NCBI GenBank assembly: GCA_018001695.1 | Contig: JAGNHN010000003.1 | Span: 1-64,000, forward strand | Origin: Lentimicrobiaceae bacterium | GTDB taxonomy: Bacteria; Bacteroidota; Bacteroidia; Bacteroidales; JAGNHN01 | Direction: 5' to 3' | Length of the DNA stretch: 64,000 nt | Part shown: positions 1-64,000 of the stretch, piece after piece | Position numbering within the stretch: position 1 is the first letter of the stretch | How the letters are laid out: each line of letters begins with the position of its first letter | The notes under the pieces: model-generated | The model's input: only the letters and a program-made list of their open reading frames with translations | Databases searched by the model: none | Told to the model about the DNA's origin: nothing | Position numbers and translations under genes: made by a program

Positions 1-84
1 TGCTACCCTGCAGTTCCAGAAACGGTGGAAAACCAAAATCCTTGGCTGGCCAACGATAGTAAACCAACTATTTATTTACTTTGA
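1..84 (+). CDS. Possible C-terminal end of a gene cut by the window edge
   Basis: Frame 1 is open from the first base and stops at a TGA at 82-84, giving 27 codons with unremarkable composition. It contains no start codon, so if real it is the tail of a gene that begins upstream of the window. No motif is recognisable. An open frame this short can occur by chance, so this is a weak call. Confidence 0.25.
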   Translation, partial: CYPAVPETVENQNPWLANDSKPTIYLL

Positions 85-138
85 AAGCAGGATTAATGAC
101 AGTGACACAGTTTAGTGAGCACTCCCAACTATAATGAC

Positions 139-169
139 AAAAGCCCCGCAGAAATCGTCCGCAGGGCTT
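139..169 (-). terminator. Rho-independent terminator of tRNA-Ala
   Basis: Read on the minus strand, an 11-bp stem (two G-U pairs among them) closes a 7-nt loop and is followed directly by TTTT. It lies 13 bases past the 3' end of the tRNA-Ala gene, which fits termination of that transcript. Confidence 0.75.
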
Positions 170-181
170 CTAGGTGTCACG

Positions 182-255
182 TGGAGCATAGGGGAGTCGA
201 ACCCCTGACCTTTAGACTGCCAGTCTAACGCTCTAGCCAACTGAGCTAATGCCCC
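182..255 (-). tRNA. tRNA-Ala, anticodon GGC
   Basis: The minus strand folds into a full 74-nt cloverleaf. It has a 7-bp acceptor stem starting GGGGCAT, a D-arm, a 5-bp anticodon stem around loop CTGGCAG (anticodon GGC), and a 5-bp T-stem around TTCGACT. The acceptor carries the G3-U70 wobble pair, the classic alanine identity element, and the discriminator base is A. The 3' CCA is not encoded (CAC follows), so it must be added after transcription. A terminator lies just downstream and a TACCTTTG promoter box lies about 58 bases upstream. Confidence 0.96.
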
Positions 256-312
256 TTTTATGTCTGAAAACCCTGCTGCCGCCGCTGCGGGAAGGATTCT
301 CACCGGGGAGTG

Positions 313-320
313 CAAAGGTA
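313..320 (-). promoter_or_regulatory. Bacteroidota -7 box (TACCTTTG) for tRNA-Ala
   Basis: On the minus strand TACCTTTG matches the TAnnTTTG consensus recognised by the Bacteroidota primary sigma factor. TTG triplets sit 18 to 21 bases further upstream, near the expected -33 position. The box would start a transcript about 50 bases before the tRNA. Confidence 0.7.
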
Positions 321-461
321 TTGATTTTTCCTCATATGCAACAAAACTTTTTCAGGCTGAAACAGCCCGAATTTTATGCAATTTTGTACCTCAATTTTAA
401 CACAGGACCGCCAATGCCGGGCAAAACCGGCCCTGCAATGGTCCGGGATTACTACAAATGA

Positions 462-1088
462 ATGAAAAGACTGTTTGTTGCCATTAAAGTAGAACCAGAG
501 CAGACCCTCGTCGAGACCTTTGAGCGTTTCAGGAAATGGTTTGGTAAAGAGAATATCACGTGGGCAGATGCCGGAAATTTCCATATCACCCTCAAATTCA
601 TCGGCGATACCGCTGAACAGGAGATTCCGGCCATCAAATCAGCCCTGAAAAAAGTGGCCGGACAATATGCCTCTTTCTCCCTGAACATCAAAGGCACAGG
701 CATATTCGGAAGCAGCTATAAACCCAGGGTGATCTGGTTTGGCGTGGAGGACCCGTCGACAACCATCACAGCCCTGAGCCGCGACATCGTGGGGGTTCTA
801 GAGGAGATAGGAATCGCCGATGACCGGCAAAACTTCGTACCCCACCTGACCATGGGGCGCATCAAATATCTCCGGTTCAAAAAGAAACTCGAAGAGAAAA
901 TCAATAAGTTCAGCGAAGTGGATTTTCAACATTGCGCGGTGTCTTCCTTTTATCTTTATGAAAGTGAACTGGGGCCTGACGGGCCGGTTTATCATATCCT
1001 TGAACAGTATCCGCTGAAAGGAAAGCGGGGAACGAAGGCAGCTATGGCCTCCATCCCCTGGTGGAAACGGCTGTTCAAAAGGGCCTGA
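462..1088 (+). CDS. thpR: RNA 2',3'-cyclic phosphodiesterase, ThpR/LigT family
   Basis: This 208-residue protein is a two-histidine (2H) phosphoesterase. It has both catalytic H-x-T motifs: HITLKF at residues 41-46 and HLTMGR at 128-133. Family members hydrolyse RNA 2',3'-cyclic phosphate ends to 2'-phosphates and can ligate tRNA halves in vitro. Length is slightly above the usual 180 or so because of a basic, Trp-containing tail after residue 190. The start ATG at 462 gives the expected MKRLFVAI beta strand at the N-terminus. The gene stands alone, pointing towards the minus-strand membrane protein that ends 6 bases later. Cytosolic. Confidence 0.9.
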   Translation: MKRLFVAIKVEPEQTLVETFERFRKWFGKENITWADAGNFHITLKFIGDTAEQEIPAIKSALKKVAGQYASFSLNIKGTGIFGSSYKPRVIWFGVEDPSTTITALSRDIVGVLEEIGIADDRQNFVPHLTMGRIKYLRFKKKLEEKINKFSEVDFQHCAVSSFYLYESELGPDGPVYHILEQYPLKGKRGTKAAMASIPWWKRLFKRA

Positions 1089-1094
1089 CCATCG

Positions 1095-1448
1095 CTATTC
1101 CTGCTCCTGCTTATCATTGTCCTGCCTGCGCATCAGCCGGCCCGCAATGAAATAGTAGAGCAATAAAGCCAGCCCCACACTGAGAGAACCCAGGGAAAAG
1201 TATGCCGGCTCTTCCTCCATTATCTCATTGGATATAAGAAGATTGGCAATAAGCAGCCCGGTACCCAGCAACAACAGCAGCATCCCGTATTTCAAACTGG
1301 AAAAGAGATGAGGGCTGCCATGTTTGGGCTCTAACAACCTCAGGTCAAGGCCTCTTTCAATAATAGCCATGCGTTCTTTGCGCCTGTAGTGCAGATAGAC
1401 GATCGCGACGATCATGGCAAACATGCTGATGGGAATGAGGAAATCCAT
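1095..1448 (-). CDS. Small membrane protein, DUF6249-like
   Basis: This protein has 117 residues. It has an N-terminal membrane segment (about residues 3-20), a basic stretch with the phrase RKERMAIIERGLDLRLL, then two more hydrophobic segments (about 54-70 and 85-103) and a charged C-terminus. The 'ERMAIIERG' phrase after a first membrane helix is typical of the small Bacteroidota proteins grouped as DUF6249, often found beside ECF sigma genes. Here it is divergent from the sigma factor at 1581 and shares its 132-bp upstream region. Function is unknown; a link to envelope sensing is inferred from position only. Confidence 0.6.
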   Translation of the reverse strand: MDFLIPISMFAMIVAIVYLHYRRKERMAIIERGLDLRLLEPKHGSPHLFSSLKYGMLLLLLGTGLLIANLLISNEIMEEEPAYFSLGSLSVGLALLLYYFIAGRLMRRQDNDKQEQE

Positions 1449-1580
1449 AGTCGGGTGTTTTTGTTGTACCCATATGACGCCTTGACACGTTTCCGGTTAC
1501 ATCCTGCGCCGGTCTCTTTTTTTATTCATCATGAAAAAGAACCATGTAACTTGCTGAGGGACTATGCGTCTTATTGTACG

Positions 1581-2159
1581 ATGAATCCGATGGCCGACCA
1601 GGAAGATATCCGCAAGGTGCTGCAGGGACAAACCCATGCTTATGCCGCCATTGTCGACCGGCATAAAGACATGGTTTTCAGTATCTGTATGCAGGTCATC
1701 CGCCAACGTGAAGAAGCAGAGGAAGCAGCCCAGGATGTGTTTATGAAAGCCTATCAGACGCTTGCGGGTTTCCGGGGACAGTCCCGTTTTTCGACATGGA
1801 TATACCGGATCGCTGTCAATACAGCCATCTCCCGCACCCGTAAACGCAGCATGCGCTGGCTTCCGCTGGACGAGAACAGGCAGGAAGACTTCGCCCTGCC
1901 CGAAGCAGAGATGCTGGAAGAGGCCTGGGACCAGGAGACACGACTCAGGCTGACAAAGGAAGCACTTGAAAAGCTGCCGGAAGGTGACCGCTTGCTGCTG
2001 ATGCTCTTTTATTATGAGGATCTTTCCATGGAAGAAATCAGTCATATCACGGGTCTCACAGTGTCCAACACCAAAGTCAGGCTGCACCGCCTGCGCAAAA
2101 AGCTGCAGGAAAGCCTGAATGATCGTATTTTTGTAACTGAAGAGGAGGGAATCGCATGA
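1581..2159 (+). CDS. RNA polymerase ECF sigma-70 factor
   Basis: This 192-residue protein has the two-domain ECF layout. Region 2 (about residues 20-90) contains DMVFSICMQVI, the acidic EEAEEAAQDVFMKAY stretch and FSTWIYRIAVNTAISRTRKR. Region 4 (about 130-180) contains LEKLPEGDRLLLMLFYYEDL and a helix-turn-helix ending in NTKVRLHRLRKKL. The frame is open upstream to 1389, but homology begins only near residue 10 of the ATG at 1581; ATG 1590 is equally possible. Its stop overlaps the next gene by four bases (ATGA), so the two are translationally coupled, the usual sigma/anti-sigma arrangement. Confidence 0.9.
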   Translation: MNPMADQEDIRKVLQGQTHAYAAIVDRHKDMVFSICMQVIRQREEAEEAAQDVFMKAYQTLAGFRGQSRFSTWIYRIAVNTAISRTRKRSMRWLPLDENRQEDFALPEAEMLEEAWDQETRLRLTKEALEKLPEGDRLLLMLFYYEDLSMEEISHITGLTVSNTKVRLHRLRKKLQESLNDRIFVTEEEGIA

Positions 2160-2566
2160 AGACCAGGGAACATACATCCGGTGATCCGTTGAAGGACATC
2201 ATCAATGCATCATTCAACCACACTGCACCTGAGGGTTTTACCCATGCTGTCATGCAAGGTATCTATGCCACTGAAGTCAGCCGTAAACCCAGTCTGATGG
2301 CCTGGCTGAAAGAATATATCTACTACATCCTTGCTGTTCTCTTTCTCGGCGCCACCGGCCTTTATTTCAGCGGACCTTTTAACCTGGGCCATGGAACAGG
2401 GTATTTAAATACCGGTATATCCTGGAATGAAGTGATGAGCGTTGTACAGGCAAAATGGACAAACCTCTTGCAGCAGTCCGCCATGATTCCTTACATATTG
2501 CTGGCCCTGATGGGTTATGCGCTGCTTGACCTCCTGATCCGCCGGAGAATGAAGCTTCAGTTTTAA
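2156..2566 (+). CDS. Probable membrane anti-sigma partner
   Basis: This 136-residue protein overlaps the upstream sigma gene by ATGA. An N-terminal cytosolic part of about 50 residues (PEGFTHAVMQGI at about 24-35) precedes a hydrophobic helix (about 56-73), a short extracytoplasmic loop and a second helix (about 102-122) ending in a basic RRRMK tail. The phrase 'P-x-F-T-x-x-V-M' near the N-terminus is common in small membrane partners of Bacteroidota ECF sigmas. It has no zinc-binding HxxxCxxC motif, so it is not a ZAS-type anti-sigma factor. The anti-sigma role is inferred from coupling and topology. Confidence 0.6.
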   Translation: MKTREHTSGDPLKDIINASFNHTAPEGFTHAVMQGIYATEVSRKPSLMAWLKEYIYYILAVLFLGATGLYFSGPFNLGHGTGYLNTGISWNEVMSVVQAKWTNLLQQSAMIPYILLALMGYALLDLLIRRRMKLQF

Positions 2567-2574
2567 AGAATCCT

Positions 2575-3453
2575 ATGCTGCCTGGCCAACTTGAAGACGA
2601 ACTGTGTCAGATTCTCAGCCGTTACCGGGGTGAGGCTGTCAGTTTGTTTGCTCCTTCTGCTGTGGGAGGCGGATCCATCAACCATGCCTTGAAAATCCGC
2701 ACAACAGCGGGGCATTTCTTCCTGAAATACAATGATAACGGGCGCTATCCCGGGATGTTCGAAGCGGAAGCCAAAGGACTGACACTGCTCTCAGCAGCCG
2801 CCTCGATGAAAGTGCCGGAGGTCATTGCCACCGGTGTTAGCGGCAACACAGCCTGGCTCCTGCTTGAGTATGTAGAAACCGGACCCGAGAAGCCCTATTT
2901 CTGGGAGGATTTCGGCCAGAGCCTGGCAGCCCTGCATGCCCATTCTGCCGGGAAATATGGATTGGATCACGACAATTACATCGGCTCCCTGGCACAGTCT
3001 AATAAAAGTCACGACAGCTGGGTGAGCTTCTTTACCGGGGAGCGACTGATCGTTCAAACCAGGCTGGCCCACGATGCGGGATTGCTGGACCGCAGCCAGC
3101 TACAGGCTTTCGACCGCCTCTACATTCGCCTGGATGATATTTTTCCTGAAGAACCCCCTGCCCTGCTCCATGGTGACCTCTGGAGCGGAAATTACCTTAG
3201 CGGAGCGCATGGCAAAGCCTGCCTCATAGATCCTGCTGTCTATTACGGCCACAGGGAAATGGACATCGCCATGACACGCTTGTTCGGAGGATTTCATTTC
3301 AACTTCTATGCCGCCTATACCAAATCCTGGCCGCTGGAAGCAGGATGGCAGGCACGGGTGGAAATATGCAATCTCTACCCGCTGCTGGTGCATTTGAATC
3401 TGTTTGGATCCGGCTACCTGGGTTCTATACAGAGTGTCCTGCGGAAATTCTGA
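2575..3453 (+). CDS. Fructosamine/ketosamine-3-kinase family protein
   Basis: This 292-residue protein has the fold and motifs of the fructosamine kinase (FN3K) branch of aminoglycoside-phosphotransferase-like kinases. There is a Gly-rich GGGSINHAL loop (about residues 24-32), an ATP-lysine strand FFLKYN, the catalytic LLHGDLWSGN (about 198-207) and the metal-binding LIDPAVYYGHREMD (about 217-230). Family members phosphorylate sugar-derived lysine adducts so that they fall off proteins (deglycation). It starts 9 bases after the anti-sigma gene and may be transcribed with it. Its stop abuts that of convergent lutB, with no room for a terminator. Confidence 0.88.
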   Translation: MLPGQLEDELCQILSRYRGEAVSLFAPSAVGGGSINHALKIRTTAGHFFLKYNDNGRYPGMFEAEAKGLTLLSAAASMKVPEVIATGVSGNTAWLLLEYVETGPEKPYFWEDFGQSLAALHAHSAGKYGLDHDNYIGSLAQSNKSHDSWVSFFTGERLIVQTRLAHDAGLLDRSQLQAFDRLYIRLDDIFPEEPPALLHGDLWSGNYLSGAHGKACLIDPAVYYGHREMDIAMTRLFGGFHFNFYAAYTKSWPLEAGWQARVEICNLYPLLVHLNLFGSGYLGSIQSVLRKF

Positions 3454-4842
3454 TCAGGATTTTTTCAACCCCCTCGTCTCTTCCCATATCTGGTGGAAGC
3501 TCTTCGGTTGAAGCTCAGGCAGGGTACGCCGCGGTCCCCATCCTTTGCCGAAGAACCTGTTGAGTAAAAGACTGCGGAATCCTTTGCTTCCGGTGTCCAT
3601 CATCCAGCGCTTCATCATCACCCGCTTCCATCCCCGCATAACAAAGCGCTCGGAGGCCAGCGTATAACCATTCTTCACAGCATCACGCCGGTTAAACAGC
3701 AGTAATTCATGGAGGTTAATACGTACAGGACATACCTCCGTGCATTTACCACAGAGTGTCGAAGCAAAACTCAGGTGATTGTAATCACGCATGCCCTCGA
3801 GGTGAGGAGCTATCACGGCGCCAATGGGACCGGTATAGGTTGTATTGTAGGTATGACCGCCAATGTTACGGTAGACAGGACAGGCATTCAGGCAGGCGCC
3901 GCAGCGAATACAGGCCAGGGCCTTCCGCTGTTCCTTCATGGCAAGGATATCGGTTCGGTTGTTGTCCAACAAAATGACATACATCTCATCCGGGCCATCT
4001 TTCTCGCCCTGCTGACGCGGACCTGTAACAATACTGTTATAAACACTGACGTACTGGCCTGTGCCATGCGTTGCCAGCAGGGGCCAGAATAATGAAAGGT
4101 CACGCAGGGAGGGCAGGACTTTCTCAATCCCTGCAATGGCAATGTGAACCGATGGAAAAGCCAGGCCCATCATGGCATTGCCTTCATTCTCGGTCAGGGC
4201 AATGGCGCCTGTATCAGCAATCAGGAAATTAGCCCCCGTAATCACAGCACCAGCCCGCATAAACTCTTCTCTCAGTTTCTCCCTTACAAAAGCTGCTATG
4301 GCTTCAGGCTGACTGTTGGCAGGTGTACCAAATTTCTTCTCAAATAATTCAGAAACATCCTCCTTGCTCTTGTGCATGGCCGGTGTCACGATGTGATAGG
4401 GATCCTCTCCGGCCAGTTGCACGATGTATTCTCCCAGGTCTGTTTCAATGGCCTCTATCTTTTGCTTCTGAAGGGCATCGTTCAACTCCAGCTCTTCTGA
4501 AATCATTGATTTTGATTTGACTACGAGCTTAACTTCGTGCTTCTTCAAGATCCTGAGGATCTCCTTCACCGCATCCCTGCCATTCTGCGCCCAAATGACC
4601 CGGCCTCCCCTCTTCTCCAGATTAGATTCAAAATCAATCAGATACTTATCCAGGTCATCTAAAACTTTATGCTTGATGAAGGCGGCTCTTTCCCGTGCAG
4701 CTTCCAGGTCGCTGTATTGCTGCTTGCCTTCCAGCACGGCCTGATCATACCTCGACATATTATGTTGTATACGGCGACGATGCTCCAGGTTAAAGGCTTT
4801 TTCCCTGGATTCCTTTATGAAATGATTTCTTATCTCTGACAT
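3454..4842 (-). CDS. lutB: LutB-type iron-sulfur protein of lactate utilisation
   Basis: This 462-residue protein has an N-terminal LUD domain (about residues 60-300, with ITGANFLIADTGAIAL) followed by two ferredoxin-like [4Fe-4S] sites: C311, C314, C317 with C321-P, and C364, C367 with C371-P. This is the LutB/YkgF architecture. In the LutABC complex LutB passes electrons during oxidation of L-lactate to pyruvate. Neither lutA nor lutC is nearby, so partners must be elsewhere or the protein has another redox role. It begins 24 bases after rpiB on the same strand, suggesting co-transcription. Confidence 0.9.
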   Translation of the reverse strand: MSEIRNHFIKESREKAFNLEHRRRIQHNMSRYDQAVLEGKQQYSDLEAARERAAFIKHKVLDDLDKYLIDFESNLEKRGGRVIWAQNGRDAVKEILRILKKHEVKLVVKSKSMISEELELNDALQKQKIEAIETDLGEYIVQLAGEDPYHIVTPAMHKSKEDVSELFEKKFGTPANSQPEAIAAFVREKLREEFMRAGAVITGANFLIADTGAIALTENEGNAMMGLAFPSVHIAIAGIEKVLPSLRDLSLFWPLLATHGTGQYVSVYNSIVTGPRQQGEKDGPDEMYVILLDNNRTDILAMKEQRKALACIRCGACLNACPVYRNIGGHTYNTTYTGPIGAVIAPHLEGMRDYNHLSFASTLCGKCTEVCPVRINLHELLLFNRRDAVKNGYTLASERFVMRGWKRVMMKRWMMDTGSKGFRSLLLNRFFGKGWGPRRTLPELQPKSFHQIWEETRGLKKS

Positions 4843-4866
4843 GGATTTTCCGTTATCGGTAAAACA

Positions 4867-5319
4867 TCAAACACCAGGAGGTGGAATCTTTTCAACCCTT
4901 CGCTGATGTCTTCCTCCCTCAAAAGCGGTATTCAGAAAGATCTCTGACATACCGACTGCTTTGTCTTTATCCAGATACCTGCCGGCCATGGAAAGAACGT
5001 TGGCATCGTTGTGCTCACGACTTAGTCGAGCCTGCTCTTCATCCCAGCACAGAGCCGCCCTGACCAGCGGATATTTATTGGCGACCATACTCACGCCTAC
5101 GCCGCTTCCACAGAAGATCAGACCAAAAGGATAGGTCCCATCATTGATGGAACGGGACAGTGGATGAATGATGTCCGGATAGTCCACACTCTCCTCTGAA
5201 AAACATCCAAAATCCTGAAAATGATATCCTTTACGACGCAAGGCATCCATCACATAGGTTTTTAATGAAAATCCTGCGTGATCACAGCCAATGGCGATAT
5301 ACCGGGATTTATCGAACAT
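4867..5319 (-). CDS. rpiB: Ribose-5-phosphate isomerase B
   Basis: This 150-residue protein matches the RpiB/LacAB family from end to end. It has the phosphate/substrate loop GCDHAGF at residues 12-18, the catalytic-cysteine motif CGSGVGVS near residue 70, and REHNDANVLSMAGR near residue 100. The enzyme interconverts ribose-5-phosphate and ribulose-5-phosphate in the cytosolic pentose phosphate pathway. The ATG at 5319 gives a standard N-terminus. It lies at the head of a two-gene minus-strand unit with lutB. A 526-bp intergenic region separates it from divergent nadA. Confidence 0.92.
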   Translation of the reverse strand: MFDKSRYIAIGCDHAGFSLKTYVMDALRRKGYHFQDFGCFSEESVDYPDIIHPLSRSINDGTYPFGLIFCGSGVGVSMVANKYPLVRAALCWDEEQARLSREHNDANVLSMAGRYLDKDKAVGMSEIFLNTAFEGGRHQRRVEKIPPPGV

Positions 5320-5845
5320 GTTGATAAAGATAATGACAAATGTAGTCCTTATAAAGCAATACAGGACATCACCTGGCTAATAATGAAGGTCTTGCCAAAA
5401 TGAAATAAACCGGGGCATTTTTATATAATACTGTTTATCAATTCAATATAAATACCAACAACAATGGTGTTAATATCTGCCTACCTTTGTTACTAAACTG
5501 GTGATAAATGGATGGGTTTGTTGTGATCCGGACGATCAGGGTGGCGAGTGAGGCGTTTTTCATCAATTTATTACAAATAAGTAAGAAGATGCTGCCAGGA
5601 TATTGCCTGTTCATTTCATGCATTTTCTTCACCGGGGATGATATTCACAGGTATGTTGAAAAAGTTCAATATGCTTCATAATGAAGAACAAGAATGAACG
5701 TTGATGGTGAATTATCTGTTAGTATTTCTGTATAACATGGGAAGTCAAGAAACAGCAAAATCATTTGCCAACAATACTAACAGGCTATTTACATTACCCA
5801 TTAAAATCAATTCTTTTTATAATATTTAATAATGTTGCAGTTAGG
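5320..5845. other. Intergenic region between divergent rpiB and nadA
   Basis: This is 526 bases without a convincing gene. It is richer in A and T than its surroundings. A minus-strand frame of 64 codons (5438-5632) has poor composition and no upstream signal, so I do not call it. TACCTTTG at 5482-5489 (+) matches the -7 consensus but has no clear -33 element and no gene close downstream. A weaker pair, TTTG at 5764 and TATTTACA at 5786, lies nearer nadA. An unannotated small RNA or long leader is possible; no strong hairpin was seen. Confidence 0.4.
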
Positions 5846-6796
5846 ATGAAGGACAAAGCAGTCTGGTTGGAAGAGATTCAACGCCTGAGAAAGGAGAAAA
5901 ACGCTGTTATTCTCGCTCATTACTATCAAGTTCCTGAAATACAAGATATTGCAGATTATATTGGAGACAGTCTCGGCTTGGCGCAACAGGCGCAGGAAAC
6001 CACAGCGGATATCATAGTCTTTGCCGGCGTCCATTTCATGGCCGAGACAGCCAAAATTCTCAACCCTGAAAAAAAAGTTCTTATACCGGATATGGATGCG
6101 GGTTGCTCATTGGCCGATGGTTGTCCTCCCGATGACTTCAGGCGTTTTAAGGAGGAACATCCGGATCATACGGTCATTTCATACATCAATTGCAGTGCTG
6201 GCATCAAGGTATTATCCGATGTTATCTGTACCTCCAGCAATGCAAAAGCGATAGTTGATTCTTTTCCGCAGGATGCGAAGCTCATTTTTGCCCCTGATAA
6301 GAACCTGGGTGCATACATCAATGATGTGACGGGACGGGACATGGTATTATGGGATGGAACCTGCCAGGTGCATGATATTCTTAAGACGGAAGAAGTGATC
6401 AGACTGAAAATGGCCCATCCTGATGCCATGCTTATTGCCCACCCTGAGTGTCAGGCACCCATCCTGGCTTTGGCCGATTATGTAGGATCCACGACAGGCT
6501 TATTGCAGTTTACCCGGAAAGATTCAGCCAGGAAATACATCGTTGCGACAGAAACAGGTATTTTGCACCAGATGAAGAAAGCCAGTCCGGATAAGGAATT
6601 TATCATTGTACCCACAGATGAAACATGTTCCTGTAATGACTGTCCTTATATGAAACTCAATACCCTTCAGAAAATATACCTGTGCCTGAGAGATGAAAAA
6701 CCGGAACTCCTGCTGGATGAATCGGTGATAGAAAAAGCGTTGCTTCCGATGCAGCGCATGTTGGATATTTCCCGGCAGGCGGGCATCATTAAATAA
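5846..6796 (+). CDS. nadA: Quinolinate synthase A
   Basis: This 316-residue protein condenses iminoaspartate with dihydroxyacetone phosphate to quinolinate in de novo NAD synthesis. Its [4Fe-4S] ligands can be assigned as C87 (DAGCSLAD), C173 (GTCQVH) and C266 (within CSCNDCPYM). Other hallmarks are LAHYYQVPEIQD, GDSLGLAQ and HPECQAP. The frame is open for 27 further codons upstream, but homology starts at the ATG at 5846 (MKDKAVWLEEI). Neither nadB nor nadC is adjacent. The MORN-repeat gene follows after 5 bases, so the two are probably co-transcribed. Confidence 0.95.
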   Translation: MKDKAVWLEEIQRLRKEKNAVILAHYYQVPEIQDIADYIGDSLGLAQQAQETTADIIVFAGVHFMAETAKILNPEKKVLIPDMDAGCSLADGCPPDDFRRFKEEHPDHTVISYINCSAGIKVLSDVICTSSNAKAIVDSFPQDAKLIFAPDKNLGAYINDVTGRDMVLWDGTCQVHDILKTEEVIRLKMAHPDAMLIAHPECQAPILALADYVGSTTGLLQFTRKDSARKYIVATETGILHQMKKASPDKEFIIVPTDETCSCNDCPYMKLNTLQKIYLCLRDEKPELLLDESVIEKALLPMQRMLDISRQAGIIK

Positions 6797-6801
6797 GGAT
6801 C

Positions 6802-8328
6802 ATGAGACTGATATTGCGATATGCCGTTCTTTTTTCCGTCTTGATGCAAGCGGGTTGGATGGCATTGGCACAGGAAGGGAAGACTGTTTTCTATCATCCA
6901 AACGGCCTGGTTGCGAGTGAAGGCATCATGCGTGACGGAAAGCCCGACGGCTATTGGAAAACCTACAATGAAGCGGGTATTCTTATTTCGGAAGGTAACC
7001 GGGTTGATTTCATGCTCGACAGTGTCTGGCGCTTCTATAATGATTCAGGTACACTGATCATGGAGATTACGTATGGAGGCGGTTTAAAGAACGGGATACG
7101 CAAAACCTATGCGGAGGACGGAATAACGGAGGAAGTCTTCGTAAATGACGTTAAACAGGGCCTGGCGAAGACGTTTGATAGGGAGGGGCAATTGATCAGA
7201 ACCGTACCCTATGAAAATGGACTTGAACAGGGCTTCGCCATGGAATACGACAAAGAGGGAACGGTTATCAGCCTGATTGAATACCGGAGAGGTTATATTC
7301 TGAGCAGAGAGAACATCAACAGAAGGGATGGAGCAGGGTTGAAGCAGGGAAAATGGAAGTTCTTTTATCCTTCGGGATCCTTACAGTTGGAGGGAACGTA
7401 TGTGAATGATGTCAGGGATGGGTATTTCAAGGAATACGGACCGGATGGAAAGCTGCTCTCGGTCAGAAAATACAGCCAGGGTGTTGCCCAGGAAGACGCC
7501 AAAGAAGTAAGCCGGCTGGAAGTCAGGGTTGATTATTATCCGGATGGCAAGCCCAGGATTGTAGGACATTATTTCAATGGCATCCCGGATGGGGTGAGGC
7601 GAGAATATGATGAGGAAGGTAAATTGGTCAGGGGATTTTTCTTTCAGGAAGGGATCATTGTCGGCCGGGGCATTACAACCGAAGCTGGTTTACGTGAAGG
7701 ACCCTGGAAAGAATATTATGAAGACGGAAAGTTGCGGGCAGAAGGACAGTATACCCAGGGCAGGCGAACCGGTATGTGGAAATTTTATTTCCGGAGTGGT
7801 GCGCTGGAGCAGGAGGGAAGGTTCAACAGCCGGGGCAGGCATGAAGGCGATTGGAAATGGTATTATGAATCAGGAAAACTCCTAAGAGAGGAGATATATC
7901 TGGATGGCCAGCCTGATGGTATGATGGTGGAATATGACGAAGCGGGTGAGGTCCTGGTTCAGGGTGAGTACCTGGATGGGCAGGAAGAAGGAGAATGGTT
8001 TTATCGGCTTGGCGACCACAACCAGCGGGGCCAGTACGTCAACGGCAAACGCCAGGGCAGGTGGATCTACAGATATAACAACAATAACATCAGTTTTGAA
8101 GGTGGCTTTGTGGAGGATAACCCCAACGGAAAACACATCTGGTATTGGGAGAATGGCAGAAAGAAAGCGGAAGGGCATTATGTCATGGGCCGCCGGGAAG
8201 GAGAATGGATTAAATATGACGAAGGCGGATTACCATACCTTTATATAAACTACAAGGATGGAATAGAAAAGAGATATGACGGGAGAAAGATCACGCCTGA
8301 GATTGAAGAGCAACCGATTGAAGATTAG
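6802..8328 (+). CDS. Secreted MORN_2/YwqK-like repeat protein
   Basis: This 508-residue protein has a signal peptide (about residues 1-24, cleaved after ALA) and then consists almost wholly of tandem MORN_2 repeats of about 23 residues. Examples are GKPDGYWKTYNEAG, GLKQGKWKFFYPSG and GRREGEWIKYDEGG. The repeat core is G-x-x-x-G-x-W-x-x-Y-(Y/F)-x-x-G. Annotation pipelines often name such proteins 'YwqK family antitoxin', but no toxin gene is nearby and the protein is exported, so a toxin-antitoxin role is unsupported. The fold should be an elongated beta-hairpin stack, perhaps for envelope binding. It starts 5 bases after nadA. Confidence 0.82.
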   Translation: MRLILRYAVLFSVLMQAGWMALAQEGKTVFYHPNGLVASEGIMRDGKPDGYWKTYNEAGILISEGNRVDFMLDSVWRFYNDSGTLIMEITYGGGLKNGIRKTYAEDGITEEVFVNDVKQGLAKTFDREGQLIRTVPYENGLEQGFAMEYDKEGTVISLIEYRRGYILSRENINRRDGAGLKQGKWKFFYPSGSLQLEGTYVNDVRDGYFKEYGPDGKLLSVRKYSQGVAQEDAKEVSRLEVRVDYYPDGKPRIVGHYFNGIPDGVRREYDEEGKLVRGFFFQEGIIVGRGITTEAGLREGPWKEYYEDGKLRAEGQYTQGRRTGMWKFYFRSGALEQEGRFNSRGRHEGDWKWYYESGKLLREEIYLDGQPDGMMVEYDEAGEVLVQGEYLDGQEEGEWFYRLGDHNQRGQYVNGKRQGRWIYRYNNNNISFEGGFVEDNPNGKHIWYWENGRKKAEGHYVMGRREGEWIKYDEGGLPYLYINYKDGIEKRYDGRKITPEIEEQPIED

Positions 8329-8331
8329 CCC

Positions 8332-8949
8332 TTAAACGATTGAAAAAAGCAAAACCGCATAGGCGTAAAACCTTAAAATGCGGGTAGAACTGAATGCCAG
8401 GAAAAGCGGAACCGGAAAGCGAAGAAGTCCGGCAATTAAACATATAATAGAGAAAGGAAGTGGCGTTAGGGCGGCCAGGACGATAAACACACCTCCCCAT
8501 TTCTGTACCAGGGTAAAATTTTTCTTGTATTTGCGGGCAACAAATCCGGAAATACGGGGCTGCATACTTAAGCCTCTTCCGATATAATATGATACAATAC
8601 CCCCTACATACGAAAGCAGGGCCAGTAGCGTAACCATCTCATAGGGTTTGTCGAACTCGCTGGTCCAGAGGATAAAGAAATCCGGAGGGAGCAGTCCCAG
8701 CAGGCTCTCGGAAATGAAGAAAACGAGCAATACCAGGCTGGAATTCAGTCCACCCACCAGGTTTTCAAACACCATGCCCAGGTCAATGATATGCCTTTCA
8801 ACATAGGTTAAGATGGCGGCCAGGGCTCCGATGATGATCAGGAGCTGGGCCAGGTTCCGGAAGACAAAGCCGTAGAAACCGCTTCTACGGAAGTAGGTGT
8901 TATATATGAGCAGGCGTTTCCACCTGGATTTGATATACGTATCCATCAT
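8332..8949 (-). CDS. VTT-domain (DedA/SNARE-associated) membrane protein, YqaA-like
   Basis: This 205-residue polytopic membrane protein (from ATG 8949) has about five hydrophobic segments. The VTT signatures are SESLLGLLPPDFFILW, YYIGRGL in the loop, then KWGGVFIVLAALTPLPFSIICLIAG, in which the TPLP turn corresponds to the conserved re-entrant region. Family members act in lipid scrambling or proton-coupled membrane homeostasis; the exact role here is unknown. The frame is open to a GTG at 9024 that would add 25 residues, but the ATG pair at 8949/8946 leads directly into the basic pre-membrane segment. It ends 4 bases from the convergent MORN gene. Confidence 0.75.
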   Translation of the reverse strand: MMDTYIKSRWKRLLIYNTYFRRSGFYGFVFRNLAQLLIIIGALAAILTYVERHIIDLGMVFENLVGGLNSSLVLLVFFISESLLGLLPPDFFILWTSEFDKPYEMVTLLALLSYVGGIVSYYIGRGLSMQPRISGFVARKYKKNFTLVQKWGGVFIVLAALTPLPFSIICLIAGLLRFPVPLFLAFSSTRILRFYAYAVLLFSIV

Positions 8950-9181
8950 TGACAGGGCAGGCCGGATGGTGGCAACTGCCGGCATATATGCCGTAAAACC
9001 TTTTTGATTCAATAAACCACTCACCCTGCGTATTGTTATCGCTGCAACACGTTTATACTTATAAAAATCAGCATTCTGCCTGGCAATTTTATTCTCCAGA
9101 AGTCAGCCATTAACGTTCACTGTGTTTAAATAGTGTTTCCCGAAGGATATTTTTTTATTCAACACAATTTTCATTCCATTA

Positions 9182-11356
9182 TTATTCAACCAGTTGAAAA
9201 TCCATTTGTTTGCGGGCCAGGTTGACTTTTTTCACCACCACTTTTACCTTGTCACCCAGCCGGTATTCCTGTCCATGCCGCGATCCGATGACGCGGTAAT
9301 TGTCTTCATCCAGGTAGTAGTAATCGTCTTTCATGTTTTCAAGGGCCACCATGCCTTCAGCACGGGTTTCTTCCAATTCAACGAAGATGCCCCATTTGCT
9401 GACACCTGAGATCAGTCCATTGAAGGTTTCCCCGATCTTATCCGACAGATACTCTGCCTGTTTCAGTTTCACACTCTCTCTTTCAGCTTCCACAGCCCTG
9501 CGTTCCATTTCAGAGCAATGGTCGCATTTTTGTTCATATTCTTCAGCGCTGACAGACGCATGTCCTTCCAGGTATTGCATGAGCAGGCGGTGAACCATCA
9601 GATCGGGATAACGGCGGATGGGACTGGTAAAATGCGTGTAATAGGGGAAGGCCAGTCCGTAGTGCCCGATATTATGGGTTGAATATACCGCCTTGGCCAT
9701 TGTCCGTATGGCAATGGTTTCGATCATGTTCTCTTCACCCTTACCGGCGATTTCCTTGAACAGGTTGTTGAAGCTGGTTGCCAGCTGCTTCCGGGTATTG
9801 GTCTGGAGGCTGTACCCCAGTTTGGCCAGGAACTCCCTGAAACGGTTGAGTTTTTCAGGGTTGGGTGCATCATGGATACGGTAAACAAAGGTTTTGGCAG
9901 GTCCGGCTTGTTTTACCCGTCCTATCCTTTCAGCTACCCTTCTGTTTGCAAGAAGCATGAAATCCTCGATGAGGTAGTTGGCCTCTTTTTGTTCTTTGAT
10001 GTAGGCTTCCAGCGGTTTGCCCTGGGCATCAAGCCGGAACTTAACCTCCTGGGATTTGAAATTGATAGAACCCTTGCGCAGCCTATCATTTCGCAGTTTA
10101 CTGGCCAATCCGTGCAGGGTGAGAAGCTCCTCTTTCAGGTCTCCCTCTCCGCCTTCCAGGATGCGCTGTACTTCTTCATAATGAAAGCGCCGGTCGGAAC
10201 GTATAATGGTTTTACCGAACCATTCAGCCTTTACCGTCGCGTCTTCATCAAGCTCGAAAACGGCAGAAAAGCAGCGTTTTTCTTCATGCGGACGCAGAGA
10301 ACACAGGTGGTTGGACAACTTTTCAGGCAGCATCGGAATGGTACGGTCCACGAGGTAGATGGAGGTACCACGGCTGAAGGCTTCTGTATCGATGGCCGTT
10401 CCGGGTTTCACATACCAGGATACATCGGCGATGTGTACACCCACTTCCCAGTTGCCGTTATCCAGTTTCCGAAGCGACAATGCATCATCGAAATCCTTGG
10501 CATCTTCAGGGTCGATGGTCAGGGTGATGATATCGCGGAAATCCCTCCTGGCAGCGATCTCTTTAGCCGGTATTTCCTCCCCGAATCTTTCAGCTTCTTT
10601 TTCGGCTGCGGCAGGAAATGCCAGCGGGAAGTCGTAATTGACGAGGATGGCGTTCATCTCAACGTCATTGTTGCCGGGCTCACCCAGGACCTGGATGATC
10701 TCGCCGAATGGTGTGCTTGAATGCACAGGCCAGTCGGTGATGCGCGCTATGGCTTTTTGTCCGTTTTTCGCACCATTCAGCTGGCTCAGGGGAATGAAGA
10801 TATCGACAGGAACTGACTGGCTGTCCGGGATAAGAAAGGCGAACTTGGGAGATACTTCCACGATACCGGCAAAACGTGTCTTGGCACGTTGCAGGATCTC
10901 AACAATCTTGCCTTCCGTCTTGCGGTCCTTGCGTTTGGGGAACAACTGCACCCTGACGGTGTCCCCGTGAAGGGCCCGGTTGGTGTTGCTGGCGGCAACG
11001 AAGACATCTTCATCCAGAGAATCGCTGGAGATGTAGGCTTTCCCGGTATTCTTCATATCAACCTTGCCGGTGATTTCCGTGGGTGCGGATAACTTTCTGG
11101 TGACATGTTCCGGTAGCGCGTACTTACCCCGCTTCTGCTCCGTGAGTTTGCCATCTTTAACCAGATCGGCCAGGATGATCTTGACCAGGTCTTTGCTGGC
11201 CTGATCACTCAGCCCCAGCTTATGGGCAATCTGCCGGAAGTTAAAGGCATGGAAAGGATCCAGGGTAAAAATGGCATACACCGACTGGTAAAAGGGATTG
11301 GGCCTGACCGGATGCAGCTTTTTCTTCTTTCCGGATTTCTTTTGGTAGCGTGGCAT
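9182..11356 (-). CDS. rnr: Ribonuclease R, 3'-5' exoribonuclease
   Basis: This 724-residue protein has the full RNase II/R layout. There is an N-terminal winged-helix segment (about residues 20-85), cold-shock domains (about 85-240) and the RNB catalytic domain. Its magnesium-binding motif DPEDAKDFDDALSL lies near residues 289-302, and YTHFTSPIRRYPDLMVHR near 575. A C-terminal S1 domain follows (about 635-720). It degrades structured RNA, including mRNA and defective rRNA and tRNA. It lacks the long Lys-rich tail of the E. coli enzyme. The start at 11356 gives a basic N-terminus rich in lysine. The neighbouring small membrane-protein gene is on the same strand upstream. Confidence 0.95.
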   Translation of the reverse strand: MPRYQKKSGKKKKLHPVRPNPFYQSVYAIFTLDPFHAFNFRQIAHKLGLSDQASKDLVKIILADLVKDGKLTEQKRGKYALPEHVTRKLSAPTEITGKVDMKNTGKAYISSDSLDEDVFVAASNTNRALHGDTVRVQLFPKRKDRKTEGKIVEILQRAKTRFAGIVEVSPKFAFLIPDSQSVPVDIFIPLSQLNGAKNGQKAIARITDWPVHSSTPFGEIIQVLGEPGNNDVEMNAILVNYDFPLAFPAAAEKEAERFGEEIPAKEIAARRDFRDIITLTIDPEDAKDFDDALSLRKLDNGNWEVGVHIADVSWYVKPGTAIDTEAFSRGTSIYLVDRTIPMLPEKLSNHLCSLRPHEEKRCFSAVFELDEDATVKAEWFGKTIIRSDRRFHYEEVQRILEGGEGDLKEELLTLHGLASKLRNDRLRKGSINFKSQEVKFRLDAQGKPLEAYIKEQKEANYLIEDFMLLANRRVAERIGRVKQAGPAKTFVYRIHDAPNPEKLNRFREFLAKLGYSLQTNTRKQLATSFNNLFKEIAGKGEENMIETIAIRTMAKAVYSTHNIGHYGLAFPYYTHFTSPIRRYPDLMVHRLLMQYLEGHASVSAEEYEQKCDHCSEMERRAVEAERESVKLKQAEYLSDKIGETFNGLISGVSKWGIFVELEETRAEGMVALENMKDDYYYLDEDNYRVIGSRHGQEYRLGDKVKVVVKKVNLARKQMDFQLVE

Positions 11357-11415
11357 TATGAAAGGTTCTGAAACAGACTGATTACTTTTTGGAATGATAT
11401 GATATTAACATAGAA

Positions 11416-11601
11416 TTATCCATACAGGATGCGGATCAGGATCATGGTGCCCAGGAAAACAACCAGCGCGACCATGCTCGTCGTCGCATACCGGCTGTTC
11501 AACCGGATCTTCCCTTTGTTACGGGCATGATATTGTCCGGCAAGGCCGGCAATGAAGACCAAGAGGCCCAGGTACATTACAATATCCAATATGCGTTGCA
11601 T
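11416..11601 (-). CDS. Small two-helix membrane protein
   Basis: This 61-residue protein has two hydrophobic helices (about residues 5-22 and 41-59) separated by a basic loop (HARNKGKIRLNSR). A TACCTTTG promoter box lies on the same strand 23 bases upstream of the ATG, which supports real expression. It lies 59 bases upstream of rnr and may form a short transcript with it. I do not recognise a family and no function can be assigned. The alternative that this is a random frame is less likely given the promoter and the clean topology. Confidence 0.62.
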   Translation of the reverse strand: MQRILDIVMYLGLLVFIAGLAGQYHARNKGKIRLNSRYATTSMVALVVFLGTMILIRILYG

Positions 11602-11623
11602 GGCAACCCGGTCAAATTTTCCG

Positions 11624-11631
11624 CAAAGGTA
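11624..11631 (-). promoter_or_regulatory. Bacteroidota -7 box (TACCTTTG) upstream of small membrane protein and rnr
   Basis: Minus-strand TACCTTTG matches TAnnTTTG exactly. It predicts a start of transcription roughly 15 bases before the ATG at 11601. No good -33 TTG was seen at the ideal distance. Confidence 0.55.
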
Positions 11632-11808
11632 TAATCATGATGATTGTTATTGTGGATTTCCTGCATGAAATCAACCTTAATTTTCTGATGCTCATTCGAG
11701 CACATTAAAAAATTAACAACATTACAGGGCATCATGTTCAAATATATTTTATATATTCGTATTTATAATATCAAGATCACTGCTGTATCAATTCAATTAG
11801 AAACGACA

Positions 11809-13914
11809 ATGAAAAAGCTGATCATTTCATTATTCATTGCATGGACGCTAATGATATGCATCAATGCCCTGCAGGCCCAGACCTGGGAGTGGAGCAAACG
11901 GATAGGAGGGAGTCAGGTAGATGAAATCGAGCGCGTGGAGACGGATCCCAGTGGTAATGTGCTGGTTGTGGGGAAGTTCAGTGGATCCTTCATGTATGAA
12001 AACTACCCGATGAACAGTGCAGGTTCAAAAAACATTTTCGTGTCGAAATACGCTGCGGACGGCACTTTGTTATGGGTCAGGGGTCTGGGAGGCGTTGGCC
12101 TGGATGAAGGGCTTTGTGTAGGCACGGATAAAGATGACAATGTTCTGATTTCCGGTAGTTTTACCGGTCAGGCGGTTTTTGATACGGTTGTGGTAAATGG
12201 TTTTGCCGGAGATGAGATCTTTATCGTCAAATACAACGCCCTGGGAGAGTTTCAATGGGTGCGCACTGCCGGTGGCCCGGGCAATGAAAAAGGCAAGGGC
12301 ATCGCAGCCGACCAGCACGGGAATGTGTGGTTGACCGGGTATTATTACGACACCTGCCATTTTGGTAATCAAACGCTGGTAAGTCCCGGGCTTGACAACA
12401 TCTTTGTGGCCAAATATGATCCGGTGGGAAACCTGAAATGGGTAGCGGATGCGGGAGGCGTCTATTCTGCCTGGGCTTCTTCCATCTCCATCGACGGTTT
12501 TGACCGTGCCTACATCACCGGATCTTTCAAACAGACAGCGGTCTTTGGTGCCCACAGCATTACTTCCTACGGAGGGAATGATGTGTTTCTGGCCCGGATT
12601 GACAGCAGCGGGACATGGACGCTGGCCGTTCATGCCGGAGGAACAGCGGATGATTTTGGCAATGGAATAGAAGTCGATGTCAACAATCACATTGCCGTCA
12701 CCGGATCTTTCTTTCAGACAGTGCTCTTTCCGCCAACCGCCACCATTTCGTCCAATGGCGATAAAGATGGCTTTGTCGCCTTTTATGATCCTTCCGGAAG
12801 CTGTCTGTGGGCCAGAAATATGGGAGGATCTGGAAGTGACAAAGGCATAGAAGTCAGCAACGACAAGGATGGAAATGTGTATGTCACTGGATATATCAAT
12901 GGTAACGGATATTTTGATACCCTTTACCTGGCCGGTAACGGGAATGATGAAATCTTTCTGGCCAGGTATTACCCCGGGGGGGCGTTACAGTATGCGGTGC
13001 TGGCAGGCGGCAGTTCACAGGATTACGGCAAAGGTGTTCAATGTGCCAGGCAGGGTGTTGCCTATGTAGCGGGATTCTTCCAGGGAACGGCTACTTTTGG
13101 AAGTCAGGTCCTGACCAGCGCCGGAGACAGAGATGCATACGTTGCCAGATACTATGATGGTAGTCCTTTGTTCCTTCAGCAACCTGCTTCGCAGGATGTG
13201 TGTGCCGGCGACAGCCTGCACCTCAGTGTGCAGATGTCGGGACCCGGTCCGTTCAGTTATCTCTGGTTTGATGAAGCCGGAAGCATACTCGGGGCAGTAT
13301 ATCCTTTCTTTTCTTTAAAGACACCAGACACCACCTATTCCGGTAAGTATTACTGTATGGTCAGCAATGCCCATGGCAGCGTGACCAGCGATACCGCCAT
13401 GGTTCGTGTACACCCACTGCCTGCTGTTGATCTTGTTGCACCCGATACCCTGATGTACCAGGATACCCTTGTGCTCTTTGCAGGAGGCGGTTTTGCCTCC
13501 TATCTCTGGTCCAATGGTGCCACCGCTGACCATATTGTTTTGTATCCTGTTACTTTGGGGACCGGCATGAAGACGTTTTCTGTGACCGTCACGGATCAAT
13601 ACGGCTGCCAGGCAGCCGATACGGTCCGGATCATGATCGTCCATACCGGAATGGAGGAATATTGGCCTTCTGATATCCGTGTTTATCCCAATCCGGCAAC
13701 GGGTCATCTGGTCATAGACCGTCTTCCACTGGGAATTCTGGACATCCGTTGTTTCGATCTTTATGGAAGAAGGGTATATCCCGGGGCGCGTTTCGACCCT
13801 GTCAGCCTGACATTGAACATTGATGCTGAAAACCTTCCGGTAGGAACCTATATTGTGAACTTACGCACTGAGAAAGGCGTGATTCCGGTCCGCTTCGTCG
13901 TATACCGGCATTAG
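11809..13914 (+). CDS. Secreted beta-propeller/Ig-like protein with T9SS sorting domain
   Basis: This 701-residue protein starts with a signal peptide (about residues 1-23, ending LQAQ). Residues about 25-450 hold tandem SBBP-type repeats of about 55 residues, recognisable by phrases such as VAKYDPVGNLKWVADAGG and ITGSFKQTAVFG, expected to form a beta-propeller. An Ig-like domain follows (about 455-540, with GKYYCMVSNAHGSVTSDTA) and then a C-terminal type A T9SS sorting domain (about 625-701, VYPNPATGHLVI to PVGTYIVNL). It is therefore probably exported by T9SS and surface-attached or released. The frame opens 25 codons earlier, but the ATG at 11809 gives the signal peptide. Ligand unknown. 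Confidence 0.88.
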   Translation: MKKLIISLFIAWTLMICINALQAQTWEWSKRIGGSQVDEIERVETDPSGNVLVVGKFSGSFMYENYPMNSAGSKNIFVSKYAADGTLLWVRGLGGVGLDEGLCVGTDKDDNVLISGSFTGQAVFDTVVVNGFAGDEIFIVKYNALGEFQWVRTAGGPGNEKGKGIAADQHGNVWLTGYYYDTCHFGNQTLVSPGLDNIFVAKYDPVGNLKWVADAGGVYSAWASSISIDGFDRAYITGSFKQTAVFGAHSITSYGGNDVFLARIDSSGTWTLAVHAGGTADDFGNGIEVDVNNHIAVTGSFFQTVLFPPTATISSNGDKDGFVAFYDPSGSCLWARNMGGSGSDKGIEVSNDKDGNVYVTGYINGNGYFDTLYLAGNGNDEIFLARYYPGGALQYAVLAGGSSQDYGKGVQCARQGVAYVAGFFQGTATFGSQVLTSAGDRDAYVARYYDGSPLFLQQPASQDVCAGDSLHLSVQMSGPGPFSYLWFDEAGSILGAVYPFFSLKTPDTTYSGKYYCMVSNAHGSVTSDTAMVRVHPLPAVDLVAPDTLMYQDTLVLFAGGGFASYLWSNGATADHIVLYPVTLGTGMKTFSVTVTDQYGCQAADTVRIMIVHTGMEEYWPSDIRVYPNPATGHLVIDRLPLGILDIRCFDLYGRRVYPGARFDPVSLTLNIDAENLPVGTYIVNLRTEKGVIPVRFVVYRH

Positions 13915-13954
13915 GGTCAAAGGAAGACGTTGGTTTCTTGTACAGATTATCAGG

Positions 13955-14464
13955 TCAGTTGCGCCGGTAGAAAAGATACTGTGCAACCAGGACCAGCAGG
14001 AAGCTCAGGGCACTGCTGAGCACCGTCCGCAGCAATGTATCTCCAAAATCCCTGAAGCTGAATACCTCCAGCAGGAAGAGCAGGAAGTGGTGGAGCATGA
14101 TGAGGATAAGTGAATAGGAAAAGAACCATTGAAAACCCAGGTACGAAATACCGGGCTTCAGTCCGGGTTCATATTCCCTGGTGGAGGAAATAAGCCTGAG
14201 CACCGAAGGGCGTACGAAGGCCATCCAGGTTGCTGCTGCAGCATGAACGCCCCCGGTCCCGTTGAACATGTCTACGGATAATCCCATCGAAAAAGCGGAG
14301 AGAAGCAGCAGCCAGCCGGGGGTTTCGAAGGGAAGCAACAGGATGAAAAGTACGTATATGTAAGGATTCAGGTATCCGCCAATGTAGATATGGTCCAGTA
14401 CCAGCACCTGGATGGCGAGCAGCGCCAGGAAGCGCAAAGCATTGCTGATAATGACGTTATTCAT
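13955..14464 (-). CDS. mreD: Rod shape-determining protein MreD
   Basis: This 169-residue, very hydrophobic protein has about five membrane segments. It occupies the expected place after mreC, overlapping it by 8 bases. MreD is the least conserved member of the MreBCD elongation machinery, so position, size and topology carry much of the assignment; the phrase LNPYIYVLFILLLPF is typical of Bacteroidota MreD. It helps tether the MreB filament to the cell-wall synthases. The mrdA and rodA genes that usually follow in Bacteroidales are missing here; the next gene is convergent. Confidence 0.85.
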   Translation of the reverse strand: MNNVIISNALRFLALLAIQVLVLDHIYIGGYLNPYIYVLFILLLPFETPGWLLLLSAFSMGLSVDMFNGTGGVHAAAATWMAFVRPSVLRLISSTREYEPGLKPGISYLGFQWFFSYSLILIMLHHFLLFLLEVFSFRDFGDTLLRTVLSSALSFLLVLVAQYLFYRRN

Positions 14465-15284
14465 TGACAGGTTCTTTTAGTTCCTTAAACTCATTTCGCA
14501 TCAGGTCTTTCACAACATAGACATGATCCATTCGCCTGAAATCCACCGCAATTTTGATACGTATCTTATAGAAGTGTTCATCCTCTTTGAGTTCAAAATC
14601 TTCAATGGTACCGACGGGGATCCCGGCGGGAAAGATCAGGGAATAGCCGGAAGTGACGATGGTATCGCCGGCTTGCAGATCGACATGTCCCGGCACCTCA
14701 GTCATCCATCCCCGTGACACATCCCCGCCTTCCCAGCGGAAGGTACCAACATAGCCGTTGCGCTTGATTTTACTGCTGATGCGGACATCGTTGTGTAGAA
14801 CAGAGAGGGCGGAGGCATAATGATCAGACACTGACCGGATGATCCCCACGACGCCGTCAGATGTGAAGACGCCCATGTTCTTTTCTACCCCATGCTTGCG
14901 GCCGCGGTCAATAACAATGTAGTTATTACGGCGGCTGGATGTATTTCGGATCACATCGGCAGGGAGGTAAGTGAAACGTTGCATGAACATGCTGTCTTCC
15001 TGGTAAAACATTGTCCTGCTGTCCTCAAAAAAAGCATTTCTGAGTTGAGCACGCAGGAGGGCATTTTCAGCCATGAGGGCTTCGTTGGTGTATCTCAGCG
15101 AGAAGTAGCTCATGACGCGTTCATAGGACTGCTGGATTCGTCCGGTAAACCTGCTTGTGGCTGTAAGGACGATGCTTTGCTGGTATCCGTTATTCCTGAC
15201 GACCAGGACGATGGAAATCGCCTCCAGTGTTATAAAGAGGAGGAAAAACCGGAAACGATACAGGAAGTCCAGGATATTCCTCAT
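14457..15284 (-). CDS. mreC: Rod shape-determining protein MreC
   Basis: This 275-residue protein has a short cytoplasmic N-terminus and one membrane helix (about residues 10-28). A coiled-coil-prone stretch follows (about 45-95, NEALMAENALLRAQLRN), then the MreC beta-barrel domain (about 110-265). That domain has DRGRKHGVEKNMGVFTSDG and GDTIVTSGYSLIFPAGIPVG, both family hallmarks. MreC links MreB in the cytoplasm to periplasmic peptidoglycan synthases. It starts 39 bases after mreB and overlaps mreD by 8 bases, consistent with one operon. Confidence 0.94.
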   Translation of the reverse strand: MRNILDFLYRFRFFLLFITLEAISIVLVVRNNGYQQSIVLTATSRFTGRIQQSYERVMSYFSLRYTNEALMAENALLRAQLRNAFFEDSRTMFYQEDSMFMQRFTYLPADVIRNTSSRRNNYIVIDRGRKHGVEKNMGVFTSDGVVGIIRSVSDHYASALSVLHNDVRISSKIKRNGYVGTFRWEGGDVSRGWMTEVPGHVDLQAGDTIVTSGYSLIFPAGIPVGTIEDFELKEDEHFYKIRIKIAVDFRRMDHVYVVKDLMRNEFKELKEPVNE

Positions 15285-15323
15285 TTTTTCAGCCCCGGTT
15301 AATCCTGCCTTTCATGGGCAGTT

Positions 15324-16346
15324 TTATTTGATAAGGAAGGTGAACTTGTCAAAGTTCTTAAGGGCAATACCCGTGCCCCTGGCAACAGCCCTGAGCGGAT
15401 CTTCTGCCACGTGCACAGGGAGTTTTGTTTTGATACTCAGGCGTTTGTCAAGCCCGCGCAGGAGTGAACCTCCTCCGGCAAGGTAAATACCTGTCCTGTA
15501 GATATCCGCGGACAACTCGGGCGGTGTCATCTCGAGCGCATTCAATACGGCCGTCTCGATCTTGGAAATGGATTTATCCAGGGCATGGGCGATTTCGACA
15601 TAATTGACCTTAATCTCCTTAGGGATACCGGTAAGCATATCCCGGCCATGCACCGCAAAATCATCAGGTGGATTATCAATTTCAGCCATGGCAGCACCCA
15701 CTTCAATTTTGATCCTTTCTGATGTTCTCTCGCCGATATTGATATTGTGCTGTTTACGCATATATTCTTCAATATCTGCATTGAAGTCATCGCCGGCGAT
15801 GCGGATGGACTTATTGTTGACGATGCCACCCAGGGCGATCACCGCAATTTCGCAGGTACCTCCGCCAATATCGATGATCATATTACCGGTGGGTTCCAGC
15901 ACATCGATGCCAATACCGATGGCGGCGGCCATAGGTTCGTGGATGAGCTTGACCTCCTTGGCGCCGGCTTGTTCGGCAGAGTCTTTGACGGCTCTTTCTT
16001 CCACTTCAGTGATACCGGAAGGGATACAGATAACCATTTTCAGGGCAGGAGGGAAGAGCGTACGTTTCGGAAAGATCATACGGATCATTTCCCGTATCAT
16101 GGCTTCGGCAGAGTGAAAATCGGCGATCACACCATCCCTGAGGGGGCGGATGGTCTTGATGTTCTCATGCGTCTTGCCGTGCATCATCATGGCTTTCTTG
16201 CCCACCGCGATGATCTTGTTTGAACTGCGTTCGATGGCCACGATGCTGGGTTCATCCACAACTACTTTGTCGTTGAAAATGATGATCGTATTGGCAGTGC
16301 CAAGGTCAATGGCGATTTCCTTGGTCAGAAATGAAAAGAGCCCCAT
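15324..16346 (-). CDS. mreB: Rod shape-determining protein MreB
   Basis: This 340-residue actin-like ATPase has phosphate-1 motif DLGTANTIIIFNDK (residues 17-30), phosphate-2 motif MIIDIGGGTCEIAVI (about 155-169) and adenosine motif IYLAGGGSLLRGLD (about 287-300). It polymerises at the inner membrane and guides lateral cell-wall synthesis, which implies that the organism is rod-shaped or elongated. An N-terminal amphipathic MGLFSFLTKEIA segment is expected for membrane binding. It lies 73 bases after purH on the same strand, the known Bacteroidales gene order. Confidence 0.97.
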   Translation of the reverse strand: MGLFSFLTKEIAIDLGTANTIIIFNDKVVVDEPSIVAIERSSNKIIAVGKKAMMMHGKTHENIKTIRPLRDGVIADFHSAEAMIREMIRMIFPKRTLFPPALKMVICIPSGITEVEERAVKDSAEQAGAKEVKLIHEPMAAAIGIGIDVLEPTGNMIIDIGGGTCEIAVIALGGIVNNKSIRIAGDDFNADIEEYMRKQHNINIGERTSERIKIEVGAAMAEIDNPPDDFAVHGRDMLTGIPKEIKVNYVEIAHALDKSISKIETAVLNALEMTPPELSADIYRTGIYLAGGGSLLRGLDKRLSIKTKLPVHVAEDPLRAVARGTGIALKNFDKFTFLIK

Positions 16347-16419
16347 AGTTATACCTTCTTAATCCGGACGAGGCCGGAAAATCATTCATACGTAAGCGGG
16401 TGTCAAAAGTTCTTTGTTT

Positions 16420-17943
16420 TCAATGGCGGAAGTGTCTGACACCTGTAAACACCATCGTCATCCCATGTTCGTTGCAGAAGCGGATGGAGTCCTCATCCCG
16501 GATGGATCCCCCGGGTTGAATGACAGCCCTGATACCGGCCTCATACGCTATCTCCACCGAATCTGAAAACGGAAAGAAAGCATCTGAAGCCATGACAGCG
16601 CCCTCCAGTTCGCGTTCGAATGACCGCGCTTTCTGAATGGCCTGTTTCAGGGCATCCACCCTGGATGTTTGTCCCATTCCACTTCCTGCCAGACTCCTGT
16701 TCCTGGCCAAAACAATGGCATTGGAACGGGTATGCTTGACAACCCTCAGGGCAAACAGCATATCCGCCCATTCTTCAGGTTCAGGCTTACGGCTGGTTAC
16801 GACTTCTCCCTCTACCCCTGCCATTTCGTCTCTGGATTGTACCAAATAGCCATTCAGGGCAGAGCGGACGACATAGCCAGGCATGTTGAACGGTCTGGTC
16901 TGCAAAATTATCCGATTTTTCCTCGTTTTCAATACTTCAAGGGCATCGGCTGTAAATTCAGGTGCAGCGATGATTTCAAAAAAGACGGGATTAATGGTAT
17001 CGGCCAGGTTTTTGTCAACCAGTCGGTTGCATATGAGAATCCCTCCGTAAGCAGATACCGGATCCGCGGCAAGGGCCTCATCCCATGCTTCTGCAAGGGT
17101 GGGGCGGATGGCAATGCCACAGGCATTGTTATGCTTCAGGATGGCAAAGACCGGTTCATCGAATTCTGAGACGAGTTGCAAACCGGCATCAAAATCCATC
17201 AGGTTGTTGTAGCTCAAAGGTTTTCCGTGCAGGATATCAAAAATGGCGGCCAAATCTCCAAAATACCGGCCTTCCTGGTGTGGATTCTCTCCATATCGCA
17301 GGATATGGGGCGGCTGAGCCGCCAGCCTGAGACCGCTGGAAGGCATCTTTCCATCGAAAAAAGCAAAAATAGCGGCGTCATAAGCTGATGAAACACTAAA
17401 GGCATGCCTGGCAAAATCACGTCGCTGGGCCAGTGTTGTAGAAGCTTGCCCTTCGGTTAGCAGGTTTTCAAGCATGGCATACCGGTCGGAGGATGCAACA
17501 CATAACACATCCCGGAAATTCTTTGCTGCTGCGCGTATCAATGAAATTCCGCCAATATCGATCTTTTCAATGACCTCCTCTTCAGAAGCACCTGAAGCCA
17601 ACGTTGCTTCGAAAGGATACAGATCAACGATGACCAGGTCGATCCAGGGCAAGCCATATTGCGTCATCTGTTCCTGGTCCATGACATTCTCTCTCCTTCC
17701 CAAAATACCTCCGAAAACCTTCGGATGCAATGTTTTAACCCTTCCCCCCAGGATAGAAGGATATGAGGTAAGATCTTCCACCGCCTTCACCGGATGGCCC
17801 ATCTCCCGGATCCATTGAAACGTGCCGCCGGTACTGTAAATGTCTATATTATTGGCAACCAGTATTTTGACAATGTTTTCGAGGCCTTCTTTGTGGTAAA
17901 CGGAAATAAGGGCCGATTGTATCCGTTTGGACTGATCCTGCAT
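16420..17943 (-). CDS. purH: Bifunctional AICAR transformylase/IMP cyclohydrolase
   Basis: This 507-residue enzyme catalyses the last two steps of IMP synthesis. The N-terminal IMP cyclohydrolase (MGS-like) domain (about residues 8-200) has ALISVYHKEGLENIVKIL, YSTGGTFQWI and RAAAKN. The C-terminal transformylase domain has the catalytic lysine-histidine pair in ILKHNNACGIA (about 265) and SDAFFPFSDSVEIA near 455. Length is normal. The ATG at 17943 is a standard start; no Shine-Dalgarno sequence is present. It is upstream of mreB, as in other Bacteroidales. Confidence 0.96.
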   Translation of the reverse strand: MQDQSKRIQSALISVYHKEGLENIVKILVANNIDIYSTGGTFQWIREMGHPVKAVEDLTSYPSILGGRVKTLHPKVFGGILGRRENVMDQEQMTQYGLPWIDLVIVDLYPFEATLASGASEEEVIEKIDIGGISLIRAAAKNFRDVLCVASSDRYAMLENLLTEGQASTTLAQRRDFARHAFSVSSAYDAAIFAFFDGKMPSSGLRLAAQPPHILRYGENPHQEGRYFGDLAAIFDILHGKPLSYNNLMDFDAGLQLVSEFDEPVFAILKHNNACGIAIRPTLAEAWDEALAADPVSAYGGILICNRLVDKNLADTINPVFFEIIAAPEFTADALEVLKTRKNRIILQTRPFNMPGYVVRSALNGYLVQSRDEMAGVEGEVVTSRKPEPEEWADMLFALRVVKHTRSNAIVLARNRSLAGSGMGQTSRVDALKQAIQKARSFERELEGAVMASDAFFPFSDSVEIAYEAGIRAVIQPGGSIRDEDSIRFCNEHGMTMVFTGVRHFRH

Positions 17944-18114
17944 AGCTTTTAGGCTGATTGGCGATTAAACAGGTTGCAATGTTACCAAAAAAAGCACTAT
18001 GAAAGGAATCAGGGAGTTCGTCGGTATCATCGCCATGACGATAGGTATTTGTGTATCTTTAAACGCTTTTTTAAAAACCACGTCCTTACCTTCACCCACA
18101 AGGAATCAGACAAG

Positions 18115-19374
18115 ATGATCAGGTTTTTGCTTTTCATGCGGTTGTTCAGGGAGAGCTTCAAGTTTGCCCTGCACGCCATCATTGTCAATAAACTCAGGAC
18201 GCTGTTGTCGCTGCTGGGGATCACCATCGGGATATTTGCCATTATCACGGTTTTCACCATTTTCGACTCGATGGAATCTGCCATCCGGAAGAACATAGAG
18301 TCTTTGGGTTCCAATGTTCTTTTTGTGCAGAAGTGGCCCTGGTCGATGGGCGGGGACTATCCATGGTGGAAATATTGGAGAAGGCCCGAGCCAACCCTGG
18401 ATGAGCTCCGGGATATTCAACGAAGGAGCCAGACGGCCGAAGCGGTTGCTTTTATGTTTGGCGTCAACAGGACCGTTAAATACAGGAATAATGCCGTTGA
18501 GAACGTTACTATCATGGGCGTTTCCCATGATTTTAACCTGGTAATGCCTGTGGACATTGAAAGTGGTCGCTATTTTACACCGCAGGAATCCAATGGTGGA
18601 AGGAATGTGGCCATCATTGGGGCGGATATTGCGAAAGATCTCTTTCAGGGGATTGATCCCATTGGTAAAGAGATTAAAGTATTCGGGCGTAAAGTGGTCG
18701 TCATCGGGCTGTTGAAAAGGGAAGGGCAGGATATGTTCGGCAACAGCAATGACGAACAGGTCATTATCCCGGTGGATTACATCCGGAGCCTGATCAATCT
18801 GAACAGGGATGACATTGGGACCACCATTGTGGTCAAAGCCAGACCAGGGATCAGCAATGAAGAGATGAAGGATGAACTGACCGGCATTATGCGCTCGGTG
18901 CGCAAATTGAAGCCCATGGCTGAGGATGATTTCGCCATCAATGAAACAGACCTGATCTCAAAAGGATTTGACCAGCTTTTTGGGGTAATCGCCCTGGTGG
19001 GATGGATTATCGGTGGGTTTTCCCTGCTGGTGGGCGGCTTTGGCATTGCCAACATCATGTTTGTCTCGGTGCGCGAACGTACCCATCAGATAGGTATCCA
19101 GAAGTCACTCGGCGCCAAGCGCTGGTTTATTCTTTTTGAGTTCCTCTTTGAATCCGTGTTTTTATCCCTCTTCGGAGGCCTGTTAGGCCTGTTGATCGTA
19201 TTTGCAGGAACATTGATAATATCCCAGCTCACCAGCATGGCCATCAGCTTAACGGCAAGCAATATTCTACTGGGTACAGGTGTTTCCTTTTTTATCGGGA
19301 TCGTCTCTGGTATTATTCCGGCCTGGATTGCCTCCCGCCTGGATCCTGTCGTGGCGATCCGTGCCTCAGGCTGA
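18115..19374 (+). CDS. MacB/FtsX-type ABC transporter permease
   Basis: This 419-residue permease has an N-terminal membrane helix (about residues 25-50, LRTLLSLLGITIGIFAIITV), a periplasmic MacB core (about 55-270) and three C-terminal helices of the FtsX domain. The conserved FtsX loop NIMFVSVRERTHQIGIQKSLGAKR lies near 310-335. Such permeases work as dimers with a separate ATPase to move lipoproteins, peptides or drugs across the envelope by mechanotransmission. No ATPase gene is adjacent. The frame is open 47 codons upstream, but homology starts at ATG 18115. TATCTTTA, one base off the -7 consensus, lies about 60 bases upstream. Confidence 0.9.
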   Translation: MIRFLLFMRLFRESFKFALHAIIVNKLRTLLSLLGITIGIFAIITVFTIFDSMESAIRKNIESLGSNVLFVQKWPWSMGGDYPWWKYWRRPEPTLDELRDIQRRSQTAEAVAFMFGVNRTVKYRNNAVENVTIMGVSHDFNLVMPVDIESGRYFTPQESNGGRNVAIIGADIAKDLFQGIDPIGKEIKVFGRKVVVIGLLKREGQDMFGNSNDEQVIIPVDYIRSLINLNRDDIGTTIVVKARPGISNEEMKDELTGIMRSVRKLKPMAEDDFAINETDLISKGFDQLFGVIALVGWIIGGFSLLVGGFGIANIMFVSVRERTHQIGIQKSLGAKRWFILFEFLFESVFLSLFGGLLGLLIVFAGTLIISQLTSMAISLTASNILLGTGVSFFIGIVSGIIPAWIASRLDPVVAIRASG

Positions 19375-19526
19375 GGGGCAAGCGCATTCTTTAACACATA
19401 CATCCTAAAAATAAATCTGCACTGGTCTTTCCGCAAAGAACCCTGATATCCGTATATTATGAAGCAGGATGAAAATATGGTCCGCGGATTTGGCATGAAT
19501 GCGTAACTTTACCTTTCAATAATCTG

Positions 19527-21296
19527 ATGATGGAAAAACGCTGGGCAATCAAACAACAAGGTGATCCTGAGATAATCAGGAATCTGTCCCAGGCGTTAAA
19601 TATCAATAGACACCTTAGCAACCTGCTGGCCCAGCGAGGCATTTATAATTTTGAACAGGCCAAAGACTTCTTCAGACCACAACTTGAACACCTTCATGAT
19701 CCTTTTCTGATGAAGGACATGGAAGAAGCCGTTAACAGGATTGAAAAAGCCATAAGCCATGGGGAGAAGATCCTGGTTTACGGGGATTATGATGTGGATG
19801 GAACAACAGCCGTTGCCCTGGTATACAGTTTCTTAAGGGAGATGTACGAGGCTGTCGGTTTTTATATTCCGGACCGCTATTCCGAGGGTTACGGTGTGTC
19901 AGAGAAGGGCATTAACTTCGCTGCCGAAGAGGGGTACAGCCTGATCATCGCTTTGGACTGCGGCATCAAGGCCATCCGGAAAGTGGCGTATGCTACCGAG
20001 AGAAATGTTGATTTCATCATCGGAGATCACCACCGGCCGGGGGATGAACTGCCGGAAGCAGTTGCGGTGCTGGATCCCAAGCGCAACGACTGTGAATACC
20101 CATATAAGGAACTTTCCGGGTGCGGTGTGGGCTTCAAACTGATACAGGCCCTGGCGTCGCGTAAAGGTATTCCATTCGAAAACCTGCACCGCTACCTTGA
20201 TCTGGTCGCCATCAGCATTGCTTCCGATATCGTTCCGATAACCGGTGAAAACCGCATCCTGGCACATTACGGACTGAAGCATATTAACTCAGCACCACGT
20301 CCGGGTGTTGAGGCTATTCTGAGGTATTCAAAAATTGTCAGGCAGACCGCTGAGGGTAGCCAGGGAACTACGACGCCATGCTATTTCAACCGCGAGTTGA
20401 ATGTCAGTGATCTCGTCTTTCTGATCGGCCCTCGCATCAATGCTGCCGGGCGCATGGAGAGCGGTAATAATTCTGTACGACTGCTGATATGTGAGACACT
20501 GGAGGAAGCGGAAGAAATCGGAAAGCAGATCAACGATAACAATGAAGAGCGGCGCAACCTGGATGCCATGACAACCCGGGAAGCCCTTGGCATGATCGAG
20601 GGTGATAAACTGGCGACCTTTGCCAAAGCGACCATCGTCTACAACCCCCAATGGCATAAAGGCGTCATAGGTATTGTGGCCTCCAGGCTGACAGAGAGTT
20701 ATTACAGACCCACCATCGTGCTGACGCGTTCCAATGGTTTAATTACCGGATCCGCCCGCTCCATCAAAGATTTTGATATCTATGATGCCATCGACGCCTG
20801 CAGTGACCTCCTGGAGCATTTCGGGGGTCATAAGTACGCAGCAGGCCTCTCGCTCAGGGAGGAGAACCTGACGGCTTTTCAGGAAAAGTTTGAACGTATC
20901 GTATCCGCCAGCATCACAGAAGAAATGCTTGTGCCTGAAATCGAGATCGATGCAGAAATCAACATCGGAGATATCAACCGGAAGTTTTTCGATATTCTGA
21001 AACAATTTGCTCCTTTCGGACCAGGAAACATGGCCCCCGTTTTCTGTTCACGTAAGGTGACCGGATCAGAAGATATTCGTATTGTTGGAAACAACCACCT
21101 TAAGATGTCTGTGGGATCCCAGCAGGCCCGGGGTTTTCCGGTCGATGCCATTGCCTTCGGCCTGGGTAATCATTACGAGCGCATAAAGAATCAGGAAGAG
21201 TTCGACATTTGTTATCACATCGAACTGAATGAATGGAATGGTGTGAGTCGGCTGCAGCTCAATATCAAGGATATCAAAATGGCTGGCAAAGGCTAA
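19527..21296 (+). CDS. recJ: Single-stranded-DNA-specific exonuclease RecJ
   Basis: This 589-residue protein has all the DHH-family motifs: DYDVDGTTAV (about residues 89-98), ALDCGIKA near 145 and the signature DHHRPGDELP near 167. A DHHA1 domain follows, with SGSARSI-type (here TGSARSIKDFDIYDAI) and GGHKYAAGLSL motifs (about 400-440), then a C-terminal OB domain. It degrades ssDNA 5'-3' in recombination and mismatch repair. Two in-frame ATGs (19527, 19530) are possible. A TTTG/TACCTTTC pair (19489 and 19510) resembles a promoter and would give a very short leader. Its end overlaps convergent lysE-type DNA by 4 bases. Confidence 0.95.
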   Translation: MMEKRWAIKQQGDPEIIRNLSQALNINRHLSNLLAQRGIYNFEQAKDFFRPQLEHLHDPFLMKDMEEAVNRIEKAISHGEKILVYGDYDVDGTTAVALVYSFLREMYEAVGFYIPDRYSEGYGVSEKGINFAAEEGYSLIIALDCGIKAIRKVAYATERNVDFIIGDHHRPGDELPEAVAVLDPKRNDCEYPYKELSGCGVGFKLIQALASRKGIPFENLHRYLDLVAISIASDIVPITGENRILAHYGLKHINSAPRPGVEAILRYSKIVRQTAEGSQGTTTPCYFNRELNVSDLVFLIGPRINAAGRMESGNNSVRLLICETLEEAEEIGKQINDNNEERRNLDAMTTREALGMIEGDKLATFAKATIVYNPQWHKGVIGIVASRLTESYYRPTIVLTRSNGLITGSARSIKDFDIYDAIDACSDLLEHFGGHKYAAGLSLREENLTAFQEKFERIVSASITEEMLVPEIEIDAEINIGDINRKFFDILKQFAPFGPGNMAPVFCSRKVTGSEDIRIVGNNHLKMSVGSQQARGFPVDAIAFGLGNHYERIKNQEEFDICYHIELNEWNGVSRLQLNIKDIKMAGKG

Positions 21297-21922
21297 CCCA
21301 ATACACCCATCAGTACGCGAACAATCAGGACTACCCCGAAAACCATCAGGAACACACCGACAACCCTGTTGATGATGGTGAGGATCCCTGGGGTCATATA
21401 TGACTTTATCTGATTGGCAATAAAGCTTTTGAGGAAGTCAGTCAGGAGGATGGTCCCTAATAATCCGGAAAAGAAAAGGATCACATTGCGGTCGTGTATT
21501 CCATAACTTGAACTCACAGCCACCATCACACCCATCCAGAATATCCAGAGGAAGGGATTGGCAAGGTTGAGGAAGAAGCCTTTGAGGATAAAGGTGATTG
21601 TTCTGGGCTTTTTCTCCGTCAGTCCTTCATCCCCTTGTGTATCTGTCACTTTACGTGTGAAAGTATAAAACCCGAAAGAAACAAGAACAATGCCGCCAAT
21701 GACACCGAAATAGAGGTGATTGGCCTTATCCTGCAATATTTGTGCGGCCCCGAGATAGCTGAGTGCAACCAGGGTTACATCACTGAGAAAAACACCCAGA
21801 GAGAGGATCATGCCTGACTTGAATCCCCTATGAATACTGGTCTGAATGATGGTGAAAAAGGCGGGTCCCAGCAAGATCGCCAGGGTCAGACCCATGATTA
21901 CCCCTTCCAGTAAAGCTTTCAT
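21293..21922 (-). CDS. LysE/RhtB-family amino-acid exporter
   Basis: This 209-residue membrane protein has six hydrophobic segments. The N-terminal LysE signature is GPAFFTIIQTSIHRGFKSGMI (about residues 20-40), followed by SDVTLVALSYLGAA and, in the fourth segment, NLANPFLWIFWMG (about 117-129). Family members export amino acids or related metabolites; the substrate cannot be read from sequence. It follows the GH3-family gene on the same strand after 4 bases, so the two probably share a transcript. The 3' end overlaps recJ by 4 bases. Confidence 0.85.
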   Translation of the reverse strand: MKALLEGVIMGLTLAILLGPAFFTIIQTSIHRGFKSGMILSLGVFLSDVTLVALSYLGAAQILQDKANHLYFGVIGGIVLVSFGFYTFTRKVTDTQGDEGLTEKKPRTITFILKGFFLNLANPFLWIFWMGVMVAVSSSYGIHDRNVILFFSGLLGTILLTDFLKSFIANQIKSYMTPGILTIINRVVGVFLMVFGVVLIVRVLMGVLG

Positions 21923-21926
21923 TTCG

Positions 21927-23468
21927 TCAGATCAGATTTCTTTGCTTTAAAAAAGACTCCCATTTCAGATGTTGCTCATCCTTGAGCACCCTTGGAAACT
22001 TGTTTTGGGCACCGACCTTACCCTGTTCCTGCATCCAGTCATAAAAAACCTGGGAAGGCAAGACTTTGACAATCACATCACGTATGGCAGCAATGCGTTC
22101 AACACGGTAATCGTCATTCAGGACCTTCAAGCTGTTGTCAATAATATTGCGCGCCCTTTCCGGATCTATCTGGTGGTCGGTTCCAAGATACCATTTATGG
22201 GCAAACATGGATTCATATTTGATACCCGTCATGGTAAACTCCCGTATATCCACATCCAGTTGTTCTTCCAACATTTGTACTGCGCGGTTCATGTTTTCCT
22301 GAGATAGATGCTCTCCGCAAAGATTGATGAAGTGCTTTGTACGTCCGGTGATAACCAACTCATTTCGTGCCAGGGAGGTGAATTTTACCGTATCGCCGAT
22401 CAAATACCTCCACGCCCCGGAGCAACTGGATAAGAGCAGGGCATACTCTGTATTCTCTTCGACCTTATTGATCGTCAACGCTTCGGGCTTCTCGACCAGG
22501 TTGCCATTGAAATCAAAGTTCTTCCCATTAAAAGGCACGAACTCGAAAAAAATGCCATTGTCAACGACCAGCTGCATGGAGTGGGTGTTGGGCCTGCTCT
22601 GGTATGCAATAAAGCCCTCGGATGCCAGGTAGGTTTCGATATAGGTAAGGGGTTTCCCGAGCAGTTTTTCGAAGCCTTTTACATAGGGGCCGAAAGAAAC
22701 ACCGCCATGCACGTAGATGGACAAGTTGGGCCAGATCTCATGGATGTGTTTCAGGTTGTAGCGGGCGATGACGCGCTCGAGCAGAATCTGCAGCCATGCC
22801 GGAACCCCGACGATGACGCCGATATCCCATTCAGGGGCTTTTCTCACGATCTCATCCAGCTTGGTATTCCAGTCCCGCTCTTTTGAAATCCGCTTGCCAG
22901 GCTTGTAGAAATGCTGGAACCAGAACGGGATATTACCGGTTGTAATACCCGAAAGGTCGCCTTCATAGAAAGTACCATTGTATTGCAGGTGGGTGCTGCC
23001 TCCGAGCATCAGGATCCCTTTCTCGTAAAAATCCCGGGGAAACTCATACCGGGCCAGCGAAAAAATTTGACGTATACTGACCTTCTTGATGGCTTTGAGC
23101 ATATCCGCCGTTACCGGGATTTGCTTACTGGAAGCCTCTGAAGTGCCCGAGCTGAGGGCAAAGTATTTTACCCTGGCCGGCCAGGTTACGTAAGCTTCAC
23201 CCTGCAATAAGCGGTACCACCAGCGGCGGAATATGGCATTATAGTCATGAACAGGTACCGTCTCCTGAAAAGCACGGATAAGATCCTTTTCCTTCAGCAG
23301 CCCGTGAAAACCATAAAATTCTCCGAAGGAGGTTTCCCTGGCCCTGGATAATAATTTCCTTAAAACCCTTTCCTGTTGTGCCAGGGGATCAGTGAAATTC
23401 CGCTCCTCACGCAAGTTGAGTCCTTTCAACTCAATGGCCGCTTTGATGATAGATCCCAGGATTGGCAT
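21927..23468 (-). CDS. GH3-family acyl-adenylate-forming enzyme
   Basis: This 513-residue protein belongs to the GH3 auxin-responsive promoter family of adenylating enzymes. The ATP-binding motif FALSSGTSEASSKQIPVT lies near residues 102-119, the second motif VHGGVSFGPYVKGFEKLLG near 251-269, and TGRTKHFINLCGEHLS in the C-terminal lid near 369-384. Plant GH3 enzymes join amino acids to jasmonate or auxin; the bacterial substrate is unknown, presumably an acyl-acid plus amine. The downstream LysE-type exporter, 4 bases away, would fit export of an amino-acid conjugate, but that is inference. Confidence 0.85.
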   Translation of the reverse strand: MPILGSIIKAAIELKGLNLREERNFTDPLAQQERVLRKLLSRARETSFGEFYGFHGLLKEKDLIRAFQETVPVHDYNAIFRRWWYRLLQGEAYVTWPARVKYFALSSGTSEASSKQIPVTADMLKAIKKVSIRQIFSLARYEFPRDFYEKGILMLGGSTHLQYNGTFYEGDLSGITTGNIPFWFQHFYKPGKRISKERDWNTKLDEIVRKAPEWDIGVIVGVPAWLQILLERVIARYNLKHIHEIWPNLSIYVHGGVSFGPYVKGFEKLLGKPLTYIETYLASEGFIAYQSRPNTHSMQLVVDNGIFFEFVPFNGKNFDFNGNLVEKPEALTINKVEENTEYALLLSSCSGAWRYLIGDTVKFTSLARNELVITGRTKHFINLCGEHLSQENMNRAVQMLEEQLDVDIREFTMTGIKYESMFAHKWYLGTDHQIDPERARNIIDNSLKVLNDDYRVERIAAIRDVIVKVLPSQVFYDWMQEQGKVGAQNKFPRVLKDEQHLKWESFLKQRNLI

Positions 23469-23570
23469 TGTGCAGGTGCTTAATGTGAGGGGCTAAAATA
23501 GAAAAAAAACGCTTTTTGGCCAGTCCTTATTACATTAGCAGGCTATGTATCATTGAGAATACTTACCGGT

Positions 23571-24611
23571 ATGAAACCATTTTTTATCATTTTGTCGGCC
23601 CTCCTGCTCCTGCCGGCAATATTTCTGCTCTGGACCTATGTCCGCATTCCTGCTATTAAACCGGCATTGATAATAGAAGAAAACAAACAGCCGGATGTGA
23701 TCTCCGTTGGGGATACAATCAGATTTCTTAGCTGGAATATCGGGTATGCCGGACTTGGTGGGAAAATGGATTTCTTCTTTGATGGCGGTGAAAAGGTGCG
23801 GGCTGCAGAGGAGGAAACGCAGACAAATATGCAAGGCATCATCGCGGCGCTCAGATCTCAGCAGCCTGTCGATCTTTTTCTTTTGCAGGAGGTGGATAAA
23901 GGGTCCTGGAGGTCCTGGAACCAGGATCAGGTGGCCTTGCTGTCAGATAGTTTTCCAGCACACCATCCTGCTTTCGGATGGAATTATGATGTGGCCTTTG
24001 TTCCTGTTCCCTTGGGCGAACCCATGGGGCGTGTGCATTCCGGATTACTGACCCTGTCGCATTTTCTTCCCGCTGAAGTTGTGCGTTATGATCTGCCTGG
24101 CCGTTTTAGCTGGCCCAAGCAAATGTTCATGCCCTACCGCTGCTTGTTGATGGTATCATTTCCGGTCGATAATGGCAAAAAGCTAGTGGTTTTCAACCTG
24201 CACAACTCAGCGTTTGACCCCAGTGGAAATCAACGGGATATGCAGGTGGCCCGGCTCAGGGAGCTGGTGCTGGCTGCACATGCGGAAGGCCATTATGTGG
24301 TGGTCGGCGGCGACTGGAACCAGAGTCCAGCGGGCTATGCAGCTTCACTGACCCGGGAGGGCAGTGCCTTTGCCTCGCTACCGTCACTGGAAGATGATGT
24401 TTTTGAAGGCTGGCAGGTGGCCTGGGATGCGAAACATCCCACTAACCGGGCGCTGGATAGAGCGTATACCCCTGGCTTGACAGGAGTAACGGTGATCGAC
24501 TATTTCCTTTGTTCTCCAAATATTGAAGTGTTGGACAAGGAAACCGTCAACCTGGATTTCAGACATAGTGATCATCATCCTGTAAGGCTGAAGATCAGAC
24601 TATTGCCTTAA
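23571..24611 (+). CDS. Endonuclease/exonuclease/phosphatase-family hydrolase
   Basis: This 346-residue protein (from ATG 23571; a TTG at 23553 is an unlikely alternative) starts with a signal anchor (about residues 3-22). It then carries an EEP (DNase I-like) domain: FLSWNIGYAG (about 51-60), the metal glutamate in FLLQEVDKGS near 104-113, GGDWNQSP near 245, and the catalytic SDHHPVRL at the C-terminus. These give the E, D-N and D-H residues of the fold. It probably acts outside the cytoplasm on a phosphoester such as a phospholipid, sugar phosphate or nucleic acid. Substrate unknown. Confidence 0.85.
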   Translation: MKPFFIILSALLLLPAIFLLWTYVRIPAIKPALIIEENKQPDVISVGDTIRFLSWNIGYAGLGGKMDFFFDGGEKVRAAEEETQTNMQGIIAALRSQQPVDLFLLQEVDKGSWRSWNQDQVALLSDSFPAHHPAFGWNYDVAFVPVPLGEPMGRVHSGLLTLSHFLPAEVVRYDLPGRFSWPKQMFMPYRCLLMVSFPVDNGKKLVVFNLHNSAFDPSGNQRDMQVARLRELVLAAHAEGHYVVVGGDWNQSPAGYAASLTREGSAFASLPSLEDDVFEGWQVAWDAKHPTNRALDRAYTPGLTGVTVIDYFLCSPNIEVLDKETVNLDFRHSDHHPVRLKIRLLP

Positions 24612-24623
24612 TGCTCCTTTTCT

Positions 24624-25748
24624 TTAGATGAAAAAGGATGCGGCGAGGCCATCGGCTCTCAGCATACCCTGAGCTGTTAACTTCCAGGTATTTCCAGTGC
24701 GTATCATCCACCCTTGCTTCTGATATTCGCTTGCCTGAAGCTCAAAGTGTTGATATTGTTTCATCGGACCCAGGCTTTCGAGTTTCGCCATTTCGCAGCC
24801 CCACATGGTTCGCAATCCGGTCATGACGTACTCGTTGTATCGTTCTTCCTGGCCCAGCTCCTCCTCACCTTCTTTCATTTCCTCAGGATTCGATGCCGCG
24901 ATGTAGGAACCCAGATGGGCGTGGTTCCACCAGCGGCGTTTTCCATCAAACGAATGCGCCGAAGGACCGAATCCCAGGTAAGGAACACCCTGCCAATAGG
25001 ATGTGTTATGCCTGGCATAGGCACCGCAACGGGCGAAGTTGGAGATCTCATAATGTTCATAGCCGGCGGTTGTGAGCAGCTGGTGCATCAGCAGGAAATG
25101 CGATGCCGTCTCATCCTCATCCGGAGCGGATTTCAGCCCTGTGGTTATCTGCCGGTGCAGTAAGGTACGGTCTTCTACGGTGAGTGCATAAGCGGAGATA
25201 TGTTCGACATTCAGCGCCACTGCCTGGCGCAGGTTATCTTCCCACCTCTTCATGTCCTGGCCCGGAATACCGAAGATCAGGTCGATGCTGAGATGGTTGA
25301 ACCCGGCTGCGTTGGCTTTTTCAGTGGCCAACAGGGCCTCCCTTGCCTGATGCCGGCGATCGAGGTATGCCAGGTCGTCCGGATGAAAGGATTGTAATCC
25401 AATACTCAGCCGATTGATACCCAAATTCTTCCAGCCATGTAGCTTATCAGGACTCAGGTCATCCGGGTTGCATTCAAGGGTGATCTCGGGGTCTTGTCCA
25501 AGGCTGTAATGACGGTTTACTGCATTGATGATGGTTTCAAGCTGCGCAAGTCCGAGAAGGCTGGGCGTACCTCCTCCCCAATAGACGGTTTCAATTTTTT
25601 TATCAGGAAGGGCATCTTTTCTCCATGTCAATTCCCTGACGAGCGCCTGCACCAGGTCATCGGCCTGCCGCACGCCTGCAATGGAATAGAAGTTACAATA
25701 GCCACATTTACGATGGCAGAAAGGTATATGGAGATAAATCCCGCTCAT
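24624..25748 (-). CDS. hemW: HemW-type radical SAM protein
   Basis: This 374-residue protein has the radical SAM triad C11, C15, C18 in HIPFCHRKCGYCNFYS, the GGGTPSLL SAM motif near residue 58, LECNPDDLSPDKL near 110, and the HemW C-terminal domain (WGCEMAKL near 311). HemW inserts heme into cytochromes; it was formerly annotated as oxygen-independent coproporphyrinogen oxidase. The motif here is CxxxCxxCxF without the fourth cysteine used by HemN, supporting HemW. Its start overlaps the stop of the upstream membrane-protein gene by 4 bases, implying coupling. Confidence 0.92.
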   Translation of the reverse strand: MSGIYLHIPFCHRKCGYCNFYSIAGVRQADDLVQALVRELTWRKDALPDKKIETVYWGGGTPSLLGLAQLETIINAVNRHYSLGQDPEITLECNPDDLSPDKLHGWKNLGINRLSIGLQSFHPDDLAYLDRRHQAREALLATEKANAAGFNHLSIDLIFGIPGQDMKRWEDNLRQAVALNVEHISAYALTVEDRTLLHRQITTGLKSAPDEDETASHFLLMHQLLTTAGYEHYEISNFARCGAYARHNTSYWQGVPYLGFGPSAHSFDGKRRWWNHAHLGSYIAASNPEEMKEGEEELGQEERYNEYVMTGLRTMWGCEMAKLESLGPMKQYQHFELQASEYQKQGWMIRTGNTWKLTAQGMLRADGLAASFFI

Positions 25749-26275
25749 GAGGCGGATGAGAGTCGCTTTCTTACATTATTCCTGGCCCAGGCATAGATAC
25801 AGAAAGCCAGCAAGGTGGAAGCCTGAATCCACAGAGGTGTAGATACCAGCGGTCCCTGTGGTAAGAGTAAGGCGCTGATAAACAAAGCCTTTAGTCCGTA
25901 GTAAACCACCTTGCTCAGAACAACACTCAGCGCGATGGCCGTCAGATCATTCTGTTGTCTTCTGCGGATGAAGTAGAATAGCCAGACGTTGAGCAGCAAT
26001 TCTGCGCTGATGAGCAGGGCTTTGTAAAAATGGGGATGAGCACTCACGGCAAAGGAGAAAGCGGGCAGTGTGAGGGCAAGGAAATAGGCATTGACCGGTC
26101 GTGTATGCAAAACGGCCAGAATGACTGCAATGCGCATGGGCTCTATCAGGTAGAGCGGGAACTGCAGAAGGTGCGACAAGGCGGGCATGAAGTATACCAG
26201 GGCAATGGCGGCGGCATCCAGGATGAAGGACGGCACGAACTGGGTCAGTTGTAATCCGGTGGTTGATGATCGCAT
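25745..26275 (-). CDS. Polytopic membrane protein of unknown function
   Basis: This 176-residue protein has about five or six hydrophobic segments and a basic C-terminus (WARNNVRKRL). Its stop overlaps the hemW start by four bases, so the two are translationally coupled. The size and helix number resemble substrate-binding (S) components of ECF transporters, for example DAAAIALVYFMPALSHLLQFPLYLIEP followed by a loop, but no diagnostic motif is present. Upstream on the same strand TATATTTG (26298-26305) matches the -7 promoter consensus. A role linked to heme or cofactor supply would be guesswork. Confidence 0.7.
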   Translation of the reverse strand: MRSSTTGLQLTQFVPSFILDAAAIALVYFMPALSHLLQFPLYLIEPMRIAVILAVLHTRPVNAYFLALTLPAFSFAVSAHPHFYKALLISAELLLNVWLFYFIRRRQQNDLTAIALSVVLSKVVYYGLKALFISALLLPQGPLVSTPLWIQASTLLAFCIYAWARNNVRKRLSSAS

Positions 26276-26313
26276 GGTTCAAATGGTATTGAGGACTCAA
26301 ATATACGGATACA

Positions 26314-26484
26314 ATTAGGAATGAGGGATCAGGAATTAGGAATATGGGATTAGGAGTTGATAATCATATAATTACGAATTACGAATTACGAATTACGAGT
26401 TGATAATCAGGTAATTACGAATTGCGAATGACGAATGATGGCTGATCGCTGACAACTGATCGCTTGTCAACTGATCGCTGCCAA
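26314..26484. repeat. Decayed short-tandem-repeat tract in three families
   Basis: The region between divergent genes is nearly all repetitive. First ATTAGGA-type words occur three times (26314-26355). Then ATTACGA occurs four times without interruption (26371-26398), and again at 26414 followed by decayed copies ATTGCGA, ATGACGA and ATGATGG. The phrase GAGTTGATAATCA precedes both ATTACGA blocks. Finally CTGATCGCT occurs three times with a 14-15 base period (26442-26484). It is non-coding; a promoter for the DUF362 gene begins 16 bases later. Confidence 0.9.
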
Positions 26485-26499
26485 TTCATTCCCATCGCT

Positions 26500-26507
26500 T
26501 ATCTTTG
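26500..26507 (+). promoter_or_regulatory. Bacteroidota -7 box (TATCTTTG) for DUF362 operon
   Basis: TATCTTTG matches TAnnTTTG exactly and lies 22 bases before the ATG at 26530. It would drive the DUF362 and polyferredoxin pair. No clear -33 TTG was seen; the upstream DNA is the repeat tract. Confidence 0.65.
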
Positions 26508-26529
26508 AGGGGCAGATAAACAAAAATGT

Positions 26530-27435
26530 ATGAAGCGAAGGAAGTTCATCCAGGCGGGAATGGTAGCCGGCGGGCTGATGGTGTTGCCGGGCTGGACGCG
26601 ACTGGCATTCGGGGCAACACCAGCAACTGCGCCGGACCTGGTTGCCGTTATGGGCGGTGAGCCGGAAGCCATGTTCGAAAAAGCCATCCAGGCGATGGGA
26701 GGAATGCAGGCCTTTGTCAAAAAGGGACAGAAAGTGGTGATCAAGCCCAATATTGGCTGGGACGCCAGCCCGGAACGGGCAGCCAATACAAATCCCGGCC
26801 TGGTTGGACGGATTGTCAAACATTGTATTGACGCCGGTGCACGGGAAGTCTATGTCTTCGATCATACCTGTGACAAATGGGATAAATGTTACATAAACAG
26901 TGGCATTGAAAAAGCTGCCAAAGACAGGGGAGCCAAAATGATCCCCGCTCACCTCGAAAGCTATTATCAGGAGGTGAGCGTTCCCGGCGTCAAATTGCTG
27001 AAGACAACAAAAGTCCATGAAATCATCCTTCAATCAGATGTATTTATCAATGTCCCCATCCTCAAACATCATAGCTCCACGGAATTGTCGATCGGAATCA
27101 AAAACCTGATGGGAATTGTCTGGGACAGGGGATGGTGGCACCGTAACGGATTGAACCGGGCCATCGCCGACTTCCTGGCCTGGCGTAAGCCAGACCTGAC
27201 CATCGTTGATGCATACCGAATCATGAAGAAGAATGGTCCCAGGGGTGTTTCGGTTGCCGACACAGCCCTGACTAAGATGCTGGTCATTTCTCGCGATGTT
27301 GTCGCCGCTGATGCTGCATCCGCAAAGATCTTCGGAACAGAACCCTCGGAAGTGGAATACATCCGGCTGGCTGCCGCTGATGGTTTTGGCAGGCTGGATC
27401 TTGACAAGATGAATATCCAACGTCTGAAAATGTGA
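26530..27435 (+). CDS. DUF362 protein with Tat-type signal
   Basis: This 301-residue protein begins with a twin-arginine leader (KRRKFIQAGMVAGG followed by a hydrophobic stretch, cleavage near AFGA at about residue 30). The rest is a DUF362 domain, with VVIKPNIGWD (about 69-78), DAGAREVYVFDHT (about 101-113), INVPILKHHSSTELSIGIKN (about 178-197) and PDLTIVDAYRIM near 225. DUF362 proteins are frequently encoded with ferredoxins. Here the stop overlaps the polyferredoxin gene by ATGA. The Tat leader suggests a cofactor loaded in the cytoplasm before export. The reaction is unknown. Confidence 0.85.
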   Translation: MKRRKFIQAGMVAGGLMVLPGWTRLAFGATPATAPDLVAVMGGEPEAMFEKAIQAMGGMQAFVKKGQKVVIKPNIGWDASPERAANTNPGLVGRIVKHCIDAGAREVYVFDHTCDKWDKCYINSGIEKAAKDRGAKMIPAHLESYYQEVSVPGVKLLKTTKVHEIILQSDVFINVPILKHHSSTELSIGIKNLMGIVWDRGWWHRNGLNRAIADFLAWRKPDLTIVDAYRIMKKNGPRGVSVADTALTKMLVISRDVVAADAASAKIFGTEPSEVEYIRLAAADGFGRLDLDKMNIQRLKM

Positions 27436-28964
27436 GACGGCATCCGGGCAAATGGAAAGTACTCAGGGTCATTGTATCCGGACTTGCTTTGTTATGGATA
27501 GGGGCCCTGTTCCTGGATATTCACAACCGCATCCCTGAAGCCTGGTACTTACCGCTGAGATACTTCCAGATTGTGCCGGCCATCCAACTCATGCTGGCGG
27601 CTGGCGGGGGTGCCCTGCTTGCTTTTTCCATATTGATGCTATCCGCAGCCTTGTTTGGACGTTACTACTGCTCCTTCCTCTGTCCCCTGGGCGCGATGCA
27701 GGATATCATGGGCTTTTTCAGAAGGAAATGGACACGCCGTAAACGTTATAAAATGATGCCGCTGAACCGAGGCTGGCGTTACGGCAGCCTGCTGTTGTTT
27801 GTCTTCCTGATCCTTATTGGGAGTGGAGCAGCCATCGGGCTCATGGATCCTTATAGTCATGCCGGCAGGATTGTCAGCCAGCTGGCGGTAAATCCTGCCA
27901 TACTGTTCAACAATATCATCGCCTGGATGCTTGAATCCCAGCGCATGTATGCCGTTCCGCCGGTTCCTGCTGCCCGCTTCCAGGTGGCCCCATTTCTCCT
28001 GGCAACAACCCTGTTTGCCCTCTTATGGGTGCTGGTCTGGAGAAACGGAAGGATCTACTGCAATACCTTCTGCCCGGTGGGCGCAGGACTGGGTATCCTC
28101 GCTTCCCGCAGCCTCTTCCGTATCAGGTTTGATCAGGAAGCATGCACCGCCTGTGGCCTGTGTGCCGCAGATTGCAAGGCAGGTTGTATTGATTTCCGCC
28201 AGAAAACAATTGATGCATCGCGCTGTGTGATGTGCATGAATTGTCTGACATCCTGTAAAGAAGGGGGAATCCGTTATGGCCTGGGCAGAAAACAGCCCAC
28301 AAGGGCGTTTTCAGGTGAGCGCCGGCAGGTAATGAAAATGCTGGGCATTGCACCGGTGTTGCCACTTGCGGCTCCGCTGTCAGCACCCGGTCCTGGGGAA
28401 CGCAGTTGTGCCATCTCACCCCCGGGATCCGGCTCTCATGCGCACCTCCATCGGCTTTGTACGGCCTGTCAATTATGTGTTCAGGCCTGCCCCAGCCATG
28501 TCCTGCAGCCATCTTTCCTGGCTTATGGGCTGAAGGGAGCCTTTCAGCCTGTCCTGGATCCGGATGCCGGCTATTGTAATTTCGATTGTGTACGTTGTAC
28601 CGAGGTTTGCCCTACGGGTGCCCTTCAGCCTGTTACCATCGACGAAAAACACCGCCTTCAGTTGGGCAAAGCGAAATTCCTTTTTGACTATTGTGTTGTC
28701 ACCCAGGAGTATAAAAATTGTGGTGCCTGTTCCGAGCATTGCCCCACCAAAGCCGTCAACATGGTGCCATGGAAGGGTAAGCTGTACATCCCGGAAGTGA
28801 ATGAATCGCTTTGTGTCGGCTGTGGGGCCTGCGAACATGCCTGCCCGACGGATCCCTTGTCGATCTATGTTGAAGGACAGGAAGTGCATGGCCTGGCCGA
28901 TCTTCCTGAATCCCGGAAAGAGGAGCAGATGGAAACACCGGTATTGGAAGAATTTCCCTTTTAA
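27432..28964 (+). CDS. NapH/NapG-like membrane polyferredoxin
   Basis: This protein has 510 residues. The N-terminal half is NapH/CcoG-like: about four membrane helices carrying two C-x3-C-P motifs (C80/C84 and C210/C214), then two [4Fe-4S] sites (C238-C241-C244-C248 and C265-C268-C271-C275). A second Arg-Arg plus hydrophobic segment follows (residues 297-318, ERRQVMKMLGIAPVLPLAAP), resembling a Tat leader or signal anchor. The C-terminal half is NapG-like with four further cluster motifs (C343-C353, C382-C393, C430-C437 with C421, C461-C471). It looks like a fusion that carries electrons from quinol across the membrane to a periplasmic partner, probably the coupled DUF362 protein. Confidence 0.88.
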   Translation: MRRHPGKWKVLRVIVSGLALLWIGALFLDIHNRIPEAWYLPLRYFQIVPAIQLMLAAGGGALLAFSILMLSAALFGRYYCSFLCPLGAMQDIMGFFRRKWTRRKRYKMMPLNRGWRYGSLLLFVFLILIGSGAAIGLMDPYSHAGRIVSQLAVNPAILFNNIIAWMLESQRMYAVPPVPAARFQVAPFLLATTLFALLWVLVWRNGRIYCNTFCPVGAGLGILASRSLFRIRFDQEACTACGLCAADCKAGCIDFRQKTIDASRCVMCMNCLTSCKEGGIRYGLGRKQPTRAFSGERRQVMKMLGIAPVLPLAAPLSAPGPGERSCAISPPGSGSHAHLHRLCTACQLCVQACPSHVLQPSFLAYGLKGAFQPVLDPDAGYCNFDCVRCTEVCPTGALQPVTIDEKHRLQLGKAKFLFDYCVVTQEYKNCGACSEHCPTKAVNMVPWKGKLYIPEVNESLCVGCGACEHACPTDPLSIYVEGQEVHGLADLPESRKEEQMETPVLEEFPF

Positions 28965-28977
28965 GGAGGCTACTGCC

Positions 28978-30483
28978 TTACTTTTTCATGATGATGCGAA
29001 TGGTAGTACCCTTGCCGGGAGCAGATGTTCTGACGAAAATCCTTCCCTTGTGATAGTCATTGATGATGCGCGCTGCGAGCGATAGCCCCAGTCCCCAGCC
29101 TCTTTTCTTACTTGTATATCCGGGCCTGAAGATGGTTTTGTGAAGGTTCTTGGCAATTCCTTTGCCCGTATCCGTGATGTCAATGACGACCTGCCGTGCT
29201 TCTTCCCCGATCCGGACACTGATCCGGCCTGTCCCATCCATGGCATCCACGGCATTGCGGCAGATGTTTTCAATCACCCATTCAAAAAGGTAGCGGTTGA
29301 GGGGAAGAATGATTTCTTCCTGGGCTCCTGGGGTGATATCGAACAAGACTTTTCTGGAAAGTCTGGGTTTCAGATATTCTACTGTTTCATGGATGATCCC
29401 GGTGATGTTTTCAGGCTCGAGAATAGGAGGCGAACCTATTTTGGAAAAACGCTGGGCGATGGTATCCAGACGCTGAATGTCTTTACTGATCTCCACCACA
29501 CTTTCATCATCAACCCCCCGCATTCTGAGCAGTTCTACCCACGCCATCAGCGACGAGATGGGCGTCCCGAGCTGGTGAGCTGTTTCCTTGGCGAGACCCG
29601 CCCATACCTGGTTTTGCTCGGACTTACGCGCAGTGCTGAACAACAGGTATGCGATCAGGAGGAAGACACCCAGCACCGCGAACTGTACGATGGGATAATA
29701 CCGCAATTGCGTGAGGACGTAAGACTCTTTGTAAAAAATATACCGCTTTCCCTGACTGCCCAGGTCAATTTCCAGGAAAGTATTGGCTTCTGAGAGGTTA
29801 TCCACCAGATGATGCAAGGCTGACTCGTTCTTCAGAAAGGTGGAATCCAGGTTGCCTGTCGCAATGATATGCCTGCGGTCGGCGTCGGTAACGATGACCG
29901 GCACGGATGCGGCATTCACCACGACTTCAGTGATGAACGACTGGACGATATCTTCCAGGATCTTCTTTATTTCGGTAAATGGGCGTGAGTCGGCGTAGTA
30001 GAAATAATTGATATTTCCTGCATAGTAATCGAAGGCGATGGGGGGGTATGCCGAGAACTGTTCCCGCAGCTCCGGGGTAAGCACACGGACGCTGTCGGTA
30101 TTGAAATCCACATTTTTCGCCGAACTGATATGTCCGTCGGCATCGGTCAGGATCACCGGTATGGTGGTATTCCCGGCAATAATCTCGCTGTAAAAGGTAA
30201 TATCTTCGGTATTATCCGCACTGATAAGCCGTTGCGTTGCGCGGGCGAGCAGCTCTACCCGTTTTCGCTCTTCCTGCTGCAGGGCGGCAAAGAGCTGCTC
30301 CTGCATCTGCACCAGTCCAGCGCGCTGCTGCACGGCATCGGCCCAGATACGGATATTTTTACGCTCTTCGCGGGCGATCTTGTGTACCATGGAATCGGTA
30401 TACCAGAACGACGCCCCGACGATCACCATGGCTGCCAGGAACAGGATGAGCTTCCAGCGCTTCTTTTGTTTGTAAATGCTCAA
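28978..30483 (-). CDS. Orphan membrane sensor histidine kinase
   Basis: This 501-residue kinase has TM1 at about residues 11-28, an extracytoplasmic sensor region (30-262), TM2 at about 264-283 and a HisKA-like H-box with H303 in KETAHQLGTPISSLMAW. The ATPase domain has ENICRNAVDAM (N box), DTGKGIAKN (G1) and GWGLGLSLAARII (G2). The frame runs back to 30624, inside ppk2, but a membrane protein needs to start just before TM1. The only reasonable codon is TTG at 30483, giving a basic IYKQKKRWK leader. No response regulator is present in the window. It lies 28 bases after ppk2 on the same strand. Confidence 0.88.
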   Translation of the reverse strand: MSIYKQKKRWKLILFLAAMVIVGASFWYTDSMVHKIAREERKNIRIWADAVQQRAGLVQMQEQLFAALQQEERKRVELLARATQRLISADNTEDITFYSEIIAGNTTIPVILTDADGHISSAKNVDFNTDSVRVLTPELREQFSAYPPIAFDYYAGNINYFYYADSRPFTEIKKILEDIVQSFITEVVVNAASVPVIVTDADRRHIIATGNLDSTFLKNESALHHLVDNLSEANTFLEIDLGSQGKRYIFYKESYVLTQLRYYPIVQFAVLGVFLLIAYLLFSTARKSEQNQVWAGLAKETAHQLGTPISSLMAWVELLRMRGVDDESVVEISKDIQRLDTIAQRFSKIGSPPILEPENITGIIHETVEYLKPRLSRKVLFDITPGAQEEIILPLNRYLFEWVIENICRNAVDAMDGTGRISVRIGEEARQVVIDITDTGKGIAKNLHKTIFRPGYTSKKRGWGLGLSLAARIINDYHKGRIFVRTSAPGKGTTIRIIMKK

Positions 30484-30511
30484 ATGAACAGTCTTTATTA
30501 CAAAAATGAGG

Positions 30512-31390
30512 TTAATCTTCTGATTCCAGTCTTTTCTTAGCTTCCTGCAGGCCGGCCTGTTGCGATTCGTCCAACTGAGGATAGGCCAGGTCAAGCGCTT
30601 CCATCCGGGATACGATGATATCACAAACCAGGGCGCGCATAAACCATTTGCGGTCGGCAGGGATCACATACCAGGGGGCATGCGGCGTGCTGGTGTGCCG
30701 GAGCATGTCCTCATAAGCCTGCATATATTCATCCCAGTGCCTGCGCTCGTCTACATCCTTAACTGAGAATTTCCAGTTCTTGGCCGGATCTTCTATCCGG
30801 TCCAGAAAACGCTTTTTTTGCTCGTTTTTGGATACGTTCAGGAAAAATTTGATGACAATGGTCCCGTTTTCGTGCAGATATCTTTCAAAATCATTCATTT
30901 CCCTGAAGCGCATCTTCCAGAATTCATCTCCCACCGGGTGTTTCAGGCCCGGCAGTCTCTGACCGGCCAGGATGGAAGGGTGGACCCTGACAACCAGCAC
31001 CTCCTCGTAATAGGAGCGGTTGAAGATCCCGATGCGTCCACGTTCCGGAACAACCTTGCTGCAGCGCCACATATATCCGTGGTCCAGTTCTTCGGCAGAT
31101 GGGGCCTTAAAGCTGAATACCTGGCACCCCTGCGGGTTGATGCCAGACATGACATGCTTGATTGTCCCGTCTTTACCTGCTGCATCCATGGCCTGGAAAA
31201 TGACCAGTACCGCGTATTTATCCTGGGCGTAGAGCTTGTCCTGCAATGCGGACAAACGTTCAATGCCATTCTTCAGGTGCTTGGCGGCTTCGTCCTTGTC
31301 GTCGAACTTTCCCTGGTCCGATGTCGCGAAATCATGGAGAAGGGCCCTGCCGTCAAAAGGAAATACATAAGGTGAATGATTCATGGCCAT
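30512..31390 (-). CDS. ppk2: Polyphosphate kinase 2 family protein
   Basis: This 292-residue PPK2 protein has Walker A-like QAMDAAGKDGTIKHV (residues 66-80), the lid region with RIGIFNRSYYEEVLVVRVHP (about 117-136) and Walker B-type IVIKFFLNVSKNEQKKR (about 173-190). PPK2 enzymes use polyphosphate to phosphorylate nucleoside mono- or diphosphates. Length and the single domain fit class I or III; which nucleotide is preferred cannot be told by eye. A putative promoter precedes it. The histidine kinase gene follows on the same strand. Confidence 0.9.
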   Translation of the reverse strand: MAMNHSPYVFPFDGRALLHDFATSDQGKFDDKDEAAKHLKNGIERLSALQDKLYAQDKYAVLVIFQAMDAAGKDGTIKHVMSGINPQGCQVFSFKAPSAEELDHGYMWRCSKVVPERGRIGIFNRSYYEEVLVVRVHPSILAGQRLPGLKHPVGDEFWKMRFREMNDFERYLHENGTIVIKFFLNVSKNEQKKRFLDRIEDPAKNWKFSVKDVDERRHWDEYMQAYEDMLRHTSTPHAPWYVIPADRKWFMRALVCDIIVSRMEALDLAYPQLDESQQAGLQEAKKRLESED

Positions 31391-31410
31391 GCAGATTCGA
31401 TGATATTATT

Positions 31411-31441
31411 CAAATATCACCAAAAAGCATGACATCGCAAA
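31411..31441 (-). promoter_or_regulatory. Candidate promoter of ppk2
   Basis: On the minus strand TTTG is followed, after exactly 19 bases, by GATATTTG, one base off the TAnnTTTG -7 consensus. It ends 20 bases before the ATG at 31390. The spacing is the one expected for Bacteroidota -33/-7 elements. Confidence 0.5.
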
Positions 31442-31448
31442 ATATGGC

Positions 31449-32960
31449 CTAGCGGATAACGCGGAACATCTTATTGATCCGCCAGCGCTTCAGCAAGGGC
31501 TTGTTCTTATCGGAGGATATCCAGACAAACACAGCTTTACCAACCAGATGGTCTTCAGGAAGGAAGCCCCAGTACCTTGAGTCAACGGAATTATGACGGT
31601 TATCGCCCATCACCCAATAGTAATCCATCTCAAAGGTATACTGCGTGGCTTCTGCTCCATCGATGTAAATCCGGCCGTCTTTTTCAACCAGATCATGGCC
31701 CTCATAGGTGGCGATAATCCTCCTGTACAGGGGTATGGTTTTGGCATCAAGGCTTACAGTCATGCCTTTACGTGGGATGACAACCGGTCCGTAATGATCA
31801 ACATTCCAGGGATAATTGGTATCATAGGGGAAGATCTCCGGACTTGTCAGGCCAGGTTCATAGATAACCCTGGTAACACCGGTCACATTGGGGAAACCCT
31901 TGAGTTTCTCAAGCGACTCGTCAGTAAGATTCATTACGACTTCGCGGTTGCCGATGCGGATCACATCATCCGTCACATCCAGGCTTTCCAATGCACGCTT
32001 GCTGATATCCTGTCCGTTGGTTTCCACAATATACTGATGTTGGAACCCGGATCTGATTTCCAGAGCTTTGCCATTGATGTACACCTGTTCTTCGATGATC
32101 TGCAGTGTGTCACCCGGAATGCCGATACAACGTTTGATGAAGTTCTCCCGTTTGTCAACCGGGCGATACACGATATTCCCGAAATTGGTTTTATTCGCAT
32201 GCACCTGGCTTCTTCCAAACTCCCTGACCAGTGAATAGTAGCTGCGGTTGCTCTGAAAGGCACTTGATACGGTATCGCCTTCTGGATAGTTGAATACGAC
32301 CACATCATTGTTGCGAACCGGCCTAATGGCAGGGAAACGGAAATAATCCCAGTGCGCCCATTCCAGGTAGGACTTGCGGTCGCTGCTCATGGGCATGGTA
32401 TGATGTACCAGTGGGAATGAAAGGGGGGTATTGGGAAGCCGCGCACCATAAACGAATTTGTTGACCCAGAGGTGGTCTCCTATCAGCAGGCTCTTCTCCA
32501 TGGAGGAGGTTGGGATTTTGTAGTGCTGGAAATAGAAGAGATTGATGACGGTTACGGCAACCACTGCAAAGATGATGGCTTCAAACCATTCCCTGCCCAC
32601 CGATTTCTTGAGGGGTGTGCGTTTCTCCGGTGTGAGGTATTTCTCTTTGCTTATCCATGCAAGCCACGGAAGATAGATAAAGGGAAAGACAGCGGCCAGG
32701 GCATGATCCAGCAGCTTATAGCGCCCAAAGCTTTTGGCTGTCTCGACCGACAGCAGGAGCAGCATGAAGAGGTTGATGAAGGGCAGTAAAAAAAGCACCA
32801 GCCACCAGGTGGGTTTACCTGTTATGCGTAGCCAGACAAGAATATTGTAAAAAGGAACCAGGGCCTGCCAGGTAGGTTTGCCGGCCTTCCTGAAGATTCC
32901 GGTCAGGGATGCCCAGATAAGCAGCAGGGATAAAATGAAGATGATCAGGTTGATACTCAT
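31449..32960 (-). CDS. lepB: Signal peptidase I, large Bacteroidota form
   Basis: This 503-residue protein carries an N-terminal membrane region of about 105 residues (DUF5684-like, three to four hydrophobic segments) before the peptidase. A further helix (about 127-143) leads into the catalytic serine S153 (PTSSMEKSLLIGD) and lysine K276 (FIKRCIGIPGDTLQI). The final box GDNRHNSVDSRYWGF is near residues 460-474. It removes signal peptides from exported proteins at the outer face of the inner membrane. The large insert between the Ser and Lys boxes and the split second domain are usual for the phylum. Confidence 0.93.
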   Translation of the reverse strand: MSINLIIFILSLLLIWASLTGIFRKAGKPTWQALVPFYNILVWLRITGKPTWWLVLFLLPFINLFMLLLLSVETAKSFGRYKLLDHALAAVFPFIYLPWLAWISKEKYLTPEKRTPLKKSVGREWFEAIIFAVVAVTVINLFYFQHYKIPTSSMEKSLLIGDHLWVNKFVYGARLPNTPLSFPLVHHTMPMSSDRKSYLEWAHWDYFRFPAIRPVRNNDVVVFNYPEGDTVSSAFQSNRSYYSLVREFGRSQVHANKTNFGNIVYRPVDKRENFIKRCIGIPGDTLQIIEEQVYINGKALEIRSGFQHQYIVETNGQDISKRALESLDVTDDVIRIGNREVVMNLTDESLEKLKGFPNVTGVTRVIYEPGLTSPEIFPYDTNYPWNVDHYGPVVIPRKGMTVSLDAKTIPLYRRIIATYEGHDLVEKDGRIYIDGAEATQYTFEMDYYWVMGDNRHNSVDSRYWGFLPEDHLVGKAVFVWISSDKNKPLLKRWRINKMFRVIR

Positions 32961-33042
32961 GCCGTATGTATTTATGTGTGCAAAAATCAGGGATTTTTGG
33001 TCTCAGCGTATGCTTTGACTGTTAATTCTTGTTAATAAGGAT

Positions 33043-35634
33043 TCAGAGGCTGTCATCTTCCCACTCATAGATGAACTCTCCTTTCTCCTGTTGCCTCAGC
33101 TGGCGTTTCTCCTTTTTGCGTTGCTCCCGCTTCAGACTGTCCTGCCTGAGCCAGTGAAATTCCTGGCGCAAAACATCTTTGACCTCTTTTCTTTCTGCGT
33201 CCAGGTCCCGACTGATCTTCTGCTTCAAACCGACCCTGTCATAAGCAAAGACAGGTTTATCGCTGGTTCCGGTCATGCGCAGGAAAAGCGTCGTCCTGCC
33301 CAGCCCGTCATCCTGAACAACCCCGAATTCGGAATTCTCCTTTCGGGCTTCCCTGGCTTTCCGGCCCAGGAGTTCGGACAGCAACACCTTGAAATTGTAA
33401 TCTATTTGATTGTCAAAGTGATGAACACCAGATAGGTTGATATTGATAGCATCTGTATTGACGGCCATTTCAGGGATAAAGATACGGCTGTCGCGTACAT
33501 AGATCTGGTTACGCAGGGGGGCCAGACTGACTTTATCTAGATTACCGGCTTTGATGAATTTTGCCAGTCCTTGCAGGGGCTCGTAGTCCTGTACGATGCC
33601 CTGGTTTACCTGAACATTGGCCAGTGCAACGATGCTGGAGGTTACCGGAAGGTAGCCTGCATCCAGGTCTAATCCCAGGTCTACCTCCGCGGTAAGAATG
33701 CCTTGAAGATGACGATGGGTGATTTCGTCCTGGCCAAAATCGTTCATTTGCCTGAAAAGTGCTTTTATGTCTATGTCTTTCAGTACTGCCCGGCATTGGA
33801 TGTGCTGGCCGGGCTTATGCGGGATCATACTGCCAATCAGAAAGATATCACCGCCCATGGTCTTCAGGGATATTTGACGGGCGATGAGGCCGGAAGTGGA
33901 ATAGGTCACTTCACCTTGTGCATGGGATGCCTCGAACTTTCCATATTTTATTTTGGAGATCTTTACATGGATATTGGATTCCATGCCCTCCAGACTGAAA
34001 GCTGTCTCTTGCTTTGAAGTATTGCCGGAGAACCAGGCTTCAATGGGTAGTGCTTCCGCTTCAAGCTGGACATCAGCATAAGCTGTATTCGCCGGATTCT
34101 CGAGCCAGGGGAGCAGTCCGGCAATGTGAAGATCCAGTTTTAACGGGCCGTCCGGACTGCTGGCTTCAAGTCCTTGAAGCAGCAGGTCACCTTGCCGGAG
34201 CCGGAGGGACCCCGACATTTTGCTGAGCTCCAGCGAAGCTTCAGGATAAGAAAGGCGGCCGGATTGCAGGGCGCCCCTGGCGTCTATCCGGGCTGTCTGA
34301 GACCAGTCAGGGCCAGGTTTCCATCCCGGTGCCAGCTGGAGGTCAAAGCTTCCCTCCAGGTCAACCAGCCCCTGCACCTGGAAGGGCCAGTGCTGTTTAA
34401 AACATGCCGAAATAGCTTCCAGATCTATATTGGCCTGTACCTTTCCACTGAGGAGTGGTGCATCCAGGTTATCCATGGTGAGCGAGGCCTTGACCGGTTT
34501 TCCGGCCAGGTTAAAACGGGCCTCGGTCACCTCGAGTCGCTGAAGGGGTAGGGAAGGGGAGGCCTTGTTGTCATAAATCCCATGCGCCTGAAGGTTTTTG
34601 ATCCAGAGTCCGGCATCCGGGCACGCCAGCATGGCTAAATCATCCATTCGCCAGTTGAGGACAACGGAAGGGAAAGCACCGCCACCAAAGAGTCCCTGAA
34701 TACGCAGATCATAGGTGACCTCTCCGCTGCATTGATGCTTCAAGGCCATGCCAGACAGGTTTTCGGGCAGAAGACTAAGCAGGCCGGAAAGCTTGGCTTC
34801 TCCGGAGGAAAGATGAATATCCAGGCTGTCACTGGTATCTCCTGGCAATACGTTTCCTGCGGTAAGCAGGGTCATCGCCTCGGTACGTATGCGGCCGTCA
34901 TTCCATTGAACCCGCCCCGTTTCCGTGTCAACCTGCAGGATCGTCGAGAGCTCGGCCTGACGGTTTTGCAGGATCACGGTTTCGCCGGTCTTTAATAACC
35001 TGGCCTCCAGCTTCCCCTGTAAGGAAGCGTCAAAACGGGTATCAGACAACTTCCCCTTCAGATCAATCCGCTGAAGGAAGAAGGCATAATCCTGTCCAGT
35101 TGCCAGGTCTCTGAACCGGAAAACCGACTGCCGCATACCCACCGCATCCAGTTGAATGTCCAGGGAACCAGTAGCAGTATCATTTGCAGACCTGAAAATA
35201 TGATAGTTATCCTGGCCGTTTTCAAACAACAGGATATTCAATTCAGCGTCTTCAATAAGGATCTTCCTGATCCTGTATTGTTTACGCACGATATCCAGGG
35301 GGTGCATCTTGAGGTAAAGATGACCGGCCTTCAGGAGGACGGGCTGACCGGGTATCTGAAAGGATTCGCGTGTCTGCACCTGGCGAACATCCAGGCTGAT
35401 ATAGGGAAAATGCCGCCAAAACCCGAGCTCCATGCCACCAACATCGATAGGAATAAGGAGGTAGCGGTTGATTTCTTCCACCAAAACTTGTTTGATCTTA
35501 TCCTGGTGAAGGTGGAGGATAATCCAGGTTCCGCCCAGGATGAGGAGGAAGAAGACCAGCAACAGAAGCAGGAAACGTTTGATCACACGCCTGACCTTGG
35601 ATGCTGTCTGGGTTTGAGCTCCCTCTTTTGTCAT
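33043..35634 (-). CDS. AsmA-family envelope protein
   Basis: This 863-residue protein has one N-terminal membrane helix (about residues 17-38) and a long beta-rich periplasmic region. The opening IPIDVGGMELGFWRHFPYISLDVRQV is the AsmA N-terminal pattern. The C-terminal third has AsmA_2-type phrases (DKVSLAPLRNQIYVRDSRIFIPEM, then VHHFDNQIDYNFKVLLSELLGRKA). A charged, Lys/Arg-rich coil (about 795-855) ends the protein. Relatives (AsmA, TamB, YhdP) are bridge-like proteins implicated in phospholipid movement to the outer membrane. It lies 4 bases after the pseudouridine synthase gene on the same strand. Confidence 0.85.
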   Translation of the reverse strand: MTKEGAQTQTASKVRRVIKRFLLLLLVFFLLILGGTWIILHLHQDKIKQVLVEEINRYLLIPIDVGGMELGFWRHFPYISLDVRQVQTRESFQIPGQPVLLKAGHLYLKMHPLDIVRKQYRIRKILIEDAELNILLFENGQDNYHIFRSANDTATGSLDIQLDAVGMRQSVFRFRDLATGQDYAFFLQRIDLKGKLSDTRFDASLQGKLEARLLKTGETVILQNRQAELSTILQVDTETGRVQWNDGRIRTEAMTLLTAGNVLPGDTSDSLDIHLSSGEAKLSGLLSLLPENLSGMALKHQCSGEVTYDLRIQGLFGGGAFPSVVLNWRMDDLAMLACPDAGLWIKNLQAHGIYDNKASPSLPLQRLEVTEARFNLAGKPVKASLTMDNLDAPLLSGKVQANIDLEAISACFKQHWPFQVQGLVDLEGSFDLQLAPGWKPGPDWSQTARIDARGALQSGRLSYPEASLELSKMSGSLRLRQGDLLLQGLEASSPDGPLKLDLHIAGLLPWLENPANTAYADVQLEAEALPIEAWFSGNTSKQETAFSLEGMESNIHVKISKIKYGKFEASHAQGEVTYSTSGLIARQISLKTMGGDIFLIGSMIPHKPGQHIQCRAVLKDIDIKALFRQMNDFGQDEITHRHLQGILTAEVDLGLDLDAGYLPVTSSIVALANVQVNQGIVQDYEPLQGLAKFIKAGNLDKVSLAPLRNQIYVRDSRIFIPEMAVNTDAININLSGVHHFDNQIDYNFKVLLSELLGRKAREARKENSEFGVVQDDGLGRTTLFLRMTGTSDKPVFAYDRVGLKQKISRDLDAERKEVKDVLRQEFHWLRQDSLKREQRKKEKRQLRQQEKGEFIYEWEDDSL

Positions 35635-35638
35635 ACGA

Positions 35639-37303
35639 TTACTTCAGCCTTTTCAGGATATTGATTTCTTCCTGGCTTAGGTGACGCCATTTCCCTCTGG
35701 GAATGAGCTTCTTGGTTATTCCGGCAAAAGAAACACGGTCCAGTTTGACGACTTCATAACCCAGGTGTTCGAACAGGCGGCGCACGATGCGGTTACGTCC
35801 TGAATGCAGGGTTATTCCAATCTGTTTCTTATCATTCGCACCTTCAACCCAGGCGATGTCGTCGACCTTTACCAGGCCATCTTCCAGCTCAACACCGGCG
35901 ACGATTTGCTCCATGTCCTTTTTGCTGAGGTTGCGGTCCAGATGTACATGATAAATTTTGCGCACTCCATGCCGGGGATGTGTCAGCTTCTTCGCCATTT
36001 CACCATCATTGGTAAGCAGCAGTACACCTGTGGTATTGCGGTCCAGCCTTCCAACCGGATAGATGCGCTCCCTGCAGGCTTCTCTTACCAGTTCCATAAC
36101 GGTTCTTCGTTCTTCAGGATCATCGGTTGTCGTGATGTATCCCTTTGGTTTATTGAGGGCTACGTAAAACAACTTTTCTGCCCGCAGGGTTTGTTCTCCA
36201 AGCTGGACCTTATCGCCCGTCATAACCTTGTAACCCATTTCGGTTATGACTTTACCATTGACCTGCACGACACCTGAAGCGATCAGGGTATCGGCTTCCC
36301 TTCTGGAGCAGATACCGGCATGGGCAATGTACTTGTTCAAACGCATGCCCTCCCTGGCTATTGCATGGTCCTTTTTCGATCCGGTCCTGCCTGAGCTACT
36401 CCGGTATCCCCGTTCATCCTCTTTTTTATAACGAGGATTGCGGTCTCTGTCCTCTTGCCGGACATAAGGACGGCGACCATCACTTCTTTCCGTCTTACCT
36501 TCTTGTTCTGTGCTCCTTCGCCTCACCGGCCGCTCCTCATCCTGTCTCTTTGCGTAAGGCCTGCGGGTTCCTTCAGGTTTGCCGGGCTCTTCCTGTCTTC
36601 TTCCATAAGGTTTCCGTGGTCCTTCGGAACTGCCGGATTCCTCTTGTCTTCTTGCGTAGGGCCTGCGCGTTTCTTCAGACCTTCCGGGTTCGTCCTGTCT
36701 TCTTCCATAAGGTTTCCGTGGTCCTTCGGATCTGCCGGATTCCTCTTGTCTTCTTGCGTAGGGCCTGCGTGTTTCTTCAGACCTTCCGGGTTCGTCCTGT
36801 CTTCTTCCGTAAGGTTTCCGTGGTCCTTCGGATCTGCCAGATTCCTCTTGTCTTTTTGCATAAGGCCTGCGTGTTTCTTCAGACCTTCCAGGCTCATCCT
36901 GCCTTCTACCGTAAGGTTTCCGTGATCCTTCGGATCTGCCGGATTCTTCCTGCCTTCTTGCGTAGGGCCCGCGTGTTTCTTCAGATCTTCCAGATTCCTC
37001 CTGTCTTCTTGCGTAGGGCCTGCGTGTTTCTTCAGACCTTCCGGGCTCGTCCTGTTTTCTTCCGTAAGGTTTCCGTGGTCCTTCGGATCTGCCGGATTCT
37101 TCCTGTTTTTTTGGGTAAGGCTTCCGGGCTCCCTCCATTTTTCCGTACTCATCCTTGTCAGCCGGCCGGCTGGCGGGTTTCCGGCTGCCTGGTTTGGCGG
37201 CCTTTGTTTCCCTGACCTGTCTGGAACGGCGTGATGGATTTTCCTCTTTTCGTTCTGCTGGTTTGCCGGACTTACGACCCGGCCCTTTGCCTGTTGTTGC
37301 CAT
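35639..37303 (-). CDS. RluB/RsuA-type pseudouridine synthase with charged N-terminal repeats
   Basis: This 554-residue protein is more than twice the usual family length. Residues 1-319 are hydrophilic and rich in Arg, Lys, Glu and Pro, including twelve 17-residue tandem repeats (54-257). A normal enzyme then follows. The S4 RNA-binding domain (about 320-366) starts MRLNKYIAHAGICSRREAD. The catalytic domain has GRLDRNTTGVLLLTNDG, with the catalytic Asp at about 421, and the C-terminal HSGRNRIVRRLFEHLGYEV is typical of the RluB/RsuA/RluE branch. It should modify uridine in rRNA. A TACCTTTG box lies 20 bases upstream; the AsmA-like gene follows directly. Confidence 0.93.
   Translation of the reverse strand: MATTGKGPGRKSGKPAERKEENPSRRSRQVRETKAAKPGSRKPASRPADKDEYGKMEGARKPYPKKQEESGRSEGPRKPYGRKQDEPGRSEETRRPYARRQEESGRSEETRGPYARRQEESGRSEGSRKPYGRRQDEPGRSEETRRPYAKRQEESGRSEGPRKPYGRRQDEPGRSEETRRPYARRQEESGRSEGPRKPYGRRQDEPGRSEETRRPYARRQEESGSSEGPRKPYGRRQEEPGKPEGTRRPYAKRQDEERPVRRRSTEQEGKTERSDGRRPYVRQEDRDRNPRYKKEDERGYRSSSGRTGSKKDHAIAREGMRLNKYIAHAGICSRREADTLIASGVVQVNGKVITEMGYKVMTGDKVQLGEQTLRAEKLFYVALNKPKGYITTTDDPEERRTVMELVREACRERIYPVGRLDRNTTGVLLLTNDGEMAKKLTHPRHGVRKIYHVHLDRNLSKKDMEQIVAGVELEDGLVKVDDIAWVEGANDKKQIGITLHSGRNRIVRRLFEHLGYEVVKLDRVSFAGITKKLIPRGKWRHLSQEEINILKRLK
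36533..37144 (-). repeat. Twelve tandem 51-bp coding repeats (17 residues each)
   Basis: Residues 54-257 of the pseudouridine synthase are twelve uninterrupted 17-residue units with no length variation. Two kinds largely alternate: one like GRSEGPRKPYGRRQDEP and one like GRSEETRRPYARRQEES. The outermost units are most divergent and inner ones almost identical in DNA, which fits growth by duplication of 102-bp pairs. The opposite strand is kept open over the same stretch as a by-product. Confidence 0.95.
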
Positions 37304-37323
37304 GATACCCTTATTGGTGGGCG

Positions 37324-37331
37324 CAAAGGTA
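37324..37331 (-). promoter_or_regulatory. Bacteroidota -7 box (TACCTTTG) for the pseudouridine synthase gene
   Basis: Minus-strand TACCTTTG followed by CGC matches the TAnnTTTG consensus and lies 20 bases before the ATG at 37303. The -33 element is not obvious. Confidence 0.6.
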
Positions 37332-37471
37332 AGAAAACATGTTGCTGCTCAGTAAATTATCGATATAGCTGCCATTTAATAACTGGAAGAAATAAGGAAT
37401 ACTTGACAAATACCCCTAAAATTGCGTATTTTAACAATGAATGGAATCAGGCATACGTTCATATTAAGTGT

Positions 37472-38602
37472 ATGCCAATAAGTATGACTACAATGAACGA
37501 GATCATTGAACTCACCAGCCTGAATTATGCCCGTGCAGCCATCCTGCAAAGCAGGCTTGAATCGGAAGGCATATCCTGTTTTTTATCCAATGTTAACCAA
37601 CTGCGGGGAGATATCTCTGAAGGGGTCAGGGTCATGATCCACCGCAATGACCTTAGTCATGCCCTGAAAATCCTGGATGAGGTCCGAAGGACCGCCAGTG
37701 AGCCGGAAGTGGTTGAAAGGGTTAGCCGCATACGCCGGATCCTCGTTCCGGTTGATTTCTCCACCTATTCTGAGCGGGCTGCTCATTTTGCACTGGGACT
37801 GGCCCGGGAGCTGAAAGGGGATGTGAACCTCATTCATGCCTACTACAGTCCTGCAGTGGGAAGTGGCATCATCAATGAAGCATTTGCATACCCTGCAGGT
37901 ATGGATACCTATCTGCAGGATATCGTCACCCGGGCACGCAAAGACTTGAATGAACTGGGGAACACCTTGCGGGCAAGAGTCCAGAACGAAGGCATACGCG
38001 ATGTAAGGATTACGACTTCCCTGGGTCATGGGCTGCCCGAAGATGTTATCCTGGAGTATACCCGCAAATTGCATCCAGGCGTGGTGGTGATGGGTAGCCG
38101 GGGAACGGGAGGAATGCTGTACCGCCTTTTCGGGAGCGTGAGCACCCGGGTGATCGAAAACTCTCCTGTGCCGGTCATTGCCATCCCTGAAATCTCAGGC
38201 ATCGATGATCCGTCTCATATTCACAATGTGCTTTACCTGACCCGCTTCGATGAATCGGATTATGTTGCCATCGAAAGACTTATGAATTTCCTGGCGCCTT
38301 TCCGGCTCCGGTTCTACTGCTTACATGTTGAAACAACGGAAGACCCGGTGGTAGAAGAGGTACAAATGAACCGGCTGAGAGACCATTTCAGGGAGCGCTA
38401 CAACAAGATGGATGTCCATTGCGAAGTCATAAGGGAAGATCAGATTTTACGCGGAATCGAGCGCTATAAGTTGGAGCATGATATTGGATTGATTGCTCTT
38501 ACAACGAGAAAGCGGGGATTCTTCGAAAAACTGCTGGACCAGGGCACGACGCAACAACTCCTGGCCAACGTAAAGGCGCCTCTGCTCATCTTCAAGGTCT
38601 GA
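37472..38602 (+). CDS. Universal stress protein with N-terminal DUF2007-like domain
   Basis: About 376 residues. An N-terminal domain of about 70 residues (IIELTSLNYARAAILQSRLESEGI) resembles DUF2007 signal-transducer domains. Two tandem Usp domains follow: the first opens RRILVPVDFSTYSERAAHFAL and contains the ATP loop GSRGTGGMLYRLFGSVSTRVI; the second is degenerate and ends in LLANVKAPLLIFKV. The frame opens at a TTG at 37403, but a TTG/TATTTT promoter-like pair overlaps it, so a later ATG is likely: 37472, 37484 or 37493. Its 3' end overlaps the convergent yraN gene by 11 bases. Stress-related nucleotide sensing is inferred from the family. Confidence 0.82.
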   Translation: MPISMTTMNEIIELTSLNYARAAILQSRLESEGISCFLSNVNQLRGDISEGVRVMIHRNDLSHALKILDEVRRTASEPEVVERVSRIRRILVPVDFSTYSERAAHFALGLARELKGDVNLIHAYYSPAVGSGIINEAFAYPAGMDTYLQDIVTRARKDLNELGNTLRARVQNEGIRDVRITTSLGHGLPEDVILEYTRKLHPGVVVMGSRGTGGMLYRLFGSVSTRVIENSPVPVIAIPEISGIDDPSHIHNVLYLTRFDESDYVAIERLMNFLAPFRLRFYCLHVETTEDPVVEEVQMNRLRDHFRERYNKMDVHCEVIREDQILRGIERYKLEHDIGLIALTTRKRGFFEKLLDQGTTQQLLANVKAPLLIFKV

Positions 38603-38960
38603 GTGTAGGATAGAACGCCTGGTCGATATGCTCCAGGGTATGGCCTTCCCGGCTGAATTCTATCCCGATAATATCAAAACGGGCATTGTAGTCCATGTCA
38701 TAGCGTGAGATATAGGCATTGGCTGCCCGGATCAGAATCCGTTGCTTGTTACGGTCTACCGCCGCCACCGGCGTCTGCAGGCTGCCTTTCTTCCTGCTCT
38801 TCACCTCAACAAAAACAAGATAATCCCGATCCAGGGCAATGATGTCTACTTCGTTGTTGTTACCAAACCGCCAGTTCTGCTCAAGGATGCGGTAGCCTTT
38901 GCCTTTCAGATAGTTCAGCGCAATCTCTTCGCCTTCTTTCCCAATCTCCAATGTTGTCAT
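38592..38960 (-). CDS. YraN-family (UPF0102) nuclease-fold protein
   Basis: This 122-residue protein has the complete YraN pattern: GKEGEEIALNYLKGKGYRIL at the N-terminus, then NEVDIIALDRDYLVFVEVKSR (about 35-55). These give the E, D and E-x-K residues of a PD-(D/E)xK nuclease-like core. Family function is not settled; Holliday-junction-resolvase-like folds have been noted and genome context often links it to ribosomal or RNase HII genes. Here it follows the LD-carboxypeptidase gene on the same strand after 12 bases. Confidence 0.88.
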   Translation of the reverse strand: MTTLEIGKEGEEIALNYLKGKGYRILEQNWRFGNNNEVDIIALDRDYLVFVEVKSRKKGSLQTPVAAVDRNKQRILIRAANAYISRYDMDYNARFDIIGIEFSREGHTLEHIDQAFYPTLRP

Positions 38961-38972
38961 GATCTTGTCCTC

Positions 38973-39893
38973 TCATTCATCAAACAGCATCCTCACCTGA
39001 TCTCCAACCTCTAAGCGGATATGTCTTCCCATATACAACGCCAGGTTTTTCCCGACATGCCCGGCAGGAAAATCCAGGACAAGCGGTATGTCCAGGTTCT
39101 CCGTGATTTCCATCAGGATTTCTGCTGCCGTTTTTCCAAAAGGAACTGTATTGTCGCGCATTTCTGTAAATCCACCTGCGACCAAGGCCCGGATGTGTTG
39201 AAGCCGTCCACTGCGTTTTAAGTTAACCATCATACGGTCAATATGATAAAGATATTCATCCAGGTCTTCCAGGAAGAGGATCTTGTCCTGATAATCCAGG
39301 TCTGAAGGGCTTCCCAGAATGCTGTATAAGACGGACAGGTTACCCCCAACCAATTGTCCTGTAGCCATTCCCTTGCGATTGGAGGGATTTGCGTCAACGA
39401 CATACTCCTTTAGCTCTCCGGTCAAGGCTTTCAGCAGGCTTTCCAGGCTTTCTACTGCTCCCGGTTCCTGAAAATTCAATGGCATGGTGGCATGCAGGGA
39501 CTCCATACCCAGCCTGGCTTGAAGGTGGGAATGGAACACGGTGATGTCGCTGTAACCAACGATCCATTTAGGATGCAGTTGCAAGGGCTGCCAATTCACG
39601 AGATCGACGATCCTGGCACTGCCATATCCACCCCGTGCGCAAACGATGGCCTTAACATCCTGTCGTTCCAGCATGAACTGCAGGTCCGCTGCCCTTTCAG
39701 CATCCGTTCCGGAGAATTGATGGTGGCTTCCGAAAAGATGGGGGCCTGTCAGGACGTGGAATCCCCATTCCTGGAAAATGCGGAAGGCGGGTTCCAGCAC
39801 TTCGTGGCTGATCTGGCGCGCTGGCGCAATCAAGCCTATGGTATCTCCCTTGCAGAGATAGGGCGGTTTGCGTAAAGGTACAGCAGGTCTCAT
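38973..39893 (-). CDS. LD-carboxypeptidase, peptidase family S66
   Basis: This 306-residue protein is a murein tetrapeptide LD-carboxypeptidase (LdcA-like). The nucleophile is S92 in [13 protein letters not shown], the glutamate lies in [15 protein letters not shown] near 207, and the histidine lies in [16 protein letters not shown] near 280. It removes the terminal D-alanine from cytosolic tetrapeptides during peptidoglycan recycling. No signal peptide is present, in line with a cytosolic role. The promoter region is shared with divergent metG. YraN follows after 12 bases. Confidence 0.9.
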
Positions 39894-39918
39894 ATCGAAT
39901 GCCGTGTATATAAATCCA

Positions 39919-39926
39919 TATCTTTG
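39919..39926 (+). promoter_or_regulatory. Bacteroidota -7 box (TATCTTTG) for metG
   Basis: TATCTTTG matches the consensus and overlaps the most upstream in-frame TTG of the metG frame at 39924. A transcript starting just after it cannot use that TTG, which decides for the ATG at 39972 as the start. Confidence 0.7.
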
Positions 39927-39971
39927 CTAAAATATACGAAAAACACCACCCCTGGCGGAAAAATATCCAAC

Positions 39972-42032
39972 ATGAAAACAGAAAAAGACCAGTTTACGAG
40001 ATATACCATCACCTCTGCTTTGCCTTATGCCAACGGACCGATCCATATCGGTCACCTTGCCGGTGTCTATGTCCCAGCCGATATCTATGTCCGTTACCTC
40101 AGAATGAGGGGTGAAGATGTTGTATTTATCGGAGGCTCAGATGAACATGGGGTGCCGATCACCATCAAAGCCCGCAAAGAGGGGGTCAGCCCTCAGGAAG
40201 TGGTGGATAAATATCATGCCCTGATCCAGGATTCCTTCAGACGTTTTGGAATTTCCTTTGATGTGTACTCGCGCACATCAGCGCCCATTCACCATGAAAC
40301 TGCTTCGGCCTTTTTCAGAAAACTCTATGACCAGGGCGAGTTTACAGATAAGGTTACTGCACAGTATTATGATGAAGAAGCCGGCCAGTTCCTGGCCGAC
40401 CGGTATATCACAGGCACTTGTCCACATTGTCACTACGAACGGGCTTATGGCGACCAGTGCGAAAAATGCGGCACCTCGCTCAGTGCCGATGAACTCATAC
40501 AACCCCGCTCTGCCCTGAGCGGAAGCACACCGGTTCTGAAGGATACACGGCATTGGTATTTGCCGCTGGATAAATATGAAGGATGGCTGAAGGAATGGAT
40601 ACTCGAAAAGCACAGGGATGACTGGAAAAGCAATGTATACGGCCAGTGCAAATCCTGGCTGGATCACGGCTTGCAGCCCAGGGCTGTCACCCGGGACCTC
40701 GACTGGGGCGTTAAGGTGCCCATAGACGGGACCGACGGAAAGGTCCTGTATGTGTGGTTTGATGCTCCCATCGGGTATATTTCAGCTACCCGTGAGTGGG
40801 CTCAGCAGGAAGGTGTGGATTGGGAACCCTATTGGAAGGATGAAGATACCAAGCTGGTACACTTCATAGGCAAGGACAACATCGTATTCCATTGTATTAT
40901 TTTCCCGGCCATGCTGAAGGCGGAAGGAAGTTATATCCTTCCGGTGAATGTGCCTGCCAATGAATTCCTTAACCTGGAAGGAGATAAAATCTCCACAACC
41001 CGCAACTGGGCCGTTTGGCTGCATGAATACCTTGACGATTTCCCGGGTAAGGAAGATGTTCTGAGGTATGTTTTAGCCGCAAATGCCCCGGAAACCAAGG
41101 ACAACGACTTTACATGGAAGGATTTCCAGACGCGCAATAACAGCGAATTACTTTCTATCCTTGGAAATTTTGTGAACAGAACGCTGGTGCTAACACATAA
41201 GTATTTTGGCGGACGGGTTCCGGTATTGGGATCACTCACAACAGAAGACAGGATCCTGATGGAAGAGATCAGTCAGTTTCCCGGCCGCATCTCAGCCAGC
41301 ATGGAAGCATATCGTTTCAGGGAAGCCCTGGCGGAATTTATGAACCTGGCCCGTCTGGGAAACAAATACCTCACAGATCAGGAGCCCTGGAAAAAATATG
41401 GCAAGGAAGATGAAAGAGTGCAGACCATCTTAAACCTCAGCCTGCAGATCTGTGCCAACCTGGCCACCCTGGGAGAGCCTTTCCTTCCTTTTACAACAGC
41501 GCGTATGCGAAAAATGCTGAAAATGCCGCTGCTGTCGTGGTTTGAGGCTGGTCATTCGGGTATGTTGTCGGAGGATGATGAAATAGGACAACCTGAGCTA
41601 TTATTTGAACGCATTGAGGATGAGGCTATTCAGCGGCAGGTTGCCAGGCTTGAGGCAACCCGTGCGGCGAACGCCGGCGAAGTGATATCCGCCAGACCTG
41701 CTGCGGAACCCATTTCATATGACCTTTTCAGTCAGATGGATATCCGCATTGGCACCATTCTCGAAGCGGAGGTGGTGCCCAAGACAAAGAAATTACTAAA
41801 ACTGAGGATAGATACCGGCATCGACAAGCGTACCGTGGTATCCGGCATCGCTGAATACCATGCGCCGGAGCATTTACCCGGTAAACAGGTAGCTATCCTG
41901 GTTAATCTGGAGCCACGGGAGATACGTGGCATCGTTTCTCACGGCATGATTCTGATGGCAGAAGACAAGGATGGTAAACTGGTTTTTGTTGAACCTGTTG
42001 AAAATGTGATGAATGGCTCAACAGTGAAGTAG
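39972..42032 (+). CDS. metG: Methionyl-tRNA synthetase
   Basis: This 686-residue class I synthetase has the HIGH motif as PIHIGHLAG (residues 24-32) and a zinc-knuckle insertion [17 protein letters not shown]. The KMSKS equivalent is [13 protein letters not shown], a variant common in the phylum. An anticodon-binding helical domain follows, then a C-terminal EMAP/Trbp111-like tRNA-binding domain (about 585-686, [26 protein letters not shown]). It charges tRNA-Met for translation. The start at 39972 rather than TTG 39924 is chosen because the -7 promoter box covers the latter. It is divergent from the LD-carboxypeptidase. Confidence 0.97.
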
Positions 42033-42067
42033 TCCGTCAAAGCCATACTGTCTGGAAAAAAATTGGC

Positions 42068-42075
42068 TATCTTTG
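42068..42075 (+). promoter_or_regulatory. Bacteroidota -7 box (TATCTTTG) for tRNA-Arg
   Basis: TATCTTTG lies 7 bases before the first base of the tRNA, so transcription would begin almost at the mature 5' end. It matches TAnnTTTG exactly. Confidence 0.7.
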
Positions 42076-42082
42076 CGGCCCC

Positions 42083-42154
42083 GGCCTCATAGTTCAATGG
42101 ATAGAACGGAAGTTTCCTAAACTTTAAATCTAGGTTCGATTCCTAGTGAGGCTA
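42083..42154 (+). tRNA. tRNA-Arg, anticodon CCT
   Basis: The 72-nt cloverleaf has acceptor stem GGCCTCA paired with TGAGGCT (with G1-U72 wobble), discriminator A, D-arm GTTC/GAAC, anticodon stem GAAGT/ACTTT around loop TTCCTAA (anticodon CCT, reading AGG), and T-arm CTAGG/CCTAG around TTCGATT. The 3' CCA is not encoded. A promoter box precedes it and a terminator follows 15 bases later. Confidence 0.94.
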
Positions 42155-42168
42155 CTTCTTAAAAACGT

Positions 42169-42205
42169 AAATCCCCGTAGGTAAATGACTTGCGGGGATT
42201 TTAAA
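42169..42205 (+). terminator. Rho-independent terminator after tRNA-Arg
   Basis: A 9-bp perfect stem, AAATCCCCG paired with CGGGGATTT, encloses a 15-base loop and runs into a T/A-rich tail. It lies 15 bases past the tRNA-Arg 3' end. Confidence 0.75.
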
Positions 42206-42330
42206 TTATGCTACCGTCAGATTAGTGTACAAAGGAAGAGTTCTGACAGTTAATGGACAGTTGAAGAGTATTGACAATGTGTCAGTAGTGCTTCAACAGC
42301 TTGTTTTTGCTGGTATTCCTTCAATGTGCC

Positions 42331-43128
42331 TTAAAATCTGTGAGCCAGTATCAGCTCTTCCTTGATATTAACACCATAATACCTCCCCGATTCATTGTCA
42401 AATAACGCATTATGTGGGGTGATCTCTGGGCTGAAGCCACCTTTAATGAGCGCATCCAGAAAACCATTTCTGCTAAACAGCCTGACATGATCCTCTTGCC
42501 CGTAAAACAACAGCCGGAGTTCATCTGTATTGATCCCCTCATCACAAAAATCCTGTGTCAAACGCATTGAATAGGGTGTCTGTAGGATCGCTACAGAAGA
42601 GGGTTTCAGAACCCTATAGACTTCCTTTATGGCCTTCATATGATCTGGAATATGCTCCAGCACATGGTTACAGATAACAACATCAAAAGAGTTATCCTGG
42701 AAGGGAATGTTTTGTAAATCAATTTTTACGGTTTCCTCATTGAAGGGATGCAAATCAGCCAGTACATATTTTTTCGGCGATAGTTTGCTGATGTGCCGGC
42801 TCAGATTCTGTTCAGGCGCAATGTGAAGGATATCTTTACCAGGAAACAATCTCCACAAATCAAGTCTGTCAAAAAACATAACCAGATGTCTTTCTCTGTC
42901 GTGTGATCCACAATAGATACAACCGAACTGATCTACATCACTACCAATAACATCTAATTTTATGATCCATTCAGATACATTGCGCGAACCACCTTTGTAT
43001 TTGGTGAATTTCCGAAACTTGTTTTGGCATATATTGCATTGCCGCTTACTTCCCCATTTTATAGAAGTCCTATAGATTTCTGATTTAAGCTTTTTAAGGG
43101 GTATAAGTAGATTCTGAGAGAATTTCAT
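42331..43128 (-). CDS. Class I SAM-dependent methyltransferase with Cys-pair N-terminus
   Basis: This 265-residue protein (from ATG 43128; ATG 43164 would add 12) has two Cys pairs at the N-terminus (QCNICQNKF and GCIYCGSHDRERH), suggesting a zinc-binding region. A Methyltransf_11-type domain follows, with LHIAPEQNLSRHI, VICNHVLEHIPDHMKAIKEV (about 148-167) and RVLKPSSVAILQTPYS. Relatives usually occur in polysaccharide or glycan gene sets. The gene is visibly richer in A and T than its neighbours and lies alone between tRNA-Arg and a large secreted-protein gene, which suggests late arrival. The substrate is unknown. Confidence 0.83.
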   Translation of the reverse strand: MKFSQNLLIPLKKLKSEIYRTSIKWGSKRQCNICQNKFRKFTKYKGGSRNVSEWIIKLDVIGSDVDQFGCIYCGSHDRERHLVMFFDRLDLWRLFPGKDILHIAPEQNLSRHISKLSPKKYVLADLHPFNEETVKIDLQNIPFQDNSFDVVICNHVLEHIPDHMKAIKEVYRVLKPSSVAILQTPYSMRLTQDFCDEGINTDELRLLFYGQEDHVRLFSRNGFLDALIKGGFSPEITPHNALFDNESGRYYGVNIKEELILAHRF

Positions 43129-43306
43129 TGTGGCTTGATTCCTTTCTACCTTATGATGGAGCATTCAATTGAGAATCAACAAATATGGTAAAAACCCCAT
43201 CGTTTGGGTGCTCCTTTATGATAATTTGTTATTAATTAACATAAGGTTTACAGGAAACAATACCCTGAAACTTCAAGGTGTTGCCCCTGACGTCTGACAC
43301 ACTTCA

Positions 43307-46243
43307 TCAGGGCCAGACAATCTTTCCACGCCCTAAGCTTGTAGAAGCGTCCTGAACCTGGTAAAAATATACGCCCCTGGGCAGACGGGGAAGGAACACA
43401 GTTTCCCTGTTCTCCTGCCTGTTCAGCGGATGTCTCAGAACTTCCCGGCCGGTGGCATCCAACAAAGTGAGGGTGACGGGACCTCCGGGTTGCTGAAGCC
43501 AGATGAGATCCAGGCATTGGCGAAGTTTATCGGGCAAGACGCGCAGATGGACGGGAGAAGCGAAGTCCGGAATACCGGCAAAGAATGCTACCGCACTGGT
43601 ATTGGAATAAGCCGATGAATAAGTGATCCCCGGAGCAGGTTCACAGAGCTGTCCATGAATAGCCAGGTAGTAAAGAAGGTTTCCGTAAGGTGGGTTATGA
43701 TCAATATACGTGATGTTGTTAGCGGGAACACTGTCAATCAGAGAGAACACGCCGGAGACATCATCATAGCGGTATATCTGGATATGGGAATAGCTAAACG
43801 GGCCCACATAAGGCAGCCAGCTCAGTGTGACAACCTGTCCCCAGGCCACGGCCTGCAGTCGCATGGTTCCCCGTGAATCCGAGTATTCAGACTGCCTTCC
43901 ACAGGAATCAACAGCCTGTAAACGATAGAGATACTGCATCTGGCTTGCGTTATGGAGGCTATCTGTATAAACACCGGCCATATCAAAAGGAATGGAATCC
44001 AAAGGCGTCCAGATGGTCCCGTTTAACCAGGAAATCCGATAGGCCTGGATATCAACATTGGGCTCCGGTTCCCATATGATTTGAAGATGATTTGAGTTAA
44101 TGTCATTGGATACCAGGCAAATAGAATTGTTGTCCCAGGTTTCAATCCCCCGGATATACACCATCTCAGTGTCCTTGCATCCCACCGTATCCCATCCGGT
44201 TACAGTAAGGTTTACAGGCCACTGGATCTGGGGAAGGGAGATCTGCGCCGTGGAATGGCCACTGCTCCACTGGTAAGTCTGAGCGCCGGTTGCCTCAAGA
44301 ACGACAGGTGAACCAGGACAATAGTACTTTTTCCCCAGGACACTGACCTGTGGGGGAGGATGCACCTGAATGGTTTTCAATAACACACTCGTTCCGCAGT
44401 CCCCCGTCTTCTGTAAACCAACAACGAAAGTTCCCAATGAATCAACCCGCACCATATATGGCCCGGGGCCGCTCCCGCTGATAACCTGTACACTGCTCAG
44501 ATCCCAGATCAGCGTGCCGGTAGCCTGATTGGGGTCATTCAGACTGATCGTAAAAGGTTCGGATATACAGGCATGTGATGGTGCATCGATATAGGGAGGG
44601 CTGTCATTAAACATATTGACGATCACATTTTTACCCTTGTAATTAAAATATGCCTCCAGTTTGTAATACCCCGGTTGCTGCTGGGCATTCGCGCCATAAT
44701 GGATAAAGCTGGTTATGTTGATATCATGCAGTGTGTCAAGGATCTGGAAAGGACTGCCTGCAACAGGGGCATAGGAAATCACATACCGGGAAAAGATATT
44801 TTCAACGTCACTGATGGTGTCCCAGGTAATGTGCACATCTCCGGCAGTGTCGACCCGCATGCAGTATCCATCGAAATGACCGAAACCCGGATAGTCAACA
44901 ATGATGCGGTAGGTGAAGCTGTTTTGACCGGGAATGGGACATACATCATCCCTGACATCAAACCAGAAGTCATGAACAGGGTTGAGGGTACCGCAGATGC
45001 TTGGATCGCCGAAATAATGTTCAGGACCAATGACCCAGGAGAGGACAGCCGTGGAAACAAGCGGGTTGCTGTATGGTGCCGGCGGATCCAGCGTGGCACA
45101 TGGCTTGAACAGGCATCCACTTGTATCGGATATGAAACCGTCGCCAAACGCTTTACCGGATGCATCGATTCGGACAGAGACCAATTGTCCGTTGGGCAGG
45201 TACATCGGACTGGTATCACTGACGATGATATAGGTTTTAACAGTATCGCCTATCTGAAAGGTGCTTGTGAAAAGCTGTGGTGTGACCTGGGTGGCGCCAC
45301 TTAGGGTAAATGTCGGGGGAGGGTTGGAATCACAACTGATGATTACCATCTGGATTTCCCGGAAAACCTCGGCCGCTTTCATGCCGCATTTGTATGCAGT
45401 GACCTTGGTGGTGGTTAGAAATGCGCCCTGGGTGAACGAAGTCAGGCTGATATTGCCGGTGCCAGGGTCCATTACTGCTGCGACGTTGTTTGTGTCATGA
45501 TAACTGTTGGGGAGAGGATTGTTGTAACTGTATCCCGCTGCCCAGCCCACAATGGGGGAAGTAACGCCATTCTCTAAAGGGATGCCCCACTCAAAAGCCA
45601 GCGAATCGCCTTCTTTGTCATGGGCACGGTGATGGAAGTAATAAGGATACCCCGCACAGATCACAGTGGCCGGACCTTCAGCAAAGGCCGGTGAATGATC
45701 AGAACATGGGAATTTGGGTTGATTATCATAGTTATACATAACTGCACGCAAATACCAGGATTTGCTCGACGCACCGAGGATATTGGAGCAGGGATTCCGG
45801 CAACAGCTGTTATAGTAAAAGATCCATCCATTCGCGGGAGGGATCCCATTGAGGGCTATGCCATTGGGATATATGGCGTCGCTGGTATAGGTCCATTCCT
45901 CCACAGCGCCCTGGTTGGAAGGCTGAGGAGGGCTGGCATTCATGCATTGAATGCGGGAGAAACTGGTATCACTGTTGCAAACGGGAGAGATATCCCTCCG
46001 GCCCAGAACAGCATCAGGGTATAGCCGCAGATAGATATTTCCCGCCGGGGAATTGGACCCCAAAGTAATACCCCCGACGGGGTAGAGGACACCCCCACAT
46101 TCCCGGTAAAGCCTGACAACAAAGCGATGATTGCCGTTGGGCAGGCATTCCCAGCTGATCTCCCCACCCATATAATGTGAAGCATATAGCTCAGAACCGG
46201 CCAGACTGGCCAGTAACAAAAGCAAAAGTAGTTTTCGCAGCAT
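43307..46243 (-). CDS. Large secreted cell-surface protein with T9SS-type C-terminus
   Basis: This 978-residue protein has a signal peptide (about residues 1-21) and then ASHYMGGEISWECLPNGNHR, the opening found in many Bacteroidota gliding- or adhesion-associated surface proteins. A Cys-rich N-terminal third follows. The middle contains fibronectin-III/PKD-like stretches, for example YLYRLQAVDSCGRQSEYSD. The last 80 residues (VTLTLLDATGREVLRHPL then LPRGVYFYQVQ) fit a type A T9SS sorting domain. It should be exported and fixed to the cell surface or released. Binding target unknown. Transcribed alone on the minus strand. Confidence 0.8.
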   Translation of the reverse strand: MLRKLLLLLLLASLAGSELYASHYMGGEISWECLPNGNHRFVVRLYRECGGVLYPVGGITLGSNSPAGNIYLRLYPDAVLGRRDISPVCNSDTSFSRIQCMNASPPQPSNQGAVEEWTYTSDAIYPNGIALNGIPPANGWIFYYNSCCRNPCSNILGASSKSWYLRAVMYNYDNQPKFPCSDHSPAFAEGPATVICAGYPYYFHHRAHDKEGDSLAFEWGIPLENGVTSPIVGWAAGYSYNNPLPNSYHDTNNVAAVMDPGTGNISLTSFTQGAFLTTTKVTAYKCGMKAAEVFREIQMVIISCDSNPPPTFTLSGATQVTPQLFTSTFQIGDTVKTYIIVSDTSPMYLPNGQLVSVRIDASGKAFGDGFISDTSGCLFKPCATLDPPAPYSNPLVSTAVLSWVIGPEHYFGDPSICGTLNPVHDFWFDVRDDVCPIPGQNSFTYRIIVDYPGFGHFDGYCMRVDTAGDVHITWDTISDVENIFSRYVISYAPVAGSPFQILDTLHDINITSFIHYGANAQQQPGYYKLEAYFNYKGKNVIVNMFNDSPPYIDAPSHACISEPFTISLNDPNQATGTLIWDLSSVQVISGSGPGPYMVRVDSLGTFVVGLQKTGDCGTSVLLKTIQVHPPPQVSVLGKKYYCPGSPVVLEATGAQTYQWSSGHSTAQISLPQIQWPVNLTVTGWDTVGCKDTEMVYIRGIETWDNNSICLVSNDINSNHLQIIWEPEPNVDIQAYRISWLNGTIWTPLDSIPFDMAGVYTDSLHNASQMQYLYRLQAVDSCGRQSEYSDSRGTMRLQAVAWGQVVTLSWLPYVGPFSYSHIQIYRYDDVSGVFSLIDSVPANNITYIDHNPPYGNLLYYLAIHGQLCEPAPGITYSSAYSNTSAVAFFAGIPDFASPVHLRVLPDKLRQCLDLIWLQQPGGPVTLTLLDATGREVLRHPLNRQENRETVFLPRLPRGVYFYQVQDASTSLGRGKIVWP

Positions 46244-46561
46244 ATATCAGTCTTTTAGTGCGTTCGGCGCATTCCTACGGTCAGAAACACCTTCAATCCT
46301 TGTTATTATTATGAGCCAGACAGCATCATTGATTATTGAATAACAACTTGATAATGAAATTAATATCGATTTATTGTTTCATTCTTATCGCTGCCGGTCA
46401 GGTTCAGATCCGGTTTCAAGTAAGACACATTATCAAGGCATAGGGTTGTTCAATCTTCTGTAAGATATGAAATGTTTCACGATATTCTTCTATGTTTATT
46501 GCCATGCCTCTGTAGGATCTTACTAAAATGGATACTTTGGCCATTTTCGCCCTTGGTTTCA
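46244..46561. other. Intergenic region between the secreted-protein gene and the sigma-factor gene
   Basis: This is 318 bases of divergent upstream DNA with raised A+T and no gene that I can support. A minus-strand frame (46416-46763) runs mostly antisense to the sigma gene and is rejected. Apart from the -7 box for the sigma gene at its right edge, only a 4-bp hairpin (around 46259-46272) was seen. Confidence 0.45.
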
Positions 46562-46569
46562 TACCTTTG
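46562..46569 (+). promoter_or_regulatory. Bacteroidota -7 box (TACCTTTG) for the sigma/FecR locus
   Basis: TACCTTTG matches the consensus, with TTTGG at 46536-46540 near the -33 position (spacing 22). The predicted transcript starts about 10 bases before the TTG start codon at 46587. This supports constitutive transcription by the primary sigma factor. Confidence 0.6.
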
Positions 46570-46586
46570 ACCATCAAACCAAGGCA

Positions 46587-47222
46587 TTGGACGAATCGAC
46601 AGCTCAATTGTGTGAAAGGATCCGTCAGGGTGACAAAAAGGCTTTTGAAGAGGTCTTCAGGACCTTCTATCCCCATTTGTGTGCCTATGCCACCGGCATT
46701 CTCGAAAATCCTGACCTGGCCGAGGAGGTTGTACAGGATGTCTTCTACCGCATCTGGCTTCAAAGAGAAAACCTGGATGTGCAGTTCTCACTGAAGGCAT
46801 ACTTGTTTAAATCCGTGCGCAATGGATGCATGAACCACCTGAAGCATCAGTCGGTTAAACAAACATATGAACATCATGCCCGCCTGGAACAGATGACAGG
46901 GCCGGATGTCGCCCCGGAATATGAATTTCTGGAACTTCAGGATTGTCTGAACAAAGCGGTCGAAAACCTGCCTCCCGAGCGGAAAAAGGTGTTTCAGCTG
47001 GTGAAAATGGAAGGCAGAAGATATAAGGAAGCTGCTGAAATACTGGGGGTATCGGTGAAAACAATTGAAAACCAAATGGGAAAAGCCATGATCGCCATAC
47101 GTGATGCCCTGTCAGCCTACCTTCCTGCCTGGTTATTACTATTGGCCGCTTTGTCATTATTTTTTTCATTGGGAATAGGTGAACAGGCTGTTTTGATTGT
47201 CTCATTAATAGTATGCTCATGA
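46587..47222 (+). CDS. FecI-like ECF sigma factor with hydrophobic C-terminal tail
   Basis: This 211-residue protein has region 2 (about residues 20-90, PDLAEEVVQDVFYRIW, then LFKSVRNGCMNHLKH) and region 4 (about 120-172, LPPERKKVFQLVKMEGRRYKE and GVSVKTIENQMGKAM). After region 4, residues 179-211 are strongly hydrophobic (LPAWLLLLAALSLFFSLG, then a second stretch), predicting membrane attachment. No ATG is available in frame before the upstream stop at about 46526, so TTG at 46587 is the start. It overlaps the FecR gene by 10 bases. It probably turns on this locus or other targets when its partner receives an envelope signal. Confidence 0.9.
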   Translation: MDESTAQLCERIRQGDKKAFEEVFRTFYPHLCAYATGILENPDLAEEVVQDVFYRIWLQRENLDVQFSLKAYLFKSVRNGCMNHLKHQSVKQTYEHHARLEQMTGPDVAPEYEFLELQDCLNKAVENLPPERKKVFQLVKMEGRRYKEAAEILGVSVKTIENQMGKAMIAIRDALSAYLPAWLLLLAALSLFFSLGIGEQAVLIVSLIVCS

Positions 47223-48241
47223 ACCCTGAAAATATCAATGCTGACCTGATCATCGCTTATCTGCAGGGAGAGCTGGATGATGCCATGGTGGAGGAGGTGG
47301 ATAACTGGGTCATGGCTTCGGAGGAGAACAGGAAGTATTTCGAATCCTTGCAGTATGCCTGGGAACAGAGCGAGATGGTCATGCCCTCACCGGCCCCGGT
47401 GGATACAGATATGGCATGGAACAATCTGGTAGCCCACATAGAAAAGGCCGAAGCCAAAGCCGACGCCCCTGTTAGGCAGATGGAGGTGCAGAAGCCTTCC
47501 ATTTTCAGGATATTAAAATATGCAGCAGCCTTGATCCCGCTGCTTGTAGCAGGCTATTTCCTTCTCCGGAACGACCAGCCTGAGGCAGGACAGACCCTGG
47601 CGTCTGCCGGCCAGGTGCTTCATGACACCCTCACCGATGGTACGCTCATACGCCTGAACAAACAGTCAACACTTGCATGGAAAGGGGATTACAACAAAAC
47701 GGCACGGAGGGTGGCGCTATCAGGAGAAGCCTATTTTGAAGTAAAACGTGATACAAGCCGTGAATTCTGGGTTGATACCCGGCATCTGCAGCTCAGGGTG
47801 GTTGGGACATCCTTCTATGTCAATGCCAATCCGGGAGATGAAACCACTGAGGTTTCTGTAACCTCAGGTAAGGTAAAGCTGTATGCCCTGCAAAGCTCGG
47901 TTGCCATTGATTCATTGCTCCTTGAAGCCGGGCAGAGAGGCCGCCTGAATCACAGCACAAAAAAACTGGAGCTGTTACCCGAACCGGATGCCAATCAATG
48001 GTTCTGGTCGACGCGAACCCTGGTCTTTGACAAGACACCCCTAGCAGAGGTGTTTGCGAAACTTGAGGAGGTATATCATGTTGAAATACAATGGACAAAC
48101 GATAGTCTGGCAAGCCTGCGCCTGACAACACGTTTTACAGAAATGCCTGTCGGGCAGGTGATGGAAATCATTGCTACTTCTTTCTCACTGACCATTCAAA
48201 ACAAGGATAGTTCCTATCAGGTGGATGCGGTACAACATTAA
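47213..48241 (+). CDS. FecR-family anti-sigma/sigma regulator
   Basis: This 342-residue protein has an N-terminal cytosolic domain (residues 1-98) that should bind the sigma factor. One membrane helix follows (about 101-118), then a periplasmic FecR domain (about 140-240, LTDGTLIRLNKQSTLAW and VALSGEAYFEVKRD). A C-terminal DUF4974 domain (about 260-335, RTLVFDKTPLAEVFAKLEEVYHV) is related to the STN fold. FecR passes an outer-membrane signal to the sigma factor. It overlaps the sigma gene by 10 bases and the STN-protein gene by 17, so all three are coupled. ATG 47219 is an alternative start. Confidence 0.93.
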   Translation: MLMNPENINADLIIAYLQGELDDAMVEEVDNWVMASEENRKYFESLQYAWEQSEMVMPSPAPVDTDMAWNNLVAHIEKAEAKADAPVRQMEVQKPSIFRILKYAAALIPLLVAGYFLLRNDQPEAGQTLASAGQVLHDTLTDGTLIRLNKQSTLAWKGDYNKTARRVALSGEAYFEVKRDTSREFWVDTRHLQLRVVGTSFYVNANPGDETTEVSVTSGKVKLYALQSSVAIDSLLLEAGQRGRLNHSTKKLELLPEPDANQWFWSTRTLVFDKTPLAEVFAKLEEVYHVEIQWTNDSLASLRLTTRFTEMPVGQVMEIIATSFSLTIQNKDSSYQVDAVQH

Positions 48242-49946
48242 ACTTCGGATCTGGATCATTTTCTCGCTCGTCATGACGGCAAGTCAGGGCATGGGACAAT
48301 CCAACCTACTGGATCTGAAGGTGCATCTTTCCCTCTATCATCTTACTTACTCCGAAATGCTTACCAGCATTGAAAATCGTTATGGGGTGTTGTTTTCGTA
48401 CAATGCGGATATTCTGCCCGTAGGACATGCCGATCTGGTGGTGCAGGGGGTCACCCTGGAGAAGGCGCTGACCGTGGCCTTTGGGCCAGGCTATTATTTC
48501 AAAGGAACCGGAACGCACATCATCATCTTAAAAAGGCGGCCTGCTGTTCCGCCCGAAAGCCCAAAGACCATCGCATTTACAGGAGCAGTCCGGGATGCGC
48601 GCAGCAAGGGCAGTGTTGCCCTGGCCACCGTTTATGATATGAGCAGTTTGCAATCCTGTCTGACGGATCAAGCGGGAGGCTTCAGGCTGGAAACCAAACC
48701 AAAAACCACGCAGATAGCATTGCGCATCAGCAAGCAGGGATATGAGGAAAAAGTATTGCTATTATATGCCGACCGGGATAGCCTGCTCAGCATCGAACTT
48801 ATCCCCGGAGAAGATGAACTACAGCTTCTGCCATTGCGCACTGCGGCTGAAATCCTGGCCACAAATCAACTTAACCCTGTGCTCATGCAGGGGCTAATCA
48901 GCCGACAGATTCAATTGAATAGCCTGAATGTCCAGGTTTTCGATAAGCGACCGGCGCAAATCTCGGTCTGGCCAAATATCGGCACCAACCTCCGCCTGGG
49001 AGGCGCCATCGTCAACCGTTTCTCGGTGAACCTGGTTGTCGGGTATGCTGCCGGAATGACAGGGTTTGAAATAGGTGGGCTCATAAATATGAACCGTTTG
49101 ATGGTCTCAGGAGTCCAGGTTGCGGGTCTGGCCAATCTGACCGGTAACACTGTAACAGGATTTCAGGCGGCCGGGGTAGTCAACCGAACGGGTGGAAAAA
49201 CAAGGGGTTGCCAGTTTGCCGGGATGTATAACCTGGCCAATGACAGCGTGAAAGGCATGCAACTGGCCGGCCTTGCCAATAGAGCCAATAAACGTATACA
49301 TGGACTTCAATTGGCAGGTATATATAATTATACGCAGGAGCCCAGTCCTGTTTTTCAGATATCAGGCGTGTTTAACAAGGCGCCTTCCGCCCGTTTTCAG
49401 TTTGGCGTGATCAATGTCGCGGACAGCGCGGATGGATTGCCATTCGGGCTGGTAAATGTGATCAGGGGCGGTTATTATCCGGCTGGTCTGAGCATGGATG
49501 AACTGGGCTTTGCTACGGTTTATGCCGGGAGTGGCAGCCGGCGTCTATACAGTATCGGAGGATTGACATTCCGCTTTACCGGACCGGATAAAGCCTACGG
49601 ATTTTCGATCGGTTTTGGGACCCGCCTGATACACAATAAGCATTGGGATTTCCACCTGGAGTTAACTTCCAGCCTGATCAGTGCGTATGGTGGGTTTGAT
49701 CAGCGAACCATGTCCCGTCTCATGCTCACACCTCAGATTTGTGTAAAGACATTTCCTGGGTGGTGCTTGATACTAGGACCTGTGGCTCAAACCTTTATCT
49801 CCGACGCACTGCATCCGGATGTGGATGCTTTCCTGGACAACATCTTGCCCTCCCATGCTTTGCATTATGCACCTTCTCAGACACGCTTTGATGCATGGGC
49901 CGGAATCATGGCCGGGTGGCGGTATAACTTCCCGAACCGGCCTTAG
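48225..49946 (+). CDS. STN / carboxypeptidase-regulatory / LA_2272-like outer-membrane protein
   Basis: This 573-residue protein has a signal peptide (about residues 1-25, ending QGMGQ) and an STN domain (about 30-105, LTYSEMLTSIENRYGVLFSY). A carboxypeptidase-D-like regulatory domain follows (about 115-200, FTGAVRDARSKGSVALATV). A C-terminal beta-rich part (about 225-573) contains about seven 20-residue repeats of the type G-x-Q-x-A-G-L-x-N, resembling LA_2272 surface repeats. It has no TonB plug. The STN domain would contact FecR in the periplasm, so this protein seems to take the place of the usual FecA/SusC receptor. It overlaps the FecR gene by 17 bases. Confidence 0.82.
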   Translation: MRYNIKLRIWIIFSLVMTASQGMGQSNLLDLKVHLSLYHLTYSEMLTSIENRYGVLFSYNADILPVGHADLVVQGVTLEKALTVAFGPGYYFKGTGTHIIILKRRPAVPPESPKTIAFTGAVRDARSKGSVALATVYDMSSLQSCLTDQAGGFRLETKPKTTQIALRISKQGYEEKVLLLYADRDSLLSIELIPGEDELQLLPLRTAAEILATNQLNPVLMQGLISRQIQLNSLNVQVFDKRPAQISVWPNIGTNLRLGGAIVNRFSVNLVVGYAAGMTGFEIGGLINMNRLMVSGVQVAGLANLTGNTVTGFQAAGVVNRTGGKTRGCQFAGMYNLANDSVKGMQLAGLANRANKRIHGLQLAGIYNYTQEPSPVFQISGVFNKAPSARFQFGVINVADSADGLPFGLVNVIRGGYYPAGLSMDELGFATVYAGSGSRRLYSIGGLTFRFTGPDKAYGFSIGFGTRLIHNKHWDFHLELTSSLISAYGGFDQRTMSRLMLTPQICVKTFPGWCLILGPVAQTFISDALHPDVDAFLDNILPSHALHYAPSQTRFDAWAGIMAGWRYNFPNRP

Positions 49947-50076
49947 CACTTGCATCCCTTATTCCTTATTACATTAATATCCAGCTTGGTACACACTACA
50001 GTATGCTCCTGTTGTATTTCCTGGCGTAGAAAAATCTCAAAACAGAATAGGGGAATATCATCTCCCAACTGCCTTA

Positions 50077-50091
50077 AGGGTATCAAACCCT
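50077..50091. promoter_or_regulatory. Inverted repeat before the START-domain operon
   Basis: AGGGT and ACCCT form a 5-bp inverted repeat around ATCAA, with further T/A complementarity outside one mismatch. It lies directly upstream of the ribosome-binding site at 50094. It could be an operator or a leader hairpin; it is short and may be chance. Confidence 0.3.
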
Positions 50092-50093
50092 AA

Positions 50094-50099
50094 AAAGGA
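50094..50099 (+). promoter_or_regulatory. Ribosome-binding site (AAAGGA) of the START-domain gene
   Basis: AAAGGA lies 8 bases before the ATG at 50108 and decides for that start. Good Shine-Dalgarno sequences are rare in the rest of the window. Confidence 0.6.
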
Positions 50100-50107
50100 C
50101 AGATGTT

Positions 50108-50737
50108 ATGGACCCGAGAATGCTTTGGAATGCGAATAGGTTGATGGCCTTCGCACTTGCCTTCCTGCTTCAGCCTGTTGTGAGCGTTGCCGCGTGGAAG
50201 GAAGTCGGCAACCAGGATGGAATACATATTTATGAGCGATGGATTGAACTGCCGGACTATGGGCGGATCAGAGAGCGCAAAGGAGAGATGTTATTGAAAA
50301 GCACCCCGGCGCTTGCTTTGATGACGTTGCGTGACCCGGCCCGCAACAGGTCCTGGATGGATCAGGTGCAACAGTGTTATGTGTTGGGAAAACCGCAGCA
50401 GGACAGTTGGTACGCCTATACTTCCTTCTGTCTGCCCTGGCCCTTTGAAAACCGTGAAATGGTCACATTGTCCCGTTTGAAGTATGTGGATGATCGAACT
50501 GCCATCATCGAAATCAACAGTGCCCGCTATCCCGGCCTCCCATCAACCGGCTTCAAAAGGGTTGAAGGATATAATGCTGTCTGGAGAATAGAGGACAAGG
50601 GTAACAACCAGGTTCTGTTGTCACTGACCACCAGGTCCTACCTCCCTCCGGAATTTCCCCGGATTGTCCATGATCCCGTGATTCGTAATGTCCTCTTGCG
50701 TAATCTTCTGAGGTTGAAGCTCATCTTAAGCATTTAG
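50108..50737 (+). CDS. Secreted START/SRPBCC-domain protein
   Basis: This 209-residue protein has a signal peptide or anchor (about residues 10-29, ending VSVAA) and a START-like domain covering the rest. Recognisable parts are WKEVGNQDGIHIYERW at its start, the loop PENREMV-like phrase (here PWPFENREMVTLSRLKY, about 117-133), and a C-terminal helix VIRNVLLRNLLRLKLI. START domains hold a single lipid or sterol-like molecule in a hydrophobic cavity. With a signal peptide it would act in the periplasm. Its TAG stop lies inside the next gene's ribosome-binding site, so translation is coupled to the DUF2062-SDR gene. Confidence 0.8.
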   Translation: MDPRMLWNANRLMAFALAFLLQPVVSVAAWKEVGNQDGIHIYERWIELPDYGRIRERKGEMLLKSTPALALMTLRDPARNRSWMDQVQQCYVLGKPQQDSWYAYTSFCLPWPFENREMVTLSRLKYVDDRTAIIEINSARYPGLPSTGFKRVEGYNAVWRIEDKGNNQVLLSLTTRSYLPPEFPRIVHDPVIRNVLLRNLLRLKLILSI

Positions 50738-50743
50738 GAGGGG
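50736..50743 (+). promoter_or_regulatory. Strong ribosome-binding site (AGGAGGGG)
   Basis: AGGAGGGG lies 8 bases before ATG 50752 and overlaps the stop codon of the START-domain gene. It decides for ATG 50752 over GTG 50743, which is inside the site. Confidence 0.75.
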
Positions 50744-50751
50744 TGGTAAAC

Positions 50752-52059
50752 ATGAGAAAGCTAAGAGAAACCCTGCGCAAGAAGCTCGAACTGCTACAGG
50801 GAAACCCCAGGCGCATCGCGCGCAGCTTTGCCCTGGGTACTTTTATGGGTGTCACCCCCTTCATCGGTATGCAAATTTTGATCAGCGTGCTCTTGTCCTG
50901 GCTGCTGAACCTGAGCAAAGCCGCCGCCATTACCGGTGTTGTTAATACCAACTGGACCAAGGGCGTATTTCTGTATCCACTGAACTATAAACTGGGCGCC
51001 TTCCTGCTGGGCATGGATCCCTTGTTGCCCACTCCGGGTGGAATGAAGGATTTGGCCTTCCGGAACCTGGCAGAAGGAGGGTTGGACATTTTTACTGCAT
51101 TGTTGTTGGGAGGAATCCTCACCGGTTCATTGTTGGCGCTATTTTATTATCATCTGGTTATGAGATTACTGAGAAACGAGAAGCTACCTGAATGTACGGG
51201 AAAAACCCATGACCAATCTGATATTCAGCCCTATGCTCTGATTACAGGAGCCAGTCAGGGATTGGGTAAGGCCATGGCCCTTGAACTGGCCAAAAGAAAC
51301 CATCCCTTATTGCTGGTTTCCCTGAAAGATGAAGGGTTGCCGGCATTGTGCGAGCAACTCAGGACCGACCATGGCATTGATGCACAATATCTTGAAACAG
51401 ACCTTTCAGCCCGGGAGTCAGTGTACGAAGTGGCTGAATGGGTTTCGAAAAAATATCCCCTGTTTGCATTGATTAACAATGCAGGACTGGGAGGCACCCA
51501 GGCTTTTGACGCAGCCAGTCCGGAGTATGTGGATACCATCATCCAGGTCAATGTTCGCGCCACCTCTCTGCTGACACGTCTGCTGTTGCCAGAGTTAAAG
51601 AAGCAGAAGAAAGCGTATATCATGAATGTGGCCAGCATGGCCTCATTCAGTCCATTTGCCTATAAAACGGTATACCCCGCTTCCAAGGCGTTCGTTTATT
51701 CCTTTTCCAGAGGATTACATGAAGAGCTCAGGGGTAGTGGCGTTCATGTTTGTGTCATTCACCCGGGCCCCATGAAGACGAATGCGGATGTGTCATGGCG
51801 TATTGAAAAACAAGGTGTCTTTGGCAAAATGGGGTTGCTGTCTCCTGAAAAGACGGCCCACATTGCCATCAGGCAGATGCTGAAACATGATTCACTGGTT
51901 TTACCGGGCGTTTTTAATAAGATCAACTGGCTGTTTATGATGCTTATTCCCAATGCCTGGAAATTGCCCATCCTTTCACGGGTTGTTAAGAATGAGATAG
52001 TTCAACGTATTGGAAATCAGGTAACCCTAAATAGTTCTCCTGCTATTTATGGCCATTGA
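50752..52059 (+). CDS. DUF2062-SDR fusion: membrane domain plus short-chain dehydrogenase
   Basis: This 435-residue protein. Residues 1-150 form a DUF2062 membrane domain, with NPRRIARSFALGTFMGVTPF (about 18-37) and about three hydrophobic segments. Residues about 160-430 form a classical short-chain dehydrogenase: nucleotide loop ITGASQGLGKAM, LINNAGLGG (the NNAG motif), catalytic serine region NVASMASF, and Y-x3-K as YPASK (Tyr near 308). A perfect AGGAGG site supports ATG 50752. The enzyme part would sit at the cytoplasmic face of the membrane and reduce or oxidise a lipophilic alcohol or ketone. The substrate is unknown; flanking genes suggest a lipid. Confidence 0.85.
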   Translation: MRKLRETLRKKLELLQGNPRRIARSFALGTFMGVTPFIGMQILISVLLSWLLNLSKAAAITGVVNTNWTKGVFLYPLNYKLGAFLLGMDPLLPTPGGMKDLAFRNLAEGGLDIFTALLLGGILTGSLLALFYYHLVMRLLRNEKLPECTGKTHDQSDIQPYALITGASQGLGKAMALELAKRNHPLLLVSLKDEGLPALCEQLRTDHGIDAQYLETDLSARESVYEVAEWVSKKYPLFALINNAGLGGTQAFDAASPEYVDTIIQVNVRATSLLTRLLLPELKKQKKAYIMNVASMASFSPFAYKTVYPASKAFVYSFSRGLHEELRGSGVHVCVIHPGPMKTNADVSWRIEKQGVFGKMGLLSPEKTAHIAIRQMLKHDSLVLPGVFNKINWLFMMLIPNAWKLPILSRVVKNEIVQRIGNQVTLNSSPAIYGH

Positions 52060-52105
52060 AATTAACTGAGCTTTCAATGATAAGGGAAAACACGCATTTA
52101 AAAGG

Positions 52106-52112
52106 AAAGGAG
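52106..52112 (+). promoter_or_regulatory. Ribosome-binding site (AAAGGAG)
   Basis: AAAGGAG lies 8 bases before ATG 52121, a textbook spacing. It is the third good Shine-Dalgarno sequence in this operon. Confidence 0.7.
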
Positions 52113-52120
52113 AATAAGTA

Positions 52121-53134
52121 ATGAGGGTGTTGGTAAGCGGTGCAAATGGATTTTTGGCCGGGCATGTCATACATCGCCTTGTAAAAGAGGGCTATCTCGC
52201 AAGAGGCATGATGCGTGGTGGAGCCAGGGCGCCTGTGCTGGAGGGCCTTGAAATAGAGATTTTCCGGGGCGATATCACCCGTAATGAGCAGATATGTCAG
52301 GCTGTTGAGGGCTGTGATATGATTATTCATATTGCTGCAGATACACGCCAGTCGGGTAGGCATTGGAGGGATTATGAAGTCGTCAATATTCAGGCTACCA
52401 GGCAGTTGCTTGAGGCCGGGGCCGGCGCGGGTGTAAAGCGGTTTGTATATGTGAGTACAGCGAACACCATGGGTTATGGCAGTGCAGTTCATCCCGGAAC
52501 GGAAGACCTGCCACCCGACAAGGTATTTATGCGTTCTGGCTATGCCCATAGCAAGTGGCTGGCCGAACAGCAAGTGCAGTCATTTTCCAAACATCCGGTC
52601 ATGAAGACCCTGGTTGTTAATCCGGGCTTTATGATCGGCCCCATGGATCATCGTGCCGGATCAGGAAAGATCTTTAGCATGATCGAGCATAGAAGAATTG
52701 TATTTTATCCACCGGGCGGAAAAAGCTTTGTGGATGTAAGAGATGTTGCGCAGGCCACTGTAAATGCTTTAAAGTTAGGAGAGAGCGGGTCTCGCTATCT
52801 GCTCTCAGGCACAAATATGAGTTACCGTGATTTCTTCGGTCTTACAAATTCCCTTTCAGGAGGCTCGCGCATTCTCCTTCCTTTGCCTGCATGGACTTTA
52901 TACCTTGCAGGCATGGCCGGGAGTCTGATTTCCAGTATGGGATTCAGGTGTTCTCTTCACCTGAATAATGCTAAAATCTTGTGTCTGAGGAATTTCTACG
53001 ATCACAGCAAAGCGGTACGTGAACTGTCCATGCCGGTGACAGACATCCGGAAGACCATACAGGATGCCCTTGCCTGGAGGAAACCACGCGAAAACTACCT
53101 CCCGTCGTTTATGAATCGAATGGTGATCCCTTGA
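52121..53134 (+). CDS. NAD(P)-dependent epimerase/dehydratase, 3beta-HSD/HpnA-like
   Basis: This 337-residue protein is an extended SDR. The nucleotide-binding SGANGFLAGH lies at residues 6-15 (the third glycine of GxxGxxG is replaced by alanine). DITRNEQICQAVEGCDMIIHIAA follows near 51-73, the catalytic Y-x3-K is Y141/K145 (YAHSKWLAE), and PGFMIGPMDHRAGSGKI is near 168. The pattern is closest to the 3beta-hydroxysteroid dehydrogenase/dihydroflavonol reductase/HpnA group. It is the third gene of the START/SDR operon, 61 bases after the second. It probably acts on a hydroxylated lipid or isoprenoid; that is inference from family and neighbours. Confidence 0.87.
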   Translation: MRVLVSGANGFLAGHVIHRLVKEGYLARGMMRGGARAPVLEGLEIEIFRGDITRNEQICQAVEGCDMIIHIAADTRQSGRHWRDYEVVNIQATRQLLEAGAGAGVKRFVYVSTANTMGYGSAVHPGTEDLPPDKVFMRSGYAHSKWLAEQQVQSFSKHPVMKTLVVNPGFMIGPMDHRAGSGKIFSMIEHRRIVFYPPGGKSFVDVRDVAQATVNALKLGESGSRYLLSGTNMSYRDFFGLTNSLSGGSRILLPLPAWTLYLAGMAGSLISSMGFRCSLHLNNAKILCLRNFYDHSKAVRELSMPVTDIRKTIQDALAWRKPRENYLPSFMNRMVIP

Positions 53135-53371
53135 TCCCGGGTTACTGAGGCCGATTTTCCCATATAATCAGCACGCACAGCAGGGTGTGATCCAATCTCC
53201 CTCCTTAGGTTTTGGACATTTTTATTGACGGTATATCCGGCATTGGGATGTGCTTTGTTCATAGAATTTTCAAGATCAGCCATATGTATCTTGATTCTTA
53301 CTGCTGAATTTCGTAAGTTGGTATGAATTTTGACTTTTTTTTCAACTTGCTGTCACGAACAATAATGCAAG

Positions 53372-53379
53372 TATATTTG
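53372..53379 (+). promoter_or_regulatory. Bacteroidota -7 box (TATATTTG) for the acidic-protein/speA unit
   Basis: TATATTTG matches TAnnTTTG, with TTG at 53347-53349 upstream (spacing 22). The ATG at 53412 is 32 bases downstream of the box. It may also drive speA. Confidence 0.6.
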
Positions 53380-53411
53380 ACGCGTTTTTAACCGAAGCAA
53401 CCAATATTTGA

Positions 53412-53756
53412 ATGACCAGCAATAAACCCAGAATTGTCAAGGACTACGATAAGCTCCCGGAAGAAATCGTGGCAAGGGTCAAACTGAACTATCCGGATGG
53501 ATTTGTCAACCACCTGATCAGATATACCAATAAGGAAGGTAAGTTTGTTTCTGCCCTGCCTTTTGAAACAGAAGATGTCTATTACCTGATCCGCATGACG
53601 GAATTGGAAGCACGTCAGATCATCGAGGATGATGAAGACTATGACGAAGATGGCATCCTTCGAGATGATTTTGCTGCCGATGAATTCGGTGACGAAGATG
53701 AGGATATCCTTAATCATCCTGAATATGAGGAAGATAATCAGGAAGAGGAGTATTAA
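53412..53756 (+). CDS. Small acidic protein of unknown function
   Basis: This 114-residue protein has a folded-looking N-terminal part (residues 1-71, with KLPEEIVARVKLNYPDGF and VSALPFETEDVYYLIRM) and an extremely acidic tail. Residues 72-114 are mostly Asp and Glu and end EEEY. A good promoter box precedes it and speA follows after 40 bases on the same strand. I recognise no named family. The tail could mimic nucleic acid or bind cations or polyamines; with speA next door the last idea is worth testing but is only inference. Confidence 0.72.
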   Translation: MTSNKPRIVKDYDKLPEEIVARVKLNYPDGFVNHLIRYTNKEGKFVSALPFETEDVYYLIRMTELEARQIIEDDEDYDEDGILRDDFAADEFGDEDEDILNHPEYEEDNQEEEY

Positions 53757-53796
53757 GACCTATCGACTCTGTTAACCCCATAATTAAATCTTATCC

Positions 53797-55689
53797 ATGA
53801 GAAAATGGCGCGTTGAGGACTCAGCCGAATTATATAACATCAGCGGATGGGGACTGCAATATTTTTCCATCAACGAAAAGGGACATGTGACGGTTACCCC
53901 CAGAAAGGGGAAGGCAGCGGTGGATCTGAAAGAATTATTGGATGAATTGTCTCTGAAGGACGTTTCAACCCCGGTCCTGCTGCGTTTCCCGGATATTCTG
54001 GACAGTCGCATCGAGCAGATGGAGAGTTGTTTCAGGACGGCATCCGAGGAATACGGGTATAAGGCACAGAATTTCACTGTCTATCCGATCAAAGTCAACC
54101 AGATGCGTCCGGTTGTCGAGGAGATCGTCAGCCATGGCAAAAAGTTCAACATCGGGCTCGAAGCCGGTTCCAAGCCGGAGCTGCATGCGGTAATTGCAAT
54201 CAACACCGACAACGAATCCCTGATCATCTGCAATGGTTACAAGGATGAGGACTATATCGAGCTGGCGCTTCTGGCACAGAAGATGGGCAGGCGGATCTTT
54301 CTCGTGGTGGAAAAGCTGAATGAACTGCGGCTGATTACACGTGTGGCTGCAAGGCTGAAGATCAAGCCCAACCTGGGTGTCCGCATCAAGCTCGCCAGTT
54401 CCGGCAGCGGAAAATGGGAGGAATCGGGTGGGGATATCAGTAAGTTTGGGCTCACCTCCAGTGAGTTGCTCGAAGGCCTGGATTTCCTTGAGAAGAACAA
54501 GATGAAAGATTGCCTGCGCCTCCTGCATTTTCATATTGGCAGCCAGGTCAATAAAATCCGCCGTATCAAAATCGCGCTGCGGGAGGCTTCCCAGTTTTAT
54601 GTACAACTGTACCAGCGTGGCTTTGGGGTTGATTTCGTCGATATCGGCGGTGGATTGGGCGTGGATTATGACGGTTCACGCTCTGCCAGCAGTGAGAGCA
54701 GTGTCAACTACACCATACAGGAATATGTCAACGACGCCATATTTACCATGGTTGACGCCAGCGACAAGAACAATATCCCCCATCCCAACATTATTACCGA
54801 GTCAGGCCGTTCACTTACCGCCCATCATTCAGTGTTGGTGTTTGAAGTGCTGGAATCCACCAGCTCCCCGAAATGGAAGGAAGATGAGGAGATCAGTCCC
54901 GACGACCACGAGCTTGTCCGGGAACTCTACGATGCCTGGGAAGCCCTGAACCAGCCCCGTATGCTCGAGATCTGGCACGATGCACAGCAGATCCGTGAAG
55001 AAGCCCTCGACCGCTTCAGCCTTGGGCTGCTCGACCTTCGTACAAGGGCTCAGATCGAACGCCTTTTTTGGTCTGTTGCCAGGGAAATACAGCAGATGAG
55101 TACCGAAATCAAGCATGTGCCGGATGAATTGCTCCAGCTTCCGAAGCTATTGTCTGATAAGTATTTCTGTAATTTTTCCCTGTTTCAGTCCCTGCCTGAT
55201 TCATGGGCTGTAGACCAGATCTTTCCCATCATCCCCATACACCGCCTGGATGAAAAACCCGAGCGTTCGGCGACCCTGCAGGATATTACCTGTGATTCGG
55301 ATGGAAAAATAGATCATTTCATTTCAACGCGTAACTTCTCGTATTATCTTCCTGTTCACACCATCAAGCCCAAGGAACCGTATTATATCGGCGTTTTCCT
55401 TGTGGGCGCTTATCAGGAGATCCTCGGCGATCTGCATAACCTCTTTGGTGATACCAATGCTGTCCATGTATCCGTTGACGATAAGGGTTATTACATCGAC
55501 CAGGTCATCGATGGGGAAACGGTTGCCGAAGTGCTTGATTATGTGCAGTTTAATGCCAAGAAGATGGTGCGCACGGTTGAAACCTGGGTGATGTCTTCGG
55601 TCAAGTCCGGGATTATTTCAGCAGAAGAAGGCAAGGAGTTTCTGTCAAATTACCGCTCCGGCCTCTACGGCTATACCTATCTGGAATAG
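53797..55689 (+). CDS. speA: Biosynthetic arginine decarboxylase
   Basis: This 630-residue PLP enzyme converts arginine to agmatine, the first step of polyamine synthesis by the agmatine route. The N-terminal SpeA pattern WRVEDSAELYNISGWGLQYFSI (quoted in part) leads to the PLP-lysine motif FTVYPIKVNQMRPVVEEI near residues 90-107. Then come GLEAGSKPEL, LHFHIGSQVN and DIGGGLGVDYDGS near 283-295, and the C-terminal YNTAV-type regulatory region. Length is normal for the family. It follows the acidic small-protein gene after 40 bases. The neighbouring arginase-like gene at 60467 lacks key metal ligands and is unlikely to be its agmatinase. Confidence 0.96.
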   Translation: MRKWRVEDSAELYNISGWGLQYFSINEKGHVTVTPRKGKAAVDLKELLDELSLKDVSTPVLLRFPDILDSRIEQMESCFRTASEEYGYKAQNFTVYPIKVNQMRPVVEEIVSHGKKFNIGLEAGSKPELHAVIAINTDNESLIICNGYKDEDYIELALLAQKMGRRIFLVVEKLNELRLITRVAARLKIKPNLGVRIKLASSGSGKWEESGGDISKFGLTSSELLEGLDFLEKNKMKDCLRLLHFHIGSQVNKIRRIKIALREASQFYVQLYQRGFGVDFVDIGGGLGVDYDGSRSASSESSVNYTIQEYVNDAIFTMVDASDKNNIPHPNIITESGRSLTAHHSVLVFEVLESTSSPKWKEDEEISPDDHELVRELYDAWEALNQPRMLEIWHDAQQIREEALDRFSLGLLDLRTRAQIERLFWSVAREIQQMSTEIKHVPDELLQLPKLLSDKYFCNFSLFQSLPDSWAVDQIFPIIPIHRLDEKPERSATLQDITCDSDGKIDHFISTRNFSYYLPVHTIKPKEPYYIGVFLVGAYQEILGDLHNLFGDTNAVHVSVDDKGYYIDQVIDGETVAEVLDYVQFNAKKMVRTVETWVMSSVKSGIISAEEGKEFLSNYRSGLYGYTYLE

Positions 55690-55728
55690 GATCATATTGG
55701 TGCTTTCCTCTTGATTCGTTTTACCTGA

Positions 55729-56844
55729 TCATCTGCGTGTGAGCAGGCTGAGGGTTTCTACATGGTATGTCTGTGGAAAGAAATCAAAGGGAATTATACG
55801 GCATACCTCATAGCCCGCAGTTTGCAGGTAGATAAGATCACGCTTTAATGTTCCTGCGCTGCATGACAGATAGGCGATCTTTTCCGGCCTTAAACCCGTG
55901 GTGGTCCAATGAAGAATTTCCTGCTCCAGTCCGGTCCGCGGGGGGTTGACGTACATTAGGGTTTGTCTCCTCCGGGGTAGGAAGGATAGCCATGCTTCCA
56001 ATTGGGGAATCCTCTGATGACATAATCCTCGAAATAAAGTGGCCCCGGGAGCATTGATGGCTGCACATTCCAGGGCTTCTCCACTCCATTCTACCCCGGC
56101 GCAGGCAGACTTGTGGCGTTCCCATACCCGCAACGACGCACCAATGCCACAGTACAAATCGACCACAGTAGAAGAGGCATCCGGTTGAAGGAAGTCTTCG
56201 GCATAGTCTAAAGCCCTGGCCGCCAATGAGGGTATCAACTGACGAAAAGAGGCGGGCCCGTACCACAACCCGTCTTCATCCTTGGAACGGGACCTGCCCC
56301 AGATCAGATGCCATCCTTCTTTTCCAAAGATACGCTTACCCGCAGAGGGGTGCAGGTGTAGCCAAAGCCCTTCCAACCCCAAGGCTTCCAATGCGGAGAC
56401 CAAAGTCGGTTCTAACCATTCCAGGGCTGGCATGGCATTGGTTTTCAGAACGAGACTGAGCTGTTTTCCGCTCTGGACATAGTATACCATGGGGAAGCGT
56501 TCCGGTGGTGGCAGTACCGGAAGTAATCTTGCCATGACCTCATTCACAAAGGAGGCATGTACCGGGCATTGCGGGATTGGAATAACCATATCCTTCTTTC
56601 TCATGCCGGCTTGCCAACCGACTTCCCACTGGGTTGCCAGACTGACCTGCCTTCTGTAACCCAAGCGTTGTAAGGGGTCTGGACTGTGAAGGGGAGCCAT
56701 TGCTTCCACAAAACCATGCAGGGTTTTACGAAGAAAGACCGATTTCTTCTCTTCGCTCTCTTCCCGGCTGAGGTGACGGTGGGCACAGCCCGGGCAGGCA
56801 GGCTCACAGCCGGGCAAGGCCGCCAGCAAAATCTCAGAAGCCAT
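55729..56844 (-). CDS. 23S rRNA uracil-5-methyltransferase, RlmD/TrmA family
   Basis: This 371-residue protein has an N-terminal iron-sulfur cysteine set (C13, C17, C20 in GCEPACPGC, with a fourth in IPQCPVH) and the SAM motif VDLYCGIGASLRVW near residue 228. The NPPRTGLEQE motif lies near 302, with the catalytic cysteine in LSCSAGTLKRDL near 328. The C-terminal signature is DFFPQTYHVETL. It methylates C5 of a uridine; the cluster points to RlmC/RlmD rather than TrmA. There is no TRAM domain at the N-terminus, so the protein is shorter than E. coli RlmD. Its start overlaps the end of the YfcC gene by 11 bases. Confidence 0.87.
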   Translation of the reverse strand: MASEILLAALPGCEPACPGCAHRHLSREESEEKKSVFLRKTLHGFVEAMAPLHSPDPLQRLGYRRQVSLATQWEVGWQAGMRKKDMVIPIPQCPVHASFVNEVMARLLPVLPPPERFPMVYYVQSGKQLSLVLKTNAMPALEWLEPTLVSALEALGLEGLWLHLHPSAGKRIFGKEGWHLIWGRSRSKDEDGLWYGPASFRQLIPSLAARALDYAEDFLQPDASSTVVDLYCGIGASLRVWERHKSACAGVEWSGEALECAAINAPGATLFRGLCHQRIPQLEAWLSFLPRRRQTLMYVNPPRTGLEQEILHWTTTGLRPEKIAYLSCSAGTLKRDLIYLQTAGYEVCRIIPFDFFPQTYHVETLSLLTRR

Positions 56845-58420
56845 TCAGATCCATGGTAACGGTGGGAATGAGCAGGAGGAATCCCAGGATAATCAGAACC
56901 ACCATAAAAGGCCATACCCAACGGACCCATTTATCATATGGGATGCGGGCTACACCCAGCACACCAATCAATACACCGGATGTGGGGGTGATCATATTGG
57001 TGAACCCGTCCCCAAACTGAAAAGCCATCACTGTAGCCTGCCTTGACAATCCGATGAGATCCGAAAAGGGAGCCATGATGGGCATGGTGAGGGCAGCCTT
57101 GGCCGATCCCGAAGGTATCACAACGTTGATGATGGTCTGAATGACATACATCAGTGATACCGAAGCCAGCTCACTCGTGCCTTCCATCGACTTCGAAAGC
57201 AGGTAGAGAATGGTGTCGATGACCTTGCCATCTTCCAGGATGACAATGATACCCCCGGCCAGTCCAACCACCATGGCGGCTGACAGAATATCCCTGACAC
57301 CATCCAGAAAATGCTTCGTAAGCGCATTGGGAGAGTACTGCATGGCGATACCGGAGAACAGTCCCATGGCAAAAAACAGACTGGCAATTTCCATGATGTA
57401 CCATGCATATCCCATGACCCCAACGATCAGAAATATGATGGTAAATAACAGCAGGTTCAGGAGAAAGAAGTGAACCGATTTTCGCAGGGCAAGCCAGCTG
57501 CTGAGGACAAAAGCCGCTGTGGCAATGGGAATGACGGGAAGGGTGGCGGAGGCATGTCCTACCTGTAGTGTTGTCATCGGAAAGAAAAGACTGAAGGCCA
57601 TCAGGGTCAGCGAGACACCTCCGAAAACCCACCAGGCAGCCCTGGGGGTGTGGTAGACCAGGTCTTCCAGATGGCTGTTGCCCCTTTCGCGCCAATATGC
57701 ATCTTCCTTATAAACAGGTGAGCGACGCGGATCCTTTTTGATCCGGGCGGCATAACGAAGCACCCAGATAATACCCACCAAATTAATAACCAGCCAGCTG
57801 AACAGGCGGTATTCAAAACCTGAAAACAAGGGAAGCTCAGCCAGTCCCTGTGCAATACCAATGGTAAAGGGGTTGAGGACAGCACCGGCAAATCCCAGTC
57901 CGGCTGCAACGAATACCATGCATACGCCGGTGATGGAATCATAACCCATAGAAATGGCCAGGGGAACCAGGATGATTATGAAGGCAATCGTCTCTTCACT
58001 CATGCCGAATACCGCGCCAAATACCGAAAACATCAGCATCACCAGGGTGATGATCATGTTATCGACACCCAGCCATTTGATCATTTTATATCGCTCCAGG
58101 CGGCGGCTCAGGCGGAGGAAAGACAGGATGCCCACATCGATGGCTTTGCTCTGGTTCATGATCCAGAAAGCCCCGCCTATCATTAAAATAAAGACTATGA
58201 TCCCAGCCTGGCGCTCAAAGCCTTTGAATAATGCCGCGAAAATCTGCCATGTCTGAGGTTGGGATTCCGTGTATTGAAATACCTTGGTTTTTACTTCCTG
58301 TCCCTGGACCTCCTGGATCGCTTCCTGGTACTGACCTCCCGGAATGATCCATGTCATGATGGCTGCCAATACAATGATGTAGAAGATGATAACGTATGTA
58401 TGCGGGATCTTTCCTGACAT
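56834..58420 (-). CDS. YfcC/DcuC-type C4-dicarboxylate or basic amino-acid carrier
   Basis: This 528-residue protein (from ATG 58420) has about 12 hydrophobic segments. Its opening GKIPHTYVIIFYIIVLAAIM with TWIIPGGQY is typical of the YfcC family of anaerobic C4-dicarboxylate-like carriers. Other family phrases are GMSEETIAFIIILVPLAISMGYD, GLGFAGAVLNPFTIGIAQGL and SGSAKAALTMPIMAPFSDLIG. The frame runs on to 58561, but that would overlap the divergent gene and adds a hydrophilic leader. The substrate cannot be read off. It precedes the RlmD-type gene on the same strand, overlapping it by 11 bases. Confidence 0.87.
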   Translation of the reverse strand: MSGKIPHTYVIIFYIIVLAAIMTWIIPGGQYQEAIQEVQGQEVKTKVFQYTESQPQTWQIFAALFKGFERQAGIIVFILMIGGAFWIMNQSKAIDVGILSFLRLSRRLERYKMIKWLGVDNMIITLVMLMFSVFGAVFGMSEETIAFIIILVPLAISMGYDSITGVCMVFVAAGLGFAGAVLNPFTIGIAQGLAELPLFSGFEYRLFSWLVINLVGIIWVLRYAARIKKDPRRSPVYKEDAYWRERGNSHLEDLVYHTPRAAWWVFGGVSLTLMAFSLFFPMTTLQVGHASATLPVIPIATAAFVLSSWLALRKSVHFFLLNLLLFTIIFLIVGVMGYAWYIMEIASLFFAMGLFSGIAMQYSPNALTKHFLDGVRDILSAAMVVGLAGGIIVILEDGKVIDTILYLLSKSMEGTSELASVSLMYVIQTIINVVIPSGSAKAALTMPIMAPFSDLIGLSRQATVMAFQFGDGFTNMITPTSGVLIGVLGVARIPYDKWVRWVWPFMVVLIILGFLLLIPTVTMDLNGF

Positions 58421-58512
58421 ATTACCCTGACTGTTTGGTCCGCCATTGTCCGGGGCGGAGGTTGCACCGGCCAAATTACACATTTCGGACCTGACATCTG
58501 CCTCAAATGCCT

Positions 58513-58520
58513 TACTTTTG
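58513..58520 (+). promoter_or_regulatory. Bacteroidota -7 box (TACTTTTG) for the PurF-like gene
   Basis: TACTTTTG fits TAnnTTTG and lies 20 bases before ATG 58541. No clear -33 element was found. Its position supports starting the divergent carrier gene at 58420 rather than 58561. Confidence 0.55.
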
Positions 58521-58540
58521 CCTTTTCCTACCGGAGCATC

Positions 58541-60442
58541 ATGAGTGAGGTCATCAAGCACGAATGTGGAATAGCCCTGTTGCGTCTCTTAAAACCATTG
58601 GAGTATTATGCTGTGCGATACGGTACAGCTTTTTACGCCCTGAATAAGATGCAGCTGCTGATGGAAAAGCAGCACAACAGGGGTCAGGATGGTGCCGGGC
58701 TGGCCTGTGTCAGCTTTGATCCTGAACCAGGCATGAAATATATTCACCGTGTCCGTTCCAATGCCGAAGCACCCATCATCGATGTATTCGGTATGGTGAT
58801 GAAGGAGATAGAAACAGCATCGGCCGGACATCCCGACCGCTTGCATGATGTGCAGTGGCTCAAGCACCACACAGGTTTTGGCGGGGAGCTGTTCCTGGGT
58901 CACCTGCGCTATGGCACCTTCGGTGGTAATGGAATCAAAAGCCTTCATCCTGTCCTGCGCGAGAACAACTGGATGACCCGCAACCTGGTGCTGGCCGGCA
59001 ATTTCAACCTGACCAATGTCGATGAGCTGTTTCAGCGACTGATAAGCTATGGCCAGTTCCCTGTGGCTACATCAGATACCACCACAATTCTGGAGAAGAT
59101 CGGCCACTTCCTGGATGAAGAAAATGAGCGGTTATATGCGCGCTTCAGGCAGCAAGGCCATTCCAAACGAGAGATCACACCCCTGATTGCCGGAAACCTT
59201 GATCTGGCTGGCATCCTGACACAAGCCTGCAGAACCTGGGATGGGGGATACGTGATAGCTGGTATGCTGGGCCATGGAGATGCTATTGTCATGCGCGATC
59301 CCCAGGGCATACGGCCGGCTTTCTATTACCGGAATGAAGAGGCGCTGGCCGTGGCTTCTGAGCGGCCAGTGCTCCAAACGACCTTTAACTGCCCCATTGC
59401 TGATATACACGAGATAGAACCCGGTCATGCCCTCATCATACGGAGGTCCGGAACGGTGCAATCGACGCAGATACTACCCTCCAGACAACGTAAATCCTGC
59501 TCATTCGAACGCATCTATTTCTCCCGGGGCACGGATGCTGATATTTACCAGGAGCGTAAAAATCTGGGTAAGAGACTGGCCCGTCCTATCCTCGAATCCG
59601 TGGGTCATGACCTTGATCATACCGTCTTCTCCTATATCCCCAATACCGCTGTGGTGGCCTTCTACGGCCTGATGGAAGAACTTCAGAATTTCTGCAGTGA
59701 GGTTAAAATGGAACGCATCCTGAGCGCCGGAGACAAACTGACGCCTTCCAGCCTAAGGGAGATCATGGCCCTGCGGCCACGGATGGAGCAAATCGCGGTG
59801 AAGGATGTGAAGATGAGAACTTTCATCACGCAGGATAAGCAGCGTGATGACCTGGTGGCCCACGTGTATGACGTAACCTATGGTATCGTCAGAGATGGCA
59901 TCGACAGCCTGGTTGTGCTGGATGACTCCATCGTCAGGGGCACCACCCTGAAGCAGAGCATCATACGCATCCTGGACCGCCTTAACCCGAAACATATTAT
60001 TATTGCCAGCTCAGCGCCCCAGATCCGCTATCCCGATTGTTATGGCCTTGACATGGCAAAGCTACACGATTTCGTTGCGTTTAATGCCGCGATCGACCTG
60101 CTGAAAGAGCGTGACATGGGCCATGTCATCAATGATGTGTACAAGAAATGCAAAGCACAGGAGAAGTGGCCCAAAGAGGAAATAGTCAATCATGTAAAGG
60201 AAATATACAAACCGTTCTGCGCCAAAGAGATATCAGAGCGTATTGCCCAACTCGTTACACCTGCTGGCGTTAATGCCGGCGTCAGCATTATTTTCCAGAC
60301 CATCGAAGACCTGCATGCTGCATGTCCGGGGCATACGGGCGACTGGTATTTCACAGGAGATTACCCGACACCAGGTGGAAACAAGGTCGTGAATCAGGCC
60401 TTTATCAACTATATTGAGGGGCGGAATGTGAGGGCCTATTGA
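58541..60442 (+). CDS. Long amidophosphoribosyltransferase (PurF)-like protein
   Basis: This 633-residue protein has PurF's two halves. A class II glutamine amidotransferase domain has its nucleophile at C9 (HECGIALL), with KQHNRGQDGAGLA near 43-55, HLRYGTFG near 119 and NFNLTN near 153. A phosphoribosyltransferase domain has the PRPP loop VVLDDSIVRGTT near 457-468. It is about 150 residues longer than ordinary PurF, with insertions such as the stretch around MKYIHRVRSNAEAP. Bacteroidota commonly encode such a long form besides regular PurF. C9 lies after a short leader that would have to be processed. It could make phosphoribosylamine or a related product. Confidence 0.85.
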   Translation: MSEVIKHECGIALLRLLKPLEYYAVRYGTAFYALNKMQLLMEKQHNRGQDGAGLACVSFDPEPGMKYIHRVRSNAEAPIIDVFGMVMKEIETASAGHPDRLHDVQWLKHHTGFGGELFLGHLRYGTFGGNGIKSLHPVLRENNWMTRNLVLAGNFNLTNVDELFQRLISYGQFPVATSDTTTILEKIGHFLDEENERLYARFRQQGHSKREITPLIAGNLDLAGILTQACRTWDGGYVIAGMLGHGDAIVMRDPQGIRPAFYYRNEEALAVASERPVLQTTFNCPIADIHEIEPGHALIIRRSGTVQSTQILPSRQRKSCSFERIYFSRGTDADIYQERKNLGKRLARPILESVGHDLDHTVFSYIPNTAVVAFYGLMEELQNFCSEVKMERILSAGDKLTPSSLREIMALRPRMEQIAVKDVKMRTFITQDKQRDDLVAHVYDVTYGIVRDGIDSLVVLDDSIVRGTTLKQSIIRILDRLNPKHIIIASSAPQIRYPDCYGLDMAKLHDFVAFNAAIDLLKERDMGHVINDVYKKCKAQEKWPKEEIVNHVKEIYKPFCAKEISERIAQLVTPAGVNAGVSIIFQTIEDLHAACPGHTGDWYFTGDYPTPGGNKVVNQAFINYIEGRNVRAY

Positions 60443-60466
60443 CAGCAGCCTTGCTGCCTTCCGGAT

Positions 60467-61633
60467 TTACATGAATTTCTGATACACCTGCCACCAGCGG
60501 TCGGGAACATCATTGGCGCAGGCTTCCTGGTAATCAGCGTAGGAGCAGGGCACCATATAATGACGGAAATACTTGGTGCGCAGGCTGGCCGGACAGCTTA
60601 CTTCCATCCACCACCGGTCTGAGCGTTTGCTTTTGTAAAAGACGATCTCATCCTGTTGCTCTTTGATCGCCACCGTATATTTGAGAAAATCTTCTTTGTT
60701 GCGAACCGGAAACTCATGCTGCCGGTTGTAAAATCCTTCGATGAAGTACCAGATCATCTGGGCAATGAGCTGGGCAGTCTGCCCGCTGCGGTCATGTGTA
60801 GGATTATAATCATAGAACCCGATACTGGTCAGCTTATCACTCATGCCGGCATATCGGATCATCTGACATATTTCTTCTCCATAAAAACCATTGGGAGAGG
60901 GTTGGGCATGACCTGGTGCATCTGAAAAACGAACCGCCGAAATATCCACCGTGATCATATCTGCATTTCTAACAATAGGTTCCACTTCTTCAAGATTGCT
61001 CCTGACCTTACCCAGGCGGTAAGCATCGAAAAGCAGGTTCTTCATCAGCGCGATGGCATGAACATCAACATAATAACTTTGATAACCTATATTAGCAAAA
61101 TTGAAGAGATAATTGGGTTGATGGAGGATGATGCGGCTGAGCCAGGACTGGTTATCGAGGTCTTCCTCACTGTTTCCTAAATCGAGGCGGGGATCGATGG
61201 CAACGATATTGATGATTTGTCCCAACTGCTCGTAAGCCAGATAGTTAGCATAGGTCAGATCCTGGCTGCCGCCGAGGATAATGGGGACGATACCCTTTCT
61301 GATAAGCTGACTGACGGCGCTGGAGAGAGCAAAATAGGTGTCTTCAATATCATACCCGGCTTTGATATCGCCCAGATCAGCAATATTCAGGTTTTTCATT
61401 CCCGGAAACAGGCGGAACAACTCCTGTCTGATGCGGTTGGGTGCCATGGAGCAGCCTTCGTTGTCAACGGCCAGGCGTTCTTCTCTGACGCCCAGGATGG
61501 CAATGTCGATATGCTCCAGGTCCGGAAACCCATGCTGACGGGTGTGGATATGAATCACCTCCCCCAGGCTCTTGCGCATGTGGTGGGAGCCGGAATAGGG
61601 ATCTACAGGTTCGAAATACAATGCGATCTCCAT
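60467..61633 (-). CDS. Arginase-fold protein with degenerate metal site
   Basis: This 388-residue protein aligns with the ureohydrolase (arginase/agmatinase/formimidoylglutamase) family. Guide motifs are GVREERLAVDNEG with APNRIR near 60-70, then PIILGGSQDLTYANY (117-131) and the strand NIVAIDPRLDLG (142-153). MITVDISAVRFSDAP lies at 226-240. The family's GGDH, DAHxD and SxDxD boxes read GGSQ, DPRLD and TVDIS here, so both metal-binding histidines and one aspartate are gone. It probably cannot hold the Mn pair, so an enzymatic ureohydrolase role is doubtful. It is 72 bases upstream-side of the topA end on the same strand. Confidence 0.85.
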   Translation of the reverse strand: MEIALYFEPVDPYSGSHHMRKSLGEVIHIHTRQHGFPDLEHIDIAILGVREERLAVDNEGCSMAPNRIRQELFRLFPGMKNLNIADLGDIKAGYDIEDTYFALSSAVSQLIRKGIVPIILGGSQDLTYANYLAYEQLGQIINIVAIDPRLDLGNSEEDLDNQSWLSRIILHQPNYLFNFANIGYQSYYVDVHAIALMKNLLFDAYRLGKVRSNLEEVEPIVRNADMITVDISAVRFSDAPGHAQPSPNGFYGEEICQMIRYAGMSDKLTSIGFYDYNPTHDRSGQTAQLIAQMIWYFIEGFYNRQHEFPVRNKEDFLKYTVAIKEQQDEIVFYKSKRSDRWWMEVSCPASLRTKYFRHYMVPCSYADYQEACANDVPDRWWQVYQKFM

Positions 61634-61705
61634 GGGCCGGGAATTGAAGTCACAAATATAGACAAGTTCGGCAAGCCCTGCAGGATTGAAAACAGAGACT
61701 GGCGT

Positions 61706-64000
61706 TTAGCTTTTCTTTCTCGGCTTGCGTTTGGGAGGCTCGGCCGCATTCTCCTCCGCCAGGCGCCGGCAATCTTCCAGGCTCAGGGAAGCAGGCTCCG
61801 TGCCCTTGGGAATCCGGATGTTACGCTTACCATAAGAGATGTAGGGGCCAAACCTGCCCTTCAGAATCTTGAATTCGCTGTCTTCTGCAAATTCCTTGAT
61901 GACCTTCTCCAGGGCTTCGGTACGCTTGCTCTTTACAAGCTCAACAGCGGCTTCTTCGTCCACCTCCGCGGGGTCCCAATTTCTAGGAAGGCTGTAAAAT
62001 TTGCTGTCATGACGAACAAAGGGGCCAAAACGCCCGATGCCGACCAGGAGATCCTTGCCTTCAAACTGACCCACGATCTTGGGATACCTGAACAGTTCCA
62101 GCCCTTCTTCAAGGCTGATGGTCTGCATGCTTTGTCCTTTCCGCAGCCCGGCAAACCTGGGTTTATCGTTGTCATCATTATCGCCGATCTGCACCATGGG
62201 ACCATAGCGGCCCACCTTCACAAAAACATTCTTACCGGTGGCAGGATCCTGACCCAGGAAACGTTCACCGCTGAAACGCGAAGATTCTGTGCCTGTCTTT
62301 TCAATCCGCTCATGAAAGGGACCATAAAAGGCCCGGATCACTTCGTTCCATGACTTCTGGCCTTCAGCGATTTCATCAAACTCCTTCTCTACCGTGGCAG
62401 TGAATTGGTAGTCCACGATATATTCGAAGTGTTCCATCAGGAAACGGTTAACCAGCACACCAACGTCAGTGGGAAACAATTTGGACTTTTCTGCCCCCAC
62501 CATTTCCTTCTTCGTCGATTCCTTTATGGCATCCTTTTTCAGATCCATCTGTACATAGGATCTGGCCTGTCCAGGCCTGTCCTCCCTCACCACATACTCT
62601 CTTTTCTGTATCGTGGAGATGGTTGGGGCGTAGGTAGAAGGGCGGCCTATGCCAAGCTCTTCCAGCTTCTTGACAAGCGCAGCCTCAGTGTATCGTGCCG
62701 GAGCTTTGCTGAATCGCTGAACGGCTGAAATAATATCTGCACTCAGCTCATCACCGGCCACCAGTTTTGGGAGTACGCTGCGGAAGTTCTCATCTTCCTC
62801 ATCATCCCGGCTTTCCATGTATACTTTCAGAAACCCGTCGAAGAGCAATACCTCGCCCCTGGCGATGAAATTGTTCTTCACACCGCTGATCTGGATGGTC
62901 ACCGTAGTGCGCTCCACCTGGGCATCGCTCATCTGCGATGCAATGGTGCGCTTCCAGATCAATTCATACAGTTTACGCTGATCTGCGGTTCCCTCAACAG
63001 TGGTATGTTCGATATACGTGGGACGGATGGCTTCATGCGCTTCCTGTGCCCCTTTGGTACGGGTAGTATAGCGGCGTGTCTGGGAATAGGACTCTCCGAA
63101 CAGGTTGATGATGGCCTTGCGTGCTGTGTTTACTGCCAGATCCGACAGGTTTACACTATCAGTACGCATATAGGTGATCTTCCCGTTCTCATAAAGTTGC
63201 TGGGCAACCATCATCGTCTTGGATACTGAAAACCCCAGTTTTCGGGCGGCTTCCTGTTGCAGCGTTGAGGTGGTGAAGGGGGGAGCAGGACTCTTCCTGG
63301 CCGGTTTCTTTTCGACATCCGAGACCTTAAACCCTGCACCAATACATGCTTCCAGAAAGTTGCGTGCTCTGGCGGCGTCTGAAAAACGTTCAGGTAATTC
63401 GGCTTCAACGACCAGTCCATCATTCGTTATGAAGCGGCCTGTGATACGAAACGCAGAATCATAGTTAAACCGCGCAATCTCATCCTCACGTTCCACGATC
63501 AGACGGACCGCAACAGACTGCACCCTGCCGGCCGATAAGGAAGGTTTCACTTTCTTCCACAGCAAAGGGGAAAGCTCAAAACCTACCAACCTGTCCAGCA
63601 CGCGGCGCGCCTGCTGCGCATCCACAAGGTGCATGTCAATCTCCCGTGGGTTTTGAATGGCCCGGCTGATGGCTTCTTTGGTGATCTCATGAAACACAAT
63701 GCGCCGGGTTTGCTGCTTTTCCAACCCCAACACCTCCATCAGGTGCCATGAAATGGCCTCTCCTTCACGGTCCTCGTCAGATGCCAGCCAGACCATTTCA
63801 CTGTCCTGTGCCAGTTTCTTTAGCTCTGTGATGATCTTTTTCTTATCCGGAGCTACTTCGTACACCGGCATAAAATCCTGACTGATCTCAACCCCAAGCT
63901 GCTTCTTGGATAGATCACGGATATGACCAAAACTGGATTTCACCACAAAGTCCTTACCCAGAAAATTGCTGATGGTTTTGGCTTTTGCCGGAGACTCAAC
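61706..64000 (-). CDS. topA: DNA topoisomerase I, N-terminus cut by window edge
   Basis: This frame is open to the last base of the window; the first visible residues read VESPAKAKTISNFLGKDF, the conserved TOPRIM opening, so only about ten residues are missing. The GTG at 63946 is internal and not the start. Visible parts are the TOPRIM acidic motif SDEDREGEAISWHL, the SAGRVQSVAVRLIVERE region, the catalytic tyrosine in KITYMRTDSVNLSDLA and RPTYIEHTTVEG. The C-terminal Topo_C repeats (GRFGPYISYGKRNIRIPKG and similar) replace the usual zinc fingers. About 764 residues are visible. It relaxes negative supercoils. The tail is basic (PPKRKPRKKS). Confidence 0.96.
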   Translation of the reverse strand, partial: VESPAKAKTISNFLGKDFVVKSSFGHIRDLSKKQLGVEISQDFMPVYEVAPDKKKIITELKKLAQDSEMVWLASDEDREGEAISWHLMEVLGLEKQQTRRIVFHEITKEAISRAIQNPREIDMHLVDAQQARRVLDRLVGFELSPLLWKKVKPSLSAGRVQSVAVRLIVEREDEIARFNYDSAFRITGRFITNDGLVVEAELPERFSDAARARNFLEACIGAGFKVSDVEKKPARKSPAPPFTTSTLQQEAARKLGFSVSKTMMVAQQLYENGKITYMRTDSVNLSDLAVNTARKAIINLFGESYSQTRRYTTRTKGAQEAHEAIRPTYIEHTTVEGTADQRKLYELIWKRTIASQMSDAQVERTTVTIQISGVKNNFIARGEVLLFDGFLKVYMESRDDEEDENFRSVLPKLVAGDELSADIISAVQRFSKAPARYTEAALVKKLEELGIGRPSTYAPTISTIQKREYVVREDRPGQARSYVQMDLKKDAIKESTKKEMVGAEKSKLFPTDVGVLVNRFLMEHFEYIVDYQFTATVEKEFDEIAEGQKSWNEVIRAFYGPFHERIEKTGTESSRFSGERFLGQDPATGKNVFVKVGRYGPMVQIGDNDDNDKPRFAGLRKGQSMQTISLEEGLELFRYPKIVGQFEGKDLLVGIGRFGPFVRHDSKFYSLPRNWDPAEVDEEAAVELVKSKRTEALEKVIKEFAEDSEFKILKGRFGPYISYGKRNIRIPKGTEPASLSLEDCRRLAEENAAEPPKRKPRKKS

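Follow-up and report, generated by a model that had tools for sequence, protein, structure and literature searches.

A conserved START, DUF2062-SDR and HpnA-like gene cluster of Bacteroidota as a candidate module for membrane-lipid modification and transfer

What could bring together, in one bacterial gene cluster, a START-domain protein, a membrane-linked short-chain dehydrogenase (SDR) and a 3beta-HSD/HpnA-like enzyme, and where did such a cluster come from? The question was raised by a stretch of 64,000 nucleotides (hereafter the window), in which an earlier note had described three same-strand genes, each with a Shine-Dalgarno (SD) site 8 nt from its ATG, and had read them as an operon that modifies and moves a membrane lipid and may stem from an SD-dependent organism. 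Direct reading of the sequence confirmed the three genes and their sites, and the assigned START, DUF2062-SDR and 3beta-HSD-type families all scored over their Pfam cut-offs. The proposed extent was right as to the genes themselves but stopped short upstream, where the three same-strand genes at 46587-49946 are part of the module in relatives (Table 1).

Table 1 Features of the cluster and of the genes upstream of it, in window positions.
Feature	Position	Strand	Remarks
ECF sigma factor, Bacteroidetes type	46587..47222	+	TIGR02985 155 bits, over cut-off; start uncertain
FecR-type anti-sigma factor	47213..48241	+	Pfam FecR and FecR_C over cut-off
CarboxypepD_reg-like protein, C-terminal surface repeats	48225..49946	+	CarboxypepD_reg_2 weak, below cut-off
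SD-like site AAAGGA, START gene	50094..50099	+	8 nt to ATG 50108; duplex energy -5.5
START-domain protein, predicted to be exported	50108..50737	+	209 aa; hydrophobic N-terminal segment 12-30, START fold 26-209
SD-like site AGGAGGGG, DUF2062-SDR gene	50736..50743	+	8 nt to ATG 50752; best energy -11.3
DUF2062-SDR fusion	50752..52059	+	435 aa; membrane domain 8-142, classical short-chain dehydrogenase ~160-420
SD-like site AAAGGAG, HpnA-like gene	52106..52112	+	8 nt to ATG 52121; energy -9.0
HpnA/3beta-HSD-like extended SDR	52121..53134	+	337 aa; Pfam Epimerase/3Beta_HSD

The strength of the SD sites was expressed as the duplex energy to the anti-SD, at the first start for the START and HpnA-like genes and at its ATG for the DUF2062-SDR gene, with statistics covering the 64-kb window only. 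The site AGGAGGGG overlaps the TAG stop of the START gene. The claim that most other genes in the window lack such sites held when first starts were compared, where about 5 of the 46 other called genes reach -5.5, but weakened once any start within the first 25 codons was counted, where about 17 of the 46 do so. A perfect AGGAGG precedes one other window gene (2156). The three genes are thus genuinely enriched in SD sites, though only to a modest degree and by a comparison made post hoc.

The first product matched Pfam START (PF01852) with 25.3 bits (cut-off 22), and its AlphaFold2 model reached a pLDDT of 92.5. The model has the helix-grip fold: it superposed on the Xanthomonas START protein 3qsz with a Z of 22.3 and an rmsd of 2.0 over 174 residues, and on STARD4, StAR and CERT with Z of 19-20. 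Over residues 28-209 the protein therefore has the same fold as these bacterial and eukaryotic proteins, but it is only 13-21% identical to them, carries a hydrophobic segment at the N-terminus and is encoded beside two SDRs. The hydrophobic segment suggests that the protein is exported. START domains are also found as aromatase/cyclases.

In the second product, DUF2062 (PF09835; 95.1 bits, cut-off 27.4) is joined to an SDR (Pfam adh_short; 147.7 bits, cut-off 26.6). The hydrophobic segments of the DUF2062 domain cover residues 26-64 and 113-136, both ends of this membrane domain are basic, and the structural model (pLDDT 85.8) shows two folded parts joined by a linker of low confidence at 146-153. 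The SDR part is a classical one, with the TGASxGxG motif and N267, S295, Y308 and K312 invariant in an alignment with 15 relatives. Its nearest solved folds are SDRs, the lipid-associated HSD17B13 among them. Its top curated match, mycolate reductase (NF040690), gave 142.6 bits against a cut-off of 380, and 3-ketosphinganine reductase (KDSR, NF049977) gave 81.3 bits against 400. The SDR part shares the classical catalytic residues with mycolate/corynomycolate reductases (NF040690; Rv2509, CmrA), but it is fused to DUF2062 and has no mycolate-type condensation genes alongside.

DUF2062 and the SDR are fused in the window and at two other loci (L096 and L097), whereas the typical full module encodes them as separate genes. 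In the DUF2062 tree the window and L096 formed a clade (100/100) with L097 apart, and in the SDR tree a single clade of all three fused proteins was modestly rejected (AU p 0.027, by a test that presumes a group named beforehand). Judging from these trees, the fusion likely arose twice, in different branches, and such repeated fusion means that the two parts probably work together.

The third product matched Pfam Epimerase with 104.3 bits (cut-off 20.9) and 3Beta_HSD with 79.2 bits (cut-off 22). Y141 and K145 are invariant among the aligned relatives and S112 is nearly so; the glycine motif is GxxGxxA in the window protein and mostly GxxGxxG in relatives. Its extended-SDR similarity runs over the full length of HpnA and SdmB and over the N-terminal two thirds of OleD, but the scores stay below each curated cut-off, with 204.4 bits against 367.65 for HpnA (TIGR03466), 114.9 against 600 for the sterol demethylase SdmB (NF052578) and 85 against 580 for OleD (NF042422). 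In addition, the squalene-hopene cyclase model PF13243 found no match in the cluster's own genome (97.8% complete). The name HpnA-like therefore fails as a statement of function, and we dropped a hopanoid or sterol pathway. By sequence, the best solved relative is a putative oxidoreductase (3wj7), which we take to be an aldehyde reductase. By the curated cut-offs, neither dehydrogenase belongs to the named mycolate, HpnA, OleD, SdmB or KDSR families.

Mapping the three-gene order across genomes, a check that the earlier note had proposed, revealed a genuine conserved cluster and not scattered genes. A sample of 295 genomes of the order contains 28 other SDR places, and at about 20 of them an HpnA-like gene comes next on the strand of the SDR gene; START adjoins the SDR/HpnA-like pair in 7-8 of the 11 other genomes with this START. 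We also scanned GTDB with the SDR alignment, listing the best 80 loci and counting their neighbours by hand: an HpnA-like gene directly follows the SDR gene in about 64 of these 80, START is nearby in 14 and DUF2062 in 9. The typical full order is START, DUF2062 (as its own gene), SDR and HpnA-like, and species of Chryseobacterium and Alistipes are among the carriers of the SDR/HpnA-like pair. The tie of START to this pair is optional, because most SDR relatives are without START and START also occurs alone in other Bacteroidota. The neighbourhoods of the listed loci share no conserved gene for an acyltransferase, ketosynthase, ligase or cyclase next to the module. We found no report joining START with DUF2062 in the open literature; as far as that search shows, known families apparently stand here in a conserved, undescribed arrangement.

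The genes upstream are shared with the two relatives L096 and L046. The six-gene order of L096, from the MAG HGW-Bacteroidetes-6, is identical to that of the window, while in L046 the trio of ECF sigma factor, FecR and surface-repeat protein flanks the gene pair on the opposite side. Both relatives have a homologue of the ECF sigma factor in the same module, as a shared neighbour cluster, and in both the surface-repeat protein is conserved beside the module; its L046 homologue matches the LA_2272 surface repeat over the cut-off. This protein probably serves the FecR system as its outer-membrane sensor. The arrangement recalls FecI/FecR cell-surface signalling, but the window's trio stands beside lipid-type dehydrogenases and not a TonB-dependent receptor, and the C-terminal part of its surface protein shows surface repeats and no named receptor barrel. 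At other loci the regulators differ: among the matches listed, 27 loci have an AraC-like gene immediately upstream in the same orientation, and HisK and LytTR genes downstream, LuxR-type or Crp-like genes accompany others. Their position suggests that these adjacent genes control the module. The Bacteroidota -33/-7 promoter consensus matches once, at 46536 shortly upstream of the sigma gene, a frequency that chance would also give.

As to origin, the SD sites on all three genes, the absence of all three from G001, the only same-genus genome, and their patchy occurrence in the order would suit horizontal acquisition from a distant, SD-dependent organism, as the earlier note had supposed. A clean empty site in G001 cannot be drawn, with the flanking genes at unrelated places there. 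The remaining evidence points the other way. All of the best 80 SDR relatives listed from GTDB are Bacteroidota, and the START and DUF-SDR genes of the nearest relatives have no comparable SD sites; some HpnA-like and SDR genes elsewhere do have them. The GC of the genes (0.485-0.51), GC3 and codon use are like those of the window, so that the codon comparison suggested beforehand speaks against a foreign source. The suggested tree comparison gave the same answer, as the START, SDR and HpnA-like trees each join the window to one and the same pair of Bacteroidota genomes, namely L046 (G168, of the same order) and L096, with supports of 99/98, 95 and 92; in a smaller, careful SDR tree this group stands with the long-branch L144 at lower support. 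Only the SDR was scanned across GTDB, and START and HpnA-like proteins from outside Bacteroidota were sought among plasmids only, where the best matches had just 28% and 34% identity. We therefore consider a distant, SD-dependent source highly improbable; the data fit a history of inheritance or exchange among Bacteroidota and of patchy loss.

What the cluster does is less firmly indicated. We give about even chances to its being a regulated module for membrane-lipid modification and transfer. Such a role is plausible because of the START fold with its hydrophobic N-terminus, the membrane-fused SDR and dehydrogenase relatives that act on hydroxy or keto lipids; the earlier claim of a lipid-modifying operon survives to this extent, but the named lipid families fail their cut-offs. 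For both enzymes the closest curated models describe lipid enzymes, each scoring under its cut-off, while the lack of a conserved lipid-precursor biosynthesis gene beside the module counts against the role. In this scheme, DUF2062 would tether the SDR to the cytoplasmic membrane on its inner face, a placement suggested by the basic ends of the membrane domain and by the SDR's need for cytoplasmic NAD(P)H. There, one long-chain or isoprenoid lipid would be the substrate of both dehydrogenases: the SDR and the HpnA-like enzyme would together take a hydroxyl or keto group of it through two NAD(P)H-linked steps, which might amount to a two-step reduction or to the epimerisation of a hydroxyl. The START protein, if exported, would bind the product of these steps in the periplasm and shield or move it, and the window's ECF sigma/FecR/surface-repeat trio would turn the module on upon an outside signal.

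A bolder version, to which we lend only tentative credence, extends this to a Bacteroidota-wide, signal-controlled system for remodelling a membrane lipid: the DUF2062-anchored SDR and the HpnA-like enzyme would alter it, and the exported START protein would ferry the product across the periplasm. If true, it would be a bacterial counterpart of the eukaryotic lipid traffic that combines hydroxysteroid dehydrogenases with START proteins. To our knowledge, little is known of the function of bacterial START proteins or of DUF2062, and the module gives both a testable context of two dehydrogenases, an apparently twice-arisen fusion and regulator genes, with cultured carriers in Chryseobacterium, Mesonia and Flagellimonas.

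Small aldehydes and ketones are also substrates that SDR enzymes reduce, and the cluster could instead serve stress responses or detoxification, with the two SDRs reducing reactive aldehydes or ketones such as lipid-peroxidation products under the control of varying stress regulators, and START and DUF2062 as accessories delivering lipid-derived toxins to these enzymes. The variety of adjacent regulators, the kinship of the HpnA-like protein to 3wj7 and the lack of biosynthetic partner genes would agree with this, but small soluble substrates need neither START nor a membrane-fused SDR, and the nearest curated models are lipid reductases; we hold detoxification to be possible, though rather unlikely. 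A more specific proposal makes the SDR the 3-ketosphinganine or 3-ketocapnine reductase of Bacteroidota and START a CERT-like carrier. The ketolipid reductases described from Bacteroides (BT_0972; PMC9278070) and from Chryseobacterium and Alistipes (CG_KCR and AF_KCR; PMC11211663) are likewise divergent SDRs encoded apart from the first-step genes, a likeness drawn from the descriptions in the available parts of these papers. Species of Chryseobacterium and Alistipes carry the present pair too, and the START fold matches CERT. On the other hand, the window SDR has START, DUF2062 and HpnA-like partners, none of which is described for those enzymes in the same parts of the two papers, it falls far below the KDSR cut-off, and a second dehydrogenase would be superfluous for that step. 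Moreover, of the AOS-family genes that TIGR01825 picked out in the own genome, none exceeds a serine palmitoyltransferase cut-off: one of the two is a glycine C-acetyltransferase (687 bits, over the cut-off), and the other scores 293 bits against 640 for the CFB-type model. A sphingolipid pathway was therefore set aside, and we judge the ketolipid reductase reading improbable. 

Several further arrangements were seen around these families. GH57, glycosyltransferase and glycogen-debranching genes adjoin the HpnA-like or START gene at L046:11142-15827 and L075:4970-9836, in two families of the order; the glycogen genes beside the copies of G168 and G045, like the genus-wide neighbours in Chryseobacterium, resemble local synteny and were rejected as module parts. 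Most sampled members of family f136 (same phylum, different class) have tandem START gene pairs (L187-L193, L195, L197-L201, L203-L205 and L207), whose examined flanks contain neither an SDR nor an HpnA-like gene. In Flagellimonas/Allomuricauda (L163:4469-6415 and L148:4376-6322), the START gene that follows the SDR/HpnA-like pair is itself followed by a gene for a 649-aa protein, whose L163 copy matches PQQ_2/BamB-like repeats. A second SDR copy in G246 (L055, G246:C48, 8891-12047) is without an HpnA-like partner and lies near an FAD-dependent oxidoreductase with a Rieske domain. In the window, the interval that separates the module from the 630-aa gene at 53797 contains a gene (53412-53756) for a small acidic protein of 114 aa, which matches neither Pfam nor NCBIfam; the counterparts of these two genes in G001 are on different contigs. 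At L074, L080, L070 and L144, the HpnA-like gene is adjoined by a gene for an Rce1-like membrane protein of the CAAX protease family.
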